From: Halomonas sp. 54_146
Lineage (GTDB): Bacteria; Pseudomonadota; Gammaproteobacteria; Pseudomonadales; Halomonadaceae
Length of the DNA stretch: 64,000 bases
Direction of reading: 5' to 3'
Assembly (NCBI RefSeq): GCF_001507855.1
Contig: NZ_LGEN01000010.1
Coordinates: 1-64,000, forward strand
Part shown: positions 1 to 64,000 of the stretch, one piece after another
Layout: each line of letters begins with the position of its first letter
Position numbering within the stretch: the first letter of the stretch is position 1
Program-made: the position numbers and the translations under genes
The notes under the pieces: generated by a model
Told to the model about the DNA's origin: nothing
Databases searched by the model: none
Seen by the model: the letters and a program-made list of their open reading frames with translations, nothing else

Positions 1-225
1 CCCGTCGAATGCGCAAGGAGTTTGCGAAAGAGCTGGCACCTTATTACTGGAAACCGTACTTCTGGAACCGCGCTTACGCGCTGATCAGTGTGGGTGGGCA
101 CGCCAACATAGCGACCCTACTTCGCTACATCGAAAACCAAGACGACCCTCGCAAGCTCGGGCAGCCGCTAAACTAGCGCATCACGCTGCGCGTCGATGCG
201 TAGGATGCGCGGCTTAATTGCTCAA
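1..225 (+). mobile_element. Right end of an IS200/IS605-family element
   Basis: The window opens inside a transposase of the Y1/HUH type and the element ends shortly after its stop codon. After the stop (174-176) GCGCATC at 176-182 pairs with GATGCGC at 204-210, a subterminal hairpin of the kind that marks IS200/IS605 ends. A TCAA tetranucleotide, resembling the right-end cleavage site of IS608, lies at 222-225, so the border is probably at about 210-225. These elements make no target duplication, so the border cannot be proven from one end. The family is well supported by the protein; the exact end is inference. Confidence 0.6.
3..176 (+). CDS. IS200/IS605-type TnpA transposase, C-terminal part (cut by window start)
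   Basis: Only the last 57 codons are present, in the frame starting at base 3. The fragment has the aromatic pattern of TnpA C-termini: YYWKPYFWNRAYALISVGG, then an amphipathic helix with RYIENQ. In TnpA this region follows the HUH motif and carries the helix end near the catalytic tyrosine; those residues lie outside the window. TnpA is a single-strand DNA transposase that cuts at hairpin-guided sites. The gene points towards the downstream ATP-grasp gene, whose start the element appears to have removed. Confidence 0.7.
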   Translation, partial: RRMRKEFAKELAPYYWKPYFWNRAYALISVGGHANIATLLRYIENQDDPRKLGQPLN

Positions 226-1396
226 TGCGATTGAAGCGGCTGAAAATTTTGACCGTCGCTACATTGTCGTTGCACCTGATTGGGCAGAAGAGTATTGCCA
301 GAAACACGATATCCCTTATGTACCTTGGAATTTCGAGCGCCTTAATGACCGTTCGATGGAAATCGCTGAGACGCTCAAAGCAAAAGGCGTTGATGTCGCC
401 ATCCCCCTCTACGAAGAAACCGTTGAATGGGCGGGGGCGATCAACTCAGTGCTGCTGGATAACCCACGCCTTTACGGTCAATCACTGCTCCTGCGCGATA
501 AAGCGCTGATGAAGCGCCGCGCTCAGCTAGGCGGCATCCGTGTAGGTATTTTTGAAGAAGCCCACGACAAAGAAGACGTGGTGCGCTTTCTTAAACGTGT
601 TAACCAGACACTGCTAAAGCTGGATGGCGACCCCAACGACCCGATTCACCTTAAAGCGTTTGATAAAGCGGGCTGCTTAGGCCACCGTGTTATCCGCACG
701 CCAGATGAAGTGGATACTATTCCGGATGAAGAGTTCCCTGTCTTAATGGAATCACACCTGGATGGCTGGGAATTTGCTGTCGAAGCGTGGGTTCACGATG
801 GCAAAATCGCTTTCTTGAACATTTCTGAGTACGTAACACTGGGCTACTCGGTGTTTGTGCCTGCCTCGCCAGAGCTTGAGATTTATCGCGAGCAGATCAC
901 TCAGCAGATCGAAAAGCTTATTAAAGCGTTCGATATTGAGTTTGGCTTGATTCACCCAGAATACTTTGTCACCAGCGATGGTGAAATGTACTTCGGCGAG
1001 GTGGCGTATCGTCCGCCTGGCTTTAAAGTCTTTGAGCTATTAGAGCGTGTTTACGGCTTCAACGCTTATCAGGCATCCATGCTTGTGTTTGACCCGAAAA
1101 GCAGCAAAGAAGAAGTGGCCGCGTTTTTCCCGAAAGAAGTGGTCGATGCCAACGGTTTTGCCGGTTGCTTTGGCGTTTACCCACGCCGTCGCGTGGTCAG
1201 CCGCCTGGAAATTCCGGAAGAAACCGAAGATCACCCCTACTTTGAGTCTCATGAGCTAACCTCTCCAGTAGAAGAAACCGTCACTAAACGCACCGCGTTT
1301 GGTACCCATTGGGGTCTGATCTACTTCAAAGGCGAAGACGCGCATACCATTCGCGATCTGTTAAAACGCCAAGAAGATCTCGACTTCTATGTATAA
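218..1396 (+). CDS. ATP-grasp domain protein, N-terminus probably lost to IS insertion
   Basis: The 392-residue ORF shows the ATP-grasp fold of carboxylate-amine ligases: a pre-ATP-grasp Rossmann-like part (1-85), an ATP-contacting Lys in LKAFDKAG (K146), the FPVLMESHLDGWEFAVE segment (about 173-189), and the metal-binding end HPEYF...GEVAYRPPG (H246, E261, R265). The first residues form the helix that normally follows the first beta strand, so about 15-30 residues seem missing. An in-frame TAA (215-217) lies just before the TTG start, there is no Shine-Dalgarno, and the IS end abuts it; the first ATG is at 356. The core catalytic residues are present. The next gene follows after 30 bp with its own AAGGAG site, so the two form an operon. 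The substrate is unknown; ligation of an amino acid or peptide is family-based inference. Confidence 0.75.
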   Translation: MLNAIEAAENFDRRYIVVAPDWAEEYCQKHDIPYVPWNFERLNDRSMEIAETLKAKGVDVAIPLYEETVEWAGAINSVLLDNPRLYGQSLLLRDKALMKRRAQLGGIRVGIFEEAHDKEDVVRFLKRVNQTLLKLDGDPNDPIHLKAFDKAGCLGHRVIRTPDEVDTIPDEEFPVLMESHLDGWEFAVEAWVHDGKIAFLNISEYVTLGYSVFVPASPELEIYREQITQQIEKLIKAFDIEFGLIHPEYFVTSDGEMYFGEVAYRPPGFKVFELLERVYGFNAYQASMLVFDPKSSKEEVAAFFPKEVVDANGFAGCFGVYPRRRVVSRLEIPEETEDHPYFESHELTSPVEETVTKRTAFGTHWGLIYFKGEDAHTIRDLLKRQEDLDFYV

Positions 1397-1426
1397 TCCC
1401 TGCTAACGCTGGGATAAGGAGTCACC

Positions 1427-3529
1427 GTGAAGACAGATCAAGTTACGTCTTCTCAAGAAGATAGCAAGCTCAATGGATTGTTGAGCAAGTTTGATGATGC
1501 CGTGTGCCTGCTAATGCAGGCACCCGCCTTTTCAAAGCCCGCCAAGCTGCCGCGTGTGATGGATACCGCGCGGCGGATACTGCTTTTGGATGGCGGCTGC
1601 GAAGCATTAGAAGCTCGGGCACACGAATACGAGTCTGCCGGTGTATTTGCAGGCTCTGATTGGGAAACCCCCCAGTTCCTGGTGCCGACACTAACCACGT
1701 TTGCGCTTAAAAGCGCGGATGCCAACGTGGTGGTCATTGAAGCACTAAGCGAGCTTAGGCTACTCTCTGTCGCTAAAGGAAATTTCGAGCACTCGCTGGT
1801 ATCCGCAGAACATGCTCACCATTACCTGACTCAGGTGATGGCGATTAATTTATGGCTGCTGTTCTTACCGCCCAGCGAGGCAGAGCGCGAAACCCAAGGG
1901 CGACTGGCGACTATCCCCCGCCAGCTTTTCAAGCATTTAGCCGAACGAATTGGCTACGAACATATTGTTGATCGTTTGATTGATGAAATTTGGCGCATTT
2001 TAAAACAGCGCCCGATTCAGGTTGATGCGATCAAGCAGATGATCACCCAAATTGCGCTGTGCCAGGCCAACCCGGAGATTGACCTTGGCGCAAGTGGCCA
2101 AGGTGCCGACCGGCTGGTCAGTTCGCTTTACGGGCCCACCCAAGCCTGTCGCGAAGACCCTGGCGTAGACGTTTATCGCGACCGATTAGAGTACATGGAT
2201 CAGGCTGCGCTGCAGGCTGAGTCCACCGGTTTCGCCCGTGCGATGCACGATACCGGGCTGGTATCGCCCTATCATGCCGTGTTGCTGCGCCACCTGCTTG
2301 AAGAAGGTGACCACTTACTTTCTGAAGCATTGGGGCTTTCTTCCACCGGCCGCGATTGCCTGCTGTGTTACCGGGAGCTTGTTCAAGCGCTGATTCGTGG
2401 TGGCGTTTACCCCGCTACCGCTCAAGCGGTGTATGGCCTGGCGCTAATGCTTGAACGCGGCATTCTCTATCAACCACCGGTGGCACCCGCCATGTGGCGC
2501 CAGCTGAACCTACCGCTCTCAGAGTGGGCGCAGTCGCGGCTTACCGTTGCATATGGCGACAGTGTCTCTCCCCGTGCCCGCCTAATTGAAGGCGTACTGT
2601 GCATGCTGGGGCTGCCCTTGGGCGTTGGGCAAGGCAATAACCCGACCTGCCAATCAGCCCGTGCGCTTTCCATGTGGGCGTATAACGACCCAGACTACCT
2701 GCTGCAGATGGTGGCGTGGGCGGCACGCGACGACGAAATCATTATGCATTTTGAGGGTCAGGCCATCTCATCGATGGAGAGCCTGTCCGGTGTCGCCACA
2801 GAATTGCCGATGGACCTAGACCCAGTTTCGCTGATCGTCGTCCCACACTTGGACCGTATTTATGCGGAAATGGGCAGGCGCTGTATTGGCCGCGAAGGCG
2901 ACCCCCACCGCTGGGTTAACCCCGAGTTTCACGGCTGGTGGTCGGGTCGCGGTTTCCGCATCAATGTAGATGTCGCCACCGGGCAGCTCAGCGATGTAGA
3001 TGACTTCCTGCGCCATTTCTACGCCAGCTATCACCCTTATTACAATGGCAACCAACCGCTGATTCATCCTCAGCCAGCGGGTATTGCGGTTACCGATAGC
3101 GCAGCGCGGTTTATTGGCTGGCACGCGATTACCATTTTACGGGCCTCACTGGATCCTACTGATGTCATGCGGGTTTACTTCTATAACCCCAATAATGACA
3201 GTGGGCAGGATTGGGGTGATGGGGTCATTGTGAGCACATCGGGTAACGGCGAGCGCTTTGGTGAGGCCTCGCTGCCTTTTGAGCGTTTCGCATCGCGGCT
3301 GTATATTTACCACTACGACCCGCTGGAGCGCGGTGAACTGGTATCAGTGACCAGCGAAGAGTTGGAAAGTGTTAAACACTACTTGCACCGTAGCTGGGGA
3401 GCCGCACGCTTGCCGCCTACTGAACTGCAGGCAGATCAAGGCGGAAGCTCAGCGCTAACCGACTCAACCTTAACCAACTCAACCCTAACCGACTCAACCC
3501 CAAGCGATGCATCCCCAGGTGTGGGGTAA
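1427..3529 (+). CDS. Large protein with putative papain-like cysteine peptidase domain, partner of the ATP-grasp gene
   Basis: I do not recognise this 700-residue protein as a named family. The GTG start follows AAGGAG by 5 bp. Residues 1-390 are mostly helical without a clear motif. From 395 a papain-like arrangement can be read: Q402 and C408 in GQGNNPTCQSARALS (six residues apart, as Q19 and C25 of papain), H566 in GWHAITIL, and N587 in YFYNPNN. That is a full Gln/Cys/His/Asn set in the right order. No signal peptide or membrane segment is seen. The C-terminus is a low-complexity tail of 5-residue repeats (T/A-L-T-D/N-S). Its place right behind an ATP-grasp ligase suggests peptide-bond making and breaking on a shared substrate. 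A transglutaminase-like or amidase activity is equally possible. Confidence 0.7.
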   Translation: MKTDQVTSSQEDSKLNGLLSKFDDAVCLLMQAPAFSKPAKLPRVMDTARRILLLDGGCEALEARAHEYESAGVFAGSDWETPQFLVPTLTTFALKSADANVVVIEALSELRLLSVAKGNFEHSLVSAEHAHHYLTQVMAINLWLLFLPPSEAERETQGRLATIPRQLFKHLAERIGYEHIVDRLIDEIWRILKQRPIQVDAIKQMITQIALCQANPEIDLGASGQGADRLVSSLYGPTQACREDPGVDVYRDRLEYMDQAALQAESTGFARAMHDTGLVSPYHAVLLRHLLEEGDHLLSEALGLSSTGRDCLLCYRELVQALIRGGVYPATAQAVYGLALMLERGILYQPPVAPAMWRQLNLPLSEWAQSRLTVAYGDSVSPRARLIEGVLCMLGLPLGVGQGNNPTCQSARALSMWAYNDPDYLLQMVAWAARDDEIIMHFEGQAISSMESLSGVATELPMDLDPVSLIVVPHLDRIYAEMGRRCIGREGDPHRWVNPEFHGWWSGRGFRINVDVATGQLSDVDDFLRHFYASYHPYYNGNQPLIHPQPAGIAVTDSAARFIGWHAITILRASLDPTDVMRVYFYNPNNDSGQDWGDGVIVSTSGNGERFGEASLPFERFASRLYIYHYDPLERGELVSVTSEELESVKHYLHRSWGAARLPPTELQADQGGSSALTDSTLTNSTLTDSTPSDASPGVG
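3452..3511 (+). repeat. 15-bp tandem repeat in the 3' end of the papain-like gene
   Basis: Three good copies and one decayed copy of a 15-bp unit (3452-3466, 3467-3481, 3482-3496, 3497-3511) encode ALTDS, TLTNS, TLTDS and TPSDA. Because the unit is a multiple of three, copy changes would keep the frame. Confidence 0.85.
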
Positions 3530-3557
3530 GCAGCCTTAAACGATACCTTTAAACATC

Positions 3558-4316
3558 ATGATGCGACTAGATCAACTGTTGGTCAGCCAAGGGCTGGCCA
3601 ACTCGCGTACCCGCGCCCAACGGCTTATTCGTCACGGGAGAGTTCGCTTAGCCGAAAATGGCAAACCGCTAACCAAAGCGTCTGAGAAATGGCCAGAAGA
3701 CACCCGCTTTGAGGTAGAAGACGACCCCGAAGAACGCTACGTGTCCCGTGCAGGGTTAAAGCTAGAGGCAGTGCTCACCGCGCTTGCGCTACGTTTTGAC
3801 GACAGCGTGGTGCTCGATGTCGGTCAATCAACGGGCGGTTTCACCGACTGCGCGCTGCGTTTTGGCGCCCGCCATGTGATTGGCGTGGAAGTTGGCCATG
3901 GCCAGCTTGCTCCTGAACTGCAAAACGACCCACGCGTCACCTGTTTGGAGGGGTTAAATGCACGCTATATGCGTAGCGCTGAAGCGCTGCAAAGCGTGCT
4001 GGCTGTTCAGCCCATTAACATCGCTATTATGGATGTCTCGTTTATATCTCAAACGCTGATTTTGCCTGAAATCGCTGCCCTGCTACCACCAGGCGGGCAG
4101 CTCATCTCGCTGGTGAAACCGCAGTTTGAGCTAACCCCTGGCGCTCTGGATAAGCGCGGCGTTGTCCGCGACGCTAAGCGATTTGCCGACGTTGAAGCCA
4201 GCATCCGCAGCGCCTGCGACCACTGCGGGCTGACGATTCATCATTGGCAGGAAAGCCCTATCACCGGCGGTGATGGCAATCGCGAATTTCTCCTTCATGC
4301 GGTAAAGCAGGCCTAA
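3558..4316 (+). CDS. tlyA: TlyA-family rRNA 2'-O-methyltransferase (hemolysin A-like)
   Basis: A 252-residue protein with an N-terminal S4 RNA-binding domain (about 1-60, starting MMRLDQLLVSQGLANSR) followed by an FtsJ-type methyltransferase domain. The SAM-binding motif LDVGQSTGGFTD and the DVSFIS segment are present; the usual motif has A where this has Q (DVGASTGGFTD). In mycobacteria TlyA methylates 16S and 23S rRNA; in gammaproteobacteria its role is less clear. Two adjacent ATG codons (3558, 3561) are possible starts and no strong ribosome site is seen. It lies 28 bp after the papain-like gene on the same strand and converges with mscK. Confidence 0.9.
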   Translation: MMRLDQLLVSQGLANSRTRAQRLIRHGRVRLAENGKPLTKASEKWPEDTRFEVEDDPEERYVSRAGLKLEAVLTALALRFDDSVVLDVGQSTGGFTDCALRFGARHVIGVEVGHGQLAPELQNDPRVTCLEGLNARYMRSAEALQSVLAVQPINIAIMDVSFISQTLILPEIAALLPPGGQLISLVKPQFELTPGALDKRGVVRDAKRFADVEASIRSACDHCGLTIHHWQESPITGGDGNREFLLHAVKQA

Positions 4317-4362
4317 CCATCAAAACGAGCATGAACACCTAAAACAGGCTTAAAAAAGCGCA

Positions 4363-7300
4363 TTAAGTAGACGCGGGGGGCAGGGGCGTTAGCTGATTGG
4401 CGGACTGCACTTTTACCGCGTCGCCCTGCTCACCGTGTAACCATACATCCATCTGCTCGAACGCCACGCGCACACCGGCCTCGCGAAATAGCGCATCAAC
4501 GCGGCAGTTAACTTCATCTGCTGCAAATAGGCGATCCAAGAGATCATTAACGAAAATACGCAGCTCAAAATTGAGGCTATGCGGCCCATAGCTTAAACAA
4601 AAAACCTGAGGCTCTGGATCGTTCAGCACGCGGGCGTTTTCATCGGCGGCTTGACGCAACAGCTGGTGTACTTTGGCTAAGTTTGAACCGTGGGCGACCC
4701 CGTAGGTCAGCACGACCCGTGTCACGTTGTCCGATAGCGACCAGTTAATTAATTGATCGGTCACAAACGTCTTGTTAGGGATAATAATTTCTTTACGATC
4801 AAAGTCAGTAACGGTAGTTGCGCGAATGCGGATACGGCTGACGGTGCCATGCAAGTTGCCAATGGTAATGGTGTCGCCAATACGAATCGGGCGTTCAAAC
4901 AAAATGATCAACCCGGAGATAAAGTTGGCAACAATCTCCTGTAAGCCAAAGCCCAACCCAACGCTCAAGGCGGCAACCAGCCACTGCAGTTTGTCCCATG
5001 ACACGCCAAGCGTTGCGAGCCCCATCACTATCCCGGTGCCAACAATAATGTAGGACAGCAGCGAGCTGATCGCATAGGCGCTACCCTGCTTTAATGACAG
5101 CCGAGAGAGCACCATCACTTCCAATAGGCCTGGTAAATTACTGGCCATAATAAAGGTAATGGCGAGGACCAACAGGGCAGCGAATACGTCAGAGATCGAC
5201 AGCACGTTATCTACTAAATCGCCCTCTTGCGCCTCCCAAAGCGAGACGTTGTCCAAATAGCCAAGCACGGTGAGCAAGTCAGCCCACACCAAGTAGAGCA
5301 GCGCGCTGAAGCCAATTAACACGATAAGCTTGGAAAGCCGCAGCGACTGGCTGTTGATCTGCGCCATGTCCAGAGGCGGCTCTTCGACTACTTCAAGCCC
5401 CCCTTCGCCGGCCTCTTGCACCTGAGCACGGCGGCGTGCCAATGCGCGACGATAGGCAAGCCTTCGCGCCGCCACCGCAAGGCTTCGCACCAAGGTAGCT
5501 TCCACCACGACCCACAGCCCCAGCAAATAAAGGGTCACCACGAACCGCCCGACTAAACGCAATGCGGTGTATTCATACCCCCAAACCACCAACCCCAGCA
5601 GTATTAGCGGCACCAGCGCCATCGCCAGCCCTAGCAATAAGCGAAACAGGCGCACGCCAAACACCGGGATATGCGCCAGTATTAACTGTGCCAGCCACCA
5701 GCTCATGGCTATCAAACCAAACGACAGTAACCCGAAAGCGGCAGGACGCAGCGCTAACGGGGTTTCCATTTCTCCTGACATGGCCGCGATGGCAATCACC
5801 GGCACGAGAGCAACACCTAAGCCCCCCAGCAGTTGCCGCAAGCGGGCAGCGTATCTCGGCGACCAGGTGAAGTGACGCTCAGCCACTCCATCAGTGACCA
5901 GCAGCCGGCGCACCCAGGCCACGACTCCCCAGCTAAGGGCTAACTGAAGCAGTGCCGGGGAAACACTGTTTGCCAGCGGCCCTGTTGACCCCAGTAGCCC
6001 AACGCCAATGCCCGCCAGTGCAAGCGGCCCAGAGAGCGCCAACAGTGCATTTAATAGCACCGCTTTGGGGGTATGCAGCTGGGTGTCGCTCTTCAGCCGC
6101 CCAATTTGCGAATGCAGTGTGGCTAGGCGAGCTTTGATTTTCCGCCGCAGCCCGATGAGCACTAGGCTAAGCGCCACAAGCGGCGCTCCCCATAGCGCTT
6201 CCCAGGAAATACCTTGCCAACGGGTGGGCAAAATGGCGCGCCACTCCCCCTCCTGCCACTCTAACAGCAGATTGTGAGGCAGCTGACGCAGCCAGCCCAC
6301 ATCCAGAGGGCGGCTATTGGCGACCCAAAACAGCTGTTCATCGATAGTTTTGCGCAGCTCGCGGGTGGTGGCTATTACCTGCTGCTGATTAAGCTGTAGC
6401 TCAATAGCCGCACTCAATAAATTTCCGTAAGACTGCTCTAGCTGCTCAACCAGTTCTCGGCGGGACTGATAGAGCCGCGAAAGTGAATCCACTAGCCCTG
6501 GTGCCGCCTCTATACCGGCCTCCGCTAAACGTGTGGTGGCAAACTGTTCACTTTGGCGCAGCTGGTCGCGCTGACGGACTAAATCAAACTGCTTTAAGCG
6601 CAGGTCGGCTATTTCATCTTGTAAATCTCGCCGCGCCACTAACGGCGGCAGTGACTGGCGTTGTTCGCGCAGAATACGCGACAAGAGTTGGCTGCCGCGA
6701 ATGGCCTCAATTTGCTCGTTGAGACTGCGCTGCAGTTGGCGCACGTGCTCTAACTGGCGCTGGGCATCGATATTTTCTCGCACAATGCTATTGGCACGAT
6801 CGGTCACGCGCAGCAGCTCCAAACTGAGGGTTTGATTGGTTTTTTGCGCTTGCACCACCACGGGATGCCCAGCAGCAATTAACGGGTTATCTCTAGCTGC
6901 ATCGGCAATGGCCTGCTCAGACACCAAACGCCGCTGTTGATCAATCACTCCTTGCAGCGTATTTAGCTGCTGCTCTTGGTAATCGATCTGCAGCATCAGT
7001 ACATCTCGCCGCTGTTGAGCCAACTCACGCAAACGGCTGTTAGCGCTCAGCTCACGCTGATAAAAGCTCACTTCTCGGTCAGCCAGCGCCCGCTCAAGGC
7101 GCAGTTGGATTAACCGTGCATCGCTCAAGGATGAAAGTTGACGATCCGTCAGCAAAGCCTCGCGCTCATCGTGTTGTCGGCGTAAACTCTCGGCGCGCTG
7201 GAGCGTTTCAGCGATGGATTGTTGGGCACGCTCTGGAAGCGTCTGAGCGGCGAGCAGCTGGGAATTGACGTCGGCAAGCTGGCTTTGCAGCTGCTGAAGT

Positions 7301-7722
7301 TCCACCACTGCGGTGGTTTGCAGTGTTTCTAGTTCATCGAGGGGGCGATCGCTTAAATCTGTCACCGAACGCTGCTGTGACGCTTCTTCAGCCTCGCTTA
7401 AGTCACGCTTTAAGCGCACTAGAAGCTCAGGGGCTTGTTCAACGCGGGTGTCTAAGGCGGCTAGTCGTTCATCCACCAACCCCAGCCTTTCGTATGTTTC
7501 CAGTGCCGCCTCTAACGCCTCTTTCTCGCTGGTTTGCTGAGCGGTTAACTCCCCCTCAATGGCTTCCAATTGCGCCAGCCTGGATGCCAGCTCACTCTGC
7601 TCAGGCACGCGTTCAAGCATGGTCGTCTGGAGCGCGGCATGGGCTAGATTGATAGTGGCAATACTGATGGCAAACAGCAGCAACCAACAGATTACCTTCC
7701 ATTTACAGGCGCATCTCACCAC
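4363..7722 (-). CDS. mscK: MscK/KefA-type mechanosensitive channel
   Basis: The 1119-residue length matches E. coli MscK (1120). It starts with a signal peptide ending AHAA (residues 1-30), has a long periplasmic region rich in Gln, Leu, Arg and Glu that should form coiled coils (35-480), about eleven membrane segments, and the conserved MscS pore and beta domain near the C-terminus (GLGFGLQEIVANFISG, then the RPIRIGDTITIGN segment). Such channels open on hypo-osmotic shock and release ions and solutes, which fits a halophile. The start is GTG at 7722 with GAGG 10 bp upstream; a second GTG directly follows and no in-frame ATG lies nearby. It is divergent from pldA. Confidence 0.92.
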   Translation of the reverse strand: MVRCACKWKVICWLLLFAISIATINLAHAALQTTMLERVPEQSELASRLAQLEAIEGELTAQQTSEKEALEAALETYERLGLVDERLAALDTRVEQAPELLVRLKRDLSEAEEASQQRSVTDLSDRPLDELETLQTTAVVELQQLQSQLADVNSQLLAAQTLPERAQQSIAETLQRAESLRRQHDEREALLTDRQLSSLSDARLIQLRLERALADREVSFYQRELSANSRLRELAQQRRDVLMLQIDYQEQQLNTLQGVIDQQRRLVSEQAIADAARDNPLIAAGHPVVVQAQKTNQTLSLELLRVTDRANSIVRENIDAQRQLEHVRQLQRSLNEQIEAIRGSQLLSRILREQRQSLPPLVARRDLQDEIADLRLKQFDLVRQRDQLRQSEQFATTRLAEAGIEAAPGLVDSLSRLYQSRRELVEQLEQSYGNLLSAAIELQLNQQQVIATTRELRKTIDEQLFWVANSRPLDVGWLRQLPHNLLLEWQEGEWRAILPTRWQGISWEALWGAPLVALSLVLIGLRRKIKARLATLHSQIGRLKSDTQLHTPKAVLLNALLALSGPLALAGIGVGLLGSTGPLANSVSPALLQLALSWGVVAWVRRLLVTDGVAERHFTWSPRYAARLRQLLGGLGVALVPVIAIAAMSGEMETPLALRPAAFGLLSFGLIAMSWWLAQLILAHIPVFGVRLFRLLLGLAMALVPLILLGLVVWGYEYTALRLVGRFVVTLYLLGLWVVVEATLVRSLAVAARRLAYRRALARRRAQVQEAGEGGLEVVEEPPLDMAQINSQSLRLSKLIVLIGFSALLYLVWADLLTVLGYLDNVSLWEAQEGDLVDNVLSISDVFAALLVLAITFIMASNLPGLLEVMVLSRLSLKQGSAYAISSLLSYIIVGTGIVMGLATLGVSWDKLQWLVAALSVGLGFGLQEIVANFISGLIILFERPIRIGDTITIGNLHGTVSRIRIRATTVTDFDRKEIIIPNKTFVTDQLINWSLSDNVTRVVLTYGVAHGSNLAKVHQLLRQAADENARVLNDPEPQVFCLSYGPHSLNFELRIFVNDLLDRLFAADEVNCRVDALFREAGVRVAFEQMDVWLHGEQGDAVKVQSANQLTPLPPAST

Positions 7723-7903
7723 GTTAGTTATGCCTCGTTGACATCGAATGCTCCGCCTATGCGAACCAGAGCGTTATTGTCAGATGTTCTGATAGCCAAC
7801 GCAATCAGCAGCGTGACAGAAACAAGAGATGTTGACTTCCGCAGGCGGCGTGATAGAAACAAGCTTGGCATTTGCCACCTCATTCATTTTGCGAGTTACC
7901 TTG

Positions 7904-8944
7904 ATGGTCACCCGAAAACTGCCGTTCAAGAAGTTCATCATTATGCTGAGCCTTACGACGCTCAGCACGTATGCTTTTGCTGAAACACAAGATGAGATCG
8001 AAGCGCGTATACGGGCACTTAACGCTGAGTTGTATGATTTACGCCAGCAGTTACAGCAAGTACAACAGGCTGAAAACCCTGAAGAAACCGTGCTTGGCCT
8101 GCCATTTGAACCGCTGCCGGAAGAGGCTGCACGGGAAGACTTAAGCGATCGCCGTGCGCTTGAGCAGGCTTCAAGCCGAAATCCATTTTCAATCACCACC
8201 CACCGCACCAATTACCTATTTCCGGTTAGCTATAATGCTAATCAAAACCGCGCAAAATTCATTAACATTTCTGATGATTCAGAAGTGGATAGCATGGAGT
8301 TAAAGTTCCAGTTCAGCGCTAAGGTTAATTTAGCTGAGCAGGTATTTGGTGACTACGGCGATGTCTTTTTTGGCTACACTCAGCGAAGCTGGTGGCAGGC
8401 TTACAATACCGACGCTTCATCGCCCTTCCGAGAAACTAACTACGAGCCAGAAATATTTATCGATTTTGATACTGCCTGGGGCATATTGGGTTGGGTAAAC
8501 ACCCGCAACCGAGTCTCTCTTAATCACCAGTCTAATGGGCGCTCAGCACCGCTTTCGCGTAGCTGGAACCGTGTTTATCTTGAAAGCACTTTCCAACACG
8601 GCGACTGGGCATTCACTGTGGCACCGCATTGGCGCGTTCCCGAATCAGACCACGATGATGACAACCCTGATATCGAACGCTACATGGGATATGGCGATAT
8701 TCGCTTATCAAAACGCCTAAACAATAACCATGAAGTAAGCGGGCTGTTACGTGGCAACCCCAGCGCAGGCAATCTGGGTACGCAAATTGATTACAGCTGG
8801 CCAGCGTTTAATAGCCTGCGCGCACACGTACAGTACTATTATGGCTACGGCGAAAGCATGGTTGATTATGACCATCGCGTGCATCGTTTAAGCCTTGGGT
8901 TTAGCTTAAATCCCTTATTTAGTGCCACGGGACTGAACCGATAG
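7904..8944 (+). CDS. pldA: Outer-membrane phospholipase A
   Basis: OMPLA, a dimeric beta-barrel that hydrolyses phospholipids misplaced in the outer leaflet of the outer membrane. The catalytic segment LNHQSNGRSAPLSRSWNR carries His208, Ser210 and Asn222 (E. coli H142, S144, N156). The open frame extends upstream to 7829, but the ATG at 7904 gives a proper signal peptide (basic VTRKLPFKK, hydrophobic stretch, cleavage after AFA), so I chose that start (346 residues). Residues 25-60 of the mature part look like a coiled coil rich in Gln and Glu, an extension absent from enterobacterial PldA. The IS element sits 29 bp after the stop. Confidence 0.92.
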   Translation: MVTRKLPFKKFIIMLSLTTLSTYAFAETQDEIEARIRALNAELYDLRQQLQQVQQAENPEETVLGLPFEPLPEEAAREDLSDRRALEQASSRNPFSITTHRTNYLFPVSYNANQNRAKFINISDDSEVDSMELKFQFSAKVNLAEQVFGDYGDVFFGYTQRSWWQAYNTDASSPFRETNYEPEIFIDFDTAWGILGWVNTRNRVSLNHQSNGRSAPLSRSWNRVYLESTFQHGDWAFTVAPHWRVPESDHDDDNPDIERYMGYGDIRLSKRLNNNHEVSGLLRGNPSAGNLGTQIDYSWPAFNSLRAHVQYYYGYGESMVDYDHRVHRLSLGFSLNPLFSATGLNR

Positions 8945-8973
8945 CGGTAATGGCTTGTCTGTTGTGGGGTGCC

Positions 8974-8996
8974 CCCGGTGTCAGGGTAGTTGTCGC
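8974..8996 (+). repeat. Left inverted repeat of the IS3-family element
   Basis: Outer block CCCGGTGT and inner block GTAGTTGTCGC, joined by CAGG. It matches the right end in both blocks. Confidence 0.75.
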
Positions 8997-9033
8997 TTGA
9001 TCGGTTTTACCTGAATCCAATCCCGGGGACGGT

Positions 9034-9546
9034 ATGAGTCATGCAATGCCACGTTATGCACCAGAGCGAAAAGAAACCCTGCTGAGAAAGCTGTTGCCCC
9101 CGCACAACCTGTCTGTTGCTGAGTTGGCCCGGCAGGAAGGTATCTGCGAGCAGACGCTTTATAATTGGCGCAAACAAGCCAAAGCCGGAGGAGCTGTTGT
9201 GCCGGGAGATCAAAAGCTGACTGACAACTGGTCGGCAGAAGCCAAGCTGGCGGTCGTTATTGAAACCGCCGCATTGTCAGAGATTGAGCTGAGTGAGTAC
9301 TGCCGCAGCAAGGGTCTCTATCCACAACAAGTAAAGGCTTGGAAAGCCGCCTGTCTGGCCGGCCAGCAAAGCGCCAAGACGCAAAGCCAAGCTGATCGTG
9401 AGCAGGCAAAGACAGACAAGAAACGCATCCGCCAATTGGAACGTGAACTCAACCGCAAAGAGAAGGCCTTGGCCGAAGCCGCCGCACTGCTGGTGTTGCG
9501 AAAAAAGCTGAATGCCTACTGGGGCGACGACAGCGAGGATATATGA
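9034..9546 (+). CDS. IS3-family transposase OrfA
   Basis: A 170-residue DNA-binding protein with two helix-turn-helix segments: LSVAELARQEGICEQTLYNW (about 27-46) and a second around LSEIELSEYCRSKGLYPQQV (about 89-108), followed by a Lys/Glu-rich coiled coil (about 115-160) that would multimerise with OrfB as in other IS3 elements. It ends in a 4-bp ATGA overlap with orfB, so coupled re-initiation rather than the usual -1 frameshift is the likely way OrfB is made. The alternative start at 9046 (second Met) cannot be excluded. Confidence 0.85.
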   Translation: MSHAMPRYAPERKETLLRKLLPPHNLSVAELARQEGICEQTLYNWRKQAKAGGAVVPGDQKLTDNWSAEAKLAVVIETAALSEIELSEYCRSKGLYPQQVKAWKAACLAGQQSAKTQSQADREQAKTDKKRIRQLERELNRKEKALAEAAALLVLRKKLNAYWGDDSEDI

Positions 9547-10610
9547 CCTCGCTGCCAGTCAGGCAGAACTATGTCGAATGGCTCACTGAGGCCATCACCA
9601 ACGGTGCACGCAAGAAGCCGGCGTGTGGTGAGCTGGGCATCAGTTTGCGCACCTTCCAGCGCTGGACTCAAGAGAACACCATGAAGCCTGACGGCCGTAC
9701 TACTGCCATACGCCCCGTACCAGCTAATGCGCTCACCAAGGCAGAACGTCAGGCCATTCTGGAGCTGTGCAACAGCGAAGAGTTCGCGCATTTGCCGCCA
9801 AGCCAAATTGTGCCGCGACTGGCTGACCAGGGTCGTTATGTCGGCTCTGAAAGCAGCTTTTACCGTGTGCTGCACGCCGCCGATCAGCAGTACCGTCGTG
9901 GCCGCAGCCAACCGCCTCGTCGGCATCCTGCGCCCACAACACATGTAGCCACAAAGCCCAACCAGGTCTGGTCCTGGGACATTACCTATCTGCCATCGCC
10001 GGTGCGTGGTCAGTATTACTACCTGTATCTGATTGAAGATATTTACAGCCGCAAAGCCGTTGGCTGGGAGGTGCACAGCGCCGAGTCTGGCGAAGAGGCT
10101 GCCGCCTTGTTGCAACGCAGCATTCTCAGCGAAAAATGCCTGCGTGAGCCGCTGGTGCTGCATTCTGATAACGGTGCACCCATGAAGTCTGCGACCTTGC
10201 TAACCAAAATGTATGACCTTGGCGTCACGCCTTCGCGCGGCAGGCCCCGCGTAAGTAATGACAACGCCTTCTCGGAATCACTGTTCCGAACATTGAAGTA
10301 CTGCCCTCAATGGCCGCAGAACGGCTTTGCCAGCCTGGATGACGCCCGGGCCTGGGTCAGGGACTTCATGTACTGGTACAACCACGAGCACCGACATAGC
10401 CGGATCCGCTTCGTGACGCCAGCGGAGCGCCATCTGCGCCTGGATGTGGATATCTTGGCAAAGCGTCATTCGCTGTATCAACAGGCACGCTCAGCGCACC
10501 CGGAACGATGGTCAAGGAATACGCGAAACTGGGACGCTGTGAGGGAAGTAACACTCAATCCAGAGAAGCAGCAAAACCTGCAAGAAGAACCGCAGCTACA
10601 GGCTGCATAA
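9543..10610 (+). CDS. IS3-family transposase OrfB (DDE integrase)
   Basis: A 355-residue integrase of the rve type. The catalytic residues are visible: first Asp in VWSWDITYL, second Asp in LVLHSDNGAPMKS, and Glu in NDNAFSESLFRTLK, with the spacing expected for D,D(35)E. An N-terminal helix-turn-helix (CGELGISLRTFQRW) precedes the HTH_21-like region and the core. It starts inside the orfA stop (ATGA at 9543). The frame is undamaged over its full length. Confidence 0.9.
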   Translation: MTSLPVRQNYVEWLTEAITNGARKKPACGELGISLRTFQRWTQENTMKPDGRTTAIRPVPANALTKAERQAILELCNSEEFAHLPPSQIVPRLADQGRYVGSESSFYRVLHAADQQYRRGRSQPPRRHPAPTTHVATKPNQVWSWDITYLPSPVRGQYYYLYLIEDIYSRKAVGWEVHSAESGEEAAALLQRSILSEKCLREPLVLHSDNGAPMKSATLLTKMYDLGVTPSRGRPRVSNDNAFSESLFRTLKYCPQWPQNGFASLDDARAWVRDFMYWYNHEHRHSRIRFVTPAERHLRLDVDILAKRHSLYQQARSAHPERWSRNTRNWDAVREVTLNPEKQQNLQEEPQLQAA

Positions 10611-10623
10611 AAGTATGGTCTAC

Positions 10624-10650
10624 GCGACAACTACGTTGACAAACACCGGG
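10624..10650 (+). repeat. Right inverted repeat of the IS3-family element
   Basis: Reads GCGACAACTAC, then GTTGACAA, then ACACCGGG. The middle block, absent from the left end, contains a consensus -35 hexamer (TTGACA, 10636-10641) pointing out of the element. Confidence 0.75.
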
Positions 10651-10663
10651 TGCCTGCTATGCT
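10636..10663 (+). promoter_or_regulatory. Hybrid promoter formed at the IS right end
   Basis: TTGACA (10636-10641) inside the right inverted repeat lies 16 bp from TATGCT (10658-10663) in flanking DNA and faces the yqjD-like operon 100 bp downstream. If the element and one TGCC are removed, TTGTCT (8955-8960) falls exactly 16 bp from the same TATGCT, so the insertion may have replaced the -35 box of an existing promoter with a consensus one. This is inference from sequence only. Confidence 0.5.
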
Positions 10664-10763
10664 AATAGCTGCGCTAATAACTAGCTCGGATAACAGCCCG
10701 GTTAACAGCCAGCCAAGTTAACAACTTGCAGCCTTTTTATTCATTCGTCATAAGGAAGACAAC

Positions 10764-11096
10764 ATGGCCAAACGTGAACCCATTTATTCTACTCAAGCCG
10801 ATCAATTAAAAGACGATCTGCGCCATTTAAGCGAAACCGTTGAAGAGCTGGTCAACGCGACAGCCAAAGACGCGAGCACTGAAATGCATGACCTGCGCGC
10901 CCGCGCAGAGCGCCGCTTAAAAGACACCCGTGCCCGTCTTGAAGCACGCGGTGAGCGCATTTATGAAGAAACGCGCGATTCATTAACTCACCAAGCCGAT
11001 GCCTGTGACCGTTACGTTCACGACAACCCCTGGACAAGCATTGGTATCGGCGCGGCTGTCGGTGTGGTTGTGGGTATGCTGCTCGGTCGTCGCTAA
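10764..11096 (+). CDS. yqjD: YqjD/ElaB-type DUF883 protein
   Basis: A 110-residue protein with a long amphipathic helical part (about 10-85, rich in Glu, Arg and Ala) and one C-terminal membrane segment (NPWTSIGIGAAVGVVVGMLLGRR). E. coli YqjD and ElaB are tail-anchored inner-membrane proteins that bind ribosomes in stationary phase. The start has AAGGAAG 5 bp upstream. The stop overlaps the next start by one base, and the order yqjD-yqjE-yqjK matches E. coli, which supports the assignment. Transcription probably now comes from the IS-derived promoter. Confidence 0.85.
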   Translation: MAKREPIYSTQADQLKDDLRHLSETVEELVNATAKDASTEMHDLRARAERRLKDTRARLEARGERIYEETRDSLTHQADACDRYVHDNPWTSIGIGAAVGVVVGMLLGRR

Positions 11097-11500
11097 TGGC
11101 TTTGGGTCCCACCCAACGCGTCTTCTCTGCCGCCAAACGCTTGCTAAAATCGCTGATTGCTAACAGCGAGACCCGCCTGCGTTTGGCGGTGTTGGAATTA
11201 GAGGAAGAACGTGCTCGTCTATTGGTGTTGCTGCTGCTGGCAGGGGCAAGTTTATTACTGCTCTTGTTAGGTATTGCCACGCTGACAGCGCTGGTGGTGG
11301 TGCTTTTCTGGGATACCTACCGCTTAACCGCTATTGCGATAAGTGCAGGTGTGTTGATAGGCGCAAGCTTACTGCTTGCAGCCATCGCCATCCGGCAGTC
11401 AAAGCGTCACTCTTTGCTGAAAGAAACACTCAAACAGCTTGCCGCCGACCGAGCACTGCTTGAGGAGCCACGCGATGAAAGCATCCGCAAACACCGCTAA
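11096..11500 (+). CDS. yqjE: YqjE-like membrane protein (phage holin III superfamily)
   Basis: A 134-residue protein with an N-terminal helix, two adjacent membrane segments (about residues 43-67 and 74-102) and a charged C-terminal tail, as in E. coli YqjE. Its start overlaps the yqjD stop (TAATG) and its end overlaps the yqjK start, so the three genes are translated together. Function is unknown; the location is the inner membrane. Confidence 0.75.
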   Translation: MALGPTQRVFSAAKRLLKSLIANSETRLRLAVLELEEERARLLVLLLLAGASLLLLLLGIATLTALVVVLFWDTYRLTAIAISAGVLIGASLLLAAIAIRQSKRHSLLKETLKQLAADRALLEEPRDESIRKHR

Positions 11501-11804
11501 GCTAGCCCCCTGTACTAAACCAACATCAAAACCACTCAGCCGTGCCGAGCGCAAAGCACTGTTGCTTGATGAGCTTGAGCAGCAGCGGGTGGATATTTTG
11601 GTTGATAGCGCGTTCTTACAGCAAGCCGCCGCGCCGTTAGATAAGAATTTGCAAAGCTTCAAATTGCCACTTTACCTGCTCGGCGGCGTCGCTGCTTTTA
11701 GGCTAATCCGACACCCTGGCAGCGTAATGGCAACAGGCAGAAAGGCGCTAGCGGGTTACATGCTATTTAAAAAGCTCAAGCTTTTAGCCAAAGCGGCTAA
11801 TTAA
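11475..11804 (+). CDS. yqjK: YqjK-like protein
   Basis: A 109-residue protein, short and basic, with one weakly hydrophobic stretch near LPLYLLGGVAAFRLI (about 66-80). I chose ATG 11475 because GAGGAG lies 7 bp upstream; the open frame also runs back to 11439. It starts within the end of yqjE. The call rests mainly on position and general character, since YqjK proteins are poorly conserved. Confidence 0.6.
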   Translation: MKASANTAKLAPCTKPTSKPLSRAERKALLLDELEQQRVDILVDSAFLQQAAAPLDKNLQSFKLPLYLLGGVAAFRLIRHPGSVMATGRKALAGYMLFKKLKLLAKAAN

Positions 11805-11840
11805 TTTTATTGATCTACCTTGTTTGCTGATGGGCTTTAT

Positions 11841-11966
11841 CTGAAAAGTCTGCGAGCGAAGGTAAGGCTAGGCAAAAATCGGCGAAAAGACGGAGTTTAC
11901 GAGGTTGTAAATGAGTACTTTGAGCCGATTTTTAACAACGCATGACCGAGCGCAGCTAGTTTTCAG
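11841..11966. repeat. 126-bp imperfect palindrome in the intergenic region
   Basis: The segment begins CTGAAAAGTCTGCG and ends CGCAGCTAGTTTTCAG. An inner pair, AAAAATCGGC and GCCGATTTTT, flanks a core with GTTTAC and GTAAAT. It could fold as one long cruciform or RNA hairpin. It lies between convergent genes (yqjK and the flavoprotein), so it may end transcription from both sides, or it may be a dispersed non-coding element. No second copy occurs in this window. Confidence 0.6.
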
Positions 11967-11973
11967 GCAAAGC

Positions 11974-13158
11974 CTAGCAGGATTGCCCGCAGGCCACACC
12001 ACTGGCCCACGCCCATTGAAAGTTGTACCCCCCAAGCTCTCCCGTCACATCTAACACCTCTCCGATAAATCGCAACTGCGGCAAACCTTTCACCTCAAAG
12101 GTTTTTGACGATAGCGCGTTGGTATTTACCCCTCCCATGGTGACTTCTGCCGTGCGCCAGCCTTCGGTGCCCGCTGGTTTAAGCTGCCAGGCATTAAGCC
12201 TTGCTGCCCACTCATCCAACGCTTGATTAGCATATTGCGCCAGCGGTTGTGCCGTATCATGGTCGGGATACCATTCCAACAGCGCCTGAGCCATGCGCTT
12301 GGGAAAGCGCTCAGCAAGCCAGGTAGAAAGCTGCCGTTTAGGTGTTTCTTGTCGCGCCTCACGCAGCGATTCAGCCACGTTTTCATTGGGCAGCAAATCA
12401 ATCGTCATATGCTTTCCTGGCTGCCAAACGCTGGATATTTGCAGCATCGCAGGGCCTGACAAACCGCGATGGGTAAACAGCATGGGTTCCACAAAGCGCC
12501 GCCCGCCCGCACTGACCGCAACCGGTACACTGACACCAGAAAGCTCTGCTGCACGCCCTTTCCAGGTATCGCTAAGGGTAAAAGGCACTAAGCCAGGGCG
12601 CGTATCCAGCACCTCTACGCCAAACTGACGAGCCAGGTCGTAACCAAAGCCTGTCGCCCCCATGCTCGGAATCGAAAGCCCGCCGCTGGCCACCACCACC
12701 ACTCCCGCATCAATTTTCCCCGCCGATGTTGTCAGCCGCATGGCATCGCCTTGCTGCTCAACGCGGGTGATCTGTGTGCTGAGCTTTACCTCAGCCCCCG
12801 CCCACTCACACTCGGTAAGCAACGTGCGAACTATCTCTTTGGCTGACGTAGCGCAAAACAGCTGCCCAGGCGTTTTCTCAACGTACTCAACACCATGTCG
12901 CTCAACCAGCTCGACAAAGTGCTCCGGCTTGTAACGTTTGAGCGCTGAAATACAAAAAGAGGGGTTCGATGAGTAAAAGTGCTGTGGCGTCGTACCAAGA
13001 TTGGTAAAGTTGCAGCGGCCACCACCCGACATCAGAATTTTTTTGCCCGCTTTATTCGCATGATCAAGCACTAAGACGGTTTTACCGGCATAGCCCGCTG
13101 AAGCCGCACACATTAAGCCTGCGGCACCAGCACCGATAATCACTACGTCATAGGTCAT
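11974..13158 (-). CDS. HI0933/YhiN-family FAD-dependent oxidoreductase
   Basis: A 394-residue flavoprotein with an N-terminal dinucleotide-binding motif (VVIIGAGAAGLMCA, about 5-18), the family signature KILMSGGGRCNFTN (about 41-54), and a C-terminal segment GGVNTNALSSKTFEV followed by GEVLDVTGELGGYNFQWA. Members bind FAD; the reaction is not established. It is a single gene, 3' to the 126-bp palindrome and divergent from the RND operon. Confidence 0.85.
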   Translation of the reverse strand: MTYDVVIIGAGAAGLMCAASAGYAGKTVLVLDHANKAGKKILMSGGGRCNFTNLGTTPQHFYSSNPSFCISALKRYKPEHFVELVERHGVEYVEKTPGQLFCATSAKEIVRTLLTECEWAGAEVKLSTQITRVEQQGDAMRLTTSAGKIDAGVVVVASGGLSIPSMGATGFGYDLARQFGVEVLDTRPGLVPFTLSDTWKGRAAELSGVSVPVAVSAGGRRFVEPMLFTHRGLSGPAMLQISSVWQPGKHMTIDLLPNENVAESLREARQETPKRQLSTWLAERFPKRMAQALLEWYPDHDTAQPLAQYANQALDEWAARLNAWQLKPAGTEGWRTAEVTMGGVNTNALSSKTFEVKGLPQLRFIGEVLDVTGELGGYNFQWAWASGVACGQSC

Positions 13159-13262
13159 AATGAACTGCTCATAATTGATGACTCATGCGGGCTGCTCCGA
13201 CGTAAAAAGGTGGCATTTTAACAGGGACAGCGCGCAAAAATGTTATATATTAAAAAACAATA

Positions 13263-13279
13263 TGTACAATAAATGTACA
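13263..13279 (+). promoter_or_regulatory. Paired TGTACA sites upstream of the RND operon
   Basis: ATGTACAA occurs twice with an 11-bp period (TGTACA at 13263-13268 and 13274-13279), about 120 bp before the adaptor gene. Direct repeats one helical turn apart suggest a regulator site. No regulator gene is adjacent. Confidence 0.3.
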
Positions 13280-13396
13280 ACTAAGATTTCTTTGGTCTCA
13301 ACCGCTAACTGACCCAGGCGGATAAGTGCCACTTCCTAAAAGGCCTGGGGGCACTGCCTAAATACGTTTGCTTTGCCATCTAACGCTGAGATAACT

Positions 13397-14479
13397 ATGC
13401 ATTTCCAATTACATCGACGACTGCTAACCCTATTGGCGCTCGCCCCCCTGAGCCTTTTGCCCATCAATGATGCCTTCGCTCAAACACCCCCCTCTGTCAT
13501 CGGTACTCGCGCAGTAATGACCACCTGGTCTGACCCTTTAGAAGCATTGGGAACGCTCAGTGCTGAAGAGAGCGTTACGATATCTGCTACCGTCACGGAA
13601 ATTGTTGCCGACATCAATTTCCGTGACGGTGAACAAGTTGATGAAGGACAACTGCTTATTCGGTTGGAAGATGCTGAAGAGCAGGCACAGTTAAGAGCAT
13701 CACAGGCACTGCGGGATGAACGCCGCAATGCCTCTACTCGCGCCACTCAACTACAAGATCGTAACTTAGCCGCTCGGGCAGATGTTGAGGATAGCCAATC
13801 AAGACTGCGACAGGCGGAGGCGGATATTCAAGCGATCGAAGCAAGGCTCTCAAATTATCGCATCCAGGCACCCTTTAGCGGCCGCGTAGGTTTCCGTAAT
13901 ATCAGTGTTGGCACCTTGGTAACGCCTGGCATGGATCTAGTTACCCTGGATAAGCTAGACGTAATGAAGCTCGACTTTAGCGTACCCGAGATTTTTCTTG
14001 GCCGACTTTCACCAGGCCTGATGCTTAACACCTCCACAGCGGCCTACCCCGACGATATCTTTAGCGGTGAAATAGCCACCATTGGTACACGAGTGGACCC
14101 GGTAACCCGCAGTATTAATATACGCGCTGAACTCGACAATGCTGACGGACGCTTGCGCCCTGGCATGCTGATGCAGGTGATCGTTCAACAGCGCGTGCGT
14201 GATTCCGTCGTCATCCCTGAAGCGGCCATCGAACCTAGTGGTGACCGGCACTCAGTTATGCTAATCGAGGAGAGCGATGGCACCACGCGTCTGACTAAGC
14301 GCAATATTTCTATTGGCGAACGTCGCTATGGTCAGGTGGAGGTTCTCGAGGGCTTAGCCGCCGATGAGCTGATTGTAGTGCATGGCTTACAGTTGGCTCG
14401 AGATGGACAAGAAGCCAGATTAATCGGCATTGTTGACGATGAAACAGGTATCCGAGCGCTATTGGAGGCTGACCGCTAA
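13397..14479 (+). CDS. RND efflux periplasmic adaptor subunit
   Basis: A membrane-fusion protein of the AcrA/MexH type, about 360 residues from the ATG at 13397 (an in-frame TTG lies at 13373). It has a signal peptide ending DAFA, a barrel-sandwich part (VTEIVADINFRDGEQVDEGQLLIRL), a short helical hairpin (about 95-145), the second lipoyl half (YRIQAPFSGRVGFRNISVG), and a beta-barrel with LRPGMLMQV. It would link the inner-membrane pump to an outer-membrane channel. It is coupled to the pump gene by a one-base TAATG overlap. No TolC-like gene or regulator is next to it. Confidence 0.9.
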   Translation: MHFQLHRRLLTLLALAPLSLLPINDAFAQTPPSVIGTRAVMTTWSDPLEALGTLSAEESVTISATVTEIVADINFRDGEQVDEGQLLIRLEDAEEQAQLRASQALRDERRNASTRATQLQDRNLAARADVEDSQSRLRQAEADIQAIEARLSNYRIQAPFSGRVGFRNISVGTLVTPGMDLVTLDKLDVMKLDFSVPEIFLGRLSPGLMLNTSTAAYPDDIFSGEIATIGTRVDPVTRSINIRAELDNADGRLRPGMLMQVIVQQRVRDSVVIPEAAIEPSGDRHSVMLIEESDGTTRLTKRNISIGERRYGQVEVLEGLAADELIVVHGLQLARDGQEARLIGIVDDETGIRALLEADR

Positions 14480-17400
14480 TGCGCATATCGGATATTTCAG
14501 TTCAGCGCCCTGTGCTCGCGATGGTGATCGCGGCACTGATTATTGCGTTTGGCTTAATGGCGCTTAACCGCCTGCCGCTGCAAGAATACCCCACCATCGA
14601 CCCGCCCGTGGTCACCATTGACACCCGCTACCCTGGTGCCTCTGCCAACGTGGTTGAAACACGCATCACCCAAGTCTTGGAAGACCGTATTGCGGGGGTA
14701 GAAGGCATCGAGCTGATTACCTCGCAAAGCGAAGATGGCCGTTCACGCATCGAAATAGAGTTTGGCATTGATATGAATATCGATGCCGCCGCCAATGATA
14801 TACGTGACCGCATCTCTGGCGCGTTACGCAACCTGCCCGATGATGCCGACAACCCTGAGGTCACCAAAGCCGATAGCAGTGAAGAGATTGTCGTCTGGCT
14901 CAGTCTCTCTGGCGCAGACTACTCCATTGCAGAGCTGACCGACTACGCCAACCGCTTTCTCGTCGATAGCCTCTCTGTTCAGCCAGGCGTTGCCCGGGTA
15001 CGCGTGGGCGGCGGTCAAGATTACGCCATGCGCGTGTGGCTGGATCGCAATGCGCTGGCCGCCCGCGGGCTCACCGTTAGCGATATAGAGGATGCACTAC
15101 GCGCCGAGAACGTTGAGCTACCGGCAGGCTCAATTGAATCAGAAGACCGTCAGTTTATTGTTCGCCTGCCCCGCAGCTTTGCCACCGCCGAAGATTTTCA
15201 GCGCTTAGCCATTAACTCCCCTCGCAACGCCTCACTCAGCCAGGGTGGCAATGGCTATCTTGTGCGCCTGGCTGATGTAGCGCGCGTAGAAGTGGGGGCG
15301 GTGGAAGACCGTTCGGTATTCCGCTCCAACGGCGTCCCCATGGTCGGCCTGGGTATGATCATGCAGTCCACCGCCAATGTCGTTGAGCTTTCCGAAGCGA
15401 TACAAGTGGAACTTGAACGCTTGCAGGGCACGCTGCCCGAGGGAATGTCGTTGAGTTTGAACTACGACGCCTCGCTGTTTGTCTCCGGTGCGATTGAGCA
15501 AGTGGTAATGACGCTATTTATCGCCATGGGCTTGGTCGTGGTGGTGATGTTTATGTTTTTGGGCAATTTGCGCACTACCCTGGTGCCAGCGGTCACCGTT
15601 CCCATTGCCGTTATTGGTGCGTTTACCGCCCTGGCGGTCATGAACTTCTCGATCAACCTACTAACGCTGCTGGCGCTGGTATTGGCGATTGGCCTGATTG
15701 TTGATGACGCCATTGTCGTGCTGGAAAATATTAACCGGCGCATGCACGATTACGGCGAAACGCCGTTAGTTGCCGCCTTTCGTGGCACACGGCAAATTGC
15801 CTTTGCGGTGATCGCCACCACGCTTGTCCTGGTGGCCGTATTCGTGCCGCTCAGCATGCTGCAGGGCGATATCGGGCGGCTGTTTTCCGAGTTCGCGCTT
15901 ACCATGGCCGCCGCAGTGGTCGTCTCAACTCTGCTGGCGCTAACCCTTACGCCGATGATGGCATCTAAGATTCTCAAGCCAGGCATGCACGATAGCCGGA
16001 TCGGCAAGGCCGTTCAGTGGCTGCTGAACGGCACACAGCGGCGCTACCAAACCGCCCTTGAGTGGATGCTTCACATGCGCTGGCTGGTGGTAGCGATGTT
16101 TGTACTGCTCATTGCCGGCACCGCCTGGCTGGCCACGGCGCTGCCCAACGAATACACCCCCCAAGAGGACCGCGGCAACTTTATCGTCTTAGTCAACGGC
16201 CCTGAAGGTGCCACCTTCGACTACATGATGGATTACATGGATGAGATCGAAGCGCGTATGACGCCACTGGTGGAAAGCGGTGAGCTGGAGCGCGTGGTGG
16301 TTCGCGCTCCGCGGGGCTTTGGCAATATCGAAAACTTTAACAGCGGCTTTATCATCGTCAACATGGCTGACTGGGGCAGCCGCCGCAGCGCCTGGGAGAT
16401 CATGGCCGAAGTGCGCCAAACGCTTAGCACCTTACCGGGTGTTCAGGCCTTCCCTGTCATGCGCCAAGGGTTTGGCCAGCGTACCCAAAAACCGGTGCAG
16501 TTTGTGCTCGGTGGCGGCAGCTACGAAGACCTTGCCCGCTGGCGCGACACGCTAATGAACCATGTGCGCGAAAACAACCCACAGCTGATGGCGCTAGAGA
16601 GTAACTATGACGAAACCCAGCCTCAGCTGCGGGTGGATATTGATTATGAGCGCGCCGCCTCATTGGGCGTCACCGTTACCGAAATCGGCAGAACGCTCGA
16701 AGTGCTGTTAGGTGGCCGTAATGTCACGCGCTATGTCGATGACGGCGAAGAGTACGATGTTATTCTGGAAGGCGACCGCGACAGCCTCAACAGCCCAAGG
16801 GCGCTGGATAATATACAGGTGCGCTCAGCGCGCAGCGGCGAGCTGATCCCCCTGGCAAGCTTGGTCACTCTCTCTGACTTTGCCGGTGCCAGCACGTTGA
16901 ACCGTTTCGACCGCATACGCGCCATTACCATTGAGGCTAACTTGGCAGATGGCTACCCGCTAGGCGAAGCGCTTGCCTACCTAGAACAAAGCGCTGTAAC
17001 GCTTTTACCGGAAGAAGTGCAAACCAACGTGGCGGGGCCATCGCGAGATTTCGTGCAGGCCAGCGGTGCCACAACGTTCTTGCTTGTGCTGGGCGCTTTG
17101 GTCGTATTTTTAGTGTTAGCCGCGCAGTTTGAAAGCCTGATTCACCCTTTTGTCATTATGCTGACAGTGCCATTGGCGATGAGTGGTGCCCTGCTTGCGT
17201 TGCTACTTAGCGGCCAATCGCTGAATATTTACAGCCAGGTGGGGCTAGTGCTGTTGATTGGGCTGGCGGCCAAAAATGGCATTTTAATCGTTGAGTTTGC
17301 TAACCAGCTACGCGATGAAGGCCTAGCGTTCCGGGCGGCGTTGATTGAAGCCTCGATTACGCGGTTGAGGCCTATCCTAATGACCGCCGTGACCACAATG

Positions 17401-17622
17401 GCGGGTGCCATTCCGCTGATTGTCTCGTCAGGGCCAGGGGCTGAGTCGCGGCTGGTTATCGGCACGGTCATCATGGCGGGAGTGGGTTCTGCGACGATTT
17501 TCACCCTGTTTGTGGTGCCTGTCGCTTATGACTTATTGGCTCGCCACACCGGCTCGCCTGGCACCGTCAAGCGGAGGCTGGAAGAAGAAATAGCCAACGC
17601 ACCGGGCGAAACAGACCGCTAA
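14479..17622 (+). CDS. RND multidrug efflux pump, inner-membrane permease
   Basis: A 1047-residue HAE1-type RND transporter. It has the N-terminal membrane helix followed by RLPLQEYPTIDPPVV, two large periplasmic loops, and two bundles of membrane segments. The proton-relay residues are visible: Asp-Asp in GLIVDDAIVVLENI (about 408-412) and Lys in GLAAKNGILIVEFA. The substrate cannot be told; drugs or biocides are usual for the HAE1 group. It forms a two-gene operon with the adaptor and ends at a strong hairpin. Confidence 0.93.
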   Translation: MRISDISVQRPVLAMVIAALIIAFGLMALNRLPLQEYPTIDPPVVTIDTRYPGASANVVETRITQVLEDRIAGVEGIELITSQSEDGRSRIEIEFGIDMNIDAAANDIRDRISGALRNLPDDADNPEVTKADSSEEIVVWLSLSGADYSIAELTDYANRFLVDSLSVQPGVARVRVGGGQDYAMRVWLDRNALAARGLTVSDIEDALRAENVELPAGSIESEDRQFIVRLPRSFATAEDFQRLAINSPRNASLSQGGNGYLVRLADVARVEVGAVEDRSVFRSNGVPMVGLGMIMQSTANVVELSEAIQVELERLQGTLPEGMSLSLNYDASLFVSGAIEQVVMTLFIAMGLVVVVMFMFLGNLRTTLVPAVTVPIAVIGAFTALAVMNFSINLLTLLALVLAIGLIVDDAIVVLENINRRMHDYGETPLVAAFRGTRQIAFAVIATTLVLVAVFVPLSMLQGDIGRLFSEFALTMAAAVVVSTLLALTLTPMMASKILKPGMHDSRIGKAVQWLLNGTQRRYQTALEWMLHMRWLVVAMFVLLIAGTAWLATALPNEYTPQEDRGNFIVLVNGPEGATFDYMMDYMDEIEARMTPLVESGELERVVVRAPRGFGNIENFNSGFIIVNMADWGSRRSAWEIMAEVRQTLSTLPGVQAFPVMRQGFGQRTQKPVQFVLGGGSYEDLARWRDTLMNHVRENNPQLMALESNYDETQPQLRVDIDYERAASLGVTVTEIGRTLEVLLGGRNVTRYVDDGEEYDVILEGDRDSLNSPRALDNIQVRSARSGELIPLASLVTLSDFAGASTLNRFDRIRAITIEANLADGYPLGEALAYLEQSAVTLLPEEVQTNVAGPSRDFVQASGATTFLLVLGALVVFLVLAAQFESLIHPFVIMLTVPLAMSGALLALLLSGQSLNIYSQVGLVLLIGLAAKNGILIVEFANQLRDEGLAFRAALIEASITRLRPILMTAVTTMAGAIPLIVSSGPGAESRLVIGTVIMAGVGSATIFTLFVVPVAYDLLARHTGSPGTVKRRLEEEIANAPGETDR

Positions 17623-17660
17623 CCCTTCTTACCCAACCATCGCCCCGGCCAACCCACCAA

Positions 17661-17687
17661 AAAGGGCGTCCCAGTGGGACGCCCTTT
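17661..17687. terminator. Bidirectional terminator between the RND operon and the DUF3617 gene
   Basis: A perfect 12-bp stem (AAAGGGCGTCCC / GGGACGCCCTTT) with a 3-base loop. On the minus strand it runs into TTTTTGG, so it should work best for the minus-strand gene; convergent genes share it. Confidence 0.85.
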
Positions 17688-17700
17688 AGCTTTGCTGCTT

Positions 17701-17740
17701 ATGATCTAGCTATTCATGGTCTAGCTACTCATGATGAGGC
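17701..17740. repeat. 15-bp tandem repeat, 2.5 copies
   Basis: ATGATCTAGCTATTC and ATGGTCTAGCTACTC (17701-17715, 17716-17730) followed by a partial ATGATGAGGC. It sits between the terminator and the end of the DUF3617 gene. Confidence 0.65.
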
Positions 17741-17746
17741 AGGCGC

Positions 17747-18175
17747 TTATTCACACTCGCCGAGGTATTCGCCTTCAATAACCGTATTCATGCTCAGCTC
17801 ACCCATGGGCGATTGAGTAAGAATATCGACACTTCCTTCGATGCGCTCGCCCATGAAGCGCATTTCACCATCGATGGTCGCCTCACCACCTTCAGCGCGG
17901 CATACCATGCTGTAACTTAGGCCATCTGCGTTCAACGTCTGGTCGAGCAGTTCACAGCCCTCTTCTTCCTCGATGAAACCAAACTCAGCGCCCTCAAGCT
18001 CTTCCTGGGTAATACACTGACGCTCCGTTTCGGTTTGATCCGGAATATCGATTTCGCCACTAACGCTGGTTGTGCTAACAAACTCCCACTCACCAGCGGT
18101 CACATTAGGGGTTTCAGCCAACGCGACCATCGGAAAAGCCACTAGGGCCGCTACTGCCATGTTACGTAACATCAT
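17747..18175 (-). CDS. DUF3617 family periplasmic protein
   Basis: About 142 residues from the ATG at 18175 (an upstream GTG at 18187 is possible; GAGAG lies 5 bp before the ATG). A signal peptide ends ALAE. The mature protein is very acidic, typical of exported halophile proteins, and has the DUF3617 pattern: PNVTAGEWEF near the start, paired cysteines (QCITQEE, GCELLDQ, MVCRAEGG), then a beta-rich end. Function unknown; periplasmic. Confidence 0.75.
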   Translation of the reverse strand: MMLRNMAVAALVAFPMVALAETPNVTAGEWEFVSTTSVSGEIDIPDQTETERQCITQEELEGAEFGFIEEEEGCELLDQTLNADGLSYSMVCRAEGGEATIDGEMRFMGERIEGSVDILTQSPMGELSMNTVIEGEYLGECE

Positions 18176-18261
18176 CGCTACTCTCACTGCGTTGCTTTAG
18201 GAACCTGCGAATATCCTACCTGATTCAATCCCACGATGCTTTACCTGACGGCCATACTGCT

Positions 18262-18356
18262 ACACTCGACGTTGTATGAAACACTCGATGTTGTATGAAA
18301 CACTCGACGTTGTACAAAACACGCAACGTTGTATAAAACACACGATGTTAAACAAA
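18262..18356. repeat. Five tandem 19-bp repeats between divergent genes
   Basis: Units at 18262-18280, 18281-18299, 18300-18318, 18319-18337 and 18338-18356 follow ACACTCGACGTTGTATGAA with growing divergence to the right. They fill the region between the DUF3617 gene (minus) and the CPXCG gene (plus), where both promoters must lie. There are no spacers, so this is not a CRISPR array. Confidence 0.9.
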
Positions 18357-18395
18357 CGCCTAATTCAGCGCACCCGCTATACGAGGTAGCCAACA

Positions 18396-18605
18396 ATGCA
18401 AGACGACCCCCTGGTCAATTACGACTTCCACTGCCCTTATTGTGATTCACCGCTGAGCTTTCTCATTGATACGTCACAGGGCAGCCATGATACCTGGGAA
18501 GATTGCCATCAGTGCTGCGCACCCATCCAGCTACAAGTTATCGTCTCGCCGATGACGGGGGAACTCGACAGCGTCGTCGCCGGGCGGGACGACGACGTTC
18601 TATAG
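18396..18605 (+). CDS. CPXCG motif-containing cysteine-rich protein
   Basis: A 69-residue protein with two cysteine pairs, CPYC (residues 13-16) and CHQC (36-39), that should bind one zinc ion. Length and pattern match the CPXCG family of small bacterial proteins, whose function is unknown. GAGG lies 9 bp before the start. It is next to the 19-bp repeat array and ends 6 bp from the end of potI, which is convergent. Confidence 0.85.
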   Translation: MQDDPLVNYDFHCPYCDSPLSFLIDTSQGSHDTWEDCHQCCAPIQLQVIVSPMTGELDSVVAGRDDDVL

Positions 18606-18611
18606 CGAGCA

Positions 18612-19439
18612 TTAAACCTCTTGCATGGCAGCCTTGCGCTTGGTCTCGTTGCGGCGCATGAAAAACCATGCGAGTAAGGTTGCCAGCGACACCGTCAAAA
18701 TAATCAGCGTGGCGAGTGCATTAATCTTCGGCGACACCCCCATACGCACCGACGAAAACACCACCATCGGCAGCGTATTCGCCCCTGGGCCTGAAACAAA
18801 GCTGGCAATTACCAGGTCATCTAGCGAGAGCGTAAATGCCAACAGCCAGCCTGCCGCCAGCGCGGGAGTAATAATCGGCAACGTAATAGAGAAGAAGGTT
18901 TTCACGGGGGGCGAACCTAAATCCATAGCGGCCTCTTCAATGGAGTGATCTACTTCGCGCAGGCGTGCAGCCACCACCACCGCCACGTAGGCACTACAGA
19001 AGGTGGTATGGGCAATCCAGATGGTTGCCATGCCCCGGTCAGCTGGCCATCCCGTAATTTGTGCCATTTGCACAAAAAGCAGCAGCAGCGATAGCCCGGT
19101 AATCACTTCCGGCATTACCAGCGGTGCCGTTACCATGCTTGAAAGCGCCGTTTTGCCCCGAAAGTGGCCATAACGCGTCATCACAAAAGCCGCTACGGTG
19201 CCCAGGCAAACGGCCATGCTGGCAGCAAAAAATGCGATACGCAGGCTGGTCCATACCGCCGACAAAATCTGCTGGTCGCGAAACAGCTCGCCATACCACT
19301 GGGTGGAAAATCCTGCCCACACCGTGACCAGTTTCGATGCGTTAAACGAATACACCACCAGCACAAACATCGGCAGGTAGAGAAACAGCAGGCCAAGCAC
19401 CAGCATGACCGTTGAGAAGTTCGGCCGTCGCATGCACAT
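18612..19439 (-). CDS. potI: Putrescine ABC transporter permease PotI
   Basis: A 275-residue inner-membrane permease with about six helices and the EAA loop that contacts the ATPase (SIEEAAMDLGSPPVKTFF). I chose ATG 19439 because AAGGAG lies 8 bp upstream and the codon overlaps the potH stop by one base (TAATG), although the frame is open to 19535. It is the last gene of potFGHI. Confidence 0.9.
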   Translation of the reverse strand: MCMRRPNFSTVMLVLGLLFLYLPMFVLVVYSFNASKLVTVWAGFSTQWYGELFRDQQILSAVWTSLRIAFFAASMAVCLGTVAAFVMTRYGHFRGKTALSSMVTAPLVMPEVITGLSLLLLFVQMAQITGWPADRGMATIWIAHTTFCSAYVAVVVAARLREVDHSIEEAAMDLGSPPVKTFFSITLPIITPALAAGWLLAFTLSLDDLVIASFVSGPGANTLPMVVFSSVRMGVSPKINALATLIILTVSLATLLAWFFMRRNETKRKAAMQEV

Positions 19440-20347
19440 TATTCGAGCTCCTTGGACTGATAGCGGTGAAACCAGACAATCGGCACCAACAGCAGTAGCA
19501 GCATCACCATGGCCAGCGCTGACGCCACGGGCCAATCACGGTTGAGGAAGAACTCCTCCCACAGCACTTTGCCGATCATTAGCGTATTAGGGCCGCCCAG
19601 CAGCTCAGGAATCACAAACTCGCCTACCGCCGGAATAAACACCAGCATCGAACCGGCGATAATTCCGCCCATAGAAAGCGGCAAGGTCACTTTGATAAAG
19701 GTATTCAGTTTACGCGAGCCAAGATCTGCAGCCGCCTCAAGCAGCGAGTTGTCCATCCGCGTTAGGTGGGCATACAGCGGCAGCACCATAAACGGCAAAT
19801 AGGCGTAAACAATGCCAATCGTGACGGCAAATTGGGTATTCATCATGCGCAACGGCGTATCAATAAACCCCATCCCTATTAATAGGTTATTGATTAACCC
19901 GCTGTTGCTTAAAATACCCATCCACGCGTAAACACGAATCAAAAACGAGGTCCACGACGGCAACATAACCAGCAACAGTAACAGCAGCTGCCAGCGCGCC
20001 GGTGCCCGCGCCATGGCATACGCCATCGGATAACCCAGCAGCAAACAGGCCACCATGGCGATAAACGCGGTCTTCACCGATCCCCAATACGCCGCGATGT
20101 ACAGCGAGTCGGAAAGCAGAAAGAGATAATTGCCTAGATTGAGAAATATATGCAGCGTTTGATCAGCATACTCAAGCAGCGGGCCATAGGGTGGAATGGC
20201 AATGGCCGCCTCGGAGAAACTGATTTTGAGCACCAGCGCAAAAGGCAGTAAAAAAAACAGCGTCAACCAGACAAGCGGAAACGCGATCACCACCCGTCGC
20301 CCTACTTTCAGGCGTTTGAGCAGTGCGGAAGAACGGGATAGCTTCAT
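19439..20347 (-). CDS. potH: Putrescine ABC transporter permease PotH
   Basis: About 302 residues from ATG 20347 (the frame is open from a TTG at 20398; GAGGAG lies 10 bp before the ATG). It has six membrane helices with the loop LLEAAADLGSRKLNTFIKV, matching the EAA motif. With PotI it forms the membrane channel for polyamine uptake powered by PotG. The gap to potG is about 50 bp. Confidence 0.9.
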   Translation of the reverse strand: MKLSRSSALLKRLKVGRRVVIAFPLVWLTLFFLLPFALVLKISFSEAAIAIPPYGPLLEYADQTLHIFLNLGNYLFLLSDSLYIAAYWGSVKTAFIAMVACLLLGYPMAYAMARAPARWQLLLLLLVMLPSWTSFLIRVYAWMGILSNSGLINNLLIGMGFIDTPLRMMNTQFAVTIGIVYAYLPFMVLPLYAHLTRMDNSLLEAAADLGSRKLNTFIKVTLPLSMGGIIAGSMLVFIPAVGEFVIPELLGGPNTLMIGKVLWEEFFLNRDWPVASALAMVMLLLLLVPIVWFHRYQSKELE

Positions 20348-20400
20348 TAAAGGCAGTCTCCTCGCAGTAAGGAATGCACCACGGCTGTGATTCAACAACC

Positions 20401-21582
20401 CTAGCGGTTCAAAACGATCGCACTGTGATCTTCCCAGTAGACATACACGCTGTCTTCCCAGGTAGGCCGATCACCGCGACGCTCTGTATTGGCCATGCTG
20501 ACTTTAATGATCTGGCCTGACTGCGTGCGCACGTAATAAAGCGAAAAACCGCCCAAGTAGGCGATATCATCCACCTTGCCTTCCGCCCAGTTGTATTCCA
20601 CCGTGGGCTTGTTGCGGGTTAACCAAATTTTCTCTGGGCGCAGCGCGACCCACACGCGCCGGTCCATCGCTTGGGTGGTAATACCGTGGTCAATGTAAAC
20701 TGGCCGCTCAAGTGCAGGGGCAGCAATGCGGCAGTGATCGGCGGCGTCTTCGATAATCTCACCCTCAAACAGATTCACCGTGCCGACAAATTCAGCCACC
20801 ATGCGGCTCGCCGGGCTTTCATAAATATCAATCGGTGAGCCTATCTGCTCGATCCAGCCATCGGCCATAATCGCCACGCGGTCGGCCATGGTCATGGCTT
20901 CTTCCTGGTCGTGGGTCACCATAATGCAGGTCACGCCCACCTGCTCGATGATCTCGACCACCTCTAGCTGCATCTCAGTACGCAGCTTTTTATCCAGCGC
21001 GCCCATGGGTTCATCTAACAGCAGCAGCTTGGGCCGCTTGGCAAGCGAACGCGCCAGCGCCACCCGCTGGCGTTGGCCGCCTGAAAGCTGGTGCGGTTTG
21101 CGCTTGGCAAAGCGTTCCATATGCACCAGCTTGAGCATCTGCGCCACACGGGCTTCAATATCGGCTTTAGGTAGCTTGTCTTGCTTTAAGCCAAAGGCGA
21201 TGTTCTGGGCCACCGTCATATGCGGGAACAGCGCATAGGACTGGAACATCATATTGATGGGCCGTTTATGTGGGGGCATGGCGGTGATGTTGACACCGTC
21301 GAGCAAAATGCGGCCATCAGAGGGCGTCTCAAAACCGGCCAGCATACGCAGCAGGGTTGATTTACCCGATCCTGAACCACCTAATAACGCGAAAATTTCC
21401 CCGCGCTTAACCTGCAAATTGACGTCATCCACCGCCAGCGCATCATCAAACTGCTTGCTTAAACGCTTTACTTCCAGCACCACATCTTCAGCAAACCTCG
21501 GCGTCTTGCCCTGGGGTCGTGACGTGGAAGGAGTGATTGGCGATGCGGATGAAGGCTCGTTCGACAGGGGCGTAGCGACCAT
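20401..21582 (-). CDS. potG: Putrescine ABC transporter ATPase PotG
   Basis: A 393-residue ABC ATPase with Walker A GGSGSGKST, Q-loop MMFQSYALFPHMTV, signature LSGGQRQRVALARSL, Walker B LLLLDEPMGALD, and the C-terminal TOBE domain of the PotA/PotG group (about 300-393). GGGAG lies just before the ATG. The spacer from potF holds a hairpin that may lower expression relative to the binding protein. Confidence 0.93.
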   Translation of the reverse strand: MVATPLSNEPSSASPITPSTSRPQGKTPRFAEDVVLEVKRLSKQFDDALAVDDVNLQVKRGEIFALLGGSGSGKSTLLRMLAGFETPSDGRILLDGVNITAMPPHKRPINMMFQSYALFPHMTVAQNIAFGLKQDKLPKADIEARVAQMLKLVHMERFAKRKPHQLSGGQRQRVALARSLAKRPKLLLLDEPMGALDKKLRTEMQLEVVEIIEQVGVTCIMVTHDQEEAMTMADRVAIMADGWIEQIGSPIDIYESPASRMVAEFVGTVNLFEGEIIEDAADHCRIAAPALERPVYIDHGITTQAMDRRVWVALRPEKIWLTRNKPTVEYNWAEGKVDDIAYLGGFSLYYVRTQSGQIIKVSMANTERRGDRPTWEDSVYVYWEDHSAIVLNR

Positions 21583-21597
21583 TCGTCACTCCCATCA

Positions 21598-21618
21598 AAA
21601 GGCCCGGCAAAACCGGGC
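21598..21618 (-). terminator. Hairpin attenuator between potF and potG
   Basis: On the coding strand GCCCGG-TTTTG-CCGGGC is followed by CTTTTG, a 6-bp GC stem with a short U-run, 20 bp before the potG start. It probably ends part of the transcripts, so that more binding protein than transporter is made. The stem is at 21602-21618. Confidence 0.5.
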
Positions 21619-21684
21619 AGATAAAAAGACGAACAGCGAGCCATTAAGGGGGTGTCCCTAGCTCGCCGTCGGGTAAGTGTTAGC

Positions 21685-22788
21685 TTAACGGCCTGACTTT
21701 ACGCGGTTCCAAATACGCGTGCGAGCGCGCTGCACATCTTGAGGCTTTTCAATCGCCACGTACAGGTTTTGCATGACATCGGTTGCTGGGTAAATAGCCG
21801 GATCATTAATGATCTCTGCCGAGAGATATTCATCGGCCGCTGCGTTAGGGTTGGCGTAACGCACGTACTCGGTAATTTCAGCAGCAATTTCAGGGTCTAG
21901 AATAAAATTAATAAAGGCGTGAGCGTTTTCAGTATTTGGCGCATCAGCAGGCACTGCCATCATGTCGAACCAAAGGGCAGCCCCCTCTTTGGGAATGCTA
22001 TAACCAATACTGAAATCACGTCCGGCTTCTTCAGCACGCTCAGCAGATTGGAACACATCGCCAGAGTAGCCAGCGGCCACACAGATATCACCGTTGGCAA
22101 GGTCAGACACATAACGCGAAGAATGGAAGTAGGTGACGTCATCGCGGACACTGGCAATCACTTCGCCCGCGGCTTCCAAATCATCAATATTTTCGCTCAG
22201 CGGATCCAAGCCTAGGTAGGCCATCGCTGGAGACAGCATCTCATCGCCTGAATCAAGCATCGAAAGGCCACAGCCTGCCTCGCTCAACGCAGCGGTTATT
22301 TCAGGGTCAAACAGCAGCGCCCAGCTGTCTACCGGTGCGTCGTCGCCCAAAATTTCTTTCACACGATCAACGTTATAACCGATCCCATTCGTGCCCCACA
22401 TATAGGGAACTGAGTATTCGCTACCGGCGTCAATGGCCTCTAAATTAGCCATCAGCTCGGGGTTAAGATTGCCTAAATTGGGCAGTAATTCATGGTTGAG
22501 CGGCTGATAAACACCGGCACTCAGCTGACGCGTAAAGTAGTGAGTTGAAGGCACGACAACGTCGTAGCCAGAGCGTCCCGCTAGCAGTGCGGCATCAAGT
22601 ATTTCATTGCTATCATAAACGTCGTAGATCACTTCAATGCCGGTACGCTCGGTAAATTTTTCCAGCGTCTCCGGTGCAATGTAGTCTGACCAGTTAAACA
22701 CTCGCACCTCATTGGCGTGAGCAGCGCTAGCCGCTGCGGCGAACGAGATAGCCGCAACGGCCGCGGAAAGTTTGTGGATATTCCTCAT
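21685..22788 (-). CDS. potF: Putrescine-binding periplasmic protein PotF
   Basis: A 367-residue solute-binding protein. Signal peptide 1-25 ends AHAN; the mature start EVRVFNWSDYIAPETLEKF is typical of the PotD/PotF group. It delivers putrescine or a related polyamine to PotGHI. Polyamine type cannot be fixed from sequence, but the gene order F-G-H-I matches the E. coli putrescine system. AGGAG precedes the ATG. It is the first gene of the operon, divergent from ahpC. Confidence 0.92.
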   Translation of the reverse strand: MRNIHKLSAAVAAISFAAAASAAHANEVRVFNWSDYIAPETLEKFTERTGIEVIYDVYDSNEILDAALLAGRSGYDVVVPSTHYFTRQLSAGVYQPLNHELLPNLGNLNPELMANLEAIDAGSEYSVPYMWGTNGIGYNVDRVKEILGDDAPVDSWALLFDPEITAALSEAGCGLSMLDSGDEMLSPAMAYLGLDPLSENIDDLEAAGEVIASVRDDVTYFHSSRYVSDLANGDICVAAGYSGDVFQSAERAEEAGRDFSIGYSIPKEGAALWFDMMAVPADAPNTENAHAFINFILDPEIAAEITEYVRYANPNAAADEYLSAEIINDPAIYPATDVMQNLYVAIEKPQDVQRARTRIWNRVKSGR

Positions 22789-23163
22789 ATTACTACTCCT
22801 GTTGTGTCAGCTATTTAGCCTAAAAATTTGTTAACCTAAAACGTGCCATTGCTGTCTGTCTGCCAAACGCGGTGGGCAACATCGCCGGCAGCTCCAATAG
22901 CATAGGCGATAAAGATGACCGCGCGAATTTTGCGACGCTGCAGAATCTATCGCAAGTGAATGTGAAAAACGCTTGCATTCTACCATATCGACCCCATTAA
23001 ACAGCGGGTACAACAGCGCGCTCTTCTCAAGCACCTGCTGATAAGCCAATAGCGCTGCCCTATTGATGATATGGCTTTTTTTAATTTTCGACATTAGTCG
23101 CAAGCCGTTAGTATTAGCCATACTTTATACACTTACCACTCACAGCACATGGAGATTATCTGA
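22789..23163. other. Divergent potF-ahpC intergenic region (375 bp)
   Basis: It holds the OxyR-like site of ahpC (23049-23085) and, closer to potF, a 36-codon minus-strand frame (22836-22946) without an ATG, containing a hydrophobic stretch (AVIFIAYAIGAAG). The frame may be a decayed or leader peptide; nothing else is recognised. A longer minus-strand frame (22831-23121) crosses the OxyR site and looks non-coding. Confidence 0.5.
23049..23085 (+). promoter_or_regulatory. OxyR-type operator upstream of ahpC
   Basis: The spacing ATAG-N7-CTAT-N7-ATGG-N7-TAAT matches the OxyR pattern ATAG-N7-CTAT-N7-ATAG-N7-CTAT at 13 of 16 positions. It ends 78 bp before the ahpC start, just upstream of a plausible promoter (TCGACA at 23088, TATTAG at 23112, 18-bp spacer). 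Confidence 0.65.
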
Positions 23164-23727
23164 ATGTCTTTGATCAACACTGAAGTAAAGCCTTTTAAAG
23201 CAACTGCTTACCTAAATGGCGAATTCGTTGATGTGACTGAAGCAGACCTGCAAGGCCAGTGGTCCATTTTCTTCTTCTACCCGGCCGACTTTACGTTTGT
23301 TTGCCCGACCGAGCTAGGTGACCTGGCCGATAACTATGCCGAATTCAAGAAGCTCGGCGTTGAGATTTACAGTGTCTCCACCGACACCCACTTCACTCAC
23401 AAAGCATGGCACGACAGCTCTGAAACCATCGGCAAACTGCAGTACCCGATGATTGCTGACCCGACGCTGCGTATTTCACGTAACTTCGAAGTCCTGATCG
23501 AAGAAGCCGGTCTTGCTGAGCGCGGCACGTTCGTTGTTGACCCCGATGGCAAAATCCAAATCGTTGAAATCAACGCTGGCAACATCGGCCGTAACGCTGA
23601 AGAGCTGCTGCGTAAAGTGAAAGCCGCCCAGTACGTGCGCGCTAACCCGAACGAAGTTTGCCCGGCTAAATGGAAAGAAGGCGAAGAGACCCTTGCTCCG
23701 TCTCTGGATCTCGTAGGCAAAATCTAA
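23164..23727 (+). CDS. ahpC: Alkyl hydroperoxide reductase AhpC (peroxiredoxin)
   Basis: A 187-residue typical two-Cys peroxiredoxin. The peroxidatic Cys47 lies in FVCPTE and the resolving Cys166 in EVCPAKW, the same positions as in enterobacterial AhpC. It reduces H2O2 and organic peroxides and is recharged by AhpF, the next gene. GGAGA lies 8 bp upstream of the ATG. A strong terminator separates it from ahpF, which allows more AhpC than AhpF. Confidence 0.96.
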
Positions 23728-23781
23728 ACCGCCTACCGCTGCCAAACGGCTACTTTCTACTCCGTTGCCCCTTTTGGCAGC

Positions 23782-23816
23782 AAGACACCCGGGCACCAGC
23801 CCGGGTGTCTTATTTT
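23782..23816 (+). terminator. Terminator between ahpC and ahpF
   Basis: A perfect 13-bp stem (AAGACACCCGGGC / GCCCGGGTGTCTT) with an ACCA loop, followed by ATTTT. Read-through would let ahpF be expressed at a lower level from the ahpC promoter. Confidence 0.9.
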
Positions 23817-23864
23817 AAGCCCCTAGCCAAATACCGATATCCTGATTATGAGGAAGTTACCGTC

Positions 23865-25421
23865 ATGCTGGACGCCAATTTAAAATCTCAGTTAAAAGCG
23901 TATCTGGAAAAAGTGACTCAGCCGTTCGAGATCGTTGCGTCCCTCGATGACGGTGCCAAGTCACAAGAACTTCTCGGCCTGCTTGAAGATATCAGCAGCC
24001 TGAGCGATAAGATTACCCTGCACAGCGATGGCCAGGATGCGCGCACGCCGTCGTTTGCGATCAACCGCCCTGGTGAAGAGACCGGCGTGGTGTTTGCAGG
24101 CATTCCGATGGGCCACGAGTTTACATCGCTGGTGCTTGCGCTGTTGCAAGTTGGCGGTCATCCGCCCAAGACGTCTGACGAGCAACTCGACCAGATCCGT
24201 GCGCTTGACGGCGAGATGCTGTTTGAGACGTATTACTCGCTATCGTGCCAGAACTGCCCTGACGTGGTTCAGGCGCTCAACCTGATGGCGATTTTCAACC
24301 CCAACGTGCGCCATGTCGCCATCGATGGCGCACTGTTCCAGGATGAAGTGGAATCGCGCGAAATCATGTCGGTGCCGAGCATCTACCTGAACGGTAAGCC
24401 GTTTGATCAGGGCCGCATGACGCTTGAACAGATTTTAGCCAAGGTCGATACCGGCGCTGCCGAACGCGATGCCAAGAAGCTAAGCGAAAAAGCAGCCTTC
24501 GACACGCTGGTGATCGGCGGTGGGCCGGCAGGCGCTGCGGCAGCGATTTACTCGGCGCGTAAAGGTATTAATACCGGCGTTGCCGCTGAGCGCTTTGGCG
24601 GTCAAGTGTCTGACACGATGGGAATTGAAAACTTTATTTCTGTTTCCCATACCGAAGGCCCCAAGCTGGTCAGCGCACTTGAAGAGCACGTCAAAGAATA
24701 CGAAGTCGATGTCATGAACCTGCAGCTTGCCACTGCCTTTAAAGCCGCTGAATCAGAAGGTGGCCTGCATGAAGTGGTGTTTGAGTCTGGCGCTAAGCTT
24801 AAGAGTAAAACCCTGATTCTAGCCACCGGCGCACGCTGGCGTGAAATGAACGTACCGGGTGAGCAACAGTATCGCAACAAAGGCGTTGCCTATTGCCCTC
24901 ACTGTGATGGCCCGCTGTTCAAAGGTAAGCGTGTCGCGGTGATTGGTGGTGGTAACTCTGGCGTTGAAGCGGCGATTGACCTGGCGGGTATTGTTGGCCA
25001 CGTTACGCTAGTGGAATTTATGGGCGAAATGCGCGCTGACGCGGTGCTGCAGAAAAAGCTCAAGAGCCTGCCCAACGTCGATATTATTCTCAACGCTCAG
25101 ACAACCGAAGTGACCGGCGATGGCAGCCGCGTTAATGGCTTGAACTATAAAGACCGCTTAACCGATGAGGACAAATCCATTGCGTTGGAAGGTATTTTTG
25201 TTCAAATCGGCCTAGTACCTAACACCGAGTGGTTGAAAGGTTCACCGATTGAGATGACGCCGCGCGGAGAGATTATTGTCGATGCCCACGGTATGACATC
25301 AGTGCCCGGCGTATTTGCCGCAGGCGATGTGACCACCGTGCCTTATAAGCAGATCATTATTGCTATGGGCGAAGGTGCCAAGGCATCACTCGGCGCTTTC
25401 GATTATTTAATTCGCAGCTAG
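23865..25421 (+). CDS. ahpF: Alkyl hydroperoxide reductase subunit F
   Basis: A 518-residue flavoprotein that moves electrons from NADH to AhpC. The N-terminal double-thioredoxin domain has Cys128-Cys131 (SCQNC); the thioredoxin-reductase-like part has the FAD motif [11 protein letters not shown], the redox pair Cys344-Cys347 (YCPHCDGP) and the NAD motif [12 protein letters not shown]. The frame is open upstream to 23670, but ATG 23865 with AGGAAG before it gives the usual length and N-terminus. Confidence 0.96.
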
Positions 25422-25451
25422 TCGATTCTCAGCTAACCAATGCTGACTAAC

Positions 25452-25475
25452 GCACTAACCGTTATCGGTTAGTGC
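25452..25475 (+). terminator. First hairpin after ahpF
   Basis: GCACTAACCG-TTAT-CGGTTAGTGC, a perfect 10-bp stem followed by ATTT. It stands just before the stronger terminator. Confidence 0.6.
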
Positions 25476-25480
25476 ATTTA

Positions 25481-25508
25481 AGCCCGCTGATATCAGCGGG
25501 CTTTTTTT
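25481..25508 (+). terminator. Main terminator after ahpF
   Basis: AGCCCGCTGAT/ATCAGCGGGCT is a perfect palindrome followed by seven T. It ends ahpF and probably also protects the convergent phaC gene from read-through. Confidence 0.92.
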
Positions 25509-25513
25509 GTAGC

Positions 25514-25574
25514 ATTGGTGAATTAATTAAGACGATGGTGAATTAATTAAGACCACTGATGCATTAATTAAGAC
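25514..25574. repeat. 20-bp tandem repeat at the 3' end of phaC
   Basis: Two near-identical 20-bp copies ending AATTAATTAAGAC (25514-25533, 25534-25553) and a third diverged 21-bp copy (25554-25574) that contains the phaC stop codon. AT-rich and unlike its surroundings. Confidence 0.85.
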
Positions 25575-27538
25575 TGGGCTGGAGTTTCCCCCAAGACCTC
25601 TGGGATGGTCATTTTCACATAGCGCCCTGGTGCCGGTTCAATCACCGTAAGTTCGCCATCACCAGGCTGACGCACGGGCACCATATTCTCGCTATCGGCA
25701 TAGCCATTTTCAGTCATCCATGCCTGCCAGTGCGGCCACCAGGAACCTTCCTGCGCAGTAGCACCTTCCAGCCATGCTTCGTGGCTTTCTGGCAGTGCGT
25801 CGTTAGTCCAGTAACCATACTTATTCTTGTGAGGCGGGTTAACGATGCCCGCAATATGCCCCGAGCCGCCTAGCACAAAAGTCACCGGTCCCTTGGGTAA
25901 CAACGCCCCATAGTAGGTGCTGTTCCACTTGGCGATGTGGTCTTCTTTAGTGGAAATGAAGTAGCTGGGCGTCGAAATCTTGCGCAAGTCAATTTTCACG
26001 CCGTCCAGCTCAATGCCACCTGGTTCAACCAAGCGGTTTTCCAAGTACATGTGGCGCAAATACCAAGGGTGAGTACCCGCCGTTAGGTTCGTGCCATCGG
26101 TATTCCAATAGAGCAAATCAAAGGCAGCAGGCGTTTCACCCTTCAAATAGTTGCTGATATAAAACGACCAAAACAGATCATTTTCACGCAGCAAGTTGAA
26201 GGTGTATGCCATTGAGCGGCCATCAAGGTAGCCCTTAAGTTCTAGCGTTTTCTCAATGCCATCAACAACCCGTTCATTAAGAAACACACCAATGTCGCCA
26301 GGATCACGAAAATCCTGCAGCGTGGCCATATACGTAACGGATTTTACTTTGCGCCCCCGGCGTGTGCTGGTGAGGTAAGCCACCGTAGAGGCCGTTAATG
26401 TGCCGCCAACGCAGTAACTGAGCAGATTCACCGACTTCTCACCGCAGGCCTGCTCGATGGCTTCAATAGCGCTGATCGGCCCCATCTGCATATAGTCAGC
26501 CCAGGTGATATCACGCTGCTCTGGGCCAGGGTTACGCCAGGAAATCAGGAACACCGTATGCCCTTGATCCACCAGCCATTTGACCAATGAATTATCCTGA
26601 CGCAAATCGAGGATGTAATATTTATTGATCCACGGTGGCACCATTAACAGCGGTGTTTTAAACGTTTTTTCCGTTGTGGGTGTGTACTGAATTAGCTGGA
26701 TCAATTCATTTTCATACACTACCGCACCAGGAGAGACAGCAATGTTTTCGCCTATGCCAAAAGCGCTACGATCGGTCATACGAACATTAATGCCTGCGGC
26801 GGAATTACTTAAATCTTCGCGCAGGCGCTCCAGACCATCCACCAAGTTTTGACCGCGCGTCTCGATAGTAAGACGCATCACTTCAGGGTTAGTCGTCGTA
26901 AAATTCGTAGGTGCCATCGCATTGACCAGCTGGCGCGCATAAAACCCTAAATTACGCTTCTGGGTTTCGTCCATACCGCTCAAGCTCTCGATTAACTCTT
27001 CTACCATCTGCGAAAACAGCAAGTACTGCTGCATGATGGCCATATAATAAGGATCTTGAGTCCAGGCGTCGTCTTTGAAACGGCGATCATTTTTTTCAGG
27101 TGTAATCAGCGGGGCGAGTTGCTCACCGGCCATGCTGCGCATACCCTGCTGCCACAATAGCCACTGGTCCTGAAGCAAACGGGTTTGGGTTTGCCATACC
27201 AGCGCGGGGTTCTGCATAAGCGCCTGCGCACCCGCTTCAAAGCTTGCACGCATATCAGCGTAAACTGAGTCGGAGGCTTCGTTCGGCGCAATGCGGGAAA
27301 GCAGATCCTGCATTAAACCCTGGTACCGCTCGCTAATTTCTTTAAGCTGCGCATTCCAGGCTTCAATTTCGGCCACTGTCAGCCCTTCGGGTAAATTTTG
27401 GCACATTCCTTCAGGTAGCACCTGGGCTTGAGATAGCCCTTCGGACAGCCCTTGAGATAGTCCTTGAGATAGTCCTTGAGATAGCCCTTGCGAGAGCTCT
27501 GACATTGCCTGAAATGGATTTTGCCACGCTGACTGCAT
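25568..27538 (-). CDS. phaC: Class I polyhydroxyalkanoate synthase
   Basis: PhaC polymerises 3-hydroxyacyl-CoA, mainly 3-hydroxybutyryl-CoA, on the PHA granule surface. About 656 residues from ATG 27538, chosen because GGGAG lies 8 bp before it; the frame also opens at a TTG (27598). The lipase-like box SYCVGG carries Cys376; Asp533 (STKEDHIA) and His561 (GGSGHIAGIVNPP) complete the triad. An unusual N-terminal stretch has five SQGL/SEGL repeats (residues 16-35). The phasin gene lies upstream on the same strand, with a hairpin in between. No PhaE or PhaA/B genes are adjacent. Confidence 0.95.
   Translation of the reverse strand: MQSAWQNPFQAMSELSQGLSQGLSQGLSQGLSEGLSQAQVLPEGMCQNLPEGLTVAEIEAWNAQLKEISERYQGLMQDLLSRIAPNEASDSVYADMRASFEAGAQALMQNPALVWQTQTRLLQDQWLLWQQGMRSMAGEQLAPLITPEKNDRRFKDDAWTQDPYYMAIMQQYLLFSQMVEELIESLSGMDETQKRNLGFYARQLVNAMAPTNFTTTNPEVMRLTIETRGQNLVDGLERLREDLSNSAAGINVRMTDRSAFGIGENIAVSPGAVVYENELIQLIQYTPTTEKTFKTPLLMVPPWINKYYILDLRQDNSLVKWLVDQGHTVFLISWRNPGPEQRDITWADYMQMGPISAIEAIEQACGEKSVNLLSYCVGGTLTASTVAYLTSTRRGRKVKSVTYMATLQDFRDPGDIGVFLNERVVDGIEKTLELKGYLDGRSMAYTFNLLRENDLFWSFYISNYLKGETPAAFDLLYWNTDGTNLTAGTHPWYLRHMYLENRLVEPGGIELDGVKIDLRKISTPSYFISTKEDHIAKWNSTYYGALLPKGPVTFVLGGSGHIAGIVNPPHKNKYGYWTNDALPESHEAWLEGATAQEGSWWPHWQAWMTENGYADSENMVPVRQPGDGELTVIEPAPGRYVKMTIPEVLGETPAQS
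27434..27493 (-). repeat. 12-bp tandem repeat in the phaC 5' region
   Basis: Five copies of a 12-bp unit encode SQGL four times and SEGL once. The unit keeps the frame, so copy number may vary between strains. Confidence 0.85.
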
Positions 27539-27693
27539 ACCTATTCTCCCTACGCCTATTACCAGGCGCGCCGAACGCTTGTCTGGCCCAGGGTTCAATG
27601 ACCCAGGTTATTCTAAGAAACCTCTGGTTAACGATGACGAGCATGGTTAACCAGAGCTTTCCTAACAGTACTACAAAAACATGACGACAAATG

Positions 27694-27721
27694 CATCGCG
27701 GCGCCCTCAGGCGCCGCGATG
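27694..27721 (-). terminator. GC-rich hairpin between phasin and phaC
   Basis: A perfect 12-bp stem (CATCGCGGCGCC / GGCGCCGCGATG) with a 4-base loop follows the phasin gene closely. On the coding strand only a weak T-run (CATTTG) follows, so it may be a partial terminator or an mRNA-stabilising structure giving more phasin than synthase. Confidence 0.6.
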
Positions 27722-27731
27722 ATGTCGCCAC

Positions 27732-28148
27732 TCAGTTTTTACGTGCAGACTGACTGGTCGCTTTGGCAGGTTGCTCGGCTTTATCCGTAGCAGCCTTGGC
27801 TTGCTCAGACATTTGTTTCCCGGCTTCGCTGAACATCTTTTCCATTTCAGCTTTAAATTGCAGGCTCATTTCACTCATTACCCGCGCATCTTCCTGCATT
27901 TGCTGAGAAAGCTCATTCATGATTTCAGCTTGTTTGGTGCTGAAATCACGCAGGCTTTCTGCATCTTGAATCTCAGTGGCGCTACGCAGGCGCTCGGTAC
28001 CCATCTGGCTGTAGCGCTTCACCGCATCCAGTTGGTATTGGGTCATCTTTTCCATGTTATTAAGCATCAGCGAATTAATTTTACGCATGGGCTCAAACAT
28101 TTGGCGAGTCTGTGCACTAAAGGCGTCCAACATATTATTGTCTTGCAT
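27732..28148 (-). CDS. phaP: Phasin family protein (PHA granule coat)
   Basis: A 138-residue helical protein with the phasin pattern: an amphipathic helix around MRKINSLMLNNMEKMTQYQLDA, long Met/Glu/Gln-rich helices, and a disordered tail of Ala, Lys and Gln ending SARKN. Phasins coat PHA granules and control their size. AGGAG precedes the ATG. It lies upstream of phaC and downstream of a repeat array that may bind PhaR. Gene naming follows family habit. Confidence 0.88.
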   Translation of the reverse strand: MQDNNMLDAFSAQTRQMFEPMRKINSLMLNNMEKMTQYQLDAVKRYSQMGTERLRSATEIQDAESLRDFSTKQAEIMNELSQQMQEDARVMSEMSLQFKAEMEKMFSEAGKQMSEQAKAATDKAEQPAKATSQSARKN

Positions 28149-28290
28149 AGTGTCTTCTCCTGTCTCTCAATCCTTGGCATGAGCCTCCAGGCTTCACATG
28201 AAAACCGCCTGGAGTGACTCATAGTGACGTACTTGCATACTAACGTAGCTTTGCTTTGCTGCGCTGCAAAAAAGAGTAGCCGTTGACATA

Positions 28291-28351
28291 GCTCTTTGCA
28301 ACCATGCTCTTTGCAACCGCCATTCTTTGCAACTGTGCTCTTGGCAACCGT
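28291..28351. repeat. Four 15-16 bp repeats with TTGCAA cores upstream of the phasin gene
   Basis: Units at 28291-28305, 28306-28320, 28321-28336 and 28337-28351 read as variants of GCTCTTTGCAACCAT (the fourth has TTGGCAAC). TTGCA-type sites are what PhaR regulators of PHA genes bind in other bacteria, so this could be the operator of the phasin promoter, which would start about 140 bp further down. The repeat itself is seen; the role is inference. Confidence 0.6.
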
Positions 28352-28403
28352 TCAAGAAGCGCCCTTGCTCACGACCCTGCCTACTCTTTCCTTCTGCTCT
28401 TTG

Positions 28404-28844
28404 CTAACTTTTTGCTCGGGAACGGGCAGTCGCGGTAGATTTAGCCTTAGTGCTTCTCTCGCTTGTCGCCTCCTTGCTTGATGTACCTGCCGATGCTCCC
28501 TGATGCGAAGCATCTTGATTTGATTCACTTTGGTTTGATGCGCGCTGGCCAGACTCGCTATCAGTGGCGGTAGAACCGCTGGTACTGCCCGCTTTACGCA
28601 GCATATCCAGCATCATTTGCTGGTAAGTACCGAAATTTGCCAACCCCTGAGAAAGCCCTTGCTGCATCATTGGCTGCTGTAGAAAAGGCCGCATAAGGCT
28701 CATGGGGTCATAGCCTTCTGCGCCGGATTCCATTTGATTCTGGATATTGTTGAGCAAATTTTTCTGAAATGCTTCAACATCCGGCAGACCCAATGACTGG
28801 CGAAACTCATCTGGGGTAAGCTCAAATTCAACATTAATCTTCAT
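28404..28844 (-). CDS. Small PHA-cluster protein (DUF6489-like)
   Basis: About 146 residues from ATG 28844 (GGGAG six bases upstream; the frame opens at 28859). A conserved N-terminus MKINVEFELTPDEFRQSLGLPDV is followed by a helical part and a Ser/Ala/Thr-rich, low-complexity tail (from about 85) ending in basic residues. I recall such N-termini as DUF6489, but the name is not certain. Location just upstream of phasin suggests granule association; QQGLSQGL resembles the SQGL repeats of the PhaC here. Confidence 0.6.
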   Translation of the reverse strand: MKINVEFELTPDEFRQSLGLPDVEAFQKNLLNNIQNQMESGAEGYDPMSLMRPFLQQPMMQQGLSQGLANFGTYQQMMLDMLRKAGSTSGSTATDSESGQRASNQSESNQDASHQGASAGTSSKEATSERSTKAKSTATARSRAKS

Positions 28845-28858
28845 AGGCAGCTCCCACA

Positions 28859-28902
28859 CTGTTTTTATGCATCTGTTTTTATGTAGCTGTTTTTTTATGC
28901 AT
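28859..28902. repeat. 14-16 bp tandem repeat (CTGTTTTTATGCAT), three copies
   Basis: CTGTTTTTATGCAT at 28859-28872, CTGTTTTTATGTAG at 28873-28886 and CTGTTTTTTTATGCAT at 28887-28902, directly upstream of the DUF6489-like gene. Confidence 0.75.
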
Positions 28903-28947
28903 CACCTTTATTGAGTGTAGCAGCGATACATAAACCTCACAGCGGCT

Positions 28948-30039
28948 TTAACGCTGAGTTAAACGCGGCGTATCAACGCTGACATCGCCATTTTGCCCCC
29001 GCTGGCGCAGCCAGTGGTCCAGCAGCGTTATTGCCATCATCGCTTCAGCGATTGGTGTCGCCCGAATACCAACACAGGGGTCGTGACGTCCTTTAGTAAT
29101 TACCTCTACGGCTTGACCGTGGATATCAATGGAGCGCCCCGGGGTGGTAATGCTAGAAGTAGGCTTGAGCGCTAACCGTGCAACGATGGGCTGCCCGCTG
29201 GAAATGCCGCCCAGCACGCCACCAGCATGATTGGAGAGAAAGCCTTCCGGCGTCATCTCGTCACGGTGCTCACTACCACGCTGGGCAATACAGCCGAACC
29301 CTGCGCCAATCTCTATCCCTTTTACGGCATTGATACTCATCAAACCGTGCGCCAGGTCAGCATCTAAACGGTCAAACACCGGCTCACCCAGCCCTACCGG
29401 CACGCCTTCAGCAATCACGGTAATTTCGGCACCCACGGAATCTTGGTCCCGACGTAGCTGATCCATATACGCTTCTAGCTCAGCTACTTTTTCAGGATCA
29501 GGGCAGAAAAAGGCATTTTGGCCGACCGATTCCCACTGTTTAAAGTCAATTTTGATAGGGCCTAGTTGGCTCATATAGCCACGAATCTGCACCCCCTGGG
29601 CGGCCAAATACTTCTTGGCAATCGCCCCGGCGGCCACGCGCATGGCGGTTTCGCGGGCGCTGGAACGCCCACCGCCACGATAATCTCGGTGGCCATATTT
29701 ATGGTGGTAGGTGTAATCGGCGTGGGCTGGCCGAAACTGCTCTTTGATTTTTGAATAATCGTTAGAGCGCTGGTCGGTGTTCTCGATCAATAAGCCAATC
29801 GAGGTGCCGGTGGTCTTGCCTTCGAACACACCCGAAAGAATACGCACCTGATCGGGCTCTTTGCGCTGCGTCGTATGCCGCGAGCTGCCTGGCCGGCGGC
29901 GGTCCAAGTCGTGCTGTAGGTCAGCCTCACTCAGCGGTAGCCCAGGCGGGCAGCCATCAACAATAGCGCCCAGCGCAGGGCCGTGGCTTTCACCAAAGGT
30001 GGTCACAGTAAATAGCTTGCCAAAGGTATTGCCAGACAT
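28948..30039 (-). CDS. aroC: Chorismate synthase
   Basis: Last step of the shikimate pathway: EPSP to chorismate with reduced FMN as cofactor. 363 residues from ATG 30039 (the frame is open to 30072). Family signatures are clear: GESHGPALG near the start, [18 protein letters not shown] in the middle and [12 protein letters not shown] near the end. It lies 13 bp after prmB, the same pairing as in E. coli (smrB, prmB, aroC). Confidence 0.95.
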
Positions 30040-30052
30040 GGCGGTTAGTTCC

Positions 30053-31012
30053 TCACACGAAAGACGCCGCATAGGCGTCGAGTTCAGCGGCGCTCAAGAC
30101 GAACACGCCCTGGCCGCCACGCTCGAATTCAAGCCACAGGAAAGGCACGGCAGGAAACGCCGCCTCCAAGTGGCGATCAGAGTTGCCGACCTCAACGATC
30201 AGCCACCCTTCATTGGTTAAGTGTTCCCGCGCGTCACGGAGTATGCGCCGCACAATATCCAAACCATCGCTGCCAGCCCCCAACGCCAGTGACGGCTCAT
30301 GGCGGAACTCGACGGGCATGGTGGCCAGGTCGCGGGCATCCACATAAGGCGGATTAGAGACAATTAGATCAAAACGCTGGCCTTCCAGCCCGCTGAACAC
30401 GTCTGATTCAACCGCTCGCACCCGACTACCCACATCGTGGCGGGTAATATTTTGCCGTGCCACGGCCAAGGCATCTTGGCTGATATCGGCAAGCGCTACT
30501 TCGCAGGTGGGTAAATAGAGCGCGGTGGCGATACCGATACAGCCCGAACCGGTACATAAATCCAACACCCTGGCGGGCGGCTCTTCGGGGAACCAGGCGG
30601 CAAAACCATCTTCGATCAGCTCGCCAATCGGCGAGCGCGGTATCAGTACGCGCTCATCAACGCTAAACGGGTGGCCAGCGAAGAAGCTCTCACCTAGTAA
30701 ATAGGGCAACGGACGACGCGTGGCGATACGTTCTCGGGCCAGGCTAATGATGCGCTGGCGCTCAATGGGCAGCAATCGCGCTTCCAGTACACCAGGATCG
30801 ACATTCCACGGCAGATGCAGCGCGCCTAAACAGAGCGCTACCGCCTCATCCCAAGCGGAATCAGTACCGTGGCCAAAATGCAGGCCCGCCAGATAAAACT
30901 CGCTGGACACCCAGCGCAGGTAGTCACGCAGCGTAAAGAGTTCGCTCACCAGCGCCGAATCCGGCTGGGAAAGCGTTGAGTGAGAATGCTCAGCGTTAAG
31001 ATGCGTGGTCAC
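30053..31012 (-). CDS. prmB: 50S ribosomal protein L3 glutamine methyltransferase
   Basis: A 319-residue N5-glutamine methyltransferase with a helical N-terminal domain, the SAM motif [13 protein letters not shown] and the catalytic NPPY ([13 protein letters not shown]). PrmB modifies the L3 Gln in ribosome assembly; PrmC, the release-factor enzyme, is the alternative, but the smrB-prmB-aroC context favours PrmB. The GTG start is preceded by AGGAG at 5 bp. Confidence 0.92.
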
Positions 31013-31172
31013 AGCGACTCCTGGTTAACGATAATCATGGACGAGCCAATAGTGCTTTATCCACATGATGAATAAAAGATTGTACCTTTCACGCCGCCCG
31101 GTTCACAGCAACGCTCAGCCCGCTATACTGTGATCCTTTGATTGATTCACCTTTCTGCCACCCGAGCCTGCC

Positions 31173-31739
31173 ATGACGCGACGCCGCCCGCCACCCAATG
31201 ATGACGATATCAATGCCTTCCGTGACGCGTTGAAAGCCGCTGGGGTACGGCCTATTGCGACCAATCAAGCAGACCCTGGCAAACCCAAACGCGACAGCAG
31301 CGCTCACCAAGCAAGACGCCAAGCTGCCGTAGAAAGCAGCCCACAGGCCAGTGGGCGCACATCAGATGGCCGCGTTGAGGCTGTGCGCCCCTCAGAGTAC
31401 CTTGAATTTAGCGTGCCGGATCTACCGTGGCGCACGTTTAGCCAGCTAAAGCGCGGCCAAACCGCCTGGCAGGCGGGGCTTGATTTGCATGGCTACACGC
31501 TGGAAGAAGCGCGTGCCGAGCTGGAGAGTTTTCTGCGCGATTCAGCCGGCCAAGGTCTGCGCTGTGTGCTGGTTGTGCACGGCAAGGCATGGGGCACTAC
31601 CTCAGATTTCCCCGTGCTCAAAAGCCACACCAATACCTGGCTGCGCGAGTGGCCAGGGGTACTGGCGTTCTGCTCGGCGATTGATATCGATGGCGGCACT
31701 GGAGCGGTCTATATTCTGCTGCGCAAGCGCGGGCACTAG
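31173..31739 (+). CDS. smrB: Smr-domain endonuclease SmrB
   Basis: A 188-residue protein with a disordered basic N-terminal half and a C-terminal Smr domain (about 100-188): LDLHGYTLEEA and VVHGKAWGT. E. coli SmrB cuts mRNA between collided ribosomes. The DxH and HGK-type residues are present, the second motif being HGKAWG rather than HGKG. Divergent from prmB, as in E. coli. Confidence 0.88.
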   Translation: MTRRRPPPNDDDINAFRDALKAAGVRPIATNQADPGKPKRDSSAHQARRQAAVESSPQASGRTSDGRVEAVRPSEYLEFSVPDLPWRTFSQLKRGQTAWQAGLDLHGYTLEEARAELESFLRDSAGQGLRCVLVVHGKAWGTTSDFPVLKSHTNTWLREWPGVLAFCSAIDIDGGTGAVYILLRKRGH

Positions 31740-31747
31740 GCGGCTGC

Positions 31748-31781
31748 TTCGTCAGGTTTACTCGTTCGCCAGGTTTACTCG
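31748..31781. repeat. 17-bp direct repeat across the rssA stop codon
   Basis: TTCGTCAGGTTTACTCG (31748-31764) and TTCGCCAGGTTTACTCG (31765-31781). The rssA stop codon lies in the second copy; the first contains the same stop in a shifted copy, suggesting duplication of the gene end. Confidence 0.8.
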
Positions 31782-32797
31782 GCGGCATCCGAGGCAAGGC
31801 TGGGCATTCGACGCGCCAGCGCCTCATCAGCAAGGTGGCGACCCAAGCGAATTAATTCGTTGGCGCGGTGAAATTCGTAAGCGCTACAAACAGTTTTGGG
31901 AATTTCGATCAATACATCCGGCGGATAGCCTGCGATTTTATATTTCGCCAGCGCTGCCTGAGTGATATCAAACGATTCTAAAATCATGTCAAGCTTGCCC
32001 CACTCACGCCTACCGGGCAGGTCAACGGTTTCGTCAATGTCACTCGCCTCACTACCCGTTTCGCCATTGCTTCCCCCAAGCTCATCCCACAGCCGCCGGG
32101 TGGTGGCACGCACATCGTCAATCCAACTGCCAATATTGGCAGCGCGGTCGCGTTCTAACGCGGTGCGGCTGTCGTTGCGTTCTGCGCTAGGTAACAGCTG
32201 CTCTAACGTTATTGGCTGAGGGCTGTGCGCCGTCACGTTAACCGCCACCACAAAATCGGCTTCGTGTGCGGCCAGTATCGGCATCATTGGCAGCGGGTTC
32301 AGCAAACCACCATCGACAAGCACCTGCTCACCCACATGTACCGGCGTAATCACGCCAGGCACGGCAATAGAGGCACGGATTGCCTGGAGCAAAGGGCCAT
32401 TTTGAAACCACACCTCACGCTGGCGCACTAAGTCTGTCGCGACGGTGGTAACAGGAATCGATAGATCCTCAATCAGCGTATCGCCCACCAGGTCTTCCAG
32501 CTTACTCATCACCTTGCTGGCACGCATCGCCCCCATGGGGCTCCACGTCACATCGACCAGTTTGAGCACATCAAAGTAATCAAGGTGGCACACCCAATCA
32601 CGATACTCAGGCAGTTTTCCCGCCGCATAGACACCACCAATCAAAGCGCCCATGGAACACCCTGACACGGCGATAATGTCGTAACCACGCGCCTCCAGCG
32701 CTTCAATGACGCCAATATGGGCGTAGCCTCGGGCACCGCCGCTACCCAGCACCAGCGCCACTTTATTGCCACTGCCCAAATGAGCTACTTCTTTCAT
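31775..32797 (-). CDS. rssA: Patatin-like phospholipase, RssA type
   Basis: A 340-residue acyl hydrolase. The oxyanion stretch GSGGARG (about 18-24), nucleophile Ser48 in SGCSMG and catalytic Asp162 in VDGGLLNPLP form the patatin Ser-Asp dyad. Length and motifs match E. coli RssA; the physiological lipid is not known. No signal peptide, so cytoplasmic. It overlaps the preceding hydrolase gene by 4 bp (ATGA), so the two are coupled. Confidence 0.88.
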   Translation of the reverse strand: MKEVAHLGSGNKVALVLGSGGARGYAHIGVIEALEARGYDIIAVSGCSMGALIGGVYAAGKLPEYRDWVCHLDYFDVLKLVDVTWSPMGAMRASKVMSKLEDLVGDTLIEDLSIPVTTVATDLVRQREVWFQNGPLLQAIRASIAVPGVITPVHVGEQVLVDGGLLNPLPMMPILAAHEADFVVAVNVTAHSPQPITLEQLLPSAERNDSRTALERDRAANIGSWIDDVRATTRRLWDELGGSNGETGSEASDIDETVDLPGRREWGKLDMILESFDITQAALAKYKIAGYPPDVLIEIPKTVCSAYEFHRANELIRLGRHLADEALARRMPSLASDAAE

Positions 32798-33696
32798 GAA
32801 TCAGCGCGCCCCCAGTGATTGACGATAACGGCGGCTACTTGCGCCACCGCGCCAGGCTCCAAGTGCAGGTGGTGGCCACCCTTTAATACCTGGCGGGTTA
32901 ACGTTTTCACGGCTTGTCGCAACTGAACGGCCCAAGCACGCTCACCTAAAATACCCCGTTCACCTTCTATCAATAGTATCGGTGCATGAATCTGCGCTAA
33001 TAACGACAGCACCTGTTCCGGCGTAAAACGTACTAAAGAGGGCTTCAGCAACCGGCTGTCGGTGCGCATTTGCACATGGCCATCGGCCGTGGGTTGGGTA
33101 TTTCGCTCCACTAGCGGGGTGGCCGTTATGCTGTCCATCGGCGTGACCCCGCCCGCCACACGTGCTGCCACGGCGCTTTCAATATCAGGGTAGCGCGGTG
33201 CTCGTGAAAGCGGCCGGCGGTGGGCTGCCAGCCCTTTGCGTAACTGGCTGGCGGTCTCTTTTACTGGGGTGTTGAGTGAGCCTAGCCCGTCAATCAGCGT
33301 GAGGCGTTTAACCCGTTCAGGCAGTGCCGCGGCAAGCAAACATGCCACCGCCGCGCCCATTGAGTGGGCCAACAAAATGGCTTGCTCAAGGCCAAGAGAA
33401 TCCATGGCGTCCAGCACATCGTGGCAGTAGTCCCACAGCGCATAGTCCGTATTTTCAGGTGCGTGAGAAGAACACCCGTGGCCACGAAAATCGAGTGCGA
33501 CAATGCGAATATCCAGCGCCTCAGCCAACAGTGGCGCCAAGCGCGAAAAACTGGCTGCATTATCTAACCAGCCGTGCAGCGCCAGCCACGTAGGCGCGTC
33601 TGAACGCCCCCAGCTAAGCGCCGCAAGGCGCCCCTGGGCGAGTGAAAGCGGCTGGGGTGCGAAGCCGCGAGAGACGTTGAGATCAGAGTGGGGCAT
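32794..33696 (-). CDS. Alpha/beta hydrolase
   Basis: About 300 residues from ATG 33696 (a GTG at 33723 is in frame). Alpha/beta-hydrolase fold: ALHGWLDNAASF (oxyanion), DFRGHGCSSH, nucleophile Ser in LAHSMGAA, LIDGLGSL, and the final His in GGHHLHLE. The substrate is unknown; the group includes esterases and haloperoxidase-like enzymes. It is the first gene of a coupled pair with rssA. Confidence 0.85.
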   Translation of the reverse strand: MPHSDLNVSRGFAPQPLSLAQGRLAALSWGRSDAPTWLALHGWLDNAASFSRLAPLLAEALDIRIVALDFRGHGCSSHAPENTDYALWDYCHDVLDAMDSLGLEQAILLAHSMGAAVACLLAAALPERVKRLTLIDGLGSLNTPVKETASQLRKGLAAHRRPLSRAPRYPDIESAVAARVAGGVTPMDSITATPLVERNTQPTADGHVQMRTDSRLLKPSLVRFTPEQVLSLLAQIHAPILLIEGERGILGERAWAVQLRQAVKTLTRQVLKGGHHLHLEPGAVAQVAAVIVNHWGRADS

Positions 33697-33823
33697 AAGC
33701 TGAAAATCCTGAACAGATACCACTGCATATAAGCAGTTAAGATGACGACGCGGGCAACAAACGGTACCATGCCGGGCGTAATGCTTCCGCTGCTTTTACC
33801 TCCACCCTGCATTTGGTGTTGCC

Positions 33824-33916
33824 ATGAAACCTCGCCGCGATACCCGCGCCCGTAATCTGGTCTTTTTTGTTGCTGTTGTCAGCGCTATTGTCGTAGGCTT
33901 TTGGCTAGCAAAATGA
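33824..33916 (+). CDS. Small single-span membrane peptide, 30 residues
   Basis: A 30-codon frame: basic start MKPRRDTRARN, then one hydrophobic helix (LVFFVAVVSAIVVGFWLA) and a final Lys. This is the classic layout of a bacterial small membrane protein with its N-terminus inside. The ribosome site is weak (GGTG 5 bp upstream). It lies between two minus-strand genes, so it needs its own promoter. It could be chance, but the positive-inside plus helix pattern is convincing. Confidence 0.5.
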   Translation: MKPRRDTRARNLVFFVAVVSAIVVGFWLAK

Positions 33917-33933
33917 TCATCTAGCCTCTTTGA

Positions 33934-36507
33934 TTAGGCCTCTCCGATTAAGCCCAGGCTCGCTGCCGGGGCTTGTCGACGCAACCCTCGCGACAGCGCA
34001 TGGCCTATGACGCCAATCAATAGCGCCCCACCAAGGGGAAGCAAAACCCATAGCCCCAGGTGAAGCCGCGGCGTGAGGTCGAGCCAGTAAATATACAGTG
34101 CCGCCGTGGCAAGTTCTGCCAACACCGCACCCATCAAGCCGCTGGCAAAGCCCAATAACGCGTACTCCGCCCCTTGAACCCGTGAAATCATTCGGCTACC
34201 CGCGCCAAATACACGCAGCAGGCCGCTTTCATGGGCACGCGCTGGGCGGCTTGCGGTTAGCGCTGCATACAGCACGCTTATCCCCGCCAGCAGCACCAAG
34301 GCGAGCACTAACTCAACCGCACGGGTAACTTGGGTCAGCACATCACGCACTTGGCCTAAAATGGCATCCACATTGAGCAGCGAGACACCCGGGAAATCGG
34401 TGATCAACTCGCGAATTAGCCCTTGCTCTGCCTCGGGCAAGTGGAAAGCGGTAATGTAGCTATGGCCAAATTGCTCCAGCACGCCGGGTGGAAAAATAAC
34501 GAAGAAGTTAGGTTGGAAGCTGTCCCAGTTCAAACTGCGCAGGCTGGTAATGTGGGTGGTGATTTCGTCGCTCCCGACCGAGAACGTCATCTCATCACCA
34601 ATGTCCAGCCCCAGCCTTTCGGCCAGCCCGTCTTCCATGGAAATAGGCACCGGGGCTGCCTGTTGGGGCGTCGCTTCTACGGCGCTCATCCACCCCTGGT
34701 TCACCTCTTCCCCCATTTGTTGAGCTGAAAACCACTCGCCCGCCACCACTACATTGCCTTCCGGCAACTCGGCCTGCCAGGTAAGGTTTAGCTCCCGGCG
34801 CAGCGCGTTATCGCCACGGGCATCCGGCGGCACGGCGTCTCTTGGCGCTTGATTATTAATCGCAATCACACGCCCACGCACCATCGGGTAAAGCGTGCTT
34901 TGAGTCTCAACACGGGGGGAAACAGCTGCCTCAAACGGGTCGCGTTCCGAGGGCTGAATATTGATAGCAAAATAGTTGGGGGTGTTCTCAGGTAGTTGAT
35001 CCTGCCAGGTAGTCAGCAGATCACCGCGTACCAAGACAATCATTGCCATGGCAAAGAAGGTCACTGAGAACGCCAGCAGCTGCCCCAAGCCCGCTTCACG
35101 CCGCCGAGCCAGTTGACGGCCACCCAAACGCAGCGCCTGCGACCATTCACTCCCCCCGGATAACCGCTGCACTCCACGTAACAAAGCACTGAGCAGAAAG
35201 GCACTGATCAACCAGAGTAAGCCAAGCAGTAACGCGCCACCGATTAATAACGCGATGGCGAGCGGTAGGCTACCCGAATACAGCCACAGCAAGCCGCCAA
35301 ACACAACGCTCGCCACGCCGACGACTAGCCATGCTGAGGGCGGCAGTGGATCAAGCTCCCGACGCAGTACCTTTAAAGCGCTGACTTGCTTAATGCGCAA
35401 CAGCGTTGGCCCTGCAAACCCCACCAATACGGCCAGTGCAGTGAATACGCCTAACCCCAGCGGCATCAGCCCGGGTGGTGGCAGTGTCATGGGTAAAAAG
35501 CTCACCAACAGCTTGAGCAGTAGCGCTTGACCCACCAGCCCAAGCAGCGCACCCATCACTGCTGCTACCAGCGCTAAACCGAGTAGCTGCAGGCTAAAAA
35601 TGGTCACTAACTGGTGCTGGCTGGCACCAAAGCAGCGCAGCAGCGCGGCGGTATCCAGGTGACGCTCTACATAGCGCCGGGTAGACATTGCCACCGCCAC
35701 CCCCGCTAGCAGCACCGCGGCCAAACCCGCTAACCCTAGGTAGCTTTCCGCCCGCTGCAGTGCATTGCCAAGCTGGGGCCGGTCAACGCGAACATCGCGC
35801 ACGTCCACCCCTTCACGGCGTAGCTCCGCAAGCAGGCCCTGAACTTGATCAAGGGCTTCCGGCGGGCCCGCAGCTAAAATTTCAAACTCTATTCTTGAAC
35901 CCTCTTGAACAAGCCCGGTTGCCTCGACATCTGCCGTGTTAAGCATTAAGCGCGGATTGAAACTACCAAAACCGCCCGACTGATCCGCTTCGCGCTCGAT
36001 AATGCCGGTGACGGTCAGCTCGGTTTGGCCCACCTGAACAGTGTCACCCAGCGCTATTTCGATCAATTCCACCAGGCGAGGGTCTGCCCAGGCCTCCCCT
36101 GGCGGTGGGCCAGAGGCTATTTGCTCGGTGCCGTTACCAAAATCCACATAGGAGACACCATAATGAGGGTAAACATCATCGACCGCTTTCAGGCTCGCCG
36201 GCTGAAAGCGCTCACCGCGGCTGATCATTGAGACAAGATCCACCTGGTCGCTAAGCACAAAGCCAGCCGCTTCAAGGTTAGCGCGCAGCTCGTCAGAAAA
36301 CGGGGCACGCTGCTCTAGCACCAAATCGCCGCCCAGCATCTGCCCTGCCTGGCGTTCCAAGCCGCGCTCTAAACGGTCAAGAAAGAAGGCAATCATCGTC
36401 GAGGCGGCGACCGCCAAGACTAAAGCGATAAAAAGTGCACGCACATCGGCAGCGCGCAGGTCTCGCTTGAGGCTACGCATTGCCAAACGCCAATTCATAT
36501 CACTCAT
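33934..36507 (-). CDS. ybbP: FtsX-like ABC permease, YbbP type
   Basis: An 857-residue membrane protein with an N-terminal helix (LFIALVLAVAASTMIAFFL), a large periplasmic part, two FtsX permease blocks and about ten helices. The layout matches E. coli YbbP, partner of the ATPase YbbA. Substrate unknown; such MacB-type systems often pull lipoproteins or lipids from the inner membrane. It overlaps ybbA by 4 bp (ATGA). Confidence 0.88.
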   Translation of the reverse strand: MSDMNWRLAMRSLKRDLRAADVRALFIALVLAVAASTMIAFFLDRLERGLERQAGQMLGGDLVLEQRAPFSDELRANLEAAGFVLSDQVDLVSMISRGERFQPASLKAVDDVYPHYGVSYVDFGNGTEQIASGPPPGEAWADPRLVELIEIALGDTVQVGQTELTVTGIIEREADQSGGFGSFNPRLMLNTADVEATGLVQEGSRIEFEILAAGPPEALDQVQGLLAELRREGVDVRDVRVDRPQLGNALQRAESYLGLAGLAAVLLAGVAVAMSTRRYVERHLDTAALLRCFGASQHQLVTIFSLQLLGLALVAAVMGALLGLVGQALLLKLLVSFLPMTLPPPGLMPLGLGVFTALAVLVGFAGPTLLRIKQVSALKVLRRELDPLPPSAWLVVGVASVVFGGLLWLYSGSLPLAIALLIGGALLLGLLWLISAFLLSALLRGVQRLSGGSEWSQALRLGGRQLARRREAGLGQLLAFSVTFFAMAMIVLVRGDLLTTWQDQLPENTPNYFAINIQPSERDPFEAAVSPRVETQSTLYPMVRGRVIAINNQAPRDAVPPDARGDNALRRELNLTWQAELPEGNVVVAGEWFSAQQMGEEVNQGWMSAVEATPQQAAPVPISMEDGLAERLGLDIGDEMTFSVGSDEITTHITSLRSLNWDSFQPNFFVIFPPGVLEQFGHSYITAFHLPEAEQGLIRELITDFPGVSLLNVDAILGQVRDVLTQVTRAVELVLALVLLAGISVLYAALTASRPARAHESGLLRVFGAGSRMISRVQGAEYALLGFASGLMGAVLAELATAALYIYWLDLTPRLHLGLWVLLPLGGALLIGVIGHALSRGLRRQAPAASLGLIGEA

Positions 36508-37340
36508 TGCGTGCCCTCTTCCAGTGAAGCCGCAGCAGGCACAAAGGCTGTTAGCTTGCCCTGATCTAGCCGCAGGCAGCGATCGCAGCGGCGCGCTAAC
36601 GCGTGATCGTGAGTCACTAAAATAAGCGTGGTGCCTACCTCACGGTTCAATGTGAAGAGCAGATCAATAATCTGAGCGCCGGTATCAGGGTCCAGATTGC
36701 CGGTGGGTTCATCGGCAAACACCAGTTCGGGGTCGGTCACAAACGCGCGGGCGACAGCTACCCGCTGCTGCTCGCCACCGGAAAGCTGTTTAGGTAAGTG
36801 GTTTACCCGTTCCCCAAGCCCCACGCGCGCTAACCACTTGGCGGCGGTTTGCGTGTCGCCCGCGTGAGGTGAAAGCTCCAGCGGCAGCATGACATTTTCA
36901 AGCGCACTCAAGGTAGGCAACAGCTGAAAGTTCTGGAAGACAAAGCCAACACGCCCAGCCCGCAGCGCGGCACGCCCATCTTCATCCAAGCGGCTCAGTG
37001 CCTGCCCAAACAGGGTTAGCTCACCGTCACTCGGCGTATCAAGCCCTGCCAATAAGCCCAGCAGCGTTGATTTACCCGCACCGCTTTTACCTAAAATTGC
37101 CACGCTCTCCCCCGCCGCTACGCTTAACGACAGGTCGTGTAAGATAGTCAGCGAGCGTTCACCGCTCGTCACCTGTTTCGAAAGTTTGTCAGCGTGCAAT
37201 ACCGGCTGACCAGGAACGCCATGGGGAACGTTCTTGGCCGCTTGGTGGTCGTTAAGGGGCTGGCAATCATCGTGAGGTGACGCGCTCGATGTTATTTTAT
37301 CGATAGATGAATTCGCAGTTTGATCTGAGGAGTAAGACAT
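36504..37340 (-). CDS. ybbA: ABC transporter ATPase, YbbA type
   Basis: A 278-residue ATPase from ATG 37340: Walker [12 protein letters not shown]-loop [10 protein letters not shown], signature [15 protein letters not shown], Walker [13 protein letters not shown]. It belongs to the LolD/MacB group. Compared with E. coli YbbA it has about 40 extra residues at the N-terminus, and no in-frame start lies closer to the conserved part. The ATG shares CATG with the divergent tesA start, so the two coding regions overlap by 2 bp at their starts. The ybbA-ybbP-tesA arrangement is as in E. coli. Confidence 0.88.
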
Positions 37341-38040
37341 GAAGCGTGACATCCCTATGGCATGGCATGGACTGAACCGCATGGTAACCGGATGGCTGGT
37401 GCTGCTGATAGTCACCTTTGCCTCTTCTTCTATCTACGCAGGGTCTGTTAGCGCAGAGCCTGTCAACGCTGACGCTGGCCCAACCCTGTTAGTCATGGGC
37501 GACAGCTTAAGCGCCGCTTACGGCATAGAGCGCGAAGAAGGCTGGGTGAGCTTACTCGCTGAGCGATTGGACGATGATGCCCAGGTTATCAACGCCAGCA
37601 TTAGCGGGGAAACGACGTCCGGTGGTTTACAACGGTTTACTGAACTTCTCGGACAACGTCAGCCGGATATTGTTCTCCTGGAGCTGGGCGGCAATGATGG
37701 CTTGCGCGGCTTAGCGCCCAATCAAATGCAGGCTAATTTGGCGAGCATGATTGAACAGAGCCAAGACGCCGGCGCTCAGGTGTTACTGCTAGGAATCGAT
37801 ATTCCGCCCAACTATGGCCAAGCGTATCGTGACGCTTTTACCGGCGTATTCCGCTCGCTGGCAGAAGAGTATGACGTGGCATTGGTGCCGTTCCTGCTTG
37901 AAGATATCGCCCTCGATAAAGCGTTAATGCAAAGTGATGGCATCCACCCCACCGCTGATGCGCAGCCGATTATCTTAGACAATGTGTGGCCCGCCTTAAA
38001 GCCATTGCTAGAAACAACGTACCAAGCGGCCGCTGAGTAG
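37339..38040 (+). CDS. tesA: Acyl-CoA thioesterase I / arylesterase TesA
   Basis: A 233-residue SGNH hydrolase with an N-terminal membrane or signal segment (about 17-35, cleavage near VSAEP), block I GDSLSAAYG with Ser56, GGNDG, and the Asp200/His203 pair in SDGIHP. TesA hydrolyses acyl-CoA and esters in the periplasm. GAGGAG stands 6 bp before the ATG. Its promoter must lie inside the start of the ybbA gene or upstream of it, because the two starts touch. Confidence 0.92.
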   Translation: MKRDIPMAWHGLNRMVTGWLVLLIVTFASSSIYAGSVSAEPVNADAGPTLLVMGDSLSAAYGIEREEGWVSLLAERLDDDAQVINASISGETTSGGLQRFTELLGQRQPDIVLLELGGNDGLRGLAPNQMQANLASMIEQSQDAGAQVLLLGIDIPPNYGQAYRDAFTGVFRSLAEEYDVALVPFLLEDIALDKALMQSDGIHPTADAQPIILDNVWPALKPLLETTYQAAAE

Positions 38041-38095
38041 GAATGCTGAGTACTGCTTACCAAGCTGACCCTTGGTCACTGCTAAGTTTGCGCTA

Positions 38096-38965
38096 CTAAG
38101 CTTTCTGCTGATTCTGCAAGCCTAACCCCAACAAAATCAGCGTCAAACCCATCAGTGTCGAAGGCAAAATGGGTTCGCCCACGACCCAAAAAAGCAGAAA
38201 AAGAGATACCGGCGGTGAGAGGAAAATCAGGTTAGACACTTTAGCCGTGCGAGACACCTTTTGAACGGCCATCTGCCACAGGATAAAGGCTATCCCCATT
38301 TCAAATAGACCTACATAAACGCCAGCGCCAAAGGCTGGCCATCCGTGCCATTGCCAGCCGGGGCCAAGCAGTAACAGTAGGGTTAACACAGGTAGGCCGA
38401 CGCTAAAATTTTGCCATTGACCGACCAGCGGCGGGCGTGGATCACGCGCGTTGAGCAGCCAGTAAAGGGCCCATAACAGCGTCGAAGCCAGTGCCAGCAC
38501 GACCCCAATAGGATCGGCAAATGAGACATTAAAAATTTCGCCGCGGGTCGCGATTACCCATACACCGGCGTAAGCGACCAACCCAGCGACAATATCCATG
38601 CGGGTTAAGCGCTGCCCCAACAGGGGCACCGCTAAAAATGCCATGACCAGAGCCCAAGTGTAATTCAGCGCCATCGCCTCCTGCCCTGGCAGCCGATCAT
38701 AGGCAGCAAATAGCACAAAATAGTAGGCAACCGGGTTCATTAGTCCCGCCCAAGCAGCGGTTTTCCAGCCAGCCCTTAGGGCGGCGGGCATCTCTCCACG
38801 CTTGATGACCAGAGCACCCATCAATGCCCAGGAGATTAGTGCCGCGAGCCACATCAACTCTAACGGGCTCATCCAGGCAAGTGCCACTTTGAAGGCCGTC
38901 GCTACTGTCGACCATAGCGCGACAGCCCCTATCCCATAGAGGATCGCCTGCCGATCCTGATTCAT
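38096..38965 (-). CDS. DMT-superfamily (EamA) exporter
   Basis: A 289-residue protein with ten membrane helices in two EamA halves, the first around ILYGIGAVALWSTVATAFKVAL. Exporters of this group carry amino acids or metabolites; the substrate is not evident. The start overlaps the stop of the SelW-like gene (ATGA), so the two genes form an operon. Confidence 0.85.
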   Translation of the reverse strand: MNQDRQAILYGIGAVALWSTVATAFKVALAWMSPLELMWLAALISWALMGALVIKRGEMPAALRAGWKTAAWAGLMNPVAYYFVLFAAYDRLPGQEAMALNYTWALVMAFLAVPLLGQRLTRMDIVAGLVAYAGVWVIATRGEIFNVSFADPIGVVLALASTLLWALYWLLNARDPRPPLVGQWQNFSVGLPVLTLLLLLGPGWQWHGWPAFGAGVYVGLFEMGIAFILWQMAVQKVSRTAKVSNLIFLSPPVSLFLLFWVVGEPILPSTLMGLTLILLGLGLQNQQKA

Positions 38966-39231
38966 CGATCGATATGCCCCAAATCCCGACCAGGTTCTAA
39001 CTGATCCCGCACACGCTGCTTGAGAACTTTAATATCGGGAAAGCCCCCATCGCGCTTGCGCTCCCATAGCAGGGTGTCTTCATACCAGACCTCAAAAGTA
39101 CCGCCATGGGACGGCACCAGTGCCACTTCACTCAAGCCTTCCCCAAAGGTGGAGAGCAATTCTTGGGCATACCAGGCACTGCGCAACAGCCACTGGCACT
39201 GAGTGCAATAACGAATTTGAATACGTGACAT
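38962..39231 (-). CDS. SelT/SelW/SelH-family protein
   Basis: An 89-residue thioredoxin-like protein with the Rdx motif CTQC (Cys9, Cys12), the cysteine form of the selenoprotein W redox site, and GGTFEVWYEDTLLWERKRDGGFPD in the conserved second half. The function in bacteria is unknown; a redox role is suggested by the fold. AAGGAG lies 6 bp before the ATG. Confidence 0.85.
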   Translation of the reverse strand: MSRIQIRYCTQCQWLLRSAWYAQELLSTFGEGLSEVALVPSHGGTFEVWYEDTLLWERKRDGGFPDIKVLKQRVRDQLEPGRDLGHIDR

Positions 39232-39280
39232 CCGGCTCTCCTTAGCAGGTTAATATGGCTTATTTTAGGGCTATTCTGTC

Positions 39281-39330
39281 ATCTTGAAGTTGCTTGAGAT
39301 AGCTTGAAATAAATTGAAACAGCTTGAAAA
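39281..39330. repeat. Five 10-bp repeats with TTGA phased at one helical turn
   Basis: ATCTTGAAGT, TGCTTGAGAT, AGCTTGAAAT, AAATTGAAAC and AGCTTGAAAA follow without gaps, 30 bp before the start of the MFS gene. The 10-bp period places TTGA on one face of the helix. Confidence 0.75.
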
Positions 39331-39359
39331 AGATACATAAATACCGCCAAGGAGCCGCA

Positions 39360-40673
39360 ATGGCCGAACATAGCGTATCTCAGTCACGACTCTATGAGTG
39401 GTTGACTGGCGATGAAGATAGCCGAATGTGCGACGACATATCGGAAAGTGCCTGCAATGAACAGCCCCGCAACTTTTTTCTGCATGTATGGGCCTCGTTA
39501 GGTAATAAGCTGGCTGATGAGCTGTCTAGCGCGCGCCTAGTGCTGCCATGGCTGATGGGCATTATTGGCGCTCCGGTCTGGATGGTAGGCCTACTGGTAC
39601 CCATCCGGGAGGCAGGCGCTCTGCTGCCGCAAATTTTTGTCGCCGGCTTTATTCGTTTAAAACCTAAACGCAAATGGGTGTGGGTAGCCGGTGCTCTGAT
39701 TCAAGCCTTGGCTGCTATAGCCCTTGCCGTGCTTGCTCTAGTCGCTAGTGGCAGCATCGGCGGCGCTTTGGTGCTCGCAACACTCATTTTACTCTCGCTG
39801 GCTCGCGGCCTTTCCTCCATCGCGACCAAGGATGTGCTAGGCAAAACCATTGCCAAGCGGCGTCGCGGTACCTTAATGGGCTGGAGCGGCAGCATCGCCG
39901 GCGCTGCCACGCTAATCGCAGGGGCTGTGTTAATGCTGTTTGAAAGCCGCCCTGGCAATTTAGTGGTGGCGATACTGTTAGCCATTGCGGCAAGCGGTTG
40001 GCTAATGAACGCAGTCGCCGCCGCCCGCATTAAAGAGAGCCCCGGTGCGGTAGAAGGAGGCGAAAACGGTTGGGACAGCATCAAACTAGGCTTGTCGCTA
40101 CTGAAAGATGACCCGACTTTTTTGCACTTTAATCTTGCCCGGGCGCTGTTACTCTCAAGCGCACTTGCACTGCCCTACCTAGCCCTGCTGGGGCAAAACC
40201 AAAGCGGCACTAACCTCGGCGGTTTAGGAATATTGGTGCTGCTTTCCGGGCTTGCCGCCATGGTGGCAAGCCCCATATGGGGGAAACGTGCTGACCAATC
40301 GAGCCGCCGAGTCATGCGTGATGCGGCAATCGGCACGGTCATTTGTTGTTTACTGGGTGCAAGCTTGGCTTGGCTGCCAGGGGAGTGGACGCAAAGCGTT
40401 TGGCCCTATGCAGTGGTTTATGCGCTGCTTGTTATTGTGCACCATGGGGTACGCTTAGGGCGGAAAACCTACCTGGTTGATATGGCGAGCCAGGACAACC
40501 GTGCGCTTTACGTCGCCCTTTCCAATACCTTAACAGGCGTGCTGATGCTGTTTGTCGGTGGCATTATTGGCGGGCTCGCTCAATGGCTGGGCAGCGCCGC
40601 ATTGCTATTGCTGCTAGCGGCTACCGCCCTGGGGGCGATGTTATGTGCTCAGCGGCTACCTGAAGTCGAGTGA
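39360..40673 (+). CDS. MFS transporter
   Basis: About 437 residues from ATG 39360 (AAGGAG 5 bp upstream). Roughly twelve membrane helices are seen, with a long cytoplasmic N-terminal part (about 1-60). Basic loops follow helix 2 (RLKPKRKW) and helix 4 (AKRRRGTLMG). No substrate can be assigned. A single gene. Confidence 0.8.
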   Translation: MAEHSVSQSRLYEWLTGDEDSRMCDDISESACNEQPRNFFLHVWASLGNKLADELSSARLVLPWLMGIIGAPVWMVGLLVPIREAGALLPQIFVAGFIRLKPKRKWVWVAGALIQALAAIALAVLALVASGSIGGALVLATLILLSLARGLSSIATKDVLGKTIAKRRRGTLMGWSGSIAGAATLIAGAVLMLFESRPGNLVVAILLAIAASGWLMNAVAAARIKESPGAVEGGENGWDSIKLGLSLLKDDPTFLHFNLARALLLSSALALPYLALLGQNQSGTNLGGLGILVLLSGLAAMVASPIWGKRADQSSRRVMRDAAIGTVICCLLGASLAWLPGEWTQSVWPYAVVYALLVIVHHGVRLGRKTYLVDMASQDNRALYVALSNTLTGVLMLFVGGIIGGLAQWLGSAALLLLLAATALGAMLCAQRLPEVE

Positions 40674-40863
40674 CGCCAGCTAAACATGCATAAAACGGAT
40701 GGCGGCTGCCATAAAAACAGGGCTTAGAGCCATAGTATTTAAGCAACAGTGTTGAAGAAAAGGCTTAAGATGGCGTTCAAGATTGCAAAGCATAGCAACG
40801 CTCGCCATGATGGAGCAGGATAGCAGCTGTGAGTGGGTGCATTTACTATGCTGGCTAGACAGC

Positions 40864-40935
40864 GTTAGTGGAAAAAAGTAAGTAGGGAAAAAGCAAGTAG
40901 GAAGACGTAAGTAGAAAACGTAAATAGAAAAAATG
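40864..40935. repeat. Degenerate 13-15 bp tandem repeat (about five copies)
   Basis: Variants of GTAAGTAGGGAAAAA repeat five times, purine-rich, with lengths of 13-15 bp. Confidence 0.6.
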
Positions 40936-40982
40936 ATTAGAAATCCCGCTTGGCCACCAACAGAGCGCACTATATAAAAAAT

Positions 40983-41067
40983 TGTGTAGCGAGCTATGTT
41001 GTGTAGAGAGCTATTCTGTGTAGAAAACTCGGTTAGGTAGAGAGCTATGCTGTGTAGAAAACTCTGC
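40983..41067. repeat. Five tandem 17-bp repeats upstream of the LOV gene
   Basis: Units at 40983-40999, 41000-41016, 41017-41033, 41034-41050 and 41051-41067 vary around TGTGTAGAGAGCTATGC. They end 40 bp before the LOV start, so they cover its likely promoter. Confidence 0.88.
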
Positions 41068-41106
41068 GGCCTACGGAAAGGACTGGAGCTGCAACAGGAA
41101 CCCTGA

Positions 41107-41541
41107 ATGAAACGATCTCCCTTGATCAGTCCAGAGTTGCTCGAACGCATTATTGACGCATCGGAAGACGGCATTGTCGTTGCCGAGCAAGAAGGGGATG
41201 AAAACATCCTCATCTATGTCAATAAAGGCTTCGAGCGCTTAACGGGCTACAGTGCAGACGAAATTCTGTATCGCGACTGCCGCTTTTTACAAAACGAAGA
41301 CCGCGACCAGGATGCATTGGTCGCTATTAGAGATGCGCTGACAGATGGTCGCCCCTCTCGTGAAGTGCTGCGAAATTATCGTAAAGACGGCACCATGTTT
41401 TGGAATGAACTATCCATTACGCCGGTCTATGACGAGGCAGATAAGCTGATGTATTACATTGGCGTGCAAAAAGATGTCACCGAGCGTGTAGAGGCGCAGC
41501 TAGCCCTTGCGGAACTGCAAAAGCAGCGAGAAAACAGCTAA
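41107..41541 (+). CDS. Short LOV blue-light photoreceptor
   Basis: A 144-residue stand-alone LOV (PAS-type) domain with short helical ends. The flavin-binding core is complete: LYRDCRFLQNEDRDQ with photoactive Cys58, NYRKDGTMFWNELSITPV, and YYIGVQKDVTERVE before the C-terminal helix. The variant DCRFLQ and overall order match the Pseudomonas putida short LOV protein PpSB1-LOV (YQDCRFLQ) as I remember it. In blue light the Cys forms an adduct with FMN. No output domain follows, so it must act by changing dimer shape or partner binding. The signalling target is unknown. Confidence 0.88.
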   Translation: MKRSPLISPELLERIIDASEDGIVVAEQEGDENILIYVNKGFERLTGYSADEILYRDCRFLQNEDRDQDALVAIRDALTDGRPSREVLRNYRKDGTMFWNELSITPVYDEADKLMYYIGVQKDVTERVEAQLALAELQKQRENS

Positions 41542-41604
41542 AAATTAACTTTCTCACTAAAAGCAACTCTTAGGGCTTGAACTTCATCCCAACTGGCGTT
41601 ATAC

Positions 41605-41646
41605 AGCGCCTAGGCGCTTAACATGCGCTAGGTGCTTTGCTTTTAC
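41605..41646 (+). terminator. Terminator after the LOV gene
   Basis: AGCGCCTAGGCGC-TTAACAT-GCGCTAGGTGCT forms a long stem with one bulge and a G-U pair, followed by TTGCTTTT. Confidence 0.7.
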
Positions 41647-41758
41647 ACTAGGTCTGCAAAATACTGCGTGGTTTGCAAAACATTAAGCCTGCAAGCCGAC
41701 AAGTGTACGAGTAAAGCCGTTGTGATGCCGGTACGCCGGCTGGGTTGGAGGGCATATC

Positions 41759-41971
41759 ATGAGCCGTGACCCCTTAAGTCGTGAAACCTTTACTGCCGAT
41801 ACACTCGACTCCGATGAGTTTGAAAGCCTTGATGCCGTGAATGATGACCACTACGGCAAAAGCAAACCAAGCAAGGCAGACAGCCTGCGCGCACGACGCC
41901 AAGTAGAAGCGTGGCTGGAAGAGCGCCGGTTACAGCGTGTTATTGAAGATGACTGGGATGAAGAAGAATAG
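41759..41971 (+). CDS. PA3496-like small acidic protein
   Basis: A 70-residue protein, acidic at both ends, with a basic helix near RARRQVEAWLEERRLQRVIEDDW. This end resembles the PA3496 family of Pseudomonas, described as a putative envelope integrity protein. No signal peptide or membrane segment. GGAGG lies 7 bp before the ATG, so it is translated well. Its own promoter should lie in the 110 bp after the LOV terminator. Confidence 0.65.
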   Translation: MSRDPLSRETFTADTLDSDEFESLDAVNDDHYGKSKPSKADSLRARRQVEAWLEERRLQRVIEDDWDEEE

Positions 41972-42155
41972 ATCGCTCCTCTCTTCGCCCTTCAGCAATT
42001 GCCTACTAGTACAGCTCGGCCTACTCATTTGATGAGAGGCCAAGCTAGCCAACACTTCAAGCTGCCTAGCCTTTCCTGGCTCAGAGCACTATCATCTGAG
42101 CCTAACCAGTAGCATTCTGCTGTCGTTATTCTTTCCATCAACCTAACGGATCTCC

Positions 42156-43817
42156 ATGGCGCAATTTGTATTCACCATGAACCGGGTTGGCAAAGTTGTG
42201 CCACCCAAAAAGCAAATTCTTAAAGATATTTCGTTATCGTTCTTCCCGGGTGCCAAAATAGGCGTGCTGGGTCTGAACGGTTCGGGTAAATCCACACTGC
42301 TGCGCATTATGGCTGGTGTCGATAAAGAGTTTGAAGGTGAAGCTCGCCCGATGCCCGGCATCAATATTGGCTATCTTCCTCAAGAACCGCAGTTGGATGA
42401 CGAGAAAAACGTCCGCGACACCGTCGAGGAAGCCCTTGGGGCGATCAAAGAAGCGCAACAAAAGCTAGATGCGGTGTACTCAGCCTATGCTGAGCCTGAC
42501 GCTGACTTTGACGCCCTGGCAAGCGAACAGGCGCGGCTTGAAAATATTATTGAAGCGGCGGATGCCCATAACCTTGAGCGTAAGCTTGAAGTGGCCGCTG
42601 AAGCGCTGCGGCTTCCACCGTGGGACGCCAAAGTAGGCAATCTCTCCGGAGGCGAACGCCGCCGTGTCGCGCTGTGCCGCCTACTGCTTTCCAGCCCTGA
42701 TATGCTGTTGCTTGATGAGCCCACCAACCACCTTGACGCAGAGTCGGTGGCTTGGCTTGAGCGCTTCTTGCACGATTATAATGGCACGGTCGTGGCGATC
42801 ACCCACGACCGTTACTTCCTGGACAACGTGGCAGGCTGGATACTGGAGCTTGACCGTGGGCAAGGTATCCCGTTTGAGGGTAACTATTCCCAGTGGCTTG
42901 AGCAGAAAGACCAGCGCCTGAATCAAGAAGCCAAGCAGGAAGCTTCGCGCCAGAAAGCGATCAAGCAAGAACTTGAGTGGGTGCGCAGCAATGCCAAGGG
43001 GCGTCAGGCGAAAAGCAAGGCGCGCCTTAACCGCTTTGAAGCAATGCAGTCAGGCGATTTCCAGAAACGTAATGAAACCAATGAAATTTATATTCCGCCT
43101 GGCCCTCGCCTAGGTGATAACGTCATTGAGTTTCGCAATGTTGCTAAGCGCTTTGACGACAAGCTGCTCTATCAAGACCTCTCGTTCACTATTCCGCAAG
43201 GTGCCATTGTGGGCATTGTGGGTGGTAACGGGGCGGGTAAATCGACCCTGTTTAAGCTGATCACGCAAAAAGAGCAGCCGGACGCTGGCGAAGTTGTGGT
43301 GGGTGAAACTGTCGATATCGCTTACGTTGAGCAGCTACGCGACGGGTTAGAAGATAAGCAAACCGTGTGGGAGGCTGTTTCTGACGGCCAGGACATCCTG
43401 AATATTAACGGCTACGAAGTCTCATCCCGCGCTTATGTCGGTCGCTTTAACTTTAAAGGTAACGACCAGCAGAAACGCTTATCGGAGCTTTCCGGTGGTG
43501 AGCGCGGCCGCTTGCAGCTTGCTCAAACGCTCAAGCAAGGGGCTAACGTTCTGCTTCTCGATGAGCCGTCAAACGACTTGGATATTGAAACCCTGCGGGC
43601 ACTGGAAGACGCCCTACTGGCGTTCCCAGGCTGTGCCATGGTGATCTCTCACGATCGCTGGTTCTTGGACCGTATCGCCACGCATATCATGGCGTTCGAA
43701 GGCGACTCTGAAGTGGTCTTGTTCGAAGGCAATTACGCTGAGTATGAAGAAGACCATCGTAAACGGGTCGGCAACGATACGCCTAAGCGCATGAAGTACA
43801 AGCGTATTGATGCTTAA
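42156..43817 (+). CDS. ettA: Energy-dependent translational throttle protein EttA
   Basis: A 553-residue ABC-F protein with two ATPase domains: Walker A GLNGSGKST and GGNGAGKST, signatures LSGGERRRVAL and LSGGERGRLQL, Walker B LLLDEPTNHLD and LLLDEPSNDLD. The arm and linker between them match EttA. It binds the ribosomal E site and gates early elongation by ADP/ATP ratio. No membrane part. A single gene with a strong terminator. Confidence 0.95.
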   Translation: MAQFVFTMNRVGKVVPPKKQILKDISLSFFPGAKIGVLGLNGSGKSTLLRIMAGVDKEFEGEARPMPGINIGYLPQEPQLDDEKNVRDTVEEALGAIKEAQQKLDAVYSAYAEPDADFDALASEQARLENIIEAADAHNLERKLEVAAEALRLPPWDAKVGNLSGGERRRVALCRLLLSSPDMLLLDEPTNHLDAESVAWLERFLHDYNGTVVAITHDRYFLDNVAGWILELDRGQGIPFEGNYSQWLEQKDQRLNQEAKQEASRQKAIKQELEWVRSNAKGRQAKSKARLNRFEAMQSGDFQKRNETNEIYIPPGPRLGDNVIEFRNVAKRFDDKLLYQDLSFTIPQGAIVGIVGGNGAGKSTLFKLITQKEQPDAGEVVVGETVDIAYVEQLRDGLEDKQTVWEAVSDGQDILNINGYEVSSRAYVGRFNFKGNDQQKRLSELSGGERGRLQLAQTLKQGANVLLLDEPSNDLDIETLRALEDALLAFPGCAMVISHDRWFLDRIATHIMAFEGDSEVVLFEGNYAEYEEDHRKRVGNDTPKRMKYKRIDA

Positions 43818-43857
43818 TCTCAGGTAGCGTACCAATTCTAGCTTGCCTGTAAACTGC

Positions 43858-43888
43858 AAAGGCCCCGCTCAATGAGCGGGGCCTTTTT
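43858..43888. terminator. Terminator between ettA and hinT
   Basis: AAAGGCCCCGCTC-AAT-GAGCGGGGCCTTT, a perfect 13-bp stem, with five T in all on the plus strand. Shared by the convergent genes. Confidence 0.92.
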
Positions 43889-43928
43889 ACGTTAGCATGA
43901 CGACGTTACAGACGACACAGGCAAGGGT

Positions 43929-44270
43929 TTAACCCGCAGGCCATGTAAACGTGCGTCCTCCCATCAAATGCATGTGGATATGATAAACCGTTTGACCGCC
44001 CATCTCGTTACAGTTCATCACCACGCGATACCCATCTTCAGCAAAGCCTTGCTCCTGGGCCAGCTTAGCGGCGGTGAATTGAAGCCGCCCGATGGTAGCA
44101 AGCTCTGTTTCATCAATATCATTCAGCGTGGAGATATGCTTTTTAGGAATAATCAGCTGATGGGTCGGTGCTTGAGGGCTAATATCATTAAATGCCAACA
44201 CGTGATCGTCTTCGTAAACGATATCCGCAGGAATTTCACGCTTGATAATTTTGCAAAATAAACAATCCAT
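43929..44270 (-). CDS. hinT: HIT family purine nucleoside phosphoramidase HinT
   Basis: A 113-residue HIT protein: N-terminal [14 protein letters not shown] and the catalytic triad motif HIHMHLMG (His97, His99, His101). HinT hydrolyses AMP-N linkages. It is the last of four genes in the same direction (purD, thioesterase, prkB, hinT), 30 bp after prkB. Confidence 0.93.
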
Positions 44271-44300
44271 ACAGCACTCCTTTATTGTTATCCGCCACGT

Positions 44301-45173
44301 TTAGCGAAAGCGCCGCTGCGCCAATAAATGGCGGACCAAGGGGGCGAGGATAAGCTCCATCGCCAATGACATCCGTGCACCCGGCACCACCAGGGTATGC
44401 GGGCGGGTCATAAAAGCATCTTTAATCATCGCTAGCAGCCAGGGAAAATCCACGGTGGAAGGGTCTCTAAAGCGAATGACCACTAATGATTCAGCGTCGG
44501 TGGGAATATCCTGCACTTCAAATGGGTTGGAAGTATCGACCGTAGGCACACGCTGAAAATTGATATGAGTACGCGAAAACTGCGGCTGAATATAACGCAC
44601 ATAGTCATCCATCCGGCCCAGAATAGTATCAATCACTGCTTCCTGAGAATAACCGCGCAGCTTGGTGTCACGATCTATTTTTTGTATCCATTCAAGGTTC
44701 ATGGTTGGCGCGACACCTACCAACAGATCAACATGGCGAGCGATATCAAACTCTTCAGTCACCAGCCCGCCGTGCAAACCTTCATAAAACAGTAGATCAG
44801 TACCACAGGGAAGCGACTGCCATTCGGTAAACGTGCCTACCCGATAGCCAGCCTCAATTTTCTGCTTATCTTCCGCGTGAATATAGTGGCGAAACGTGCC
44901 AGAGCCATGCTCGCCGTACTCGCTGAACAGACCCTCTAGGCGATCCAGCAAATTAGCCTCAACGGCAAAGTGAGAAAGCTCATCTTTGCGTTCCGGCTCT
45001 TCTCGGAAGATACGGTGCAAATCATCGCGGGTATAGCGGTGAAAGGCATCGCCATCCACCACCGCTGCATGTACATCTTCGCGCAGAAACATACGCTCAA
45101 AGCTGCGCCGCACGGTGGTGGTTCCCGCCCCTGAGGAGCCGGTAACGGCAATAATCGGATACTCCCGCGACAT
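44301..45173 (-). CDS. prkB: Phosphoribulokinase-family protein, PrkB type
   Basis: A 290-residue P-loop kinase with VTGSSGAGTTTV (Walker A), DGDAFHRY and DTKLRGYS, matching the phosphoribulokinase family that includes E. coli PrkB. No RuBisCO or other Calvin-cycle gene is present in the window, so carbon fixation is not implied; the true substrate is unknown. It overlaps the thioesterase stop by one base (TGATG). Confidence 0.85.
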   Translation of the reverse strand: MSREYPIIAVTGSSGAGTTTVRRSFERMFLREDVHAAVVDGDAFHRYTRDDLHRIFREEPERKDELSHFAVEANLLDRLEGLFSEYGEHGSGTFRHYIHAEDKQKIEAGYRVGTFTEWQSLPCGTDLLFYEGLHGGLVTEEFDIARHVDLLVGVAPTMNLEWIQKIDRDTKLRGYSQEAVIDTILGRMDDYVRYIQPQFSRTHINFQRVPTVDTSNPFEVQDIPTDAESLVVIRFRDPSTVDFPWLLAMIKDAFMTRPHTLVVPGARMSLAMELILAPLVRHLLAQRRFR

Positions 45174-45613
45174 CAGCCATTCCTCGCATCGGCAAGCACT
45201 TGCTTAACCTGCACTGGCACCTCAGCAGGGCGGCCAGTGGCAAGGTCAATCAGCAGCTGATTGACGCGTGCCGTGGCCACCAACTGCTGCGTGTCACGCT
45301 TGCAAATGCGCTGATAAATGGTCAACGCTTTGCCTTGCGGCTCAGGCACGGCGGTTTCAATGATCAACGCATCAGGCCAGCGCGCTTCACTTTGGTACTG
45401 CACGGCTAAATCAGCCACCACGCTGGGGTGCCCGTGCATGTCCCACTCTTGCAGGTCAAGCGCGGCAAAGGCCTGAATACGCGCTTCGTGAAGCAGCGAC
45501 ACCAGCGCATCATGCCCTAAGTGCCGGCCGTAATTCATATCGGTTACCCGCACCGTCAAAGGGTGACGATGAATGATCGCTTCAGCGGGGAAATCCAGCT
45601 TGACACGCTCCAT
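45173..45613 (-). CDS. Acyl-CoA thioesterase (4HBT hotdog fold)
   Basis: A 146-residue hotdog-fold protein with the 4HBT pattern: VTDMNYGRHLGHDALVSLLHEAR around the active site, and DLAVQYQSEARWPDAL in the following strand. It resembles the YbgC/FadM group of acyl-CoA thioesterases; substrate chain length is unknown. It is coupled to prkB and starts about 50 bp after purD. Confidence 0.82.
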   Translation of the reverse strand: MERVKLDFPAEAIIHRHPLTVRVTDMNYGRHLGHDALVSLLHEARIQAFAALDLQEWDMHGHPSVVADLAVQYQSEARWPDALIIETAVPEPQGKALTIYQRICKRDTQQLVATARVNQLLIDLATGRPAEVPVQVKQVLADARNG

Positions 45614-45664
45614 GCCTGCCTCCTTGTCGGTGTTGATTTTGACTGTTGATCGGGGTAACCCCGC

Positions 45665-46951
45665 CTAGCCTTCACGCGCAATGGCACGGAAGGCGATATC
45701 ACGCCGGTACTCGGCACCTTCCCAGTGAATCGCCTTAACGCCTTGATAGGCTTGCTGTTGCGCCTCTGAAACGGTCGCGCCAAGGGCCGTTACACACAAT
45801 ACGCGGCCACCTGCCGTGATAATGTCACCTTCGGCATTTTGCGTGGTGCCTGCATGAAATACTTTGCAGCCCACCTGTTCAGCCTCTGCTAAGCCGTGAA
45901 TCACATCACCCTTGCGGTAGCTGCCAGGATAACCACCAGCGGCCATCACCACGCCTACCGCCGCGCGCGAATCCCACTCACAGCGTTGCCCGGCAAGCTT
46001 GCCTTGCGCACCGGCTAAACACAGCTCGGCCAAATCAGAGGTTAAGCGCAGCATAATAGGCTGTGTTTCAGGGTCACCAAAGCGGCAGTTGTACTCAATA
46101 ACTTTAGGGTTGCCAGCCGCGTCAATCATCAAGCCGGCGTACAAGAACCCCGTGTACGCATTGCCCTCTGCCGCCATACCACGCACGGTAGGCAGAATGA
46201 CCTGCTCCATAATGCGGGCATCCACCTCAGGGGTGACTACCGGCGCTGGCGAGTAAGCCCCCATGCCGCCGGTATTAGGGCCGGTATCGCCATCGTAGGC
46301 GCGTTTGTGGTCTTGGCTAGTAGCCATGGGCACGACATTCTCACCGTCCACCATGACAATAAAGCTCGCTTCTTCACCTTCCAGAAATTCTTCAATGACG
46401 ACCCGCGCACCCGCATCGCCAAAGGCGTTGGCTTCAAGCATGTCGCGAATGGCAGCTTCCGCTTCCGCTTCGCTCAGCGCGACAATCACCCCTTTACCAG
46501 CGGCAAGGCCATCCGCTTTGATCACAATCGGTGCGCCCACTTTATGTAGATAAGCAAGCGCTGGGGTGACCTCGGTGAACGTTTGGTAGTCAGCCGAAGG
46601 AATATCATGACGCGCCAAGAAGTCCTTGGTGAACGATTTTGAACCTTCCAACTGGGCAGCCGCCTGGCTAGGGCCAAAAATAGTTAAGCCCGCCGCTTGA
46701 AAGCGGTCCACCACACCGTCTACCAATGGGGCTTCTGGGCCTACCACGGTCAAGCCAATCTGTTCATCGCGGGCAAACGCTACCAGGCTTTCTAAATCCG
46801 TTGCGTCGATTGCGATATTAACCAGCTTTGCTTCTGTCGCGGTACCGGCATTGCCTGGCGCGACAAAGACTTGCTCGACGCGGCTCGATTGAGCCAATTT
46901 CCAGGCCAGTGCATGCTCACGACCACCGCCGCCTATCATCAAAACCTTCAT
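45665..46951 (-). CDS. purD: Phosphoribosylamine-glycine ligase PurD
   Basis: An ATP-grasp enzyme of purine synthesis (phosphoribosylamine plus glycine to GAR). About 428 residues from ATG 46951, chosen for AAGGA 5 bp upstream; the frame also opens at 46966. Signatures: VLMIGGGGREHALAWKL, KADGLAAGKGVIVA and EYNCRFGDPETQ. No purH is next to it. It starts the four-gene run ending with hinT. Confidence 0.95.
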   Translation of the reverse strand: MKVLMIGGGGREHALAWKLAQSSRVEQVFVAPGNAGTATEAKLVNIAIDATDLESLVAFARDEQIGLTVVGPEAPLVDGVVDRFQAAGLTIFGPSQAAAQLEGSKSFTKDFLARHDIPSADYQTFTEVTPALAYLHKVGAPIVIKADGLAAGKGVIVALSEAEAEAAIRDMLEANAFGDAGARVVIEEFLEGEEASFIVMVDGENVVPMATSQDHKRAYDGDTGPNTGGMGAYSPAPVVTPEVDARIMEQVILPTVRGMAAEGNAYTGFLYAGLMIDAAGNPKVIEYNCRFGDPETQPIMLRLTSDLAELCLAGAQGKLAGQRCEWDSRAAVGVVMAAGGYPGSYRKGDVIHGLAEAEQVGCKVFHAGTTQNAEGDIITAGGRVLCVTALGATVSEAQQQAYQGVKAIHWEGAEYRRDIAFRAIAREG

Positions 46952-47018
46952 GTTCATCCTTCTCAAACGGGAGAGCGTATATCGGCGGCATTATGCCACA
47001 GCGCAACACCAAGTGGGG

Positions 47019-47600
47019 TCAGGAGGTTTTGTCCTGCTTTTTTTTCGTGCTGCTCACGTCAGCCTTGTTGGCGTTAGCCTTGCTGACGCTAGTTTTGTTA
47101 GTCTTATCTGTATCGCTAGGCGTTTCGCGGCTCTTTTCATCTGCCTGATCACCATCGCTCGGCTCATTGTTATGGCCAGGCTGATTCAAGGTCTTTTGCC
47201 AAAAACGCATATTCTCTTCGGTCAGCTCGCGCATAAACTCCAGCGGCGTGTTACGCATTGCCTGCTTCCACTGGCTTTGCAGGCGCTTTTGCTGCTCCAG
47301 CATCAGTTGAGTGCCCTGCTCAAGATAGCGCGAAAGCGGCAATGGGGAGGTCATGTCATAAACACGTATCAACTGCGCCAGCAGGTCGTTAGAGAACACC
47401 TCAGCCTCGCTATCCGCCTGTTCCTGCTCGATAATAATGGAAAGTAAAATCGTGCGCGTCAGGTCTTCACCGCTTTTGGCATCTTCTACTCGAAACGGTT
47501 CTTCTTCGATGATTAAACGCCGCAGATCTTCCAGCGTTACATAACGACTTTGCTGTGTATCATACAGCCTGCGGTTTGCATACTTGCGAATCACGCGCAC
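47019..47600 (-). CDS. phaR: PHA synthesis repressor PhaR
   Basis: A 193-residue DNA-binding regulator from GTG 47600 (AAGGAG 7 bp upstream). The N-terminal PHB_acc_N domain is unmistakable: VIRKYANRRLYDTQQSRYVTL. A middle PHB_acc domain is followed by a Lys/Ser/Thr/Asn-rich tail with repeats. PhaR binds PHA granules or DNA and represses phasin genes until granules form. The likely targets are the phasin and phaC genes about 20 kb away in this window. Confidence 0.92.
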   Translation of the reverse strand: MRVIRKYANRRLYDTQQSRYVTLEDLRRLIIEEEPFRVEDAKSGEDLTRTILLSIIIEQEQADSEAEVFSNDLLAQLIRVYDMTSPLPLSRYLEQGTQLMLEQQKRLQSQWKQAMRNTPLEFMRELTEENMRFWQKTLNQPGHNNEPSDGDQADEKSRETPSDTDKTNKTSVSKANANKADVSSTKKKQDKTS

Positions 47601-47768
47601 GGCGCATCTCCTTAAACGCGGTAGGGGATTTTTCCCGTTATTATACTTTTCCATTACGGGTATTGTGCCTGCACCACGCGCCCATGCAAGCCACCTTTTT
47701 GGATTTGATCGGTGCGCCTAGCATTAACCGGCGCGCCACGCCGATTCTGTGACCAATAGACCCTCATT

Positions 47769-48482
47769 ATGAATTTAATTTTGCTTAATCCTGACGACCT
47801 CACCGACAGCGGCAACGTCTTTATAACCGACCCACGCAGATTGACACATTTGCGGGACATTCATCGCGCGACCCCTGGTGATCTCCTTACCGTTGGTATT
47901 CAAGGCGGCGCAATGGGAAAAGCGCTGTTAACTGAGCTCACCGCTGAACGCGCTCAGTTCAAGCTGGAACCCCTCAACGAGCCACCGCCGCCAGCGCTCC
48001 CTGTACATTTGGTATTGGCGCTTCCACGGCCGCGTATGTTGGCACGCACTCTGGAACACGTCACCGCGTTAGGCGTAAAAGAGATCACCCTGCTGCATAC
48101 CAAACGGGTAGAAAAAAGTTATTGGCAATCCCCCGAGCTGCGTGAGGATAAAATTCACCAGCATTTAGTTTTAGGTTTAGAGCAAGCACGCGATACCCAG
48201 CTGCCTAACATAACGCTCAGCAAGGGGTTTCGGCCTTTTCTAGAAGAGCAGCTGCCGGATTTACTGAGCCAACGCCGCGGGCTGGTGGCACACCCCGGCA
48301 TGCCCAATGCCTGCCCCAGGGATGTAAAAACCCCAACACTGCTATTGGTAGGGCCAGAGGGTGGGTTTATTGCCTGGGAAATAGAACAGCTATTGATGGC
48401 AGGCTGCGAGGGAATGCATCTTGGCCCACGCATTTTACGGGTCGAAACCGCCGTGACAGCGCTGCTATCACGGCTGTTTTAA
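47769..48482 (+). CDS. rsmE: 16S rRNA (uracil-1498-N3)-methyltransferase RsmE
   Basis: A 237-residue SPOUT methyltransferase with an N-terminal PUA-like domain (DPRRLTHLRDIHRATPGD) and the knotted C-terminal half with LLVGPEGGFIAWE and LGPRILRVETAV, the SAM-binding knot. It methylates U1498 in the decoding region. Divergent from phaR. Confidence 0.93.
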   Translation: MNLILLNPDDLTDSGNVFITDPRRLTHLRDIHRATPGDLLTVGIQGGAMGKALLTELTAERAQFKLEPLNEPPPPALPVHLVLALPRPRMLARTLEHVTALGVKEITLLHTKRVEKSYWQSPELREDKIHQHLVLGLEQARDTQLPNITLSKGFRPFLEEQLPDLLSQRRGLVAHPGMPNACPRDVKTPTLLLVGPEGGFIAWEIEQLLMAGCEGMHLGPRILRVETAVTALLSRLF

Positions 48483-48509
48483 GCACTAACTGGCGGGGTT
48501 AATAAGAAT

Positions 48510-49064
48510 TTACGACGACTGCTCTTCAGGATCGTGGGGGACTACGGTGGTGTTTTCCCCGCATTCAGGCGCTTGCAGGAAAGTTTTACGCACATCCAGC
48601 AAACCAAGGTGGCTAATGGTACGGCGGCCTAACAGCAGCGGGTAGTTCATCTCTTCACGGTCGCGCAGGCTAAACTGCTCTTCGTAAATCGTATCGCCCA
48701 TACACACTTCCAGCAGCACCACAGGGCGCTCATCACGGCCACCTGCACCGCGCACGGCTAGTTCACGATAGAGCGGGCGCTCAATTTGGTCACTGAAGAC
48801 TTCGCCACTCGCCTGGTCTTCAAGCTTTAAACGAAAGCGTACCCACTCCTGGCCATCCTGCTCGAACATCTCAATATCGCGAGCATCAAGTGATGACGTT
48901 AACGCCCCGCTGTCGAGCTTTGCTTTAACCGCAATATTCCAGGGCTGTAGCGTAGCATTTTCGACCCAGCCGAATATTTTGTTATCGTCAGCCATGGCGG
49001 TGGAAGTAGATAACAGAGCACCGACTAAGAAGCTGCCCAATAACGTTTTTACCATCACTCGCAT
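48510..49064 (-). CDS. Periplasmic retropepsin-like protein (RimB/DUF785 type)
   Basis: A 184-residue protein with a signal peptide (ends AMA) and the DUF785 domain, older name ATP-dependent zinc protease. The motif LDSGALTSSL (Asp51) is the D-S/T-G-A active site of retropepsin-like aspartic peptidases, and LLLGRRTISHLGLLDV closes the domain. Relatives sit beside RimK-type ATP-grasp genes; none is adjacent here. AAGGA is 7 bp before the ATG. Confidence 0.8.
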   Translation of the reverse strand: MRVMVKTLLGSFLVGALLSTSTAMADDNKIFGWVENATLQPWNIAVKAKLDSGALTSSLDARDIEMFEQDGQEWVRFRLKLEDQASGEVFSDQIERPLYRELAVRGAGGRDERPVVLLEVCMGDTIYEEQFSLRDREEMNYPLLLGRRTISHLGLLDVRKTFLQAPECGENTTVVPHDPEEQSS

Positions 49065-49106
49065 AGCATCATCCTTGGTTAAGTAACATTTGAATACCCT
49101 ATTTGC

Positions 49107-50378
49107 CTACTCAGCGCGGCTTCGTACCTGCTCTAAAAGCCCCTGGGTCGCAAAGCCATCGGGTATTAACCCTTGATCGCGCTGGAAGTTCCTTAATCCT
49201 TGGCGACTATTAGGCCCCATGACGCCGTCAGCGCCCCCCACGGGGTAACCCAAACGGTTCAAGCCACGCTGGAGTTCCTGAACATCATTACGGGTAAGCG
49301 GCACCTTATCACGGGGCCAAGCATGTTGAATGCCTTCACGCCCGGCAATGGCATCGCCCAATGTCGCCACTGCCAACGCATAACTGGTGGCGTTGTTGTA
49401 GCGTAAGATGGCGCGAAAATTTGCACCTACCAAGAACGCAGGACCATCAGCGCCGGCAGGAATAACAATGGCCGCACTATCAAAGTTGGGCAACTCGCCC
49501 TGGCGCGCCTGAACGCCTTGGCTGCGCCACTGGGCCGTGCTGCGCCGTTCGGTTTGTGCATAGTCAAACCCTTCAGGCAAACGCACTTCTACGCCCCAAG
49601 GCTGCCCGGTTTGCCAGCCAGCACGAGCCAGATAGTTGGCCGTCGATGCCATCACGTCGGGAATACTGCCCCAAATATCGCGACGACCATCGCCATCGCC
49701 GTCCACCGCGTACGCTTCAAAGCTGCTGGGAATAAATTGGGTATGGCCCATCGCCCCTGCCCAGGAGCCTTTCATTTGCTCAGCGGCGATATCACCTTGG
49801 TCAATAATACGTAACGCCGCGAGCAGTTCACCGCGGGCAAAGTCACGGCGTCGGCCATCGTAGGCCAGCGTGGCCAGCGATTCGAGCGTTGAAAAATCAC
49901 CAAAATTGCTGCCGTAGTTACTCTCAATTCCCCAGATGGCAACGATAATTTCGGCGGGCACGCCGTAGCGCTGCTGCATTTGCTGCGCGGTAGCGCGGTG
50001 GTCAGCCAGTTTTTCCCGGCCGTTATTAATTCGCGTGGATGACACTGCGGTATCCAGGTATTCCCAAATAGGCCGGACAAATTCAGGCTGGTAACCGTCT
50101 AGCTCAATCACACGCTCACGATAGCGCACGCCATCCAGCGCTTTACTTAACGTCGCCTCGCTGATCCCTTGGCCAGCGGCATACTGGCGAAAGTCTTGTA
50201 ACCACTGCTGGAAACTAGCATGGCTAACCTCTGTCGCGGCCTGGGTATCGACTTCTGACATCAGTTGAGGGCTTGCCTGCACCCTGTCACTACTCAGCGC
50301 CAGCGCGCCTGTGGCAAGTAAAACAGCAAGATACACATTAGGGCGGACTCGCATCAACCCATTAACTTTCAAAGACAT
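49107..50378 (-). CDS. Lytic murein transglycosylase, MltB type, with PG-binding domain
   Basis: A 423-residue exported enzyme. Signal peptide (about 1-35), catalytic domain with IWGIESNYGSNFG (catalytic Glu), AMGHTQFIPSSF and DGDGDGRRDIW, and a C-terminal peptidoglycan-binding domain with LNRLGYPVGGADGVMG. It cleaves glycan strands with formation of an anhydro end. The precise type (MltB or the longer SltB group) is not certain. Convergent neighbours none; it lies upstream of the retropepsin-like gene on the same strand. Confidence 0.88.
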   Translation of the reverse strand: MSLKVNGLMRVRPNVYLAVLLATGALALSSDRVQASPQLMSEVDTQAATEVSHASFQQWLQDFRQYAAGQGISEATLSKALDGVRYRERVIELDGYQPEFVRPIWEYLDTAVSSTRINNGREKLADHRATAQQMQQRYGVPAEIIVAIWGIESNYGSNFGDFSTLESLATLAYDGRRRDFARGELLAALRIIDQGDIAAEQMKGSWAGAMGHTQFIPSSFEAYAVDGDGDGRRDIWGSIPDVMASTANYLARAGWQTGQPWGVEVRLPEGFDYAQTERRSTAQWRSQGVQARQGELPNFDSAAIVIPAGADGPAFLVGANFRAILRYNNATSYALAVATLGDAIAGREGIQHAWPRDKVPLTRNDVQELQRGLNRLGYPVGGADGVMGPNSRQGLRNFQRDQGLIPDGFATQGLLEQVRSRAE

Positions 50379-50446
50379 AGCATCAATCTCTCGGCAATCC
50401 GTGGCGTGAGCTTGATAATGGCTCAGAACAGCAGCAGATACCAGCG

Positions 50447-50923
50447 CTAGGGGCTTAAGCGAAGTAAAACGACACCATGCAAAAGCACCACTACCACGCT
50501 CAGCAAGCCACGAAGCGCAAAATACCAGCGTGGGAAACCTTCCCGCCCTGTGCGGCTAAGATCATAGCCACCGACCAGGATAAACCCGCACAACAACACC
50601 CAAAGCCCTGTTTGAACGTCAAGCAGCAGCGCAGGCCAAGCCATTAAGCTCGGCAGCATCGATAACAATAAGCGTCTCACATTGCCGGGGCGAGCCACTT
50701 GAAGCGCACTATCCTGAAGCGCGCTGTCCTTAAGCACGCCACCCCAGTGTACGCCACCCAAAAACGACAAGATGACGGCGCTGTAATAAGTAAACCCATT
50801 AATTGCGGATGCTTGCCAGGCTACTGGCGCCAGCCACGCCAGCACACCGCCAGCGATAAAAGGAAGCAGGCCTGCAAGGCCCAAACACCAGGCAACGTGG
50901 CGTTCACTGCTTAACAAAGCCAT
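50447..50923 (-). CDS. DUF3429 membrane protein
   Basis: A 158-residue protein with about four to five helices and the DUF3429 mark ILSFLGGVHWG. A loop has the duplicated stretch KDSALQDSALQ, from a 15-bp DNA repeat in the gene. Function unknown; inner membrane. Confidence 0.75.
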   Translation of the reverse strand: MALLSSERHVAWCLGLAGLLPFIAGGVLAWLAPVAWQASAINGFTYYSAVILSFLGGVHWGGVLKDSALQDSALQVARPGNVRRLLLSMLPSLMAWPALLLDVQTGLWVLLCGFILVGGYDLSRTGREGFPRWYFALRGLLSVVVVLLHGVVLLRLSP

Positions 50924-50990
50924 TTCCCATACCCTTTATTGAGAAGTTTATGTGAGAAGTTTACGAGTGCTCATTGCGCGCCCTAAAGCG

Positions 50991-52427
50991 CTATTCATCG
51001 CTTTCTTGAAGCTCTGCATTGGCAATCAACCAGCGCTGCCACTGCTCAGGCTCGATACAGGGAGCCGTATACGCTAAAGGCGCTACGCGCCAAGGCTGGT
51101 GACGCTCTAGGCCATAGGGCAGCGTTTCTAGATGTTTCAACCAGTGGGCGACATAGAGCCCTTTAGGATCATAATGCCCCGCTTGCTTGAGCACATTGAA
51201 GTAACGGTCTTGACGCGGGTCGCGCCCTACCCCCGCAATATAGCGCCAGTTACCCCAGTTGCTGGCAACATCATAATCCACCAGGCAGTGCTCAAACCAT
51301 AACGCGCCCAAGCGCCAATCCACCTGCAAATCCTTCACTAGAAAACTCGCCACATTTTGCCTGGCACGGTTAGATATCCAGCCTGTTTGGCGCAGTTCTA
51401 ACATCGCTGCATCCACAAACGGCAGCCCGGTCGCAGCGTTACGCCAAGCATCAAAGGCAGCGTTGGGCTTAAATGTTTGCCGGGCTCCAAACATGCTTGC
51501 TTTTTCGAGCTCGGCTACACGTATGAAATACTCCCGCCACAGCAGCTCAAAAATAATCCAATAACTCGATTCACTGCTGCCGTTTTCCGCCTCCCACGCT
51601 TTAACTGCGTCATTCACCTGGCGAGCTGACAAACACCCCCTGGCCAGCCAGGGCGAAACCCTGGTGGAAAAATTAGCCCCGAGCAGGCCATTACGCGTTT
51701 TTTTGTAGTTTTCCCCTCCTTGCTGACGCCACAAGTAATCGTTCAGGCGGGCATGGGCGGCGGACTCACCACCCTCAAACGCGTAACCTTGCCGGGGGTC
51801 GGGCTGCCAGCTAGCGCTTTGCTCGCACACGGCTTTTAGGGGGGGAAACCCACGCGGCGCTTCAGGCCAGGGGGGCAGCGTGAATGGCGCGCTGCGACTG
51901 CTGGGTATAACGCACGCGTGCTCTACGCTGCGCCTAAAGGCAGAGAAACTGTTAGGCAGTTCATCCGGCGCAAAGGGGAGCGTCTCACGGCTAAAAAGCC
52001 GCCCACTCTCCATGCAGCGCAGTTGGGTTTGGTTGGGAAGTTGGGGTTGGTTAGCAAGCCCACGTGCCACTGCTTGAATGTGCTCTTTCTCTTCAACGCC
52101 TGCATGGTCGGCAACGCGTACTTCCCGCGCCTGAAGCGATGCTGCCAGCTCTACCACCACCTCACTGGGATTGCCGATACGTACCAGCAGGTCACTGCCG
52201 CGCTGGAGAAGTTCGCCACGCAACTCCATTAAGCTCTGCCACAGAAAGCGTAAGCGCGCAGGGCCTATTCGGGGTGTTGTTTCGCCTTCTATGAAAGGCG
52301 TAAACCACTGTTTATCCAACACATATAGGCACAGCAAGGAAGCAGGCGGGGAGTTAAAGTGCAACAGAGGGTTGTCAGCGACGCGCAAGTCGTCTTGCAG
52401 CCAGACAATGTCAATCGTGCTGTTCAT
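50991..52427 (-). CDS. DASH-family cryptochrome / photolyase
   Basis: About 478 residues from ATG 52427, chosen because AGGAGG stands 7 bp upstream although the frame is open to 52580. The N-terminal DNA_photolyase domain begins IDIVWLQDDLRVADNP. The FAD domain has GENYKKTRNGLLG, WIIFELLWREYF and SNWGNWRYIAGVGRDPRQDRYFN, typical of cry-DASH. Such proteins repair cyclobutane dimers in single-stranded DNA and bind FAD plus a folate or other antenna. It follows the DUF2256 gene by 34 bp and is likely co-transcribed with it. Confidence 0.88.
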   Translation of the reverse strand: MNSTIDIVWLQDDLRVADNPLLHFNSPPASLLCLYVLDKQWFTPFIEGETTPRIGPARLRFLWQSLMELRGELLQRGSDLLVRIGNPSEVVVELAASLQAREVRVADHAGVEEKEHIQAVARGLANQPQLPNQTQLRCMESGRLFSRETLPFAPDELPNSFSAFRRSVEHACVIPSSRSAPFTLPPWPEAPRGFPPLKAVCEQSASWQPDPRQGYAFEGGESAAHARLNDYLWRQQGGENYKKTRNGLLGANFSTRVSPWLARGCLSARQVNDAVKAWEAENGSSESSYWIIFELLWREYFIRVAELEKASMFGARQTFKPNAAFDAWRNAATGLPFVDAAMLELRQTGWISNRARQNVASFLVKDLQVDWRLGALWFEHCLVDYDVASNWGNWRYIAGVGRDPRQDRYFNVLKQAGHYDPKGLYVAHWLKHLETLPYGLERHQPWRVAPLAYTAPCIEPEQWQRWLIANAELQESDE

Positions 52428-52461
52428 GCTCGTGCCTCCTAGGGGTGCTTTACTGCTCGGT

Positions 52462-52614
52462 TTATAACCAGAGCGTTGGCTGCTTAGCGCTACGTCGGCA
52501 GCGCTCGCTGCAGTAGCGCACCTCATCCCAGCAACGCGCCCATTTTTTACGCCACGCAAAGGGGCGCTGGCATTGAACACACGTTTTTTGCGGTAGGTGT
52601 TGTTTACGTTTCAT
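52462..52614 (-). CDS. DUF2256 zinc-ribbon protein, partner of the cryptochrome
   Basis: A 50-residue gene: MKRKQHLPQKTCVQC, then RPFAWRKKWARCWDEVRYCSERC. Four cysteines form a zinc ribbon (CVQC and CSERC, plus one in ARCW); the WRKKW...W...YCS pattern is DUF2256. Genes of this family are often found next to photolyase/cryptochrome genes, as here (34 bp upstream of cry-DASH). Function unknown. A TGTA-type direct repeat lies about 60-80 bp upstream of its start. Confidence 0.88.
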   Translation of the reverse strand: MKRKQHLPQKTCVQCQRPFAWRKKWARCWDEVRYCSERCRRSAKQPTLWL

Positions 52615-52670
52615 GTTCACGTTTGTCGGAATTCTTGCGTGATGCGCATTAAAACATGAACAAAAGAACT

Positions 52671-52692
52671 TATACAGTATAATTATTGTACA
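52671..52692 (-). promoter_or_regulatory. TGTACA-N10-TGTATA direct repeat upstream of the DUF2256-cry-DASH operon
   Basis: On the coding strand TGTACA (52692-52687) and TGTATA (52676-52671) are separated by 10 bp. The half-sites match those of class II LitR (PplR1) targets as I recall them, T(G/A)TACA and TGTA(C/T)A, but the recalled spacing is 12. An 11-mer, ATGTACAATAA, is shared with the RND upstream region (13262-13272). Confidence 0.4.
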
Positions 52693-52763
52693 TGTATTTT
52701 TTTATACCGACGGAGGAAAATCTTATCAAGCCATTTTATAAACCCTGATCAACGGACGTAAAA

Positions 52764-52785
52764 AAGCCACCTGGGCAGGTGGCTT
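52764..52785 (-). terminator. Terminator of the Mrp operon
   Basis: AAGCCACCT-GCCC-AGGTGGCTT on the coding strand followed by TTTTACG (six T in all). It lies 48 bp after the last mrp gene. Confidence 0.85.
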
Positions 52786-52832
52786 AATAAAAAGTGAAAT
52801 GCACGGCTACATGTTTAGCTTTTCATTCACCG

Positions 52833-53237
52833 CTAATCAGGGTCAGTGTCTCGGGGCTGGCGCTTGGCGTTTTCCTGTGTTTCCAACCCGCTTTTTAATT
52901 CGTGCGTTAAAGGGTCGTAGTTAGGGCGCAATTCGTCTTTTACGGTGCCGCTCCACAGCTTAGAGCCGACAAAATAACCAGCCCGCCCAATAACATGGGC
53001 CGCCACGGGGGCGGTCATCAGGATAAACACGATGATGGCAAACGAGCGGGCGACAACCCCCGCTTCTGCAAAGTGCATGGCAGCCGCCAACATAATTAAT
53101 ATGACGCCCAACGCCGCCGCTTTGGTGGTGGCATGCATACGCGTTAGCAAGTCGGGTAAACGCAGCAGGCCTAAGGAGGCAAGCAGCATAAATAGCGCGC
53201 CGCCAATAATTAACGCGCCCTTTACAAAATCAATCAT
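52833..53237 (-). CDS. mrpG: Mrp antiporter subunit G
   Basis: About 134 residues from ATG 53237 (GGAGG 8 bp upstream; the frame is open to 53276). Three helices with LGLLRLPDLLTRMHATTKAAALG, the PhaG/MnhG signature. Last gene of the operon; it overlaps the end of mrpF by 8 bp. Part of the multi-subunit Na+/H+ antiporter. Confidence 0.9.
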   Translation of the reverse strand: MIDFVKGALIIGGALFMLLASLGLLRLPDLLTRMHATTKAAALGVILIMLAAAMHFAEAGVVARSFAIIVFILMTAPVAAHVIGRAGYFVGSKLWSGTVKDELRPNYDPLTHELKSGLETQENAKRQPRDTDPD

Positions 53238-53499
53238 CCCGCGGGCCTCCTCTTTCCAAAAATCGCGCAAAGGCAATCGCTGCTAAGAAACCCATCAAGG
53301 CAATCACAATAGCGGCATCCAGGAAGCTAGCAACATCAGACTTGATGGCATAGACCCCGACCAACCCTACTACGGTGGTAGAAAAAAGCTCTAATGCCAC
53401 TACCCTGTCGGGCAGGCTGGGGCCGCGCACCACACGCACAAACGTGAGCAGCAGCGCTACGCTCATAATGATCTGGCTGATTTGTATAACGGTATCCAT
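53230..53499 (-). CDS. mrpF: Mrp antiporter subunit F
   Basis: An 89-residue, three-helix protein with RVVRGPSLPDRVVALELFST, the MnhF/PhaF motif. It overlaps mrpE by one base and mrpG by 8 bp. Confidence 0.9.
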   Translation of the reverse strand: MDTVIQISQIIMSVALLLTFVRVVRGPSLPDRVVALELFSTTVVGLVGVYAIKSDVASFLDAAIVIALMGFLAAIAFARFLERGGPRDD

Positions 53500-53972
53500 T
53501 AGCGAAACAGCTCCAAGGCCCGGTGCTCCATCTCTTTTAAATTACGCCGCAACTCTTCTTCATCGTCTAAGAACATGGCATGGATATAGAGCACTTTCCG
53601 ATCATCAGACACATCTAGACTAAGCGTGCCGGGCGTTAACGAAATCAGGTTAGCCACCATGGTGATTTCCATTTCCGTGCGCGCTGAAAGTGGCATCGCA
53701 ATGACCCCCGGCTTCATGTGCCAGGGAGGCGTTATGATATCGAAGGCGACGCGTAAGTTGGCTTGAATCAGCTCTTTCATAAAAAAAACAAGAAACCCTA
53801 AAAAGCGCGGCACGCGAGCCGGGTAGCCTTTTAACGAATCGAGCTGCGGTTCAATCAATACCAGGGTGATATAGCCAAAGATCATACCTACCAAAAGGTT
53901 TAAGCCGGTGAAGTCGCCGCTTAATAACACCCATGCTAGGCCTAACAGTAAGTTCCAAATGGCTCCCGTCAT
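53499..53972 (-). CDS. mrpE: Mrp antiporter subunit E
   Basis: A 157-residue protein with two or three N-terminal helices and a cytoplasmic domain ending in [40 protein letters not shown] is the conserved MnhE segment. It overlaps mrpD by 4 bp. Confidence 0.9.
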
Positions 53973-55567
53973 GGTGCCTCCTCCCCAGCATCCGCTTCAT
54001 CGACCCCTACGGCTGATGAATTCAACAACGCGTCCTCTACACTGGCGGAAGCGCCCAGAACGGCTTCGATGTAACCAGAAGAATCAAGCAGCTGCTCACC
54101 AATGCCGGTCATTACCCACATAATGGGCTCAGCAAAGACCCCGATCAGCAGCGTTGACATCGCCAGCACTATCACCGGCAAATACATCATCCAAAGGCTT
54201 GGCTTTAACAACCGGCCATCATCACCGGTTGGGGTAGCGGTTTCAGGTACGTGATTATCTTCCGGTAGCGATTTCCAGAATACCTCATTCCAAATTTTCA
54301 CCATGGAATAGAGCGTCATCAGCCCTACCGCCAGGGCCACGCCGGTGACCACATAAGCTTCAGCCTCCAGGCCCGCTCGCACAATCACATATTTAGCAAA
54401 AAAGCCCGACAGCGGTGGTATACCCGCTAGAGAGAACGCTGAAAGAAAAAACGCGACAGAAAGCCAGGGCCGTTCACGGTACAACCCGCCCATCTTTTTA
54501 AGCTGGTAAGTGCCCTGCAAACGATGGGTGATACCGCTGATCAAGAAGAGATTGGTCTTCACCACCATATTATGCACGATGGCGAACACACCGCCGGCGA
54601 TTGCCAGCGGGGTATACAGCGCCAAACCTAAAATCATATAGCCAATCTGGCTGACGATATGAAACGACAGTATCCGCCTAAACTCATATTGGGCCGCTGC
54701 GCCAAGCACGCCGGTTACCATGGTAAAGGCAGCGCCCCAGAGCATAATGTCCTGAAGATAGCCCATGGTTTGATCGAACATCAGCGTGAAGACACGGAAC
54801 ATGGCATAAACACCCACCTTGGTCAGCAGCCCGGCAAATAAAGCGGAAACTGCAACCGGCGGGGTGTGATAAGACGCTGGCAACCAGAAAAACAGCGGAA
54901 AGGCTGCCGCTTTGATACCAAAGGCCACCATAAACATGACCGCCAGCACTTCGACCATACCGGAGTGTTCCGCCGCATCCATGCGCAGCGCAATATCGGC
55001 CATGTTAAGCGTACCCACCATGCCGTAGAGCAGCCCCACCGCCGTTAAAAAGATGACGGATGCCAGTAGATTCAAGGTAACGTATTTAATTGCCCCTTCC
55101 ATCTGTGCCCGTTCGCCGCCCAGAATCAGCAGCGAAAACGATGCCACCAACATCACTTCAAACCACACATACAGGTTGAAGATATCACCGGTGAGGAAGG
55201 CACCGATAACACCGGCCAACAGCAAATGCATCAGCGGGTAGTAGCCAAATTTTTCATGGCCACGCCCGGTGGTTGCCAGCGAGTAGATACCCATGGCTAG
55301 GCCGATAATGGCGGTCATCAGCACCATCACCGCACTCAGCAGGTCAGCAATTAAGGTGATGCCAAACGGCGCGGGCCAGCTGCCCATCTGCATGGTGACG
55401 TAGCCATCCGAGAGGGTCGATACAAACAACCACAGGCTAACCACCAGTAGCGCGGCATTGCCTGCCACCGCCACAAAACGCTGCATGGGGCGCGAGCGCC
55501 AGAACAACAAAGAGATCGCCCCTGAAAGCAGGGGCAAGAGGACGGGAAGAGCGACTTCAGGCCTCAC
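53969..55567 (-). CDS. mrpD: Mrp antiporter subunit D
   Basis: A 532-residue, roughly 14-helix protein related to NuoN/NuoL with the proton-channel helices around [27 protein letters not shown] and Lys in [15 protein letters not shown]. It forms the antiporter core with MrpA. It overlaps mrpC and mrpE by 4 bp each. Confidence 0.93.
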
Positions 55568-55911
55568 GTATCGGTATCCTTCATCTTGTCGAGATCATCC
55601 GCCTTGACGACTTCATAGGCACGTCGAATCAGCACTACCGCAAACGCCAGCACGCCGAAAGCGATCACAATCGCCGTCAGCACAACCGCCTGCGGCAAAG
55701 GGTCAGCGACACCACTAGGCGGCTGCATCATCCCTTCTGGAATCAGCGGCGGCGCTCCGCGGGTCATGCCTGCGGTGGTAAAAATCAGCAAATTGGCGGC
55801 GTTAGAAAGCAGCATTAAGCCAATCACCAGCTTGACGATGGAACGGCGCAGCATCATAAAAATAGCCGTTGCGTACATTAAGCCAATCGCTACTGCCATT
55901 AATGGTTCCAT
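55564..55911 (-). CDS. mrpC: Mrp antiporter subunit C
   Basis: A 115-residue, NuoK-like protein with three helices and [30 protein letters not shown] lies 6 bp before the ATG. It lies 18 bp after mrpB. Confidence 0.92.
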
Positions 55912-55929
55912 ACTGCGCCTCCTGTTAAC

Positions 55930-56361
55930 TCAAGGTTCATCCTTGTCGACCTCCATAAGCGACATCACCATGCCGGTAACAGAGCCCAGCACCGCAAAAT
56001 AGACACCGACATCAAAAATCAGCGGCGTTGAGGCTTTAAAGTCGATGACGGGAATGGTCCACCACTGGGCGGTCAGAAATGGCTGTCCCATAAACCAAGC
56101 GGGCACGACCGAGACCATCCCCAGCAATAGCCCAACGCCGATCAAGTCACGGGGGTCGACCATACGCAGCACTTGCTTGGTGGCGCTCACGCCAAAGGCG
56201 AACAAATAGAGCGTAAAGGCACCGGCGGCTACTAAGCCGGCAATAAAGCCACCCCCCGGCTCGTCGTGCCCTCGAAGCAGCAAGAAAACGGAAAACAGCA
56301 GCTGTAGCGGCATTAAAAAGCGCGCTGCCGTATTGAGAATAATTGTGCCTGACTTAACCAT
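55930..56361 (-). CDS. mrpB: Mrp antiporter subunit B
   Basis: A 143-residue protein with four helices and the MnhB signature [20 protein letters not shown]. It overlaps the mrpA end by 8 bp. The split of MrpA and MrpB marks this as a seven-gene (group 1) system. Confidence 0.93.
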
Positions 56362-58720
56362 CGTAAGGCCCCTTGGCAGTTACTTTACTGCTTTCGCTAG
56401 TTTTGCCATCAATAGTTTTGCTATCACTGCCTTCACCATGGCGTAGCTTCAACATGGCGATCACGCCAATGGCGGCGAGTGCCAGCACGAACATCTCACC
56501 CAAGGTATCCAGAGCGCGGTAGTCGACCAGAATGACATTGACGATATTGCGGCCATAAGCCAGCGGCGCGCTGTTCTCAATCATATAGGTCGAAATGGGT
56601 TCAAACTGCTGGATACTCCACGCCGTCATAATCAGCAGGCAGATCAAAATCCCCATCATGGCCGCCACCACGCCATCGCGAATACGTTCCAGGCTGGTGG
56701 AAAGGTTGGAGAAACGCGGCAGGCGAAACAGCACCAGCACCAGCAAAATGACCGTTAAGGTTTCTACCAGCAGCTGGGTAATTGCCAAATCCGGCGCACT
56801 AAACAGAATAAAAATTAGTGCGATAGAAAAGCCCATTACCCCGACAGACACCACTGCTCCAAGCCGAGATCGAGAAATAGTCGCGAACAGCGCCCCCATC
56901 ACCATGGTGCCTACCACTACCGCCTCGTGAAAGCGGACATCCAGGTCAAAGGCGAATTGCGGTGAGTGGCGCAGCAGAATTGAATTACCGATAAGCGCAA
57001 TGAGCGTCATCAACATCACCAGGATGTAGTTACGCATATAGCCGTTTTGCAATAGCCGTGTTTGCCACTCCGAAAAATGCACGATGCCGTTCATCGTGCT
57101 TTCATAGCCCGCCTCGGGGCCATGGCGCATTATCGGTGCCAATATAGAGAGTTTGGCACGCACGCTATCCCAATGTTTGAAGAGCAAAAAGCCTAAACCA
57201 AGGCTAATAATCGACATGATTAACGCGACATTGATGCCATACCAAAGCGACAGTGCAACCTCCATGGGTTGACCAGACACAGAGCTAGCCGCTGCGGTGA
57301 GTAGCGCATCGGCACCGAGCATCGCCGGCAGCAGGCCCAACAGCAGCGAACCTAACGCTAACAGTGCAGGCCCCATCAACATACTAAACGGCGCTTCGTG
57401 TGGTTCACGTGGCGTGTGGTGGCGTTTTCCGTAAAACGGGCGTAACGCAATAATAAAGGCGACTGCGATCGTCAAAATAGAGGCGACAAAGGCAAACAAA
57501 ACGAGCAGCGCACGGAAGCTGTCGGCACCTAGCACTGATTCAAGCATGAGCTCCTTGCCGATAAAGCCAAATAGCGGCGGCACCCCGGCAAGCGAGAGCG
57601 CGGCCACTAACGCGATGGTGGCGGTCACCGGCATCAACGGCCGCAAGCCGCCCATGTGAGTCACATCTTTGGTGCCGGTTTCATGATCAAGAATACCAGC
57701 AACCATAAATAGCGCCCCTTTATATAAAGAGTGCGCCAGCAAGAACGTCACAAAGGCGGTCATTGCGTATTCAGTGCCAATACCTAACAGCATCGTCAGC
57801 GTGCCCAGCGCCATAATCGTCGAGTAGGCGAGCAGCTTTTTGATATTAGTGTGGTGAATAGCCAAGAAAGCGCCGGTTAGCATAGTGGTGGCACCCACCA
57901 CGGAAAGAATTCCGACCCACATCGCCGTGCCGCCCAGCTCTGGGTGTAAACGAGCCAGTAGGTAAATACCCGCTTTCACCATGGTGGCAGAGTGCAGGTA
58001 GGCAGAAACGGGCGTAGGTGCCGCCATGGCATTCGGTAGCCAGAAGTGAAACGGAAACTGAGCCGATTTAGTAAACGCCCCAAGCAGCAAACAGATCAGC
58101 ATAGGCGTGTAGAGCGCATGTTCACGCAGGTCGGCGTCTTGACTGAGAATCTCCGCCAGCGACCAGCTACCGCTGGCAATGCCCAGCAATACCAAACCGG
58201 CCATTAATGCTAAGCCGCCGGCGACAGTAACAAATAGCCCCTGCCGCGCTGATTTGCGAGCTTCAATATCGGCATGGTTAAAACCAATCAACAGATAGGA
58301 CGTAATACTGGTCAATTCCCAAAAAATGAACAGCGTAAACAGCCCATCGGCCAGCACCAGCCCAAGCATCGAGACCATAAAGGCAACTAAGGCGAGATGA
58401 AACCGAGCAAGATCAGGATGGCCTTTCAAATAACCACCGGCATATACCAGGACACAGGTACCTATGACGGTAATTAATAGGCCGAAGAGCAGCGACAAAC
58501 CATCCAGAAAAAATGTCAGGCTAATACCCAGTGAGGGCACCCACTGCCACTCCAACAAAAGGCTACCGCTTTCGATAACGTCTGGTGCTTGTAGAGCCAA
58601 CCACGCTGCCAATCCTGCAGGAAACAGTGCCAACACAAGACTGGTACGATGACCAAACCAGCGGTGCAGAAGCGGCGACGACGCAGCCAGCAAAAAACCC
58701 ATTAACACGGCAAGTTGCAT
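56354..58720 (-). CDS. mrpA: Mrp antiporter subunit A
   Basis: A 788-residue membrane protein related to NuoL, about 20 helices. The proton antiporter core is visible ([15 protein letters not shown] with Glu, [17 protein letters not shown] with Lys, [15 protein letters not shown]), followed by MrpA-specific C-terminal helices. Mrp exchanges Na+ for H+ and supports growth in salt and alkali. First gene of mrpABCDEFG. AGGAG precedes the ATG. Confidence 0.95.
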
Positions 58721-58907
58721 CTAGCGAAATCTCCTGAATAACGTAAGGCTAACCTTTGAGGCAGAGGCTTTGACTTTGAGACAGAGACAAAAGCCGTAGG
58801 TATCATACCTTAATCACTGGCATGCCAGCATGTAAGTAATGTGATTCTAAAGTTGTATACCCTACAACAGTCAGTTTTGGCTGACCAGTCAAACCCTTAA
58901 ACGCAAA

Positions 58908-58940
58908 CAGCCGCAGGCGTGTTAATTCGCGCTGCGGCTG
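58908..58940 (-). terminator. Terminator after hemH
   Basis: CAGCCGCAG and CTGCGGCTG form a 9-bp stem with a long loop; on the coding strand TTTGCGTTT follows. The 270 bp between hemH and mrpA also contain TTGTATACCCTACAA (about 58853-58867), an inverted repeat, and a 20-bp direct repeat near CTTTGAGRCAGAG (58754-58795). Confidence 0.55.
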
Positions 58941-58993
58941 TCGTTAACGGTCGTTAGCTGGCATTTAGAGCAGATATTACGGCAAATAGCGTG

Positions 58994-60073
58994 TTAAGGA
59001 ACCGATAGCCATCCTGCTAATTCATTGTTGATGACCGCTAGCAATGCGTCGATATGGTCATCGCGGTCATTCAGGCAGGGTATATAGCTGAACGTTTCGC
59101 CACCCGCTTCCATAAAGCTGTCGTGGATCTCTTCTTCAATCTCTTCCAGGGTTTCAACACAGTCAGAAGAGAAGGCAGGCGACATAATCGCAATATGTTT
59201 ATGCCCTTGCTTGGCGAGCTCCGCCACATGCTGAACGGTTTGCGGGCCAACCCATTTCTCGGGGCCAAACTGTGACTGGAAAGCGGTATCCACTTCTTCT
59301 TTGCTAAAACCAAGCTTCTCACGCAAAAGGCGCGTGGTTTTTTGGCACTGGCAGTGGTAAGGGTCACCTTCCATCAAGTAGCGCTCAGGAACACCATGGT
59401 AACTGGCTACCAGTTTGCTAGGCCGTGTTGGCAAACCGGCGTAGGCTTCCTGCACCGAATTAGCCAGCGCCTGAATGTAGGCTGGGTGATCGAAATAAGC
59501 GGGCACCGTGCGTATATACGGCTGCCACTTCATTTTCATCAAGGTACGAAATGCCTGGTCGTTAGCCGTCGCTGTGGTCGGTGAACCGTATTGAGGGTAA
59601 AGCGGGAAAAACACGATTCGCTCGCAGCCCTTCTCTTTCAATCGCGTCAGCACGCTTTGTGTAGAGGGGTTGCCATAACGCATACAGAAATCAACTTCGA
59701 CATCGTCACCGTAAAGTGCTTTTAGCCGCTCGGTCATTTTCTCGGTCTGGGCACGCGTAGTCGTCAGCAGCGGGCTTTCGTTTTTTTCGTTATTCCAGAT
59801 ACTCCGATACGCTTTACCTGATGAAAACGGCCGCTTAGTCAGAATAATCAGTTGCAGCAGCGGCTGCCATTTCCAACCCGCGTAATCAACAACGCGTTTG
59901 TCAGAAAGAAACTCGTTTAAGTAACGACGCATTGACCAGTAGTCGGTGGCATCCGGGGTTCCTAGGTTCGCTAGCACAACACCTACTTTGGCACGCGGCA
60001 CCGGCGGATGATCGCTGGGTGCGTGGGCCAAACGGCCCTCGCCCGGCTGATCCTTGACGACATTCTCGGTCAT
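58994..60073 (-). CDS. hemH: Ferrochelatase
   Basis: Inserts Fe2+ into protoporphyrin IX, the last heme step. 359 residues with an N-terminal extension of about 25 residues, the VVLANLGTPDA start, metal-site His in SYHGVPERY and Glu in SSDCVETLEEI. AGGAG lies 8 bp before the ATG. It is divergent from the FeS photolyase gene, and the shared 144-bp region holds a TATACT-N12-TGTATA site that could act on both. Confidence 0.94.
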   Translation of the reverse strand: MTENVVKDQPGEGRLAHAPSDHPPVPRAKVGVVLANLGTPDATDYWSMRRYLNEFLSDKRVVDYAGWKWQPLLQLIILTKRPFSSGKAYRSIWNNEKNESPLLTTTRAQTEKMTERLKALYGDDVEVDFCMRYGNPSTQSVLTRLKEKGCERIVFFPLYPQYGSPTTATANDQAFRTLMKMKWQPYIRTVPAYFDHPAYIQALANSVQEAYAGLPTRPSKLVASYHGVPERYLMEGDPYHCQCQKTTRLLREKLGFSKEEVDTAFQSQFGPEKWVGPQTVQHVAELAKQGHKHIAIMSPAFSSDCVETLEEIEEEIHDSFMEAGGETFSYIPCLNDRDDHIDALLAVINNELAGWLSVP

Positions 60074-60164
60074 TGCAGTTGCTCCTGGAAAATTACGATG
60101 TCACTCACACTTAATATTAGCTAACTAAATCCTATCACTTTTCGTCAAAGTGGCGGCATAAAGT

Positions 60165-60188
60165 TATACTATCGCCATTATTTGTATA
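60165..60188 (+). promoter_or_regulatory. TATACT-N12-TGTATA direct repeat between hemH and the FeS photolyase
   Basis: TATACT at 60165-60170 and TGTATA at 60183-60188, 12 bp apart. It fits the PplR1/class II LitR pattern I recall, T(G/A)TACA-N12-TGTA(C/T)A, with one mismatch. It lies 30 bp before the photolyase start, in the promoter region. Confidence 0.45.
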
Positions 60189-60217
60189 ACTATATTTCTA
60201 CAACCACAGGCCAACCC

Positions 60218-61816
60218 ATGTCTAAGCCTTTGCTTTTGGTACTCGGCGACCAGCTGTCACTTTCGCTGATAACGCTGCAGGAAGCGCCTGACAACGCAGT
60301 GGTTGCCCTGTGCGAGGTTGCCGAAGAAGCCCGTTATGTGCCGCATCATATACATAAAATCGGCCTCTTTTTGGCCGCCATGCGTCATTTTGCCCAGGCA
60401 CTGCGCGAAAAAGGTTTTCAAGTGCACTACAGCACCCTAGATGACGCCGATAACACCCACTCAATCATCACTGAAGCCGAACGTATTGCCCGTTTATACG
60501 GTTGCAATGAGATACGCGCTGCCCGCCCCGGTGAGTGGCGCTTGTGGCGCGCCATGCAGCAACGCGATAATCCAGCGCTTCCCTGGCGGCTCTTGGAAGA
60601 TGAGCGTTTTTTCACCACACCCGATGACTTTAGCCGGTGGGCGAACGGTCGCAAACAGCTACGTTTAGAGTACTTTTATCGCGAGCAGCGCAAGCGCACC
60701 GGGCTATTAATGGAGGGTGATGAACCTGCGGGCGGCAAGTGGAATTTTGACCACGATAATCGACAGCCTATCAAGGCGGCACTTGAGTTTCCTGACCTGC
60801 CACACCATCACCACGATACGTTAACGAAAGCAGCCCTGGCAGACGCCGAACGCCACTTTAGCGATCACATGGGGTCTGTGGATAATTTCAACCTGCCAGT
60901 CACTCGTCGACAGGCGCTGGTGGATTTACATCATTTTATAGACCATGGATTGGCTAATTTTGGCCGTTATCAGGATGCGATCAGCGATTCAGCGCCTTAT
61001 TTGTATCATTCCCGGCTTTCAGCAGCGCTTAACATCGGCTTACTCTCGCCCCACGAAGTCTGCGAAGCCGCCGAGCAGCGCTACTACAACGGCGACGTAC
61101 CGATCAACGCTGCTGAAGGGTTTATCCGCCAGGTTCTTGGCTGGCGCGAGTATGTACGCGGGCTTTATTGGACCCAGATGCCCCGCTACAAACGTGCCAA
61201 TCAGCTAGGCTTCGAGCGCGATCTGCCAGCGTTTTACTGGAATGCGGACACCGATATGCGCTGCCTGCAGCGCGCTATCCAGATGACCATCGACAACAGT
61301 TACGCTCACCATATTCAGCGGCTAATGGTCACGGGCAATTTTGCGCTACTGTGCGGGGTTAAACCCGAGGCACTATGCGACTGGTACCTAGCGGTTTACG
61401 CCGATGCCAGCGAGTGGGTAGAACTGCCCAATACGCTTGGCATGGTACTTCATGCCGACGGTGGCTTAATGGGCTCCAAGCCCTACTGCGCCTCGGGTAA
61501 ATATATCGACAAAATGTCCGATCACTGCCAGCACTGCCGCTACTCGCCCAAGCAGGTCACCGGGTCTAACGCCTGCCCTTTTAATAGCCTCTACTGGCAT
61601 TTTCTTGAAACTCATGCCGACCCCCTTAACAACAACCCGCGTATGAAGCTGATATATGGCTCGCTTAACCGTATGGCCGATGAAAAACGCCACGCTATCC
61701 GCCAGCAGGCTGAACATTTTTTAAACCAGCTGCAAACCTCGCCGGGCTACGGCAAACCCTGCCACACCGCAGGCTATGCGCAACCCACGAGCAAAGCCAA
61801 TAAGGAGTCTCGATGA
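60218..61816 (+). CDS. FeS-type bacterial cryptochrome / (6-4) photolyase
   Basis: About 532 residues from ATG 60218 (the frame opens at a TTG, 60182). An N-terminal photolyase-like domain starts LLLVLGDQL, and the FAD domain ends with the iron-sulfur cysteines: Cys349, Cys437, Cys440 and Cys453 (HCQHC and NACPFN). These lie within one residue of the four cluster cysteines of Agrobacterium PhrB (350, 438, 441, 454). Members repair (6-4) photoproducts with FAD and a lumazine antenna. It overlaps the next gene by 4 bp. Confidence 0.92.
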   Translation: MSKPLLLVLGDQLSLSLITLQEAPDNAVVALCEVAEEARYVPHHIHKIGLFLAAMRHFAQALREKGFQVHYSTLDDADNTHSIITEAERIARLYGCNEIRAARPGEWRLWRAMQQRDNPALPWRLLEDERFFTTPDDFSRWANGRKQLRLEYFYREQRKRTGLLMEGDEPAGGKWNFDHDNRQPIKAALEFPDLPHHHHDTLTKAALADAERHFSDHMGSVDNFNLPVTRRQALVDLHHFIDHGLANFGRYQDAISDSAPYLYHSRLSAALNIGLLSPHEVCEAAEQRYYNGDVPINAAEGFIRQVLGWREYVRGLYWTQMPRYKRANQLGFERDLPAFYWNADTDMRCLQRAIQMTIDNSYAHHIQRLMVTGNFALLCGVKPEALCDWYLAVYADASEWVELPNTLGMVLHADGGLMGSKPYCASGKYIDKMSDHCQHCRYSPKQVTGSNACPFNSLYWHFLETHADPLNNNPRMKLIYGSLNRMADEKRHAIRQQAEHFLNQLQTSPGYGKPCHTAGYAQPTSKANKESR

Positions 61817-62211
61817 GCCGTTTCACACCGCTACACGCCTCCCCGCCAGTCATATTGTTTCATGATGGCCACTGCCCCTTTTGCCAGCAGGAAGTAGCAT
61901 GGCTGGAAAAGCATCGCCATCGGGAACATATCCAGCTGGTGGATATTCAGGCCAAGGATTTTAACGCCCAGGCGCACGGGAAAGAATTTGCCGCGATGAT
62001 GGGGCAACTGCACCTACGAGATAGTAAGGGAACATGGTATATCGGCATGGATGCCAGCCGTGCCCTCTATGCGGTGTTGGGCTATCGGCGGCTGGTGAGG
62101 TTCTCTTGCTTACCGGTAATAAGCGGCTTAATGAATGCCGGTTACCGGTTTTTTGCCCGTCGACGAATTCGATTCGGGCAGTGGTGGGAAAAACGTAAGG
62201 GGAAACCTTAG
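61813..62211 (+). CDS. DCC-family thiol-disulfide oxidoreductase (DUF393)
   Basis: A 132-residue thioredoxin-like protein with the DCC signature FHDGHCPFC (Cys-Pro-Phe-Cys active pair) and a basic C-terminus. It overlaps the photolyase stop (ATGA) and has AAGGAG 5 bp upstream, so it is translated with it. Partner unknown; such genes often sit beside photolyase genes. Confidence 0.85.
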   Translation: MSRFTPLHASPPVILFHDGHCPFCQQEVAWLEKHRHREHIQLVDIQAKDFNAQAHGKEFAAMMGQLHLRDSKGTWYIGMDASRALYAVLGYRRLVRFSCLPVISGLMNAGYRFFARRRIRFGQWWEKRKGKP

Positions 62212-62254
62212 CGGTTGTAACACTTTGCTTTAAAAACTAGCTTTAAAAGCTGGC

Positions 62255-62557
62255 TTAGAACACTAACGGCATGCGTGAAGTGAGCGGTTCACTGTAGTGC
62301 GTATCGCGGCCAATCACTTCATCATGAGGCACATGCTGGACTAAATAAGCACGGCTTATGCCTGCCCGCTTAAGCTCCATATAGACATCGTCTAGCGCAC
62401 GAAAAAGCATTGGCTTGGCACGCTGCATTAGCATGTGGCGCGTACCCTCAACATCTTCTAGCTCAATTTGATAAAAACGACTGCCCGAATGGGTAATCAC
62501 GCGTATTTCAAAATTGTCGTGACTAGCGACAAACTGTTTAAGATCCTTCAGTTCCAT
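62255..62557 (-). CDS. DUF6482-like protein
   Basis: A 100-residue, soluble protein starting MELKDLKQFVASHDNFEIRV, with an even mix of strand and helix and the stretch RAYLVQHVPHDEVIG. I recall this as DUF6482, a group found in Halomonas and Pseudomonas; function unknown. AGGAGAG lies 4 bp before the ATG. Confidence 0.65.
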   Translation of the reverse strand: MELKDLKQFVASHDNFEIRVITHSGSRFYQIELEDVEGTRHMLMQRAKPMLFRALDDVYMELKRAGISRAYLVQHVPHDEVIGRDTHYSEPLTSRMPLVF

Positions 62558-62731
62558 GGCTCTCTCCTATTTTTTATAGATGTCATGTTTTTATAGATAT
62601 CGTGAGGGCACAGCATGACTGCACCCAATGACGATTCTGTTGCCAGATTATTGCAATATCATTACATAGATATTCACATATAATACTAAGGCAACAATAG
62701 TGCAAGAGAGTTCCGGACGGAAAGTGCTCTT

Positions 62732-62806
62732 AGCAGAAAGCGTTTTAAGCAGAAAGCGTTTTAAGCAGAAAGAGCCCTTGGCTGAAGCGTTAAGCCTGAA
62801 GCATTA
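62732..62806. repeat. 16-bp tandem repeat between two small genes
   Basis: AGCAGAAAGCGTTTTA occurs twice exactly (62732-62747, 62748-62763), then AGCAGAAAGAGCCCTT (62764-62779) and two shorter decayed copies. The rest of the 283-bp gap (62558-62840) is AT-rich without a recognised gene. Confidence 0.8.
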
Positions 62807-62840
62807 AGAAATAAGGCGGCTCACGCTCATTGGCCTTGTC

Positions 62841-63134
62841 TCACTGATACTCAGAAGGATCAATGGCTTTGCCAAGCGAATTGCGGTCAATCCAGTTACC
62901 GCCTTTGGTTTCTTTATAGCGGAATACCACCTTGTCACCCACCGTAACGGGGAGCTCACCATCTTCGGTTTGGTAGCTGTACTTCTCACCTGCCACCACC
63001 AAATGATAGCGATAAAGATCTGGCATACCCAACCACTCTTTGAAAGGCCCCTCGCGCTCTAGCGCTTCTAATTCACCACGACCTTCAAGCTTAGGAAGAC
63101 GCTGCCGATTACCGCGCTTAAATCCACCTGCCAT
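62841..63134 (-). CDS. Conserved hypothetical protein, 97 residues
   Basis: Not recognised. A basic N-terminus (MAGGFKRGNRQRLPKLEG) is followed by a beta-rich part with YRYHLVVAGEKYSY and VGDKVVFRYKETKGGNW, which could be an OB- or SH3-like barrel. GGGAG lies 6 bp before the ATG, so it is probably real. It sits next to dnaB on the same strand. Confidence 0.65.
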   Translation of the reverse strand: MAGGFKRGNRQRLPKLEGRGELEALEREGPFKEWLGMPDLYRYHLVVAGEKYSYQTEDGELPVTVGDKVVFRYKETKGGNWIDRNSLGKAIDPSEYQ

Positions 63135-63142
63135 TTGCTACT

Positions 63143-63200
63143 CCCGTCATTTGCATGTAGTTCGTCATTTGCACGTAGTCCCGTCATTTGCAGCTAGCGG
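63143..63200. repeat. 18-19 bp tandem repeat between dnaB and the 97-residue gene
   Basis: CGTCATTTGCATGTAGTT (63145-63162), CGTCATTTGCACGTAGTCC (63163-63181) and CGTCATTTGCAGCTAGCGG (63182-63200). The start codon of the 97-residue gene lies in a partial fourth copy (CCATTTGCTACTC). Confidence 0.85.
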
Positions 63201-63236
63201 GTGGTGCATTATACGAATTCAACTTCCACCCTCAAG

Positions 63237-64000
63237 TTAATCGCCAAAGGAATCGCCGTAACTATCCGGAGCCAAATCTTCAAAGCGGGTATATTTACCG
63301 ATAAACGCCATATGCACCGTGCCGATAGGCCCGTTACGCTGCTTACCGATAATTAACTCCGCAATTCCCTGGTTATCAGGGTTGTCCGGATTATAAACCT
63401 CATCGCGATAAACAAAGGCGATGACGTCCGCATCCTGCTCAATCGCGCCCGAGTTATGGCTCACAATACCGTCCGCCAACCAGCAGGCATTACCAGGCAC
63501 GGTTAAATCGAACACTTCCTCTTCACCACAAGAACGTATCGCGACGATTCGGTCCCAGAACAGGTCACTGACCGCCATCTGCTTTAAGGCATCGTCTTGC
63601 AGCACGTCAGCATAGGTCGATAGGGTCTCGCGAGAGGGCGAAAATCTGAAGTGCGAAGTACCGCCGTAAGATGTACCCCGCATCGTGGCCATCCGCCGTT
63701 GGCTAATTCCCTTAGCGCTCATCTCTTGCTTAACGTACTCAAATACTTCCTGGGGAAACGTATCGATATTGGTATTGCTGTTAACTCTAGTCGATAGCAC
63801 CTGCTGTAAAGCGGATTGCTGGTGGCCAAACGCGCCAATACGCTGAGCAAAGCGCTGCTGCTGCTCTGATCCCGACACATCGGCGGTGTACCAGCCATCA
63901 CCTTTGCCAGCAACCACATGACGAATCCGAGTAACAATGCCAAAACGCAGTAGCAGTGCGCTCACATCATCAATGAGACGGCGGCTAACCGTCGAAAAGT
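63237..64000 (-). CDS. dnaB: Replicative DNA helicase DnaB with intein (3' part; continues beyond the window)
   Basis: The last 71 residues are the C-terminal extein of Dna[36 protein letters not shown] and [12 protein letters not shown]. Upstream, in the same frame and open to base 64000, is intein sequence ending LADGIVSHN, the C-terminal splice block with His-Asn. The next residue is Ser+1 (junction between 63452 and 63453). Further back, [16 protein letters not shown] is typical of the homing-endonuclease part. The insertion point, just before SGAIEQDAD, is a known DnaB intein site next to the DNA- and ATP-binding core. The N-terminal intein blocks and the helicase domains lie outside the window. 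Confidence 0.92.
63453..64000 (-). mobile_element. DnaB intein, C-terminal part
   Basis: About 182 residues of intein lie in the window, up to the edge. The splice-end residues (penultimate His, final Asn, Ser+1) are intact, so splicing looks possible. Whether the homing endonuclease is active cannot be judged because the first LAGLIDADG motif is outside. Confidence 0.85.

Follow-up and report, generated by a model that had tools for sequence, protein, structure and literature searches.

A recurrent gene pair of Halomonadaceae: a putative ATP-grasp ligase and a probable cysteine enzyme of an undescribed family

Do two neighboring genes at the edge of a contig of Halomonas sp. 54_146 act together, and what would they make? 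The question is raised by the first lines of a 64,000-nucleotide stretch of DNA (contig NZ_LGEN01000010.1, positions 1 to 64,000; the window hereafter), in which a preliminary description, made from the letters alone, had recognized an ATP-grasp ligase gene (P1) followed by a gene for a papain-like cysteine peptidase (P2). A scan of species genomes turned up at least 590 stretches related to P2, a large protein that has no name in any family library searched. That it so regularly accompanies one ligase gives a clear lead, open to testing, towards a new system for making amides.

The window and its interrupted P1 gene

Base 1 of contig C6 is the first base of the window and lies inside an IS200-like transposase gene; the features at the left end of the window are as follows.

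3..176, + strand: C-terminal 57 codons and stop of a Y1 transposase (IS200/IS605-type), truncated by the contig start (PF01797 Y1_Tnp, E 4e-8, profile positions 78-121 of 121)
176..225, + strand: right end of the IS, with a hairpin at about 176-210 and the terminus TTGCTCAA at about 225; a matching end lies on contig C3:1-88
218..1396, + strand: P1, remaining 3' portion of an ATP-grasp ligase gene that has been interrupted, from about residue 18 to residue 407 of the full protein (ORF of 392 aa)
1427..3529, + strand: P2, 700 aa, member of an undescribed family in which a Gln, Cys, His and Asn set is invariant, frame uninterrupted

The preliminary description had paired two genes within 218-3529 and had taken the first as intact. 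An ORF of 392 aa (218-1396) and one of 700 aa (1427-3529), both in the same direction, were confirmed, but neither the start at 218 nor the intactness of the first gene held. The TTG at 218, which sits right after a TAA, is IS sequence and a false start of P1, because the right end of the IS reaches to about 225. The same right end recurs at C3:1-88 with 98% identity, and the two sequences diverge after ...TTGCTCAA; its hairpin had a DNA folding energy of -12.4 kcal/mol, no stronger than that of shuffled sequences (z -1.1). P1 of relatives has about 16 extra N-terminal residues, and the missing first codons match another contig (G000:C45:88-147), where they are followed by the other IS end; this contig shows synteny with what lies upstream in relatives. 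The P1 gene of Halomonas sp. 54_146 is split by an IS200-type element, and a second copy of P1, 80% identical, is found elsewhere (type B).

Pairing of P1 and P2 across genomes

The functional pairing that had been proposed for the two genes was strongly supported by their distribution. Among strong matches, both genes were present in 99 and neither in 52 of 151 Halomonadaceae genomes, both in 13 and neither in 356 of 369 Gammaproteobacteria genomes, and no genome of either set had a single one of them, a pairing far above what chance would give. A phylum sample (n = 398) yielded 11 P2-positives, and all five positives outside the family also had P1. In 24 representative operons, 1-76 nt separate the P1 stop codon from the earliest start of P2; in genome G437 both genes are present though about 55 kb apart. 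P1 and P2 most likely act as one unit.

Natural breaks in one P1 copy, such as that of Halomonas sp. 54_146, open the dependency to testing. Type-A P1 has been lost by decay, interruption or absence in 9 of the 99 genomes, and all nine carry the type-B copy, which occurs in only 20 of the 99. When genomes G009 and G118, in which P1 comes in two pieces and the type-B copy is absent, are counted too, the type-B copy is present in 9 of the 11 genomes with no unbroken type-A P1 (P 4e-6; the formal P values are too strong, since the genomes are related). These two genomes weigh against a strict need for P1, unless their breaks are sequencing errors; G118 also has a split type-A P2, beside another P2 that is whole. 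Weak scraps of P1 and P2 in genome G026 overlap one another and were therefore excluded as evidence of joint decay. Further, the P1 tree and the P2 tree both place Haliea within Halomonadaceae, suggesting that the two genes were transferred jointly.

Sequence and predicted structure of the two proteins

The assignment of P1 to the ATP-grasp enzymes was borne out by matches to PF13535 (ATP-grasp_4; E 8.8e-6, 25.9 bits on the protein and 27.3 bits in the genome-level search, near the curated cut-off of 27) and to the PDB L-amino-acid ligase 4wd3 (E 2.5e-5). With the P1 alignment as query, 4wd3 (E 3e-4) and 3vot (E 7e-4) were matched over a span corresponding to the ATP-grasp core, and the printed P1-4wd3 alignment contains the GE(V/I)AxR segment, a likeness to BacD and BL00235 (ATP-grasp_4). 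K146, E248, E261 and R265 (window numbering) are invariant in 55 aligned rows and are, on the basis of one alignment, candidate nucleotide and Mg residues. The structure model of P1 has a pLDDT of 47. By borderline sequence similarity, P1 belongs to the ATP-grasp enzymes, with L-amino-acid ligases such as BacD as its nearest matches; the similarity is remote, and P1 differs from BacD and BL00235 also in that only P1 and P2 recur across its loci.

The features of P2 that bear on its chemistry are as follows.

1427..2560 (boundaries approximate), + strand: N-terminal all-helical region by AlphaFold secondary structure (block pLDDT 76-95 at residues 11-170, lower beyond)
2579..3418, + strand: C-terminal candidate catalytic domain, residues 385-664 (alignment of 36 sequences)
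2630..2632, + strand: Gln402 codon, candidate oxyanion-hole residue, invariant in 69/69 rows
2648..2650, + strand: Cys408 codon, candidate nucleophile at the start of predicted helix 408-420, invariant in 69/69 rows
3122..3124, + strand: His566 codon, within predicted strand 562-575, invariant in 69/69 rows
3185..3187, + strand: Asn587 codon, just past predicted strand 581-586, invariant in 69/69 rows

Gln402, Cys408, His566 and Asn587 lie in the second ORF exactly where the preliminary description had placed them, and their absence from homologues, which it had named as grounds for rejection, was not seen: all four are identical in every row of an alignment of the window sequence with 68 homologues (identity down to 41%). 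Cys408 is the sole invariant cysteine among these rows. Invariance by itself is modest evidence, because 77 positions of P2 are invariant in total. The ordered Gln, Cys, His and Asn, with Gln six before Cys and conserved through the family, is the motif expected of papain-like cysteine enzymes (clan CA), and the secondary structure predicted at Cys408, His566 and Asn587 fits it as well. In the AlphaFold model residues 393-512 have a pLDDT below 50, so that the distances among Cys408, His566 and Asn587 are unreadable.

Comparison with known families brought no support for a papain-like assignment. Nothing credible was found for the P2 sequence in Pfam, NCBIfam, PADLOC, PHROGs, PDB or phage records, with no Pfam match to Peptidase_C39_2, DUF3335 or CHAP, and its fold, of which the candidate catalytic part is low-confidence, matched none in PDB at E 0.001 or better. 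In hhalign comparisons P2 scored 12.2 against Peptidase_C39_2 (PF13529; shuffle median 14.7, max 23.5) and 14.9 against DUF3335 (PF11814; shuffle median 15.8, max 25.7), with 60 shuffles each, and the reversed P2 query outscored the true one (15.2 for DUF3335 and 17.4 for Peptidase_C39_2). The target profiles were built from 17 of 20 matches (DUF3335) and 30 of 42 places (Peptidase_C39_2) with flanks of at most 60 residues; the positive control, DUF3335 against C39_2, gave 99.9%, and the query effective diversity of only 2.1 limits the test. A tPilZ match (E 0.0012, in 1 of 17 members) and a C1 propeptide match (E 0.19, in 1 of 36 members) were judged to be chance.

These failed comparisons would be expected if the invariant residues served another fold or reaction and P2 were an unrelated partner or subunit of P1, an explanation that we consider unlikely, given that the residue order, the Gln-Cys spacing, the helix at Cys and the strands at His and Asn fit the papain pattern. 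A papain-like fold, although unproven, agrees with the motif and the predicted secondary structure, and on its sequence P2 is a probable cysteine enzyme of an undescribed family.

Joint function and known systems

The suggestion that P1 may ligate and P2 trim a peptide is a reasonable one. We propose, with the chances about evenly divided, a mutually dependent two-enzyme cassette in which P1 would form an amide that P2 then processes or transfers. Its basis is the observed co-occurrence, operon structure, ATP-grasp homology and four-residue invariance, to which we add a presumed papain-like fold. Most likely in the cytosol, P1, as an enzyme of L-amino-acid-ligase type, would use ATP to activate a carboxylate and join it to an amine, giving a peptide-like amide on which P2 would act; Cys408, helped by His566, Asn587 and Gln402, would form an acyl-enzyme by thiol chemistry, and the acyl group would pass either to water or on to another amine. 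A more speculative extension, which we find possible but clearly less probable, is a self-sufficient two-gene pathway passed horizontally in marine and halophilic Gammaproteobacteria, where the product of a BacD-like ligase (a novel conserved peptide-like compound or protein tag) would be transferred or matured by a new papain-like family built on a helical scaffold, and P2 duplicates for different acceptors would share one ligase.

Tubulin-tyrosine ligase (ATP-grasp) and vasohibin (papain-like) form a writer/eraser pair on a protein. Amidoligase-peptidase neighborhoods were reportedly described by Iyer and Aravind in 2009. These neighborhoods and the GNAT-DUF3335 proteins share with P1-P2 a general theme, that of a peptide ligase beside a papain-like partner (PMC10318531), the papain-like nature of P2 being putative; however, P2 lacks profile similarity to DUF3335, and the Halomonas sp. 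54_146 genome has no DUF3335 match. Glutathionylspermidine synthetase/amidase (GspSA) couples an ATP-using amide ligase to a cysteine amidase acting on the same amide (PMC6272389), and this coupling is what we propose for P1-P2; GspSA is one fused protein with a CHAP amidase, whereas P1 and P2 are separate genes and P2 has no Pfam match to CHAP. BtrH and the 'New_papain' transacylases adjoin peptide ligases in peptide-metabolite clusters (PMC2922099); those clusters have many genes, whereas at the P1-P2 loci only two genes recur.

The papain-like transacylases of such clusters (PMC2922099) and the strict co-occurrence, which suits consecutive steps, would agree with a pathway to a small metabolite, with P2 as an acyl or aminoacyl transferase, comparable to the BtrH family, acting on the P1 product. 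We regard this as improbable: apart from the pair itself, no ORF cluster was common to more than 7 of 30 loci (clusters without individual annotation, from mechanical ORF calling that missed genes). The same paucity of neighbors tells against a protein mark that P1 would write, by adding an amino acid or short peptide, and P2 would strip off, as with tubulin-tyrosine ligase and vasohibin, a doubtful reading since P1 is nearest to free-amino-acid ligases and an eraser need not go everywhere with its writer, yet no sampled genome had P1 without P2 (strong matches), even if the large all-helical region of P2 could hold protein partners and the three P2 found alongside two to three P1 in each of three Marinobacter-type genomes would be expected if P2 picks targets. 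A RiPP-like precursor was rejected: of the stretches at least 25 codons long that lie no more than 700 bp from the pair at 24 loci, none had more than 7 matches in other loci (best 12 per side); the recurring short stretches near the pair were restricted to Halomonadaceae among the matches listed. P1 and P2 matched no PADLOC model of known anti-phage defence up to E 1, and phage or plasmid cargo was rejected, as no phage or viral-contig relative of the pair was found. No description of the pair was found in the literature by titles and abstract openings, which does not prove its absence from print. One pair is located on a 1.83 Mb 'plasmid' of Halomonas sp. PA16-9, which is plausibly a mislabelled piece of chromosome.

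Co-occurrence and distribution of P1 and P2

P1, an ATP-grasp homologue, and P2, a protein with an invariant Gln-Cys-His-Asn set, co-occur tightly. In the window their genes are followed by a methyltransferase gene:

218-1396, + strand, P1 open reading frame, 392 aa, TTG start
1427-3529, + strand, P2 open reading frame, 700 aa, GTG start
3558-4316, downstream of P2, TlyA-family rRNA methyltransferase (TIGR00478)

The preliminary description had proposed looking for the pair across Halomonadaceae and noting other conserved neighbours. Among 151 Halomonadaceae genomes, strong matches (E below 1e-40) placed both genes in the same 99 genomes, neither in 52 and one alone in none (Fisher P about 1e-41, kinship uncorrected); scraps of both genes in genomes G113 and G026 and weak P1-like matches in G018 and G044 were left out before this count. 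The ends of P1 and P2 remain adjacent in G113, and broken copies in pieces were present among the 99 in G009 (P1), G118 (P1 and one P2) and G137 (P2). Moreover, the 13 P2 genomes of the class sample (n = 369) were also its 13 strong P1 genomes, with neither gene in 356, including G264, where the P1-like match was distant (82 bits); without Halomonadaceae, both genes were found in 11, and in G437 they lie about 55 kb apart. P1 was also present in 5/5 P2 genomes outside Halomonadaceae in the phylum sample, and neither gene was seen without the other by strong matches.

Overall, P2 was present in 101/151 Halomonadaceae genomes, 13/369 of the class sample and 11/398 of the phylum sample. Scanning species genomes turned up at least 590 stretches related to P2; the 80 loci retained came from Halomonadaceae, Marinobacter, Alcanivorax, Pseudomonas and Halopseudomonas, Guyparkeria, Haliea, Saccharospirillum, Marinimicrobium, Ectothiorhodospiraceae and unplaced Gammaproteobacteria. 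A same-strand full-length P1 was located upstream of P2 in 70 of the 80 loci, with a gap of 1-76 nt in 24 representative loci; of the other ten, one was cut by a contig end (L111), five had only a C-terminal P1 scrap and four had no P1 beside P2. As for the neighbours, no further ORF cluster was common to more than 7 of 30 loci (mechanical ORF calling, which missed P2 itself in 2 loci; clusters not individually annotated). The TlyA-family gene was close to the pair in 5/30 loci by position and ORF cluster, all of them Halomonadaceae, and therefore is not a component of the system. We take the ORF at 7829-8944 to resemble an outer-membrane phospholipase A.

Haliea was nested in Halomonadaceae in both the P1 and P2 trees, with different nearest neighbours (quick searches, inner forks with middling support), which suggests that P1 and P2 may have been transferred together. 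The pairwise identities of P1 and P2 were correlated (0.79, 50 loci, species kinship uncorrected), and P1 was conserved far more highly than P2 (mean 83% versus 65%). Paralogous P2 genes were about 42-57% identical, and their P1 genes were divergent, nearby or elsewhere.

Candidate catalytic residues and proposed roles

P2 gave zero matches up to E 1 in Pfam, NCBIfam, PDB, PADLOC and PHROGs, and a PDB search with a P2 profile of 17 relatives reached only E 0.58 at best. The residues Gln402, Cys408, His566 and Asn587, which the preliminary description had picked out as papain-like, proved to be among 77 positions invariant over all 69 tree rows (the window's own row counted, one of the rows partial, identities to the window down to 41%), rather than absent from homologues. 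C408 is the sole invariant Cys among the nine of the window P2, and a random pick of one C, H, N and Q would be all-invariant with a chance of about 7e-4. The AlphaFold model predicts a helix starting at C408, with H566 within strand 562-575 and N587 just after strand 581-586 (mean pLDDT 64, residues 393-512 below 50). When the C-terminal candidate domain (residues 385-664; an alignment of the window with 35 of 41 segments detected) was compared by hhalign, DUF3335 scored 14.9 versus a shuffle median of 15.8 and Peptidase_C39_2 12.2 versus 14.7, with a query effective diversity of only 2.1; these two families matched each other at 99.9%. Weighing the invariant residues and fitting secondary structure together with the low pLDDT and the hhalign scores below shuffles for a low-diversity query, we consider P2 probably papain-like.

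We propose that P1 would form an amide via an acyl phosphate and that P2 would form a thioester at C408 with the product of P1, which may then be hydrolysed or transferred. The strict co-occurrence speaks more for such successive steps than for P2 as an optional eraser. Further, the Marinobacter-type genomes G575, G672 and G637 hold three P2 each with two, two and three P1, respectively, which suggests that specificity is set by P2. The theme of an amide ligase with a cysteine enzyme is already known, and the TTL and vasohibin cycle is its protein-tag counterpart. GspSA, the nearest working precedent, joins amide ligase and cysteine amidase within one protein (PMC6272389), whereas P1 and P2 are separate genes. 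The family libraries searched had no name for the pair or the P2 family.

A short repeat, LTDST/LTNST, was observed at the P2 C-terminus of the window strain (about 3450-3526) and in none of 16 other aligned relatives.

Interrupted P1 and type-B copies

P1 matched ATP-grasp_4 (E 8.8e-6, 25.9 bits versus a cut-off of 27) and, in PDB, the L-amino-acid ligases 4wd3 and 3vot, so the earlier ATP-grasp assignment stood; its start at 218 did not, as the TTG is insertion sequence. Indeed, P1 of the window strain is interrupted after about 18 codons by an IS200/IS605-type element:

3-173, end of the coding part of an IS200-like transposase (PF01797, E 4e-8)

Window base 1 is base 1 of its contig, C6. 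Contig C3 of this genome begins with the same IS end and diverges from the window just past TTGCTCAA, at about window base 225; the IS end thus reaches about 225 and includes the TTG at 218, which is directly preceded by TAA. P1 relatives have about 16 extra N-terminal residues compared with the window ORF, and P1 codons 1-20 were matched at C45:88-147 in the same genome; beyond this match come another hairpin-like end and the end of the contig. In synteny with relatives, C45 corresponds to the upstream flank and the window to the P1-P2 part. Against shuffles, the right-end hairpin was no stronger (z -1.1) and the left-end hairpin somewhat stronger (z -2.3). Ends of this IS200/IS605-type element were located at assembly contig ends (window 1-225, C3:1-88, C45:1-90).

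Besides type A, the P1 kind of the window's pair, we distinguished type B, a P1 copy that is 78-81% identical and whose match begins at residue 3. A full type-B P1, 80% identical, is located in the window's genome (G000) at C67:62817-64031; no second P2 was found in this genome. One starred clade of the P1 tree holds the three type-B copies placed (G000, G092, G145), and locus L104, with no P1 directly beside its P2, has a type-B P1 about 7 kb away. Type B was carried by 20 of the 99 strong-match Halomonadaceae genomes, including all nine in which type A was missing by interruption, scrap decay or absence (G000, G058, G080, G096, G129, G132, G039, G092, G145; P 1e-7, kinship ignored). G009 and G118 have type A in two pieces only and no type B; with these counted, type B was present in 9/11 (P 4e-6, kinship ignored). 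The two genomes either speak against a strict need for P1 or reflect sequencing errors.

At eight Halomonadaceae loci (L060, L062, L063, L065, L069, L089, L093, L121), only a C-terminal P1 scrap or none was seen beside P2, and at least four of these correspond to sampled genomes with a type-B copy. The solitary type-B P1 at locus L185 (C67 of the window's genome), 8650-10035, extends some tens of residues further at its N-terminus, and a gene near it is presumably a glutamate dehydrogenase.
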